A program made the position numbers and the translations under genes. A stretch of 21,203 bases of DNA. Origin: a virus. The stretch covers positions 1-21,203 of the IMG/VR virus record IMGVR_UViG_3300048549_000558. One strand, written 5' to 3'. The notes under the pieces were generated by a model. It ran no database searches. It was not told where the DNA came from and saw nothing but the letters and a program-made list of their open reading frames with translations. Below, one piece after another: positions 1 to 21,203 of the stretch (its first letter is position 1; the number at the start of each line of letters is the position of its first letter).

Positions 1-105
1 TCTCCAGCTGTCACCATCGAGATAACCTCCACTCCATCCTGCAAGAACTTTATAGAAATCTTCATCGACTTTTACTACTACCCAATTGTCTGGTATGTTA
101 TTCAT
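1..105 (-). CDS. Small conserved phage protein, C-terminus beyond window
   Basis: An open frame begins at ATG 105-103 and runs off the left edge, so only 35 residues are visible (MNNIPDNWVVVKVDEDFYKV, then a G/W/D-rich part ending GYLDGDSWR). The ATG shares one base with the TAA of the upstream gene (TAATG), which suggests coupled translation. The N-terminus, with NIPDNWVV and a later VLAGWSGGY segment, is familiar to me from small uncharacterised proteins of marine T4-like phages; that is memory, not a search result. No function can be given. The start is well supported by the overlap and by the coherent reading frame. Confidence 0.75.
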   Translation of the reverse strand, partial: MNNIPDNWVVVKVDEDFYKVLAGWSGGYLDGDSWR

Positions 106-308
106 TATATTATTTTGTTCTCCATAATAGAAAGCGAAGCGTGAATATCCCTAAATTGCGGGCATTTCGGGCAAGCTATCCCTTCCTGGTTTACGTCTAA
201 ATACAGCCTTTTTCCTTCCCATCCGCAACGATGGCAGCGAATCATATCTTGACCGACAGGCTTGCATTGCACGTAGCCTGGAGGTTCAGTATATGGTTCT
301 TTTTTCAT
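105..308 (-). CDS. Small zinc-ribbon protein (67 aa)
   Basis: This 67-residue protein has two CxxC pairs, C25-H-R-C28 (followed by GWEG) and C46-P-K-C49, 18 residues apart. That is the layout of a single zinc ribbon binding one structural zinc. Such proteins in phages are often nucleic-acid or protein-binding accessories, but nothing here fixes a target. The N-terminus is polar and proline-rich (residues 1-12). The gene sits 6 bases after the stop of the 169-aa gene and overlaps the next start as TAATG, so it belongs to the small early-type block. No clear Shine-Dalgarno sequence is seen. Zinc binding is likely; the role is unknown. Confidence 0.8.
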   Translation of the reverse strand: MKKEPYTEPPGYVQCKPVGQDMIRCHRCGWEGKRLYLDVNQEGIACPKCPQFRDIHASLSIMENKII

Positions 309-314
309 ATATTC

Positions 315-824
315 TTATTTTACCGTAAGGTAATATACACCTGGTTTATCCTCATCCGCTTTAATTTTTGTAACAGTTAAGCCTTCTAGGTCTTTATGCA
401 TATTACCAAGCATTGTGCCAATAGAGATAAATGGTCCACCACTTGGGTCAACTGAGTATAGGCTACCATCAGCATCTCTTGAGCCACCAACATGCCCATC
501 ATCTTCAAAGGAATACTCAACGCAATTCATACCTAAGATAGTGAATTTTCTTTCATCACCATATCGACTTTTAACTACAATCGATTCATCTTCATTCGGT
601 TCATATTCTTCAAGGCAGTCATCTTGATGCTCAGCTCCACCAGGATAAAGATGCTCGGTCGCTTCTTGACCTTTATCATAAAAGCACTCACCTATAGCAT
701 CTGGATGATAGCCAGCGGCAATGCACAAAGCATACAACTTCTCAGTCAGTTCGCGCAAATCCAATGAATCATATTTACTTTCATAAGTAAACTTTTCTTC
801 GTGATGTTCCAATGTAATTTTCAT
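315..824 (-). CDS. Hypothetical acidic protein (169 aa)
   Basis: I do not recognise this 169-residue protein. It is acidic, with a D/E-rich stretch at about residues 66-84 (EHQDDCLEEYEPNEDES), glycine-rich turns (DDGHVGGSRDADGS), and a hydrophobic beta-like C-terminal part (LTVTKIKADEDKPGVYYLTV). No signal peptide, membrane segment or catalytic motif is visible. Its start at ATG 824 is supported by a consensus sigma70 promoter whose predicted start site falls on the A of this ATG, so it may be read from a leaderless mRNA. It heads the leftmost block of small genes. Confidence 0.75.
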   Translation of the reverse strand: MKITLEHHEEKFTYESKYDSLDLRELTEKLYALCIAAGYHPDAIGECFYDKGQEATEHLYPGGAEHQDDCLEEYEPNEDESIVVKSRYGDERKFTILGMNCVEYSFEDDGHVGGSRDADGSLYSVDPSGGPFISIGTMLGNMHKDLEGLTVTKIKADEDKPGVYYLTVK

Positions 825-830
825 AATGTA

Positions 831-859
831 ATTATATAATGGTTTAATTCTTTTGTCAA
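831..859 (-). promoter_or_regulatory. Consensus sigma70 promoter, predicted leaderless start
   Basis: On the minus strand TTGACA (859-854) and TATAAT (836-831) are separated by exactly 17 bases, a perfect sigma70 promoter. Counting 7 bases beyond the -10 box puts +1 at about 824, the A of the downstream ATG. The -35 box overlaps the TGA stop of the preceding 60-aa gene. Confidence 0.85.
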
Positions 860-1038
860 GAACTTAATTTATTCAATTCCTTCTGCAATACTCTTGCATT
901 ACTTAACCAGCACGCTCGATCATCTGCTAATGATTGAATCCGTGCACATAATGCATGATCATCAGTCTTATAGACCGCTTCATCACCATATGCATCTTTC
1001 CAAACTTGGTTTATCTTATCGATTATTGCTTCCGACAT
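856..1038 (-). CDS. Hypothetical small protein (60 aa)
   Basis: A 60-residue, probably helical, charged protein (MSEAIIDKINQVWKDAYGDE...). It has two cysteines (C31, C43) without a metal-binding pattern, and no membrane segment. I do not recognise it. A TATAAT box ends seven bases before the ATG, partly formed by the stop codon of the previous gene, so it may have its own leaderless transcript, although the matching -35 box is poor. It lies in a dense run of small minus-strand genes, and its stop codon lies inside the promoter of the next gene. Confidence 0.65.
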   Translation of the reverse strand: MSEAIIDKINQVWKDAYGDEAVYKTDDHALCARIQSLADDRACWLSNARVLQKELNKLSS

Positions 1039-1044
1039 AATTTA

Positions 1045-1050
1045 ATTATA
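1045..1050 (-). promoter_or_regulatory. Possible -10 box before the 60-aa gene
   Basis: TATAAT at 1050-1045 is followed by six bases and then ATG 1038, which would put +1 on the A of the start codon. The hexamer 17 bases upstream (TGGAAT) matches TTGACA poorly, and the box includes the TAA stop of the preceding gene. It is kept only because its spacing equals that of stronger promoters in this window. Confidence 0.35.
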
Positions 1051-1312
1051 CAATTGTTCCTTTCGTCATTCCAGAACCCATTTCACCCGATTCAAGTAGT
1101 GTTTCAATGATTTCATCATATAGAGCATCATCATTTATGATTTCACCTATATTATATGGCTTTGATGTATCATATTCATATAAAGAAACATCTCCTCCAT
1201 TATCATCTTCATCAGAAAGGACAATATATTTCTCATCTTTATATTCTACAGCCACATTCCAACAAGTTCGTTGATATGTGATCTGCGCATCTTGTATTAC
1301 TTTTATATCCAT
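1046..1312 (-). CDS. Hypothetical acidic protein (88 aa)
   Basis: Starting at ATG 1312 (MDIKVIQDAQITYQRTCWNV), this encodes 88 residues: a beta-like N-terminal half with WNVAVEYKDEKYIVLSDEDD and an acidic helical C-terminal half. A GTG 15 bases upstream is also in frame but would overlap the previous gene by 10 bases. ATG 1312 is preferred because it lies five bases after that gene's TAA. No Shine-Dalgarno sequence or known motif is seen, and I do not recognise the family. Confidence 0.65.
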   Translation of the reverse strand: MDIKVIQDAQITYQRTCWNVAVEYKDEKYIVLSDEDDNGGDVSLYEYDTSKPYNIGEIINDDALYDEIIETLLESGEMGSGMTKGTIV

Positions 1313-1317
1313 AATTT

Positions 1318-1851
1318 TTATACCCACATAAAGTGTTTATTAACTACAATCCAAGTCATATAACGTTTATCTAACTTTCTAAGCTCTGTTTCTAAGCGAT
1401 TCACTTCACCATACATTTCTTCATAACTTCCAGATGTTATATTACTAGACTCTGGATAAGCTTCATCAATCTGTTTTTCAAGATTGTCTCGACCATTCTT
1501 CGCATACTCATAACACTTCTTTAGTTCTTTAGCGAACTTTTTATGTTCTGGGTCAGAATCCCAATCAATACGTTCGAAACACTTTTCTTCATCAACATAA
1601 TGAATAACGCAACCAAAGAGAAACTTTGGAATGAGTTCAACTTTATCACACCAATGATTATATTCAATGTGATTTTTAATCCATCGCTGTCGAGGCTTAA
1701 AGAAAAGACCCACTTTATCTAAAAGGGTTTCACGATATCTTGGAAAAATCCAATCATAAAGATTGCCGATATAGCTGATTGGTTTCGGAGCAAAGCATAA
1801 TAGCCAATCTCTGATGCCCCAAAGTTTAATTTGTTCTATTGTGTGTTTCAT
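1318..1851 (-). CDS. Conserved phage hypothetical protein (177 aa)
   Basis: A 177-residue protein. The N-terminal third is aromatic and basic (LWGIRDWLLCFAPKP, then IFPRYRETLLDKVGLFFKPR). The middle contains EYNHWCDKVELIPKFLF. The C-terminal half is helical and charged, with a probable coiled coil (EEMYGEVNRLETELRKLDKR, about residues 144-163). The overall pattern, ending in a W/F-rich tail (MTWIVVNKHFMWV), recalls uncharacterised proteins of T4-like phages, but I can attach no function. The hydrophobic patches are short and do not look like membrane spans. It follows the 45-aa membrane protein gene by four bases and is probably co-transcribed with it. Confidence 0.75.
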   Translation of the reverse strand: MKHTIEQIKLWGIRDWLLCFAPKPISYIGNLYDWIFPRYRETLLDKVGLFFKPRQRWIKNHIEYNHWCDKVELIPKFLFGCVIHYVDEEKCFERIDWDSDPEHKKFAKELKKCYEYAKNGRDNLEKQIDEAYPESSNITSGSYEEMYGEVNRLETELRKLDKRYMTWIVVNKHFMWV

Positions 1852-1855
1852 AATC

Positions 1856-1993
1856 TTATAATACTATTGTGACAAGTGAGACGATTGCTAAACCACAAAC
1901 AGCTCCTGCTATTGGGTTGCCTAATCCATAACCGATACATCCACAAAGTGTGATGAAGCATAAGACTTTAATATTTTGTTGTAAGAGTTTCAT
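1856..1993 (-). CDS. Small membrane protein (45 aa)
   Basis: A 45-codon frame from ATG 1993 to TAA 1858-1856. After a short polar N-terminus (MKLLQQNIK) nearly the whole chain is hydrophobic: about residues 10-25 (VLCFITLCGCIGYGLG) and 28-45 (IAGAVCGLAIVSLVTIVL), joined by G-N-P. That suggests a two-span hairpin or one long span in the inner membrane. Tiny phage membrane proteins may act in lysis control, host takeover or exclusion; nothing here decides between these. It fills the space between two accepted genes on the same strand with only a few bases either side, which favours its being real. Confidence 0.6.
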   Translation of the reverse strand: MKLLQQNIKVLCFITLCGCIGYGLGNPIAGAVCGLAIVSLVTIVL

Positions 1994-2008
1994 AGTATTA
2001 TTGTCTAG

Positions 2009-2164
2009 TTACAGTTCTTCTATTGCATTTAGCATTCGCTCTTTAGCGATTGATTTTGCCTTATTGTATGCAACGAAAGAATCAATAGATTTTTCTTCAT
2101 AAGACTTCTCACTCTGTATGCGAAAAGTCATTGCTTCAAGTATTAGTTTTAGTGCTTCTTCCAT
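2009..2164 (-). CDS. Hypothetical small helical protein (51 aa)
   Basis: A 51-codon frame from ATG 2164 to TAA 2011-2009 (MEEALKLILEAMTFRIQSEK... ending AIEEL). Composition is typical of an all-helical charged protein, with no cysteines and no membrane span. Support comes from its position directly downstream of a good sigma70-type promoter (TTTACA, 17 bases, extended TATAGT), giving a leader of about 17 bases, and from filling an otherwise empty stretch in register with its neighbours. The family is not recognised. Confidence 0.6.
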   Translation of the reverse strand: MEEALKLILEAMTFRIQSEKSYEEKSIDSFVAYNKAKSIAKERMLNAIEEL

Positions 2165-2187
2165 AGTTTTATCATTATTATAGTATA

Positions 2188-2216
2188 ACTATATCACACT
2201 TATTCTCTTCTGTAAA
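2188..2216 (-). promoter_or_regulatory. Sigma70-type promoter with extended -10
   Basis: TTTACA (2216-2211), a 17-base spacer and TATAGT (2193-2188), preceded by TG at the extended -10 position, all on the minus strand. Predicted +1 is about 2181, 17 bases before ATG 2164. It sits immediately after a terminator-like hairpin and T-run. Confidence 0.75.
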
Positions 2217-2217
2217 G

Positions 2218-2259
2218 AAAAAACATCTCCACCGCGATTATATCTCGCTTTCTATGTGG
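2218..2259 (-). terminator. Probable terminator after the FmdB-like gene
   Basis: Just after the stop of the FmdB-like gene, the minus strand can pair CCAC with GTGG and, inside it, GCGA with TCGC (2259-2229), with an asymmetric internal loop. Six Ts follow at 2223-2218. The stem is imperfect, so strength is uncertain. Position favours a terminator separating this gene from the next promoter. Confidence 0.5.
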
Positions 2260-2514
2260 TTAATAATGTTCGATTGTGGATTTCTTACCAGCTGCTTTCT
2301 TGATTCCTTTTAAGACATCATTCCATTCAGTTCCTGCTCGTTTAATTGTTCCAACCGAACCTTCATATGATAATCCAGGTGCACATACACCTCGTTTAAC
2401 TGTGCCGCCATCTCCACATGGGCATGGCTTTCCAACAGGTTCATCTCGGTTAGCGATAGAATGGGATTCCTCCCATACTTTGTCGCATTTATCGCAATAG
2501 TAATCGTATGTCAT
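2260..2514 (-). CDS. FmdB-type zinc-ribbon protein (84 aa)
   Basis: This 84-residue protein starts MTYDYYCDKCDKVWEESHSI, the typical opening of FmdB-family putative regulatory zinc ribbons: an aromatic Y-D-Y-Y-C-x2-C followed about 20 residues later by C31-P-C33-G. The C-terminal part (about 57-84) is a basic amphipathic segment (EWNDVLKGIKKAAGKKS) often found after such ribbons in phage proteins. It probably binds one zinc and may contact nucleic acid, but no regulatory target is known to me. It follows the 185-aa gene by six bases and is followed by a probable terminator, so it is likely the last gene of a short operon. Confidence 0.8.
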   Translation of the reverse strand: MTYDYYCDKCDKVWEESHSIANRDEPVGKPCPCGDGGTVKRGVCAPGLSYEGSVGTIKRAGTEWNDVLKGIKKAAGKKSTIEHY

Positions 2515-2520
2515 AATGTC

Positions 2521-3078
2521 TTATTTATGTATTTTAAACCAATGTGGTGTTTCTCGATTCTTCCAAGTCATTGAGAATCTCTTTTGTTTTGTTTGATAGA
2601 ATTCTTGATATGAACCAACGGGATCATCATAATCCATACATTCGGGGTTCGACCCCATTGCAAGAGCAAAGGGCGTCATATAGGATTTCTTAATATTCTT
2701 TGGTATATCTTTTAGAACATCAAGGAGCTTTGTTTCTGATATGTGAATCTTTCCATATCGATAGGTGTATTCTTTACATAGACACTTGAATAATTGATAG
2801 TGCCACTTATAATTCATATGTGATTCCATCGTCCATAGTGTAGATGGATGTTTCATGTGAACAGCTTTATATAAAGTATCTTCTCTTTCATCTGATAATT
2901 CCCAATATCGTGACATTGTTTTACCAGAAACTGAAGGTCGCCTTGATTCTTCGCCATCGAGTATACGATGAGCTGTTGAAAGCATTTGTGCTGATTCAAG
3001 AATCATTTTGACCACATGCTTATCGCAATGCCATTTAGCGGCAACTTCTGGTACAGGAGATAAGGCAAAGATATTCAT
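2521..3078 (-). CDS. Conserved T4-like phage protein of unknown function (185 aa)
   Basis: The protein opens MNIFALSPVPEVAAKWHCDK, followed by HVVKMILESAQMLSTAHRIL. I recognise this pattern from many phage proteins that start MNIF..., contain CDKHVVKM, and carry no established function. Further conserved-looking pieces are KHPSTLWTMES (about 76-86) and HWFKIHK at the end. Several invariant-looking histidines, cysteines and acidic residues could make a metal or catalytic site, but this is a guess. The start at ATG 3078 is fixed by the MNIF pattern. A TTGACA/TATAGT promoter lies so close that the mRNA should have essentially no leader. Confidence 0.8.
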   Translation of the reverse strand: MNIFALSPVPEVAAKWHCDKHVVKMILESAQMLSTAHRILDGEESRRPSVSGKTMSRYWELSDEREDTLYKAVHMKHPSTLWTMESHMNYKWHYQLFKCLCKEYTYRYGKIHISETKLLDVLKDIPKNIKKSYMTPFALAMGSNPECMDYDDPVGSYQEFYQTKQKRFSMTWKNRETPHWFKIHK

Positions 3079-3085
3079 AGTATAT

Positions 3086-3113
3086 ACTATATACTTTATT
3101 TAAGATTTGTCAA
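3086..3113 (-). promoter_or_regulatory. Sigma70 promoter, predicted near-leaderless start
   Basis: TTGACA (3113-3108), a 16-base spacer and TATAGT (3091-3086) on the minus strand. Predicted +1 is about 3079, one base before ATG 3078. The -35 box overlaps the last codons of the upstream 42-aa gene. Confidence 0.75.
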
Positions 3114-3228
3114 ATTTTTTAATATCTTCTTTATAGTGTCTTTCATCGATTGCTGCGATCTTTTTATTGAGTAATAAGATTTCTCTTTTAAGATCATCAA
3201 TGATTCTTCTCAATTCGTATTCCTTCAT
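3100..3228 (-). CDS. Small charged helical protein (42 aa)
   Basis: A 42-codon frame from ATG 3228 to TAA 3102-3100 (MKEYELRRIIDDLKREILLL, then NKKIAAIDERHYKED). The heptad-like spacing of I/L suggests a short coiled coil. Its ATG overlaps the TGA of the upstream 138-aa gene as ATGA, a typical coupled arrangement, and this is the main evidence that it is real. No family is recognised. The strong promoter of the next gene overlaps its 3' end. Confidence 0.6.
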   Translation of the reverse strand: MKEYELRRIIDDLKREILLLNKKIAAIDERHYKEDIKKFDKS

Positions 3229-3641
3229 TTTACCAGTGTAGGAAATACAGATTTTACAAGACTTTCAGATACACGAGAGAATAATTTTTCTATCTTCTTA
3301 TCCTTTGCTCTACAGATGATATTAGCATCTTCTTCTGATACACTTTCCAAGATAGAAATGAAATTAGATTCTTTCTTTAGTTTTGACATAGAACTATTGA
3401 CTACACAATATCCAATTCTCTTGATTGTCTTATCCAATTGACCTGCAGGCGCTTCATTCACGGCGAATGGTGGCTTCCCTTTTGGAAGGTCGAGCTTGAT
3501 TCCACTGTCATAGTTTAATTGTAATACAGTTCGAAGTGAAAAAGAATCATTTTGCTTCAAGATTTCTATCCGCTCTGCTCTAGTCTTCGCTTCCTGTATA
3601 CTTGTGAATATTTCATTGAGGGTTTTTTGTTCTTTACTCAT
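3225..3641 (-). CDS. Conserved phage protein, possibly DUF6433-like (138 aa)
   Basis: Start chosen at ATG 3641 (MSKEQKTLNEIFTSIQEAKT), four bases after the RNase H stop; an upstream in-frame extension would overlap RNase H. The layout is an N-terminal helix, then a short proline-rich segment (LDLPKGKPPFAVNEAPAG, about residues 51-68), then a helical, basic C-terminal half. This arrangement, with a xPKGxPPF centre, recalls a family of uncharacterised T4-like proteins that I associate with DUF6433; the domain name is from memory. It is probably co-expressed with RNase H. No catalytic residues are evident. Confidence 0.75.
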   Translation of the reverse strand: MSKEQKTLNEIFTSIQEAKTRAERIEILKQNDSFSLRTVLQLNYDSGIKLDLPKGKPPFAVNEAPAGQLDKTIKRIGYCVVNSSMSKLKKESNFISILESVSEEDANIICRAKDKKIEKLFSRVSESLVKSVFPTLVK

Positions 3642-3645
3642 AATT

Positions 3646-4506
3646 TTATTTATTTTGGAAATCCTGCACGGCTTCAATTAGCATATTACATCTCTTTGCG
3701 ACAAGATATGTCAGAATATCCTTGTTTCTTTTATTTGATTGTGATTCATATTCTTCAACGATCTGATTTGTGATCTCCTTTGGAATAAATGACAAGTCGA
3801 TTACCTTCTGATTACGTTGAAAGTTTCTTAGGGTTTCTTGATCCATAACAGATTCAAGATTATCTTTGTTCTCGTACCATTCTTGAATCTTCTTAGCTCG
3901 CATTGGCTTTTGACGAAGCCCATCAACGAATGTATTATCGGGGCTTAGAATATTTGGCACACCATCGCTGGAATCACCCTTGCAAGTATGTTCGAATCGA
4001 TAGTATAATGGATCATCAACTGTGATCAAATCTCTTTTCATAGGGCTGAACTGTTTTACATTGCTGTACCTATGTAATTGAAGGAAATCTTTATCAGCAG
4101 ATACGATCATCACAGGCTCATCCTTACCGAACTCTTGTGTTCCATCTGATAGAACGGCGATGACATCATCTGCTTCTGCTCCTTGTATACATACAACTGG
4201 ATAAGGTAGATATTCCTTGAGTTCATCTCTCACGAGATTAATTAGACGAAAGAATTCGCCCCAATCGAGTGGTGATTCCTCACGATTCTTTTTACGACCT
4301 GCTTTGTAATTCTCATAAACAGTTTTTCGCCATGAACCACCATCACATGCAATAACCGTCTGGCCATATTCCTCTCGGAATTTTAGATTATACATACGAA
4401 TTCGATTGAGAATCATATGTCGAATAAGACCTTCTTCAATTTCTTGAGGTCGATCTTGTGAGAAGATTGCCGCGATGGCAATCGCCGAGTAGTCTATAAT
4501 TGTCAT
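3646..4506 (-). CDS. rnh: RNase H / 5'-3' flap nuclease, T4 Rnh type (286 aa)
   Basis: This is a FEN-type 5' nuclease resembling T4 RNase H, which removes RNA primers and flaps during lagging-strand synthesis. Acidic metal-binding positions fall in the expected places: D5 (TIIDYS), D55 (VIACDGGSWRK, followed by the basic NYKAGRKKNRE arch-like segment), E111/D113/D114 (GAEADDVIAVL), D138/D140 (SADKDFLQL) and D178/D181 (KGDSSDGVPN, the helix-hairpin-type DNA-binding part). Length, 286 aa, is close to the T4 protein at about 305. A consensus extended -10 sigma70 promoter about 45 bases upstream indicates early-type expression. The downstream DUF6433-like gene starts four bases after its stop. 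Confidence 0.92.
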   Translation of the reverse strand: MTIIDYSAIAIAAIFSQDRPQEIEEGLIRHMILNRIRMYNLKFREEYGQTVIACDGGSWRKTVYENYKAGRKKNREESPLDWGEFFRLINLVRDELKEYLPYPVVCIQGAEADDVIAVLSDGTQEFGKDEPVMIVSADKDFLQLHRYSNVKQFSPMKRDLITVDDPLYYRFEHTCKGDSSDGVPNILSPDNTFVDGLRQKPMRAKKIQEWYENKDNLESVMDQETLRNFQRNQKVIDLSFIPKEITNQIVEEYESQSNKRNKDILTYLVAKRCNMLIEAVQDFQNK

Positions 4507-4550
4507 GATGTAATTTTTGTGATATTTCTATTATTTTGAATCAGATGCTG

Positions 4551-4579
4551 ATTATATCACTCAATGTATCATATGTCAA
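4551..4579 (-). promoter_or_regulatory. Consensus sigma70 promoter for rnh
   Basis: TTGACA (4579-4574), exactly 17 bases, then TATAAT (4556-4551) with the extended -10 TG, on the minus strand. Predicted +1 is about 4544, leaving a leader of about 38 bases before ATG 4506. This is one of the best promoters in the window and, unlike several others, not leaderless. Confidence 0.88.
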
Positions 4580-4584
4580 ATCTT

Positions 4585-5010
4585 TTATTGTTCTTTAATC
4601 CACATATTCTTCAAATGATTTCGATGAATTTTTCCACCAACAAAACCATTCAAATATTCATCAGGTTTCAATAGAACATCTCTCACAATTTGCTCGCGCA
4701 TTTCAATATAGCTCATTTCTCCTTTACTCTTACATAGATGTAATATCTCTCGTTCAAAATGATCTAAACCATTCTCTTCAACAAGAGCTTTGACAGTCTC
4801 ACTTGAACCACAATAAGTTTTCCAGTCGGACTCTTTTAATGATCTGCGCTTTCTCTTCTTGCCTTTAAGAGGTGGCTTTGTGACCTTAGAAAAGAAGTTC
4901 TTCTTCCCAATATATTTCATTCCCGTTACTTTATCAGTTACAATATAGACAAAGCCTATATCGTCTCCGATCATTTCAGTCGTGAATTCCTCACCTTTAT
5001 AACTCCACAT
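4585..5010 (-). CDS. GIY-YIG-like nuclease-domain protein (141 aa)
   Basis: Residues 19-35 carry a GIY-YIG-like signature: G19-F-V-Y22, then Y33-I-G35 after ten residues, followed by a lysine-rich segment (KPPLKGKKRKRRSLKESDW) that may bind DNA. A later conserved-looking part, HFEREILHLCKSKGE, fits the helix carrying the acidic catalytic region. Similar proteins beginning MW(Y/S)Y are common in T4-like phages and are often annotated as putative endonucleases. No interrupted gene or intron is visible next to it, so a homing function is not supported. A 9-bp perfect inverted repeat spans the start codon and could control translation or bind a regulator. Confidence 0.75.
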   Translation of the reverse strand: MWSYKGEEFTTEMIGDDIGFVYIVTDKVTGMKYIGKKNFFSKVTKPPLKGKKRKRRSLKESDWKTYCGSSETVKALVEENGLDHFEREILHLCKSKGEMSYIEMREQIVRDVLLKPDEYLNGFVGGKIHRNHLKNMWIKEQ

Positions 5011-5018
5011 GGAGTTAT
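4999..5018. repeat. Perfect 9-bp inverted repeat across a start codon
   Basis: ATAACTCCA and its exact reverse complement TGGAGTTAT are separated by two bases; the ATG of the GIY-YIG-like gene (5010-5008) lies in the centre. As DNA it could be an operator for a dimeric protein. As RNA it could hide the start codon, although a two-base loop would force the inner pairs open. It was found by reading only. Confidence 0.7.
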
Positions 5019-5027
5019 TTATTCATT

Positions 5028-5056
5028 ATTATATTAACAATAATCTTGAATATTAA
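5028..5056 (-). promoter_or_regulatory. Possible promoter for the GIY-YIG-like gene
   Basis: TATAAT at 5033-5028 with a weak -35 (TTAATA, 5056-5051) at 17-base spacing. Predicted +1 is about 5021, giving a leader of about 10 bases. The -35 box lies inside the hairpin at 5049-5075. The weak -35 makes this tentative. Confidence 0.35.
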
Positions 5057-5075
5057 CACACCCCATGTTAATGTT
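5049..5075 (-). terminator. Stem-loop after the nrd operon
   Basis: AATATTAACA and TGTTAATGTT flank a seven-base loop and form a ten-position stem (one mismatch on the minus strand), starting two bases after the stop of the zinc ribbon gene. There is no T-run behind it, so it may be a 3' stabilising structure or weak terminator rather than a strong intrinsic one. Confidence 0.45.
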
Positions 5076-5076
5076 A

Positions 5077-5244
5077 TCACTCTTCATAATCTAATTCTTC
5101 ATCTTCAAGGTCTTCATATGGACCTATGTCTGAAGAACCACAGAATGGACAGTATTCTGGTTCAAGTTGTTCATCGACCTCGTCTAATTCTATTGTGAAT
5201 TTTGTGTAACATTCATCACAAAAATATGTATTTCTGATTAACAT
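5077..5244 (-). CDS. Zinc-ribbon protein coupled to nrdA (55 aa)
   Basis: The start is ATG 5244, which shares a base with the nrdA TAA (TAATG). The upstream in-frame extension lies wholly inside nrdA and is rejected. The protein has C9-x2-C12 (YFCDECYTKF) and C32-x2-C35 (EYCPFCGSS), a zinc ribbon, followed by a strongly acidic tail (GPYEDLEDEELDYEE). Translational coupling with NrdA suggests it is made in fixed proportion to the reductase, so an accessory role is conceivable. No glutaredoxin or thioredoxin gene is seen in this window, but this protein has no CxxC redox-fold features beyond the ribbon. Function unknown. Confidence 0.78.
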   Translation of the reverse strand: MLIRNTYFCDECYTKFTIELDEVDEQLEPEYCPFCGSSDIGPYEDLEDEELDYEE

Positions 5245-6890
5245 TATGCTTCGCAGGAACTGCAGTTTAGTAGATTGCGGGATAATTCCTGTGAAGGATT
5301 GGTGCCGCGGTGATAGTAAAGTGTCTTCACTCCTTGCTCCCAAGCAAAGATGAGTAATTGATTTACTTCTTTGACTGGGGTTTTCGGGTGAATCATTAGA
5401 TTGATTGATTGTGCCTGATCAATATTTCTTTGTCGAATAGATGCTTGTATTATAATCTCTTTCTGAGCGATCTCTCCAAAGGTCTTGAATACACCTTTCT
5501 CTTCATCAGTTAAGAATTCAAGGTGCTGAACCGAACCACCATTTGTAAGAATAGATTTCCAAATATTTCTATTATTTTTATTATGAGATTCAAGTGTCTT
5601 TTCAAGATAAGGGTTCTTATATGTGAACTTACCCTTTGCCAAGTCTTTTACAAAGTAGTTAGAATTCAATGGTTCAACACTGGGTGATACTTGACCTAGG
5701 ATAAACGAACTTGATGTGGTAGGCGCAATAGCCAGAGTGGTTACATTCCTGCGACCATATCCTTTTAATAATTCGGGTTCGCCATATTTTTCTGCTAGAA
5801 CTTTAGAAGCCATATGGGATTCTTGTTTCATATAAGAAGAGATTTGTCCAGTCAAAGTCTTCGCTTCGAAACTTTCAAATGGAATCATCTTTGATTGCAG
5901 ATAAGAATGCCATCCAAGAACTCCTATACCTAGTGCTCTTTGATTCTCTGCAAATTTACGTGGCGCATCCATATATGGCATATCTTCTGTTTTATGAATG
6001 AATTCCGACATCACAGCATCAAGGAAGAATGTTAATACCTCAACGGCATCAGTACCTTTCCATTCATCATAATGAAGAAGATTCATTGATGAAAGATTAC
6101 ATACAAATGATTCATCATTACTTGATGATAGTGCAATCTCTGAACAAAGATTAGAAGCATGTATCTTCATCTTCTTATCCTTGTATACATCGGGTGCCTC
6201 GTTATTCATTGTATCAGAAAAGAATAGGTATGGATAGCCAGATTCAAATCTCTTTTGAATTATCTTAGCCCAAATCTTACGTTTTGGTTTATCACCATCA
6301 ATCATACTCTTCATCCATTTATCCGAAACAGTCACACCTATAGATAAATTTTGGATTGGATTACCATCATCACGAATCTGAAGAAACTCAAGAATGTCTT
6401 TATGTTCGATTGGCATATAGGCTGCGAAGGAACCTCTACGAACATTGGACTGGGAAACAACATTGGTTACAGATTCAAACAATTCCATGAAATGAACCGG
6501 GCCATTTGATTTACCACCAGAAGAGATTTCCGAGCCACGACCTCGAAGGTCACCAAAGTATCCAGATGTACCTCCACCCATTTTAGTCATCATTCCGATC
6601 TCAGCCTGCTTTGTGAGAATCGCCTCAAGTGTATCATCTACATAAGAACCAAAGCAAGAGATTGGTAAACCTCTTTTAAGTCCATAGTTTGCCCAGATAG
6701 GGGAAGATAATGAATACCATCCATAGGACATATATTCTTCAAACTTCTTAGCAAAGTTTTTAATCTTCAATTCTTTTTGCGCAGTCTTTGCGATAACAGA
6801 GATTCTATCTTCTGCTGTCTCACCTTCTTTCAAATATCCTCGTTCAAGGAACTTGCGCGAGTCTTCGTTTAACCAATAGTATTTTTCCAT
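5244..6890 (-). CDS. nrdA: Class I ribonucleotide reductase large subunit NrdA (548 aa)
   Basis: This is the catalytic subunit that reduces ribonucleotides to deoxyribonucleotides. The active-site set is complete: C79 (LPISCFGS) and C264 (FVCNLSS) as the redox pair, N247/C249/E251 (HASNLCSEI) as radical and acid-base residues, the radical-path tyrosine pair in TLYYHRG near the C-terminus, and a C-terminal CSSC tail for re-reduction. At 548 aa it is much shorter than T4 or E. coli NrdA (about 750-760), because it begins directly in the core (MEKYYWLNEDSRKFLERGYL) and lacks an N-terminal ATP-cone. The sequence style resembles the Bacteroidota type. It follows nrdB by 12 bases and precedes a coupled zinc ribbon gene. 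Confidence 0.96.
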   Translation of the reverse strand: MEKYYWLNEDSRKFLERGYLKEGETAEDRISVIAKTAQKELKIKNFAKKFEEYMSYGWYSLSSPIWANYGLKRGLPISCFGSYVDDTLEAILTKQAEIGMMTKMGGGTSGYFGDLRGRGSEISSGGKSNGPVHFMELFESVTNVVSQSNVRRGSFAAYMPIEHKDILEFLQIRDDGNPIQNLSIGVTVSDKWMKSMIDGDKPKRKIWAKIIQKRFESGYPYLFFSDTMNNEAPDVYKDKKMKIHASNLCSEIALSSSNDESFVCNLSSMNLLHYDEWKGTDAVEVLTFFLDAVMSEFIHKTEDMPYMDAPRKFAENQRALGIGVLGWHSYLQSKMIPFESFEAKTLTGQISSYMKQESHMASKVLAEKYGEPELLKGYGRRNVTTLAIAPTTSSSFILGQVSPSVEPLNSNYFVKDLAKGKFTYKNPYLEKTLESHNKNNRNIWKSILTNGGSVQHLEFLTDEEKGVFKTFGEIAQKEIIIQASIRQRNIDQAQSINLMIHPKTPVKEVNQLLIFAWEQGVKTLYYHRGTNPSQELSRNLLNCSSCEA

Positions 6891-6902
6891 AATGTATATA
6901 TC

Positions 6903-7877
6903 TTAAAATAAGTCATCTTCGTCGTATGATTTATCTTTCTTTGAGTATTCTGTCGGACGTTTAAAAAAGAAATCCGTAGCCGTATTTCCTAGCACATCCT
7001 CTTCAAACCATTCTGTCTTTTCCAATAATTCTTGATCAATGTCTGCGAACACTGGCTCGATACCAATCTGAGTTAATGAATCATTGAGTCTATTCTTAAT
7101 AAAATTTTGTAAGATAGGTGTTGAAAGGTGTTCTGATTTATAACCATTGACTGACCATTCAATTATCTTTGATTCAGCCTTGTATGCTTCGATACATTCA
7201 GAACGAATTCTCTCAATCAATTCATCATCAAATAACTCTGGATGTTCTTCTCTGATTGTATTCACCAATTTCATTCCAACCATAGCATGAATCAATTCTT
7301 CTTTTGAAGTATATGCCACTTGCTGTGCTGTATCTTTAAGAAGATTGCGGAAACGATTAAAGTAATTGATGGTATAGAACTGTGAAAACAAAGAAACATT
7401 CTCTACATATAAAGTAAAAAGAATGAGTGAATAGACGTATTGTTTTTTAGAATCTTTATAGTGCTTCTTTAGATACTTGCGTAAATACTTTACACGATTC
7501 TGAATGATGTCTAGCTTGAGATTTTCCTCAAAGACATCTTCCATATCTAAGACATCAAGGAGTCGTTCATAAGCATTGTTATGAATCACTTCGACATTAG
7601 CCATAACATAGCCAAGGTCTGTGATGGATGGGTGTGGCAGATTCTGACCTACATTTGCCCAGAATGTTTTTACAGCAACTTCAATCTGACCGATAGCAGA
7701 TAGAGAACGGGTTACCATATCCTGTTCTTTATCGGTAAGATTTACTTTAAAATCCTGTATATCGGATTGAAAATTAAATTCTTTGTCTGTCCAAAATCCA
7801 TTGTGCATTGCTTCAATGAATTGTTCTGTCCATGGGTATTGATCTGGTTTGCGAGAGATTTGTTCTTCGAATATCAT
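6903..7877 (-). CDS. nrdB: Class I ribonucleotide reductase small subunit NrdB (324 aa)
   Basis: This subunit holds the metal centre and radical needed by NrdA. Likely ligands are E66 (GQIEVAVKTFW), E96 and H99 (NVEVIHNNAY), E159 (YVENVSLF), and E194 and H197 (KEELIH). Y103 lies four residues after H99, as the radical tyrosine does in E. coli NrdB, so a tyrosyl-radical enzyme is expected. The acidic tail ending DEDDLF is typical of the NrdA-binding end. The protein starts in the core (QYPWTEQFIEAMHNGFWTDK) with no ATP-cone. It is first in the nrdB-nrdA-zinc ribbon operon and has its own TTTACA/TATAGT promoter about two bases upstream of the ATG in terms of predicted +1. Confidence 0.96.
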   Translation of the reverse strand: MIFEEQISRKPDQYPWTEQFIEAMHNGFWTDKEFNFQSDIQDFKVNLTDKEQDMVTRSLSAIGQIEVAVKTFWANVGQNLPHPSITDLGYVMANVEVIHNNAYERLLDVLDMEDVFEENLKLDIIQNRVKYLRKYLKKHYKDSKKQYVYSLILFTLYVENVSLFSQFYTINYFNRFRNLLKDTAQQVAYTSKEELIHAMVGMKLVNTIREEHPELFDDELIERIRSECIEAYKAESKIIEWSVNGYKSEHLSTPILQNFIKNRLNDSLTQIGIEPVFADIDQELLEKTEWFEEDVLGNTATDFFFKRPTEYSKKDKSYDEDDLF

Positions 7878-7885
7878 TATAGCTA

Positions 7886-7914
7886 ACTATATACTATTTT
7901 TGGGAGTTTGTAAA
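7886..7914 (-). promoter_or_regulatory. Sigma70-type promoter of the nrd operon, near-leaderless
   Basis: TTTACA (7914-7909), 17 bases, TATAGT (7891-7886) on the minus strand. Predicted +1 is about 7879 and the ATG of nrdB is at 7877, so the leader would be about two bases. Confidence 0.75.
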
Positions 7915-7930
7915 CATTATAATTCATTTA

Positions 7931-7954
7931 AATGGCTCTCATTAATGAGCCATT
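7931..7954 (-). terminator. Terminator-like hairpin before the nrd promoter
   Basis: AATGGCTC and GAGCCATT form a perfect 8-bp stem with an eight-base loop. On the minus strand it is followed by a moderately T-rich run (TTAAATGAATT). It lies between the end of the three-gene late unit and the nrdB promoter, where a terminator would be expected. Confidence 0.55.
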
Positions 7955-7972
7955 ATTTGCTTTTCTAGACTG

Positions 7973-7992
7973 AGAGATTATAGGTAATCTCT
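7973..7992 (-). terminator. Second hairpin at the end of the three-gene late unit
   Basis: AGAGATTA and TAATCTCT form a perfect 8-bp stem with a four-base loop, beginning within the TAG stop of the 98-aa gene. No T-run follows directly. Together with the hairpin at 7931-7954 it makes a tandem 3' structure that may stop transcripts or protect their ends. Confidence 0.5.
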
Positions 7993-8287
7993 ATAAACCA
8001 TTAGACGATCTTTGTCTAATCGCTCTCAAAGCACCATTGGTGGCATCTCTGAGAACCAGGACTGAACTTCTGTTCTTTCGGGCATAATCATATATCTTCT
8101 TCTGATCATCGTCAGTTAAATCAAGATATTTTGCCCATCTCTCAAACTTATTTCTTCCAGTTTGAAACCTTTGAAAAACCTCAGTTGGAACATCGAAATC
8201 TTTATATTTTATTTTCTTCTTCTTTGGCATCACTACTGGAGGTAGGGCTACTGCCGATGTTGTCGTCTGTTCTTTTTCTTGTTTCAT
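7991..8287 (-). CDS. Conserved T4-like phage protein (98 aa)
   Basis: After a flexible N-terminus with a PKKKKIKYKDF basic stretch, the core reads VFQRFQTGRNKFERWAKYLD, then a helical part and the tail SSVLVLRDATNGALRAIRQR. This core is familiar from small proteins of marine T4-like phages, where no function is established to my knowledge. It is basic and could bind nucleic acid. It is last in a three-gene group (8878-9240, 8290-8874, this gene) behind a late promoter and is followed by two hairpins. The start at ATG 8287 follows the previous stop with no spacing to spare. Confidence 0.78.
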   Translation of the reverse strand: MKQEKEQTTTSAVALPPVVMPKKKKIKYKDFDVPTEVFQRFQTGRNKFERWAKYLDLTDDDQKKIYDYARKNRSSVLVLRDATNGALRAIRQRSSNGL

Positions 8288-8289
8288 GT

Positions 8290-8874
8290 TTAGAATGTTA
8301 TATCGTCCTGTGTAATATATATACTTTGCTTAGTTTTCACATGATATCCCTTGAATATTTTTATGTCAAATACTTGACCTACGGGTTCGTGTTCTTCAAC
8401 CATAACAGTTGTATTTTGTTTAGCAAGTAATTCCCCATTCTTTAATGGCAAATCCTTGGTTAAAGTATATATACCAGAACGAAGTCTATTAGAATCTTCT
8501 ACAAGAAACCAATTGCCCGATTCACATAATTGGTTATTTTCATCGATTTCTAGGTCTGTAAATTCATTAAGAATCTTTGCTAATTTTTTGTCTGAAATAT
8601 TTGTTTTCTCCTTGATTAACCAAAGAGCTGCACCGTATCTAGCAATGGTGCTTCTTCCACCAGGAATCTTTGCCATCAATCTTCTGATATTGAATACTAA
8701 TCGATGGAATGTGCCATATGCTTTCTTCTCATCCGATGTTTCGGGTGATTTCAGTTTTTCTCCATCTTTATCAATGATTCCTTGTTTGAAAGCATCAGTT
8801 TTTTCATAAGGCATTGTGAGTAGCCTTAGGAATCGAAGTGTGTAAATAAAATCTGCGCCTCTTAGAAATGACAT
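8290..8874 (-). CDS. Conserved marine T4-like protein of unknown function (194 aa)
   Basis: The N-terminus MSFLRGADFIYTLRFLRLLT is a pattern I recall from conserved proteins of marine T4-like phages. The body has a basic helical part (FHRLVFNIRRLMAKIPGGRS, about 56-75) and a beta-rich C-terminal part (GQVFDIKIFKGYHVKTKQS, about 166-184) that may form a small barrel. No enzyme motif or membrane span is evident. Its position between two other conserved small genes, behind a TATAAATA late promoter, suggests a late function in virion assembly or late regulation, but this is only context. Confidence 0.78.
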   Translation of the reverse strand: MSFLRGADFIYTLRFLRLLTMPYEKTDAFKQGIIDKDGEKLKSPETSDEKKAYGTFHRLVFNIRRLMAKIPGGRSTIARYGAALWLIKEKTNISDKKLAKILNEFTDLEIDENNQLCESGNWFLVEDSNRLRSGIYTLTKDLPLKNGELLAKQNTTVMVEEHEPVGQVFDIKIFKGYHVKTKQSIYITQDDITF

Positions 8875-8877
8875 ATA

Positions 8878-9240
8878 TTATATTGATTGTAATTTTTTAG
8901 CAATGTGTAGATCAATTTTGACTCGGTCTTTTTGTCCAGGTTTGAGAAAGTTTAAATATATTAGGAATGTCTTGATAGCCGGCCAATGTTTCGTTTCTGT
9001 TCTATGAAAGAGCATCGTTGTTGCCGCGGGTCTTTCAAAAACATTGTAGATTGTTATAATGTGATTGAGAAGAAGTCTTTCAGCTATAATACCAGATTTA
9101 TCATATTTTCTTAGTAGTCTATTGATATATTTAAATCTTTGTAAATCCTCCTTGAAATCTTCTATACCCAGACACGCTGGGTTAGAGTAATGGTTTGCGG
9201 CATACAATTCGAAATTATCATCATTTAATTCATTGAACAT
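8878..9240 (-). CDS. Conserved late-unit protein (120 aa)
   Basis: A mostly helical 120-residue protein with the recognisable run FELYAANHYSNPACLGIEDF, then LQRFKYINRLLRKYDKSG, LLNHIITIYNVF and a hydrophobic TFLIYLNFLKPG. Similar short proteins occur in marine T4-like phages without assigned function. It is first in its group: a perfect TATAAATA late promoter lies five bases upstream of the ATG, placing the expected +1 on the A of the start codon. The hydrophobic C-terminal part is too short and interrupted for a confident membrane span. Confidence 0.78.
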   Translation of the reverse strand: MFNELNDDNFELYAANHYSNPACLGIEDFKEDLQRFKYINRLLRKYDKSGIIAERLLLNHIITIYNVFERPAATTMLFHRTETKHWPAIKTFLIYLNFLKPGQKDRVKIDLHIAKKLQSI

Positions 9241-9245
9241 GAATT

Positions 9246-9253
9246 TATTTATA
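9246..9253 (-). promoter_or_regulatory. T4-type late promoter, predicted leaderless
   Basis: TATAAATA at 9253-9246 on the minus strand, in the 18-base gap between two genes. In T4 this box spans about -13 to -6, which puts +1 at about 9240, the A of the ATG. Two further TATAAATA copies lie inside genes, so chance matches occur in this A+T-rich DNA; the intergenic position raises confidence. Confidence 0.65.
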
Positions 9254-9258
9254 CTTGG

Positions 9259-9615
9259 TTATCTGTCGAGTTCCTCAGCTTGTGAGCCTAAAATGAATAA
9301 ATGATAGTCCGCGGTATCATTCTTATATGGATTTTTACCTCGTCCTTTTGATTTGTATCCATCCTTGTATGCTTTGGAGTTTTCTACTTTCTTAAGAAGT
9401 GGCTTCTTTGTAAAAAGTATGGCTAAGATTTCATCAATATCACTTGCTGTTACCTTAGTATTTCCACCTTTAGCAAATACTTCAGGCTTCACGGCTTCTT
9501 CAACACCATCAAAGATTTCTATACTATGAATCTGCCTGAAATCATAAGATGCTTTCGATTCCGACTCTTCTTGCTCAAGGAGGATGTTTACTATCGTATC
9601 TTTTATGTTTTTCAT
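9259..9615 (-). CDS. Small late-unit protein with RMF-like motif (118 aa)
   Basis: An N-terminal amphipathic helix (MKNIKDTIVNILLEQEESES) resembles the start region of its tagged neighbours only weakly. Residues 25-60 are acidic, with a DGVEEA piece that would suit a prohead protease. The C-terminal third (AYKDGYKSKGRGKNPYKNDT, then a helix ending ILGSQAEEL) resembles the A-Y-x2-G-Y...G...NPY pattern of ribosome modulation factor-like domains. That resemblance is weak and by eye only. The ATG overlaps the stop of the basic protein gene as ATGA. If the RMF resemblance is real it could bind ribosomes; otherwise the function is unknown. Confidence 0.72.
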   Translation of the reverse strand: MKNIKDTIVNILLEQEESESKASYDFRQIHSIEIFDGVEEAVKPEVFAKGGNTKVTASDIDEILAILFTKKPLLKKVENSKAYKDGYKSKGRGKNPYKNDTADYHLFILGSQAEELDR

Positions 9616-9965
9616 TTAGTATTTAAGTTTTTAATTCTATCTTTTTCCTTTTGCTTGATTGAGGGAAGCAGCTTTTTAGCTATCTTTGAAATTGCTGCTT
9701 TCTTTTTATCCAACTTCTTATCAATCACTGCTTTCTGCGCAAAAGACAATTGATCATATGGAGTCTGCTTTGTTAATTTCTTTCTAAGTAAATCCTTGGC
9801 TGCTTTATTTGCCCTCATTTTTAATTTCTCTGGGTTAGCCTTCTTCTTCATCGCAATCTTTCTTTTAATTGCAATCTTGGGGGCCAACCTTTTCATTATG
9901 ATAGCACGCTTGCGCCTCTGTTGAACAGTGAGAGCTTCGTTATAAAAATCTGAGAATGTTTTCAT
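9612..9965 (-). CDS. Very basic protein with capsid-targeting-like N-terminus (117 aa)
   Basis: The first eleven residues, MKTFSDFYNEA, match the T4 internal-protein targeting signal MKTYQEFIAEA closely, including the N-E/A cleavage position. The rest is extremely basic: I count 38 Lys/Arg against 9 Asp/Glu in 117 residues, with no Cys or Trp, arranged as charged helices (KRLAPKIAIKRKIAMKKK and later KKLDKKKAAISKIAKK). This is the profile of a DNA-binding internal head protein like T4 IPI-IPIII, inferred to be packaged and injected. Related basic proteins occur in marine T4-like phages. It overlaps both neighbours as ATGA, so the three genes are translationally linked. Confidence 0.8.
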   Translation of the reverse strand: MKTFSDFYNEALTVQQRRKRAIIMKRLAPKIAIKRKIAMKKKANPEKLKMRANKAAKDLLRKKLTKQTPYDQLSFAQKAVIDKKLDKKKAAISKIAKKLLPSIKQKEKDRIKNLNTK

Positions 9966-10609
9966 ATTTCTATTTCTAATAGGTTTTGCTTATTGGGATA
10001 TTTAAATAATTCCGTTGAAACTGAGTTTTGGGGTTCGACCACGATAAATTGTCCTTCTACAAAAATAATATTCAGCATGTGATATGAACCGTCTGCTCCT
10101 TGAACAAAACCGAATTCTTCTTTTTGATGAACCACTACTTTACCAACCGCGATATTTGTTCCCCATTTATGATTGTATAATTCAACGAAGGCTTTGAATG
10201 CATTAGAGTAATTATCACAGTCAAAGATTTCAAAGATAAACATTATATCATTATCAAATATGTACCACTCCCATGCTTTTATAATAGCCTTATATTCTTT
10301 CTTTGAGATTTCATTATATTTACTATCTCTGAATCTGATACTAAGTGGAGACAAATTACTATTTTCCAATATATTAGTCATCAAGGCTATTCTTGTCTTT
10401 ATATCTCCCGGCTCTGGAATATCTTTATTATCTTTTTTAGAGAAGAAACCCCATCCTTCCGTAGGTGGGTTTAAATGTTTTGCCTCATTATCTGGGTTAT
10501 ATGTATATGTGGCGACAGTCACAGTCTTCCCAAAATTCATTGAAAGTATAAAATAAGTTCCAAGGACTGCACCTATAATAAAAGGCAAAAATTTCATAGT
10601 ATTTTTCAT
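9962..10609 (-). CDS. Membrane-anchored cysteine-peptidase/transglutaminase-like protein (215 aa)
   Basis: An N-terminal hydrophobic span (FLPFIIGAVLGTYFILSM, about residues 7-24) acts as an anchor or uncleaved signal, so the body is probably periplasmic. The body has a candidate papain/transglutaminase-like triad: C131 in FDCDNYSNAF at the head of a helix, H177 in GSYHMLNIIF, and E192 or N195 in VVEPQN. Similar D-C-D-(D/N)-(F/Y) plus VEPQ patterns occur in phage proteins of the transglutaminase-like cysteine peptidase group. Substrate is unknown; cell-envelope modification is possible. An alternative start at ATG 10597 (MKFLPFII) keeps the anchor. It lies between the coiled-coil membrane protein and the basic protein. 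Confidence 0.72.
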   Translation of the reverse strand: MKNTMKFLPFIIGAVLGTYFILSMNFGKTVTVATYTYNPDNEAKHLNPPTEGWGFFSKKDNKDIPEPGDIKTRIALMTNILENSNLSPLSIRFRDSKYNEISKKEYKAIIKAWEWYIFDNDIMFIFEIFDCDNYSNAFKAFVELYNHKWGTNIAVGKVVVHQKEEFGFVQGADGSYHMLNIIFVEGQFIVVEPQNSVSTELFKYPNKQNLLEIEI

Positions 10610-10627
10610 AATTGATGGGTTTACATA

Positions 10628-10888
10628 TTAACGTATTAGGAAGAATAGTGTGCCAATTCCGGCGGTGATTATTGCTGTTAAGATTGTCCAAAAAACTCTA
10701 TTCACAAGCATTACAGTATTTGTGTTGTCATGTGTTTCTTGTTCAACCACTCTTACTCGTTCTTCAATGGCTTCAAGTTTTGAAAGAGTGGATTTAACTG
10801 TTATATCGATAGATGATAGTTTTTCCTCTGCTCTCGCAAGGGAAACAACAGCATCTCCAATTCTCTGAAGGTCGGTTTTTTCGGCCAT
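10628..10888 (-). CDS. Coiled-coil, C-terminally membrane-anchored protein (86 aa)
   Basis: Residues 1-15 (MAEKTDLQRIGDAVV) lead into a long heptad-rich coiled coil (about 16-55: SLARAEEKLSSIDITVKSTL and onward). The C-terminal end is a single hydrophobic span (about 63-84: NRVFWTILTAIITAGIGTLF) that would anchor it in the inner membrane with the coil in the cytoplasm or periplasm. Proteins starting MAEKTD(L/I)QRIGDA are, as I recall, common in marine phages and sometimes suspected to be holin-like. The size and single span would allow a holin or antiholin role, but no endolysin is visible nearby. Eight As precede the ATG closely; no promoter is obvious. Confidence 0.78.
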   Translation of the reverse strand: MAEKTDLQRIGDAVVSLARAEEKLSSIDITVKSTLSKLEAIEERVRVVEQETHDNTNTVMLVNRVFWTILTAIITAGIGTLFFLIR

Positions 10889-10912
10889 GTTTTTTTTAGT
10901 ATGAGTATTAAA

Positions 10913-12682
10913 TTATTTCTTTATATTAAATTTTTTGTATGCCTTTTGAATAGATGATGGTGTCATCGTTAGATCAATACTGGCTTCTTTGATAAATTCA
11001 TTAGTATCTTCAGGTCTCTCCCCAAGAGCGACTTCTACGACCCTAATAAGTCTTTGATGTGATATGGAATCTTCTTTCATCTCCTCACCTCTGGGACGAT
11101 CTTTTACATTAGATGGGTAATGAATTCTTATAGGATTATTACTTATAAAGATTAGTTCACCATCAGCATCCAATCCTGCGATTGTATGATTACCTGTCTT
11201 AGAGTTCAGATCATTGAGTGGTCCTAGTTTGATAGAGCCTTGTCTTACATTAGAGATGAGGGGCTTGAGCTTGTGCTTCTTAATAAGTTTTTCTCTTTTC
11301 TTATCATTACCCTTTGTTCTGATCCAAGCCTTCTCAAGTTCTTTGAATGGAAGAGCTGCTTCTTCAAGCTCAGTGGATTCTAGGAGTTTAACATCAACCT
11401 TGCCGGTGATAAGTTTATCATCTATTTTAAATAGTTTTGCGGCTTTCTTAATAGCAGTTACGGTATTAGCAGCTTTAACAACAACCTTTTGATTCTTTTT
11501 AAGTCTGTTAACTGGCTTAATAACTATTACTTCCCAACTTTTAATTGCTTCTTGAAGTTCAACTGATTCTCCTAGAACTTTCAATACTGCCTTTTCTCTT
11601 TTACTTGAATCAGAGGTGGAAGTAATTTTAGCCTTCTTAAATGCGGGTGAGTCTGAATCAACTTTAAGAGTATCTCTATTTTTTCTAGAGTTAATTCCTG
11701 CTTTTTTCAGTTTATCTTCAGCATCACGGATATCAGCAGTGCTACGATATTTGAGTTCAACTGTGCCATAAGAATCACGTACATCATCTGGCTTTAGGCG
11801 ATTAAACATTTCTTCAAGATTAGTCGCTTCAACATAAGCATTTAATTCATACTTACCAGAATCCATACCATAGACTTGAAAGGCAAGTCTTTTCCTAGTC
11901 TCTTTACCATTCTTAGTAACCTTAACAATATATCGATTAGTCTTACCCTTACCTGGCTTTTTGGGACCAGTTGAGACTTGATTGAACCAATCATCCTCAT
12001 CAACTTCGAACCCTTGCTTCTTAGCAAGATCTAAAGCTGCTTGTGCAGCAGATGTGAATGTTTTGTGATATAATGGATATTTGGCTTCTTCTAGATCAGT
12101 TGCTTCACCAATTGTATCAACCTCGGGCTGTTTTTGAAGATAACGAGTAACGGGCTTTTCATTTGGAACAATAATGTTAAGACCAGATTTATCGATATTG
12201 AAATCATAATTACTGAATTTATTTCTCAGTTTCTTTTGAAGTCTTAATGCAGCGGGCTTTGTTAAGGCTTTAACTAATACACGGCGGCCATCTTCCAAGC
12301 CTACATTTGCTTCTTCAAGATCAGATTCTTCAGACATATCAGAAAGCATACCATTTGTATAGTCTTGAATTTTTTTCAGTCTATTTTTATCTTTAGGATT
12401 ATCGATGTATTTAGCAAAAGCATCTTGAAATCCTTTATCATCGAATACCTTGTCAATGATTCCGCCAATCTTTTTGGTTGCTGCTTTAACTGCCTTGATG
12501 ATATCTTTAATAGATGCTTCTTCAACTGCTTCCATCTTACGTGTGCTAAGTTCACGAGCAAGATCTCTTATAACTACCTTGGCTCTTGGATTAGATACAC
12601 CTTTAAAAATATCAAGGAAAGCCTTGAGCTGATTTACATCAAGCAGTGATAAATTCTTTTGATTGATTTCTGAAATATTCAT
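10913..12682 (-). CDS. Modular polyprotein-like virion candidate (589 aa)
   Basis: Start taken at ATG 12682, four bases after the previous stop; an upstream TTG would overlap. The protein is a string of small unrelated domains separated by near-identical acidic linkers of the form (T/S/V)-(D/N/E)-L-(E/Q)-E followed by A or M. Possible cut points are after E55, E124, E199, E291, E378, E441 and E566. The domains between are about 69, 75, 92, 87, 63 and 125 residues. The third (YPLYHKTFTSAAQAALDLAK through YGMDSGKYELNAY) is a domain I recall from many environmental phage proteins; the fifth has SWEVIVIKPVNRLKKNQK. The linkers match the T4 gp21 type cleavage pattern (L/I-x-E, then A/G/S). It lacks a clear targeting tag of its own. 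Confidence 0.8.
   Translation of the reverse strand: MNISEINQKNLSLLDVNQLKAFLDIFKGVSNPRAKVVIRDLARELSTRKMEAVEEASIKDIIKAVKAATKKIGGIIDKVFDDKGFQDAFAKYIDNPKDKNRLKKIQDYTNGMLSDMSEESDLEEANVGLEDGRRVLVKALTKPAALRLQKKLRNKFSNYDFNIDKSGLNIIVPNEKPVTRYLQKQPEVDTIGEATDLEEAKYPLYHKTFTSAAQAALDLAKKQGFEVDEDDWFNQVSTGPKKPGKGKTNRYIVKVTKNGKETRKRLAFQVYGMDSGKYELNAYVEATNLEEMFNRLKPDDVRDSYGTVELKYRSTADIRDAEDKLKKAGINSRKNRDTLKVDSDSPAFKKAKITSTSDSSKREKAVLKVLGESVELQEAIKSWEVIVIKPVNRLKKNQKVVVKAANTVTAIKKAAKLFKIDDKLITGKVDVKLLESTELEEAALPFKELEKAWIRTKGNDKKREKLIKKHKLKPLISNVRQGSIKLGPLNDLNSKTGNHTIAGLDADGELIFISNNPIRIHYPSNVKDRPRGEEMKEDSISHQRLIRVVEVALGERPEDTNEFIKEASIDLTMTPSSIQKAYKKFNIKK
11547..11569 (-). repeat. Linker DNA repeat, copy 1
   Basis: These 23 bases encode the ESVELQEA linker in the 589-aa protein and match 13153-13175 at 22 of 23 positions. 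Looser copies of the same pattern (GCTTCTT(C/G)AAG on the plus strand) encode the other linkers in both modular genes. Confidence 0.7.
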
Positions 12683-12686
12683 GTTC

Positions 12687-13943
12687 TTAATATTGTTTGG
12701 ATGCAAACATCTTTCGGACGGACGTCATAAATTCATCGAACTCTTTCTTTTCTGCAGGATTTAATTTAATCTTTCCGCTCATGACGGCTTGTAAAGATTC
12801 TGGATTAATACGTCCAATTTTCTTTTCTAATTTATCAAATTTGCCTTCTTGAAGTGTTTCTTCTTCAACCTCAACTGATTCTTGTTTTGATGCTACTTTT
12901 TCGATGAATTTGATAACTTCATTGGCATTTGAAAAGTGTTCTTCTTTAGGAATACCTTTACCATTTGTACGATCATCATGAGTAACTACTATACCCTTTT
13001 TACCACCAATTCGAAGAGTGATGATGTTCGTAATAGTAAGATTAATGAATGCAGTGCCGTATTTCTTAGAGATATCAAACTTTGGGAATTTACCATCTGA
13101 TAGATTCTTTTTAGCCCACTTCATTACCTTTTCGATATCACCAAAGTCTGCTGCTTCTTGAAGTTCAACGGATTCCTTAGCAATCGCTTTAGCAGCATCA
13201 TCTTTGATTTTAACAGGATATTTCTTACCCTCAAATTCAAATTCTGTTTTGCCTGCAAGTTTGGCTGCAGATGCGGCTGCGGTAAAAGCATTACTTTCTT
13301 CTTTGCTCTTCATTACCCTTTTCACAGCTTCGGCAACTTTTTGTGTTTTCTTATCATTAAAATACATTTTGTTTTTTTCCTTTTTATTTTGTGTTAAATT
13401 TTGATCTTCTTTGAGTGATCTTCTTTTCTTTTCTAAGCTTAATGCTTTCATAACATCCTTAGAAGTTGATCTATGAACATTTTCAAAAATTGTAAGAAGC
13501 TCATCCAGTTCTTTATCTGATAGTTTCATATAATCAGATTCTGTGGCTTCAGATTTCATTTCAGGCTTCTCATGTGTATAACCCAGTTTCTTCATTCTTT
13601 CATGGTCTTCAGGCTTTTCTGCCTTATATTCTTTACCCGTCTTGGGATCATACATCATATGGGGTTCAAAATCCTTTGATTCATCCATATTCTTGGTGAT
13701 CTTATCAGCCACATCTTTCTTTAACTTAACCTTGTAAGTCTTATCTCCGAATTTAAAGTCTTTCTTGCCGTCTTTTGCGGCTTGGGCAAGAGCACCCATA
13801 AAGGCAGGCACATCCTCATCCATTACATTTTTGGGTATAAATTTTTCTCTTTTCATAGTTGTTTGTTCGCCTGGGGTATCTTTCTTGTATTTATAAGATA
13901 ACTGCTTTGTACCAAATTCTAAATATTCGTTAAATTGTATCAT
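12687..13943 (-). CDS. Modular tagged protein with duplicated domain (418 aa)
   Basis: The N-terminus MIQFNEYLEFG resembles the capsid-targeting pattern (M-x-x-F-x-E-Y) but less closely than its neighbours. A duplicated domain occupies about residues 48-84 and 220-256, with 16 of 37 identities by my ungapped comparison (F-x15-F-x-F..K-x-Y-x-V-K-(L/I)-K-x-D). Between them are a M-Y-D-P-K-T-G-K-E-Y region (97-125), familiar in marine phage proteins, and a helical part (139-180) similar in pattern to the start of the 589-aa protein. Linkers VELQE/A (after E263) and TLQE/G (after E366) are likely prohead protease sites. The start overlaps the previous stop as ATGA. Role: candidate packaged polyprotein. 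Confidence 0.8.
   Translation of the reverse strand: MIQFNEYLEFGTKQLSYKYKKDTPGEQTTMKREKFIPKNVMDEDVPAFMGALAQAAKDGKKDFKFGDKTYKVKLKKDVADKITKNMDESKDFEPHMMYDPKTGKEYKAEKPEDHERMKKLGYTHEKPEMKSEATESDYMKLSDKELDELLTIFENVHRSTSKDVMKALSLEKKRRSLKEDQNLTQNKKEKNKMYFNDKKTQKVAEAVKRVMKSKEESNAFTAAASAAKLAGKTEFEFEGKKYPVKIKDDAAKAIAKESVELQEAADFGDIEKVMKWAKKNLSDGKFPKFDISKKYGTAFINLTITNIITLRIGGKKGIVVTHDDRTNGKGIPKEEHFSNANEVIKFIEKVASKQESVEVEEETLQEGKFDKLEKKIGRINPESLQAVMSGKIKLNPAEKKEFDEFMTSVRKMFASKQY
13153..13175 (-). repeat. Linker DNA repeat, copy 2
   Basis: This encodes the ESVELQEA linker of the 418-aa protein and differs from 11547-11569 by one base in 23. The identity at DNA level is higher than that of the domains on either side. 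Confidence 0.7.
13176..13286 (-). repeat. Duplicated protein domain, copy 2
   Basis: Residues 220-256 of the 418-aa protein (FTAAASAAKLAGKTEFEFEG and onward). The same 37-position pattern as copy 1 ends in the sequence that runs into the ESVELQEA linker. Confidence 0.7.
13692..13802 (-). repeat. Duplicated protein domain, copy 1
   Basis: Residues 48-84 of the 418-aa protein (FMGALAQAAKDGKKDFKFGD and onward). It aligns without gaps to copy 2, sharing the aromatic/lysine core and the V-K-(L/I)-K-x-D end. DNA identity is clearly lower, so this is an old duplication. Confidence 0.7.
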
Positions 13944-16165
13944 CCTCTTACTTTTGCTGCTAAATCTTTATCTGCGCCACCCCAAGTACCTTTACTCTTG
14001 GTCGCGAAAGAATTAACTCTAGCATAGCCCCATTGAGTTGCGGTTGTGCCAGGGCGATGACCTGTTTTCCAAGCAGCTACACCTCGATCAAATACTTGTT
14101 TAAGGATGCCGTATGGGATACCTGTTTTATCTGCTTTCTTTTGAAGACCTTTCTTTGTATCTTCATCAATAGGTATTGGTTCAAGTTTGGCTTTCTTTCT
14201 AAGAACATTTAATTTCTTAACAACACCTTTCTGATTCTTCGAACCGGGTATTGCTTTCATTGCCTTAGTGAGGAGTTTAATCATTTCAGGGTCCATTGTG
14301 CCTTCAGATTTAGCGTATTGACTTTTAATCCAATCTTGGGCAACCTTTGATCTTGGCTTCTGTTCAGAAAACTTCTTCATCTTTTTGTAAGCATCAGTTG
14401 TTGCCTTTTTCCAATTAGAACCAATTGAGTTATCCACAACCACAAATTCATTTCTGAAGAATGCTTGGAATTTACCAATATTCTTTTGAACATCCTGCCA
14501 CATAACTTCTACCTGTTTCGCACCGAGTGTTCTCTTTCTTTCTTGATCTCGTTTGACCGCGGTTTCAAGGTCTGTATTAACAAAGATCATAGCGACATCA
14601 TAGCCTATAGCCTTGAGATTTTCTGCTTGATTTTTAATCTTAATGAAATCTTTTCCTGTTCCATCAATGATTAATCCAAGTCGACCAGAGATATAAATGT
14701 CCATCTGTTTGCCAGTGAGTGCTTTCGCTCCTCTTCTTATCTCTTGTCCTTTTGGTGAGAAGATAAACTCTGGTTCCATTGCTCCGCCTGCTTTCTTGAT
14801 TGCTTTTTCAAAGGCAGGATCAGAATTAACTAGTTTAAGACCAAGAGCATTTAATCCTGTTTGACCAACAGTAAATGATTTACCAGATCCAGGTCCACCT
14901 GCTAGGAAAACTGCTTTGAAGATTGCTGGATCATTTACACCTTCTTCTACATTATCTTCAGTATCTACGACTGGATTTTTATCTTCGACAATTGTGTAAC
15001 CCATCTTAGGTACATTATTATATCTATCTAGTTCTTGACCGGATGGTGTTTGGATAGATACACCGCCTTTAATCTTTACAATCTTGAGAGAAGAAGCCTT
15101 TGATCCATATTCTTTTTTCAACTGCTTTTTGAGTTCTGCCATTGAATAATATTCAATCTTCTCACCAAACATATCTTTAAATTTCTTAGTATGTTGTGAA
15201 GGTTTTGTTTTTGCCGTTGCATCGCCAGGTGCAGGCTTGGTAGATTTCTTCTTAAAGTGTGCGGCTCTTTTCTGTTTTGTAGATTTAGCCATCTCATCAC
15301 CATCTGCATCTTTTGCAAAATACTTGGCTGGTTGAGTACCTTTACGATCATCGATATCCTTATCCTGTTTTACTTCGACAATCTTATCAAGGAAATATTT
15401 CTTATCATCTGAACCAAGGATGTAGTTTGTACATCTTTCTGCAACAGAATGAATATTGCCCTCCAGAGTTAAGAACTTATCACCTACTAGAAAAACATCT
15501 TCGGCAATATATCTTTCTCTGATATTGGTCTTCTTCAATTCAATGTGTTTACGAAAACTGGTCATCTCTTTCAATCCCATTCTTTTACGAAGGAGATTGA
15601 ATACGGCTAATTTATCACCATAAGATTTTGGTAATCCATTCGCAAATGATTTGAAATCGCCTTCGATAGCCGCGGCTCTCATCTTAGATGCAGACATACC
15701 AGAGACATCATCTGCATCTGGATCGCGTTCTCCTGCAGATACAATTTGAATTCCATCTGGAAAATCATAGAAGCCGTGGCGAGCCTTTACACCATTATAC
15801 TTGGTTAGTAATTTCTTAAAATCTGTAATTCTATCTGCGCCAACGACCATGGTTGCTTGTGTATATCCTTCATCATAAAGATATACAAGAGCATCTAAAG
15901 AATTTTTAATCTTATTATCAAGAATGATATTACGACCATACTTAGGAAATAACTTGCGCATTAATTGAACCTTCTCTTTATATTTGAGAGGATTCTTTTT
16001 GGGGTCAGAAGACTGAGAAGCAAAGATTCTATAATCATTGCCTATAGCAATAGAAGAGACCTTGATCAAGAGTTTTTCATGACCTGTCGTTGGCGGATTG
16101 AATCGTCCAAATGTGAATACAACCGACTTTACTTTTTCTTCTCTGAATTGTTTAAATGATTTCAT
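13940..16165 (-). CDS. Nucleotidyltransferase / P-loop kinase fusion, tagged (741 aa)
   Basis: Start at ATG 16165, overlapping the previous TAA as TAATG, with GGGAG five bases upstream and N-terminus MKSFKQFREE, a capsid-targeting-like tag. Domains: (a) about 12-190, a cytidylyltransferase/NMNAT-like fold with FGRFNPPTTGH (H29) and SGMSASKMR (155-163) as nucleotide motifs; (b) about 225-405, low-complexity K-rich linkers and small pieces (FLTLEGNIHSVAERC); (c) about 415-585, a P-loop kinase with GGPGSGKS (423-430), DGTG near 501 and a lid with several Arg (TAVKRDQERKRTLG), zeta-toxin/PNK-like; (d) about 665-741, a C-terminal domain (AAWKTGHRPGTTATQWGYAR) I associate with DUF5824 from memory. 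A V-E-E/G site precedes the kinase. NMNAT plus kinase recalls NadR; substrates are unproven. Confidence 0.85.
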   Translation of the reverse strand: MKSFKQFREEKVKSVVFTFGRFNPPTTGHEKLLIKVSSIAIGNDYRIFASQSSDPKKNPLKYKEKVQLMRKLFPKYGRNIILDNKIKNSLDALVYLYDEGYTQATMVVGADRITDFKKLLTKYNGVKARHGFYDFPDGIQIVSAGERDPDADDVSGMSASKMRAAAIEGDFKSFANGLPKSYGDKLAVFNLLRKRMGLKEMTSFRKHIELKKTNIRERYIAEDVFLVGDKFLTLEGNIHSVAERCTNYILGSDDKKYFLDKIVEVKQDKDIDDRKGTQPAKYFAKDADGDEMAKSTKQKRAAHFKKKSTKPAPGDATAKTKPSQHTKKFKDMFGEKIEYYSMAELKKQLKKEYGSKASSLKIVKIKGGVSIQTPSGQELDRYNNVPKMGYTIVEDKNPVVDTEDNVEEGVNDPAIFKAVFLAGGPGSGKSFTVGQTGLNALGLKLVNSDPAFEKAIKKAGGAMEPEFIFSPKGQEIRRGAKALTGKQMDIYISGRLGLIIDGTGKDFIKIKNQAENLKAIGYDVAMIFVNTDLETAVKRDQERKRTLGAKQVEVMWQDVQKNIGKFQAFFRNEFVVVDNSIGSNWKKATTDAYKKMKKFSEQKPRSKVAQDWIKSQYAKSEGTMDPEMIKLLTKAMKAIPGSKNQKGVVKKLNVLRKKAKLEPIPIDEDTKKGLQKKADKTGIPYGILKQVFDRGVAAWKTGHRPGTTATQWGYARVNSFATKSKGTWGGADKDLAAKVRG

Positions 16166-17397
16166 TAGCGCTCCCATCCTTTTATTACATCTTTACTAAA
16201 ATTGTTTGTAGAGAATTCAAGTCTATCAACCAGTTTTACTGCGCCGTTGCTTGTCTTATCGATAGCAACAAACCCTTCTGATCCTGTAACCTTGAATCCA
16301 TTCTTGGTGCGAACAAATGTTTTCATCTGTTTCACCTTATCAAGTTTATTTATAATAATCAACTTGGCATCTACGATGGCATTTTGAAGTTCAAATACAA
16401 GTTCAAGGTTCTTTCTATTTTTCGATGAGAAGAAACTCATGAGTTCTTGCTCTTTCTTATCGACACCTTCTTTTCCTTTTGGAGATTTTCTTTGTGCTCT
16501 TTCCTTTTCAAATTTGGTCTTGAACCAATTAATCAGATCATTGACGTGTTTTGCAGGAGATGCTATTCTCTCTCCTTTACGAACTAGCGTATTATTAAAT
16601 GTTTCGAATTGTTGTGCAAGAGATTGGTTCTTTTCAATCTGGCGAAGAGTCGATCCCGCAATCTTCTGAAATATCTTTCCAGCCTTTGTTAGAGCCTCAT
16701 TGACCTCATTGGTATCTGCCGCGGTGAAAGTAGCCTTGCCACTGACATCATTATATTCAGCATCTTGAAACCAAACAGAGTCGGTCTTCTTCAACTTGGT
16801 CATATCAACCTTGAATTTGGCTTTCATATTTTCAAATGAATCACCTTCGTATGTTGTATGGAAGACCACACCAATCTTTGCTTTTGCTATCTGCTTACCG
16901 AGATTAGAATCCACAGGAACAGAATAAACAATAGTATTAGGTTGGAATGTGTAATAAGATTCTCCTTCAATAGATTCTTTAGCGATATCACCAGAGGTAA
17001 ACATTATGTCACCTTGAATAACACCCTTGATTCCTAATTTCTTCAATTCATTGTATGCAATTATTAATTTATCCGCAAGATCACCTGATGTATCAGCCTT
17101 AACATCTGCTTCAGATTTATAAACCTTAGGTTCTTTATTAAAGATTCCCTTTTTAGCAACAAAGAATTGACCATCAGAAGGGTCGATCCCAGCGAAGACC
17201 GCAGGTGCGCCATCCCATTTAACAGTTACATCATGGGAATTGCTAGAATTGCCGGCGAGCATATCTCTCATCGATCTTAAAGCAAAGATGGCTTCTCTAG
17301 CTCCTTTAACACCACCATAGATCACACGGTCCTCGATGTGTGTCATATGGGTATTCTTACCAGTGGCTTCTGATAGATATTTTTTGAAAGATAACAT
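16165..17397 (-). CDS. KxDG nucleotidyltransferase-like protein, tagged (410 aa)
   Basis: The N-terminus MLSFKKYLSEA fits the capsid-targeting pattern with a possible cut after E10. Residues 57-66 read VTVKWDGAPA: K60-W-D-G63 is motif I of the ligase/capping-enzyme nucleotidyltransferase superfamily, where the lysine takes the AMP or GMP. In order follow FFVAKKG (78-84, Ia-like), GVIQGDIMF (125-133, III-like), IGVVFHTTYEG (175-185, IIIa-like), SEGFVAID (373-380, motif IV-like E374-G) and AVKLVDR (386-392, motif V-like K388). A helical insert of about 150 residues separates IIIa from IV. The family is common in marine T4-like phages as an uncharacterised one, which I recall as DUF6267. Both start and stop overlap neighbours as TAATG. 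Confidence 0.85.
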   Translation of the reverse strand: MLSFKKYLSEATGKNTHMTHIEDRVIYGGVKGAREAIFALRSMRDMLAGNSSNSHDVTVKWDGAPAVFAGIDPSDGQFFVAKKGIFNKEPKVYKSEADVKADTSGDLADKLIIAYNELKKLGIKGVIQGDIMFTSGDIAKESIEGESYYTFQPNTIVYSVPVDSNLGKQIAKAKIGVVFHTTYEGDSFENMKAKFKVDMTKLKKTDSVWFQDAEYNDVSGKATFTAADTNEVNEALTKAGKIFQKIAGSTLRQIEKNQSLAQQFETFNNTLVRKGERIASPAKHVNDLINWFKTKFEKERAQRKSPKGKEGVDKKEQELMSFFSSKNRKNLELVFELQNAIVDAKLIIINKLDKVKQMKTFVRTKNGFKVTGSEGFVAIDKTSNGAVKLVDRLEFSTNNFSKDVIKGWER

Positions 17398-17723
17398 TAT
17401 GATGTAGGCTCCTTTTCAGACTTTGCTTCGTTAAATTCTTTGAATGATTTCATATACTTTTCTTCGATTGAAATTTTAAGTGGTGTCGTACCTGATTTAT
17501 ATAATCTATGGTAATCCATCTTTTTCACTTCGAGAATATCCCCAGCACACATCTCCTTTGGAATTTCATTATCCATTTGAAAGAACCATCCTTTACCTTC
17601 TAAGACAGTAATGGTTCTATTTTCTCTATCACGATGCCAAACGAGTTCGTCAGTTTCAATCTTGGGATCAAACTCACGATACTTGATATTATCTTTTATT
17701 TGTTCTTTATATGGTTTACTCAT
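17397..17723 (-). CDS. Cupin-like protein with targeting-like C-terminus (108 aa)
   Basis: The centre (about 28-88) has the repeated beta-strand layout of a small cupin: VWHRDRENRTITVLEGKGWF, then GDILEVKKMDYHRLYKSG and LKISIEE. H30, H72 and the acidic residues near them could hold a metal, but the canonical cupin metal motif is incomplete. The last 18 residues begin M91-KSFKEFNEA, which matches the capsid-targeting tag found at the N-termini of neighbouring proteins. Either the tag works from the C-terminus or this is the remnant of a fusion with a tagged gene. The gene begins just after the previous stop and ends in TAATG with the KxDG gene. Confidence 0.78.
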   Translation of the reverse strand: MSKPYKEQIKDNIKYREFDPKIETDELVWHRDRENRTITVLEGKGWFFQMDNEIPKEMCAGDILEVKKMDYHRLYKSGTTPLKISIEEKYMKSFKEFNEAKSEKEPTS

Positions 17724-17724
17724 A

Positions 17725-18249
17725 TTACCAGAAAAAATTTCCGCCTCCTTTTAGACCAAGTTCGGATGCGTATCGTGGAAGATTGCAACTCCAGTAACCT
17801 GCTTTTGTTTTATCTTTCTTTGCTGCACAGTTGTGTCGAGCAGCAAATGATTTTCTTGCCTCAGGGTCATCAATCTTAGCCTTGAGACCAGATGTATCAC
17901 CAAACTGAACCTTTATTACGTTACCCTTATCGTTCTTTACATAGACATAAAATTTCTTTTTGCCACCTCTTTTAGGTTTATTCAATTCAACCTCTGTGCC
18001 TTGATATTCTGCTTCATCAATGAATGGGTGATCAAGTGGAACTTGTTCACCTTCGTAAAGACCAAATTTACCAATATCTGTTGATAATAGATATTCATCA
18101 AACTCACTCAAGGGTTTGTATGTCTCTTGTAGTTGTCTAGCATGTTCAAATAACTTATAATAGTTATCTGAGTGCGGACGAAAGATATTATGAGCCAATG
18201 GAATTTGGTTCTCTCTGTGAAATCTAAATGCTGCTTCTAATTGACTCAT
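17725..18249 (-). CDS. Conserved phage protein with RHNC...YWSC domain (174 aa)
   Basis: The N-terminal half (about 1-85) is helical and acidic, with no known motif. The C-terminal half (about 98-160) has FYVYVKNDKGNVIKVQFGDT, then PEARKSFAARHNCA and KTKAGYWSCNLPRYA. This arrangement of a short beta part and R-H-N-C...Y-W-S-C is a domain I know from many phage proteins and associate with DUF5872 (from memory). The two cysteines and the histidine could bind a metal. No targeting tag is visible (start MSQLEAAFRFHRENQ). Position between the 602-aa protein and the cupin, within the late unit, suggests a virion or assembly role. Confidence 0.78.
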   Translation of the reverse strand: MSQLEAAFRFHRENQIPLAHNIFRPHSDNYYKLFEHARQLQETYKPLSEFDEYLLSTDIGKFGLYEGEQVPLDHPFIDEAEYQGTEVELNKPKRGGKKKFYVYVKNDKGNVIKVQFGDTSGLKAKIDDPEARKSFAARHNCAAKKDKTKAGYWSCNLPRYASELGLKGGGNFFW

Positions 18250-18251
18250 TA

Positions 18252-20060
18252 TTATTTTAAGAATTTGATAAATTTATCGTAAGGTATCTTTTTAGTTCCT
18301 TCAAAATTGAAAGAGAATCTGCCCGATGCGTTTGTGCCTGTGCGGAATGCCGTGTAGTAAATTTTATTCTCTTCAATATCACTAACAACATATAAATCAA
18401 TATTTAGATATTTTTTATCCTGTGTATTGAGTCGGATACCCGAGATAGGAAATTGAACATCTTTCAATTTAGCCTTTTTCTTTTCAACATAATCTTCGGC
18501 TGATCCAAGGTATTCATACGATTTACCACTTGATTTTCCATATACTTTATATAATGGAAGAGATGTTTTGCCAAAGAAAACCTCTTTGTGCATATCAATC
18601 ACGGAATTCAATATCTCATCTGTGTTTGTTGTGCCGATGATCGATTCGACCGAGGACAATGAATAAGAATTTGATAGTAATTTAGAAACGATATCAATAT
18701 TGATCTCTTTCGATGATTTGAAATTTGTTATCTCCGTGCCAGTCTTATGAATAAGATAGTCTTTTGTATCATATAGTTTTACAACACCATTTCTCTTCTT
18801 TTGAACTTCTTTGACTAATTTATTTGCATCAGAAATCTTGATCTTCTCAAGTTTACTATTAAGATTTCCTACATCTTTCTTTTCAATCAGAAATTTATCA
18901 CCATCGATATATTGTTCAAGCAAGAACATATCTCTCTTGTCCAGACCGAATAGTTTCTGATATCTACCGAATACAGATTTCTTTTCTGATTTTGCTGCTT
19001 TCTTAAACTTGCCAGTTATCTTAGCCGCAAAGTTTCGTAAGGCCGATGCTACCTTTGAATATAAACCTTTTAACTTTTCAGCCGCTGTCTTAAAAATATC
19101 AAATACTCCTTCATTCATCTGTAAAGATTCACTAACAATATCTGTGAAATAATCATCGTATGATGGTAATTTATATTTCTGAATGATATATGCTGTTACC
19201 TTACCTAACTGAGCCTTGTCTGCGGATTTCTTTAATGAAACTTGAATCAGATTAATTTTACTCTTTTCTCCAGTAATAATACCCTTTTTATCAAAGGTGA
19301 ATGTATCTGTTTTCATCGCCTCAATTGTTTTATTCGCATCGGCGGATGAGATGATCATATCTGCTGTATTAGCCTTAACACCTGTTATCGCAACATTGTC
19401 ATTCTGTTCTTCAGCCGCATAATAATCATTGATCCTACCGTGAATAATATTTGCCTTGAATTTTACAAGAGGCATAAAGTCTGACATTCCAGCTATAAGA
19501 CCAATCATCTCAGCAAAATTCTTTGATGTCATTGTGTCGAGCTTGGAAATAAGAGTTGATTTACCCTTTGAATCCCAGTCTTGTCCATTCCCCAAGATGC
19601 TTTTTATATTATCAATAACCTTTTGACGATTGTCTGCATCTGCTTCGACATCTTTATAATATACACCGATCGCTTGAACAGTCTCAAGTGTAGGAGTATC
19701 TTTGCCCCAATTAATATCCGAACCCAATTTCAAGCCATTGAAATAATTATCAACTGCTTTTTCATACCAAGCAAATGAACCTACTGATTTTCCATCTGGC
19801 GCATCAAGAATCTCAAATGCAGCTCTGAGTGGTTTTGTATTATCTCCAAAAATTAGAGCATCACTTGGTATCTTAGTGGCATCTAATTTACTGAAGACTG
19901 GATTTGGTGGCAATTTTAATTGATCGCCTACCTTATTCTCAAAGGCTGATATTTTATCAGTCTTGAGAGTAAAAAGTGAACCTGGACCATATTTGCCAGC
20001 GCTCACGGTTGCTTCGTTGATTATATCTGAAAGTTCTTTGTAATCTTTAAATGATAGCAT
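18252..20060 (-). CDS. Large tagged protein of unknown function (602 aa)
   Basis: Start chosen at ATG 20060 (MLSFKDYKELSDIINEA), which begins with the targeting-like motif and gives an I-N-E/A cut site; an in-frame ATG nine bases upstream is also possible. About residues 27-315 form an alpha/beta region containing NTADMIISS (231-239) and LIQVSLKKSADKAQLG (271-286). That pairing of an acidic residue with a (Q/E)-x-x-x-K strand faintly recalls PD-(D/E)XK nucleases, but the key residues do not fit well. An M-N-E/G site near 315 separates it from a basic helical stretch (about 320-360, KLKGLYSKVASALRNFAAK) and a beta-rich C-terminal domain. It is the first gene behind the late promoter. Not recognised. 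Confidence 0.82.
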   Translation of the reverse strand: MLSFKDYKELSDIINEATVSAGKYGPGSLFTLKTDKISAFENKVGDQLKLPPNPVFSKLDATKIPSDALIFGDNTKPLRAAFEILDAPDGKSVGSFAWYEKAVDNYFNGLKLGSDINWGKDTPTLETVQAIGVYYKDVEADADNRQKVIDNIKSILGNGQDWDSKGKSTLISKLDTMTSKNFAEMIGLIAGMSDFMPLVKFKANIIHGRINDYYAAEEQNDNVAITGVKANTADMIISSADANKTIEAMKTDTFTFDKKGIITGEKSKINLIQVSLKKSADKAQLGKVTAYIIQKYKLPSYDDYFTDIVSESLQMNEGVFDIFKTAAEKLKGLYSKVASALRNFAAKITGKFKKAAKSEKKSVFGRYQKLFGLDKRDMFLLEQYIDGDKFLIEKKDVGNLNSKLEKIKISDANKLVKEVQKKRNGVVKLYDTKDYLIHKTGTEITNFKSSKEINIDIVSKLLSNSYSLSSVESIIGTTNTDEILNSVIDMHKEVFFGKTSLPLYKVYGKSSGKSYEYLGSAEDYVEKKKAKLKDVQFPISGIRLNTQDKKYLNIDLYVVSDIEENKIYYTAFRTGTNASGRFSFNFEGTKKIPYDKFIKFLK

Positions 20061-20092
20061 AGTTCCCATAAAATTAAAATGAATGTCTACAT

Positions 20093-20527
20093 CTATTTAT
20101 AAGATTTCCACTCTTCATATAATTTTTTAGAACGTTTCCAAGGTTCTTTTTCCCAAGGTTCTTGCTTAGATTTCCAAGGAATCATTTTACCTTTCCATCG
20201 ACTGAAACCTGAGGCTCGGGCTAAATCGACTAATTCACCCCTTGCATATTGTTTTACATGAATCATCTCATGCGCAAGGGTGTCAAAAATCAGATCATGT
20301 TCGACCGAGGAATCCATTCTTATTGTGAATACCCGAGGTCTGTGATTTCTATCTTCCCAAATACAATCACCATATAGACCTTCTTTTTCTTTCAGTCCTC
20401 TTTTTAAGATGATATTGATCTCAATGTTTCTTATTCGTGGTAATAATTTCTTCAAGAAAAAGAAAGCAGCATCTTCTACCTCTTCTCTCAATTTCTTTCC
20501 CCCACCAGTAGCCTCTATATCAATCAT
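20093..20527 (-). CDS. SprT-like HExxH metalloprotein (144 aa)
   Basis: Start taken at ATG 20527 (MIDIEATGGGKKLREEVEDA), which matches the usual start of this phage family and lies exactly at the predicted +1 of a consensus promoter. Longer in-frame starts would run into the helicase gene. H86-E87-M-I-H90 (LAHEMIHVKQYARGEL) is a zinc-binding HExxH helix, as in SprT-like and related metallopeptidases. The C-terminal tail is Trp/Pro rich (IPWKSKQEPWEKEPWKRSKK), a repeated P-W-(K/E) motif, also usual in this family. Related proteins are common in T4-like phages; substrate unknown. The late promoter of the next unit overlaps its last codons. Confidence 0.85.
   Translation of the reverse strand: MIDIEATGGGKKLREEVEDAAFFFLKKLLPRIRNIEINIILKRGLKEKEGLYGDCIWEDRNHRPRVFTIRMDSSVEHDLIFDTLAHEMIHVKQYARGELVDLARASGFSRWKGKMIPWKSKQEPWEKEPWKRSKKLYEEWKSYK
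20094..20101 (-). promoter_or_regulatory. T4-type late promoter of the internal-protein unit
   Basis: TATAAATA at 20101-20094 on the minus strand, overlapping the last codons and stop of the SprT-like gene. Expected +1 is about 20088, giving a leader of about 28 bases before ATG 20060. It is the only late promoter seen directly upstream of the long unit of tagged proteins. Confidence 0.75.
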
Positions 20528-20533
20528 TATGGT

Positions 20534-20562
20534 ATTATATTCTGAATCTAATAAGATGTCAA
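20534..20562 (-). promoter_or_regulatory. Consensus sigma70 promoter, exactly leaderless
   Basis: TTGACA (20562-20557), 17 bases, TATAAT (20539-20534) on the minus strand; +1 falls on 20527, the A of the SprT-like ATG. It fills the short gap after the helicase stop, so this gene has its own start even though it follows a same-strand gene. Confidence 0.88.
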
Positions 20563-20564
20563 TA

Positions 20565-21203
20565 TTATATTTTGAACGATGAGTAGTCTGAGTCTGATTG
20601 TTGAGACGGATTCTCATTAGAGAGTGTCTGTGCAGAATCCTCAACATCATATAATCTCATCTTTGCCCGATCAATTCCAACGATGAACCTCTTGTTCTGG
20701 GTTGGATCATTATATCTGTTCTTTAGTTGTTTAACCATCAATTGGTTCATACCCTCAAGTTGCTCGGTTGAAATCAGAGCCAACATCAAATCGGCTGTTG
20801 CAGGAAGTCCAAAAGATTCAGATGTATCTGTGATCTCAACATCTGTATTTCCAAATCCTGTACGAGTAACCTGTGTTGCAGACCAGATTGGAACATTGAA
20901 TTCTACGGCAAGACCACGAAGTTCCTCTGCGATTGCTTTGATATAAGAATATGTATTGATCGAACCACCCAGTCCTTTCATACGAGAAGAAGCAGCGATA
21001 TTTAGATAATCAATGAAGATCACATCGGGCTTGAAGTCTTTCTTTAGTTTCAATTCATCTAGGAGTGCACGGAAATGACCCGTGTGTGCCGATGCAGTAG
21101 GATATTCTTTGATAATCAATTTGCCATTAGTCTTTGATTGAATCTTTTGCACCTTCTTATCAAAGGTTTGTTTAGGCATATTCTCAATATCTTTGATATC
21201 GAT
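20565..21203 (-). CDS. 41: Replicative DNA helicase gp41, C-terminal part (partial)
   Basis: The frame is open to the right edge, so the N-terminus lies outside; 212 residues are visible. The segment LIIKEYPTASAHTGHFRALL, the Walker B strand DVIFIDYLNIAASSR, the AIAEELRGLAVEFNVPIWSATQ segment with its helicase motif glutamine, and ESFGLPATADLMLALISTE all match the RecA-like core of T4 gp41, the hexameric DnaB-type helicase that unwinds DNA at the phage fork and recruits primase gp61. A short polar tail (ENPSQQSDSDYSSFKI) ends the protein. The next gene begins 38 bases downstream behind its own promoter. Confidence 0.95.
   Translation of the reverse strand: MDIKDIENMPKQTFDKKVQKIQSKTNGKLIIKEYPTASAHTGHFRALLDELKLKKDFKPDVIFIDYLNIAASSRMKGLGGSINTYSYIKAIAEELRGLAVEFNVPIWSATQVTRTGFGNTDVEITDTSESFGLPATADLMLALISTEQLEGMNQLMVKQLKNRYNDPTQNKRFIVGIDRAKMRLYDVEDSAQTLSNENPSQQSDSDYSSFKI

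Follow-up and report, generated by a model that had tools for sequence, protein, structure and literature searches.

Candidate polyproteins with prohead-protease-like sites encoded by two adjoining genes of an uncultured marine T4-type virus

In phage T4, gp21 cuts after L/I-x-E, and residues 4 and 7 matter most for CTS targeting (PMC9026906). The same protease splits the T4 core proteins gp22, gp67 and gp68 into several pieces (PMC9958956, PMC9026906). In SPN3US, 13 of the 14 mapped sites remove N-terminal propeptides, and the remaining one removes a C-terminal propeptide (PMC10052503). Throughout the literature covered, prohead-protease cuts mapped in head proteins accomplish propeptide removal or scaffold dicing, and neither a phage polyprotein of the kind proposed below nor a polyprotein strategy in DNA phages is reported in the literature searched.

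The window analysed here, the whole stretch of 21,203 nucleotides, comes from an uncultured marine phage of the T4 type and holds two adjoining polyprotein-like genes, p589 and p418, which lie where a sequence-only reading had placed them and have the sizes it gave (Table 1). The p589 product is 589 aa long from the ATG at 12682; if translation began instead at a TTG that lies 24 b further upstream, it would have 597 aa. Copies of both genes are identical in two other assemblies (L002 and L003), which argues against misassembly. The 21-kb contig carries no genes for the prohead protease (gp21) or the capsid protein (gp23). Neither p589 nor p418 has a Pfam or PHROG match at E<0.01, and hence none to a known scaffold family of the gp22/gp67/gp68 kind, and the same search with long relatives of the polyproteins returned sub-threshold matches only. 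Searching PDB sequences with the YxLYH module gave nothing useful, and the p589 and p418 models found no Foldseek match in the PDB at E<=0.001. As a candidate late promoter, TATAAATA was rejected: its 4 occurrences all lie on the coding strand, yet their number does not exceed chance.

Table 1. Features of the window; a slash marks a predicted cut.
Feature	Coordinates	Strand	Label	Remarks
p589, polyprotein-like gene	10913..12682	-		stop 10913-10915; 11 LxE/[AGSM] sites
p589 C-terminal piece (res 567-589)	10916..10984	-		
p589 module 7, AALPFKELEKAW..FIKE/ (res 442-566)	10985..11359	-	F11	last large module in 5 dereplicated proteins
p589 spacer STELEE between 2 sites	11360..11377	-		6-residue site pairing
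p589 module 6, AIKSWEVIV..KLLE/ (res 379-435)	11378..11548	-	A1	diverged copy of 58-aa KFWTVTITKK cassette
p589 spacer SVELQE between 2 sites	11549..11566	-		6-residue site pairing
p589 module 5, MFNRLKPDD..VLGE/ (res 292-372)	11567..11809	-	F26	
p589 spacer ATNLEE between 2 sites, before M	11810..11827	-		6-residue pairing; not low-confidence in the model
p589 module 4, AKYPLYHKTF..YVE/ (res 200-285)	11828..12085	-	F6	359 matching loci
p589 spacer ATDLEE between 2 sites	12086..12103	-		6-residue site pairing
p589 module 3, ANVGLEDGRR..TIGE/ (res 125-193)	12104..12310	-		homologues in other contexts, e.g. L040, L041, L082
p589 module 2, ASIKDI..SDLEE/ (res 56-124)	12311..12517	-	F35	pLDDT<50 at 111-137, over its end
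p589 module 1, MNISEINQ..MEAVEE/ (res 1-55)	12518..12682	-	F16	N-terminal in 4 dereplicated proteins
p418, polyprotein-like gene	12687..13943	-		418 aa; borders backed by relatives
p418 piece 5, GKFDKLEKK.. (res 367-418)	12690..12845	-	F22	C-terminal in 4 dereplicated proteins
p418 piece 4, AADFGDIEK..TLQE/ (res 264-366)	12846..13154	-	F3	in 10 dereplicated proteins; pLDDT<50 at 355-366
p418 piece 3, ..SVELQE/ (res 206-263)	13155..13328	-	F5	pLDDT<50 at 257-265
p418 piece 2 (res 89-205)	13329..13679	-	F29/F9	KDFEPHMMYD and SDYMKLSDKEL modules
p418 piece 1 (res 1-88)	13680..13943	-	F21	leader-like MIQFNEYLE, GTKQLSYKYKKDTPG motif, small module
Separate KPADF-module gene	9259..9615	-	F31-F4; A3	40-aa leader (..DGVEE/A)
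117-aa basic protein	9612..9965	-		CTS-like start MKTFSDFYNE/A
745-aa leader-bearing multidomain protein	13940..16177	-		Pfam: cytidylyltransferase-like, Zeta/AAA_33 kinase-like, DUF5824
410-aa DUF6267 protein	16165..17397	-		CTS-like start MLSFKKYLSE/A; Pfam
Cupin-like gene	17397..17723	-		leader-like end MKSFKEFNE/A; Pfam
174-aa gene with EYQG..GGKKKFYVYV module	17725..18249	-		
605-aa gene	18252..20069	-		CTS-like start (MLSFKDYKELSDIINE/A)

Predicted cut sites and folds of p589 and p418

All seven sites listed by the sequence-only reading are present, five in p589 (SDLEE/A at residues 124/125, TDLEE/A at 199/200, TNLEE/M at 291/292, VELQE/A at 378/379 and TELEE/A at 441/442) and two in p418 (VELQE/A at 263/264 and TLQE/G at 366/367). 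That reading overlooked MEAVEE/A and FIKE/A of p589, as well as an additional site that precedes the listed one by exactly 6 residues in four p589 linkers (GE/ATDLEE/A, VE/ATNLEE/M, GE/SVELQE/A and LE/STELEE/A). The motif LxE/[AGSM] occurs 11 times in p589 against 2.5±1.5 expected from same-composition shuffles, none of 500 of which reach this count, and 4 times in p418 against 2.7±1.6 (P=0.27); p418 by itself therefore proves nothing. Complete cutting is predicted to yield about 8 pieces (23-125 aa) and 4 hexapeptides from p589, and at most 5 pieces of 52-117 aa from p418. Site pairs 6 residues apart, which frame spacers of the form E/S-x-[DE]-L-E-E/A, are frequent among relatives, with 35 in the dereplicated set and 91 in a larger set. 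Among the remaining spacings up to 30, spacing 4 stands out (15 and 21), the others being seen 0-8 times. Among ORFs of at least 200 aa, linker motifs number 251, against 7 in shuffled ORFs.

The leader-like start of p418, MIQFNEYLE, has aromatic residues at positions 4 and 7, like the T4 CTS, and no clear L-x-E at its end; residues 1-33 are of low pLDDT. Piece 2 also holds an internal leader-like stretch, YFNDKKTQKVAE/A.

The models of both proteins have a mean pLDDT of 60-65 and rest on shallow alignments, that of p589 being a pruned version of a large mixed-fragment alignment; one row, from a named phage record, was left out. Within these limits, six of the seven listed sites lie inside low-confidence segments (pLDDT<50) between folded regions, or on their margins. 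The seventh, TNLEE/M, departs from that pattern and sits in a predicted helix (pLDDT ~75). Module 4 of p589 is predicted to fold over residues 203-286, with pLDDT mostly ~90.

Module borders, leaders and the head proteins of relatives

The relatives of p589 and p418 are mosaics of modules, roughly 45-125 aa long, that are rearranged between phages at the sites, and the largest polyproteins of the group reach ~15 modules and 1431 aa. Module families were delimited by reciprocal coverage, as single-linkage clustering fused nearly all of them. Homology-defined modules start at LxE/[AGSM] sites in 147 of 399 cases (67 expected) and end at them in 150 of 358 (58 expected), whereas the control motif LxK is not enriched at module borders. 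The borders support 203 sites in total, and these, together with the junctions of the 58-aa KFWTVTITKK cassette, carry the pattern of an S77 substrate, L/I-x-E before a small residue. All 36 distinct copies of the cassette have LxE/A directly upstream (5.4 under the null); P1 is E, P1' is A and P3 is L, I or V in 36/36, with P2 and P4 variable. The YxLYH module is preceded by LxE with any P1' in 54 of 56 cases (null 13.3) and by the strict site in 38 (null 6.3), and the KPADF module by a site in 15 of 17 (null 2.4). Cassette F2, 57-58 aa from cut to cut, stands in 12 dereplicated places, in one of them in tandem, and has a different upstream neighbour in each of the 12; family F26 (81 aa) occurs in 3 phages with differing upstream neighbours. 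We note that some distant phages have K, R or Y at P1', unlike the T4 preference.

Many single- and multi-module relatives begin with an N-terminal targeting leader that ends in a site, and several modules stand alone after such leaders (MISFSQYLKE/GDYPLYH, MKTIKQLLE/GKDFEPHMM, MISFKEYAE/GTGKSE and MNKFCQHIEE/GALADK). Among the modules of the window, the F6 module of p589 follows a leader in L038/L040, L127 and L186, and the KDFEPHMM module of p418 follows MKTIKQLLE/G in L025 and L027. The neighbouring genes take part in the same exchange. The KPADF module (F4) is C-terminal in the polyproteins of 7 other phages, and the DUF5824 module occupies its own leader-bearing gene in L020/L028 and the C-terminus of a polyprotein in L082. 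In L013 the cupin gene is fused to that of DUF6267, with the internal leader VKSFSDYLSE/A kept at the joint; in Melnitz gene 18, the EYQG..GGKKKFYVYV module is fused to the chain with the cytidylyltransferase.

An S77 (T4 gp21-type) protease is encoded in 8 of the 30 module-bearing contigs searched (G001, G005, G006, G013, G015, G016, G020 and G028), and in Melnitz (gene 207). In these S77-bearing relatives the predicted cut sites of gp22, which is a separate gene, resemble the linkers (SAELEE/A, EEDLEE/A and EEIEE/A), and those of gp23 read FLSE/A, GLFE/A and LLSE/A.

The polyprotein reading and its alternatives

The sequence-only reading took the two genes to be polyprotein-like, and suggested that a single gene might in this way deliver several small effectors as the head matures. 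Borders at sites, shuffling, modules behind leaders, and S77 with gp22 and gp23 motifs in relatives all favour the polyprotein part of this reading, and single ORFs do hold several autonomous modules with predicted protease sites at their borders; against delivery through the head, the N terminus of p589 shows no recognisable CTS-like targeting leader. We put at roughly three in four the probability that p589 and p418 are head-packaged polyproteins from which the prohead protease produces small internal proteins, which would probably be injected. That the chains are cut, lie in the head, are ejected and supply effectors is what we infer from this pattern. The two products would belong to the internal head proteins of a marine T4-type myovirus, each entering the prohead core as one long chain, p418 probably via its own leader. 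During prohead maturation, the S77 protease (the gp21 homologue, encoded off this contig) would cut the exposed acidic linkers after L/I/V-x-E, on the model of T4, whose gp21 takes the leaders off IPI-III and cleaves the core protein gp22 into pieces. Modules of ~50-125 residues would be freed, with a hexapeptide in addition from each site pair 6 residues apart; the mature modules would remain with the DNA and probably be ejected with it into the host. By fusing and shuffling at linkers, a phage could alter its module set and keep a single targeting leader.

Chance matches in acidic, Leu- and Ala-rich proteins might account for p418, which alone is not above its own shuffles, but hardly for the rest: the p589 shuffles, the border coincidence and the 251 linker motifs against 7 led us to reject a chance origin for p589 and the family, and the invariant cassette junctions likewise speak against it. 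The linkers might instead be mere flexible hinges and DNA recombination seams in uncut multidomain proteins, with shuffling through a shared linker explaining the repeated LEE-A. The linker Leu codon is indeed CTT in 99 of 107 cases within the closely related group, compared with 40% in the same ORFs; many module codons are likewise uniform there, and the uniformity probably reflects in part shared recent ancestry. Distant phages, however, change the linker letters (EVEIDE, ELDE, DEITE and PEVKE) yet keep hydrophobic-x-E, and P1 and P3 stay constant where P2 and P4 vary. The same module junction also follows N-terminal targeting leaders, a position at which cutting is established for T4 proteins, and the scaffold and capsid proteins of relatives share the motif; we regard uncut hinges as unlikely.

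Decidedly improbable, in our judgement, is a role as prohead core proteins that are diced and mostly expelled, with modules that have no later part in the host. The fragmentation of T4 gp22, gp67 and gp68 and the gp22-like look of the linkers would fit such a role, but the modules are conserved, partly well folded and highly variable in repertoire, gp22 has its own gene, and the same island carries enzyme-like leader-bearing genes, unlike scaffold.

Returning to the polyprotein reading, the uniform linker codons of the close group count somewhat against it, since linkers may also serve as DNA recombination seams. A wider proposition, which is possible although we lean slightly against it, is that a widespread group of marine T4-type phages uses modular prohead polyproteins and the capsid protease to make an injected cocktail of small host-takeover or anti-defence proteins, with linkers doubling as such seams, so that effectors could be exchanged in cassette form and no new promoter or leader would be needed. 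If the polyprotein reading is true, a maturation protease would yield several functional proteins per gene, and injected phage proteins could be found automatically by taking whatever stands between LxE/A sites. Since the modules match no family with a known role, and their shuffling is what an arms race would lead one to expect, they are candidates for new anti-defence or takeover proteins of abundant marine phages. The cultured relative Melnitz, with its OM43 host (Methylophilales H5P1), puts the polyprotein reading within experimental reach.

Comparison with known systems

Genes 15-21 of Melnitz and the HTVC008M island between helicase and RNR represent the same gene island. The Melnitz island likewise carries leader-bearing cytidylyltransferase and DUF6267 genes, and its gene 20 has KDFEPHMM and YxLYH modules. 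In both phages the chains have fewer modules and the genes are annotated as hypothetical only; the Melnitz paper mentions neither a protease nor internal proteins (PMC9004378).

T4 gp22, gp67 and gp68 and head proteins of SPN3US and phiKZ also have several prohead-protease sites per chain, and the site letters in gp22 of relatives almost equal those of the polyprotein linkers. Their pieces, however, are propeptide or scaffold waste, whereas those described here are conserved, shuffled, domain-like modules. The polyproteins of eukaryotic RNA viruses and retroviruses likewise place protease sites at the domain borders of one chain. Unlike them, the present chains belong to a DNA phage, would presumably mature inside the prohead through an S77 protease encoded elsewhere, and change their module content between relatives. 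T4 IPI, IPII, IPIII and Alt, which carry a CTS leader, are cut by gp21 and are injected, are alike in the short aromatic leader, the L/I-x-E site, the small modules and the variable repertoire, and the single-module relatives (MKTIKQLLE/G.. and MISFSQYLKE/G..) have the same layout. Each T4 IP or Alt gene gives one mature protein, whereas here a single chain holds up to ~8-15 modules, with a site at most joints.

Two coupled genes and their linkers

The two polyprotein-like genes proposed by the sequence-only reading, p589 and p418, lie where it placed them, and all seven of its linker sites are found in their products. The putative prohead-protease cut motif LxE/[AGSM] (slash, cut) occurs 11 times in p589 against 2.5 ± 1.5 expected, a number reached in none of 500 composition-preserving shuffles. 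The four copies in p418 are close to chance (2.7 ± 1.6 expected, P = 0.27, composition-preserving shuffles), so that the claim for p418 depends on outside evidence.

The p589 ATG lies 4 bases from the p418 stop, closely coupling the two genes. No leader-like start (a T4-like N-terminal targeting peptide) is found at the p589 N terminus, and p589 may enter together with p418 or via another signal, e.g., the recurrent GTxxLxxxYKKDTPG motif of p418 and many relatives. In its 16-residue form, G-T-x-x-L-x-x-x-Y-K-K-[DN]-T-P-G-[QE], this motif occurs about once per chain in many polyproteins and cytidylyltransferase-type chains of the group, and may be a further peptide for targeting or binding.

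The window is a complete 21.2-kb virus contig, ordered helicase, leader-bearing genes, p418/p589, small genes and ribonucleotide reductase; genes 14–41 of the OM43 phage Melnitz follow the same order and HTVC008M matches partially, both being Kyanoviridae in database records. Two leader-bearing neighbours (13940–16177 and 16165–17397) look like nucleic-acid or nucleotide enzymes and could conceivably be injected as a set for repair or nucleotide metabolism. An octamer resembling a T4-type late promoter, TATAAATA, lies ~25 bases upstream of another leader-bearing gene; across the window such octamers are no more frequent than chance predicts.

AlphaFold2 gave mean pLDDT values of 65 (p418) and 60 (p589) with pTM ~0.3, values expected of several distinct units that have no fixed arrangement. 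Six of the seven listed sites are covered or bordered by segments with pLDDT < 50 (p589 124/125, 199/200, 378/379 and 441/442; p418 263/264 and 366/367); the exception is TNLEE/M (p589 291/292), in a predicted helix with pLDDT ~75. Because ~38% of p589 and ~27% of p418 residues fall below 50, this overlap counts as no more than support. Foldseek searches with the two models gave no PDB match at E ≤ 0.001.

Module borders among relatives

Searching viral contigs with p418 and p597 (p589 from an upstream TTG) gave 44 loci, and three module alignments as queries gave 54, the best 80 of 359, and 23 loci, in overlapping sets. BLAST among the ORFs of these loci shows mosaics of shared modules, which recur in differing proteins, orders and numbers. 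Splitting 90 dereplicated proteins at LxE/[AGSM] yielded 48 families of two or more modules; one 57–58-aa cassette (F2) appears in 12 places, each time after a different upstream neighbour, and once as a tandem pair. Chains of up to 880 (L086) and 1431 (L180) residues occur.

Counting match ends only where both proteins run on for at least 25 residues, LxE/[AGSM] adjoins 147 of 399 starts (random 66.9 ± 7.3) and 150 of 358 ends (57.5 ± 6.9), whereas LxK/[AGSM], taken as a control, shows no excess (starts 60 vs 79; ends 43 vs 75). With module starts defined by profile, independently of the motif, LxE/A immediately precedes all 36 distinct copies of the KFW cassette (random 5.4), which are partly dependent because the phages are related. 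A site likewise precedes 15 of 17 KPADF modules (random 2.4) and, in strict form, 38 of 56 YxLYH modules (random 6.3), or 54 of 56 with any residue after LxE (random 13.3). Module borders, as read from these alignments, match the predicted site positions.

All 36 KFW junctions have Glu at P1 (before the cut), Ala at P1' (after it) and Leu, Ile or Val at P3, with P2 and P4–P7 variable; P1' is Lys, Arg or Tyr in some distant phages. The L180 and L172 chains carry linkers EEVEIDE or ELDE, often followed by Lys, Arg or Asn, which suggests a protease with another P1' preference.

A distance of six residues between successive sites recurs 35 times among the dereplicated proteins and 91 times in a larger set, other spacings up to 30 occurring 0–8 times each except spacing 4 (15 and 21). 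Such pairs, four of them in p589, enclose a hexapeptide S-x-[DE]-L-[EQ]-E, which separates the LxE that terminates one module from the start of the following module. Because linker DNA is uniform within the close group, where many module codons are uniform as well, linkers may double as recombination seams.

Modules as separate genes

Modules internal here or in relatives also stand alone, immediately after an N-terminal leader that closes with a site of this type (table). The KPADF module, its own gene in the window, is the C-terminal polyprotein module in seven dereplicated relatives, and the window's separate cupin and DUF6267 genes are fused in L013 with the leader VKSFSDYLSE/A kept internally. 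The module after TNLEE (MFNRL...) starts with Met, which would fit a former gene start fused in. By these comparisons, modules and genes interconvert at the site. The window's cupin-like gene ends in a leader-like MKSFKEFNEAKSEKEPTS, shortly before the next leader-bearing gene start, like a fusion remnant or early fusion stage.

Features in the window (plain positions) and in related viral loci (L numbers)
Feature	Position or locus	Detail
KPADF gene	9259-9615	
p589	10913-12682 (-)	589 aa
p418	12687-13943 (-)	418 aa
16-residue motif	13866-13913	p418 residues 11-26
16-residue motif, relatives	L172, L177, L180, L082, L088, L210; L226:7051-7563; L227:10688-12031	
Leader-bearing gene	13940-16177	cytidylyltransferase-like, Zeta/AAA_33 kinase-like, DUF5824
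Leader-bearing DUF6267 gene	16165-17397	KWDGAP stretch resembling ligase KxDG motif
Cupin-like gene	17397-17723	
Leader-bearing gene	18252-20069	605 aa
Octamer	20094-20101 (-)	
Stand-alone YxLYH-type module	L040	MISFSQYLKE/GDYPLYH
Stand-alone KDFEPHMM module	L025, L027	MKTIKQLLE/GKDFEPHMM
Stand-alone module	L011	MISFKEYAE/GTGKSE
Stand-alone DUF5824 module	L028	MNKFCQHIEE/GALADK
Variant-linker chain	L180:2408-6703	1431 aa
Variant-linker chain	L172:1670-5698	1342 aa

Protease and known systems

A search of 30 relative records, many of which are fragments, turned up an S77 (T4 gp21-type) protease in 8. One 105-kb contig (G015) encodes it with gp23 and a 783-aa polyprotein carrying the KFW cassette, and Melnitz encodes gp21, gp22 and gp23. 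Predicted sites akin to the linkers occur in gp22 of protease-bearing relatives or Melnitz (SAELEE/A, EEDLEE/A, EEIEE/A) and in gp23 (FLSE/A, LLSE/A, GLFE/A), with INE/T in their place in G015 gp23. In more distant phages (L048 in G001, L050 in G005, L049 in G006), the protease makes up the N-terminal region of a 573–612-aa ORF whose remainder resembles a repetitive scaffold, apparently a protease–scaffold fusion.

The polyprotein layout is not reported among prohead-protease-processed internal head proteins, and no phage polyproteins are reported, in the mostly open-access literature searched, so an earlier description is possible. T4 gp21 cuts after L/I-x-E, dicing gp22, gp67 and gp68 and removing the leaders of IPI–III and Alt, and IPI and Alt are active in the host (PMC9026906, PMC9958956). 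In SPN3US, the cuts located by mass spectrometry trim off N-terminal propeptides, except for the protease's own C-terminal one (PMC10052503). The polyproteins described here are probably a variant of prohead-protease-processed internal head proteins.
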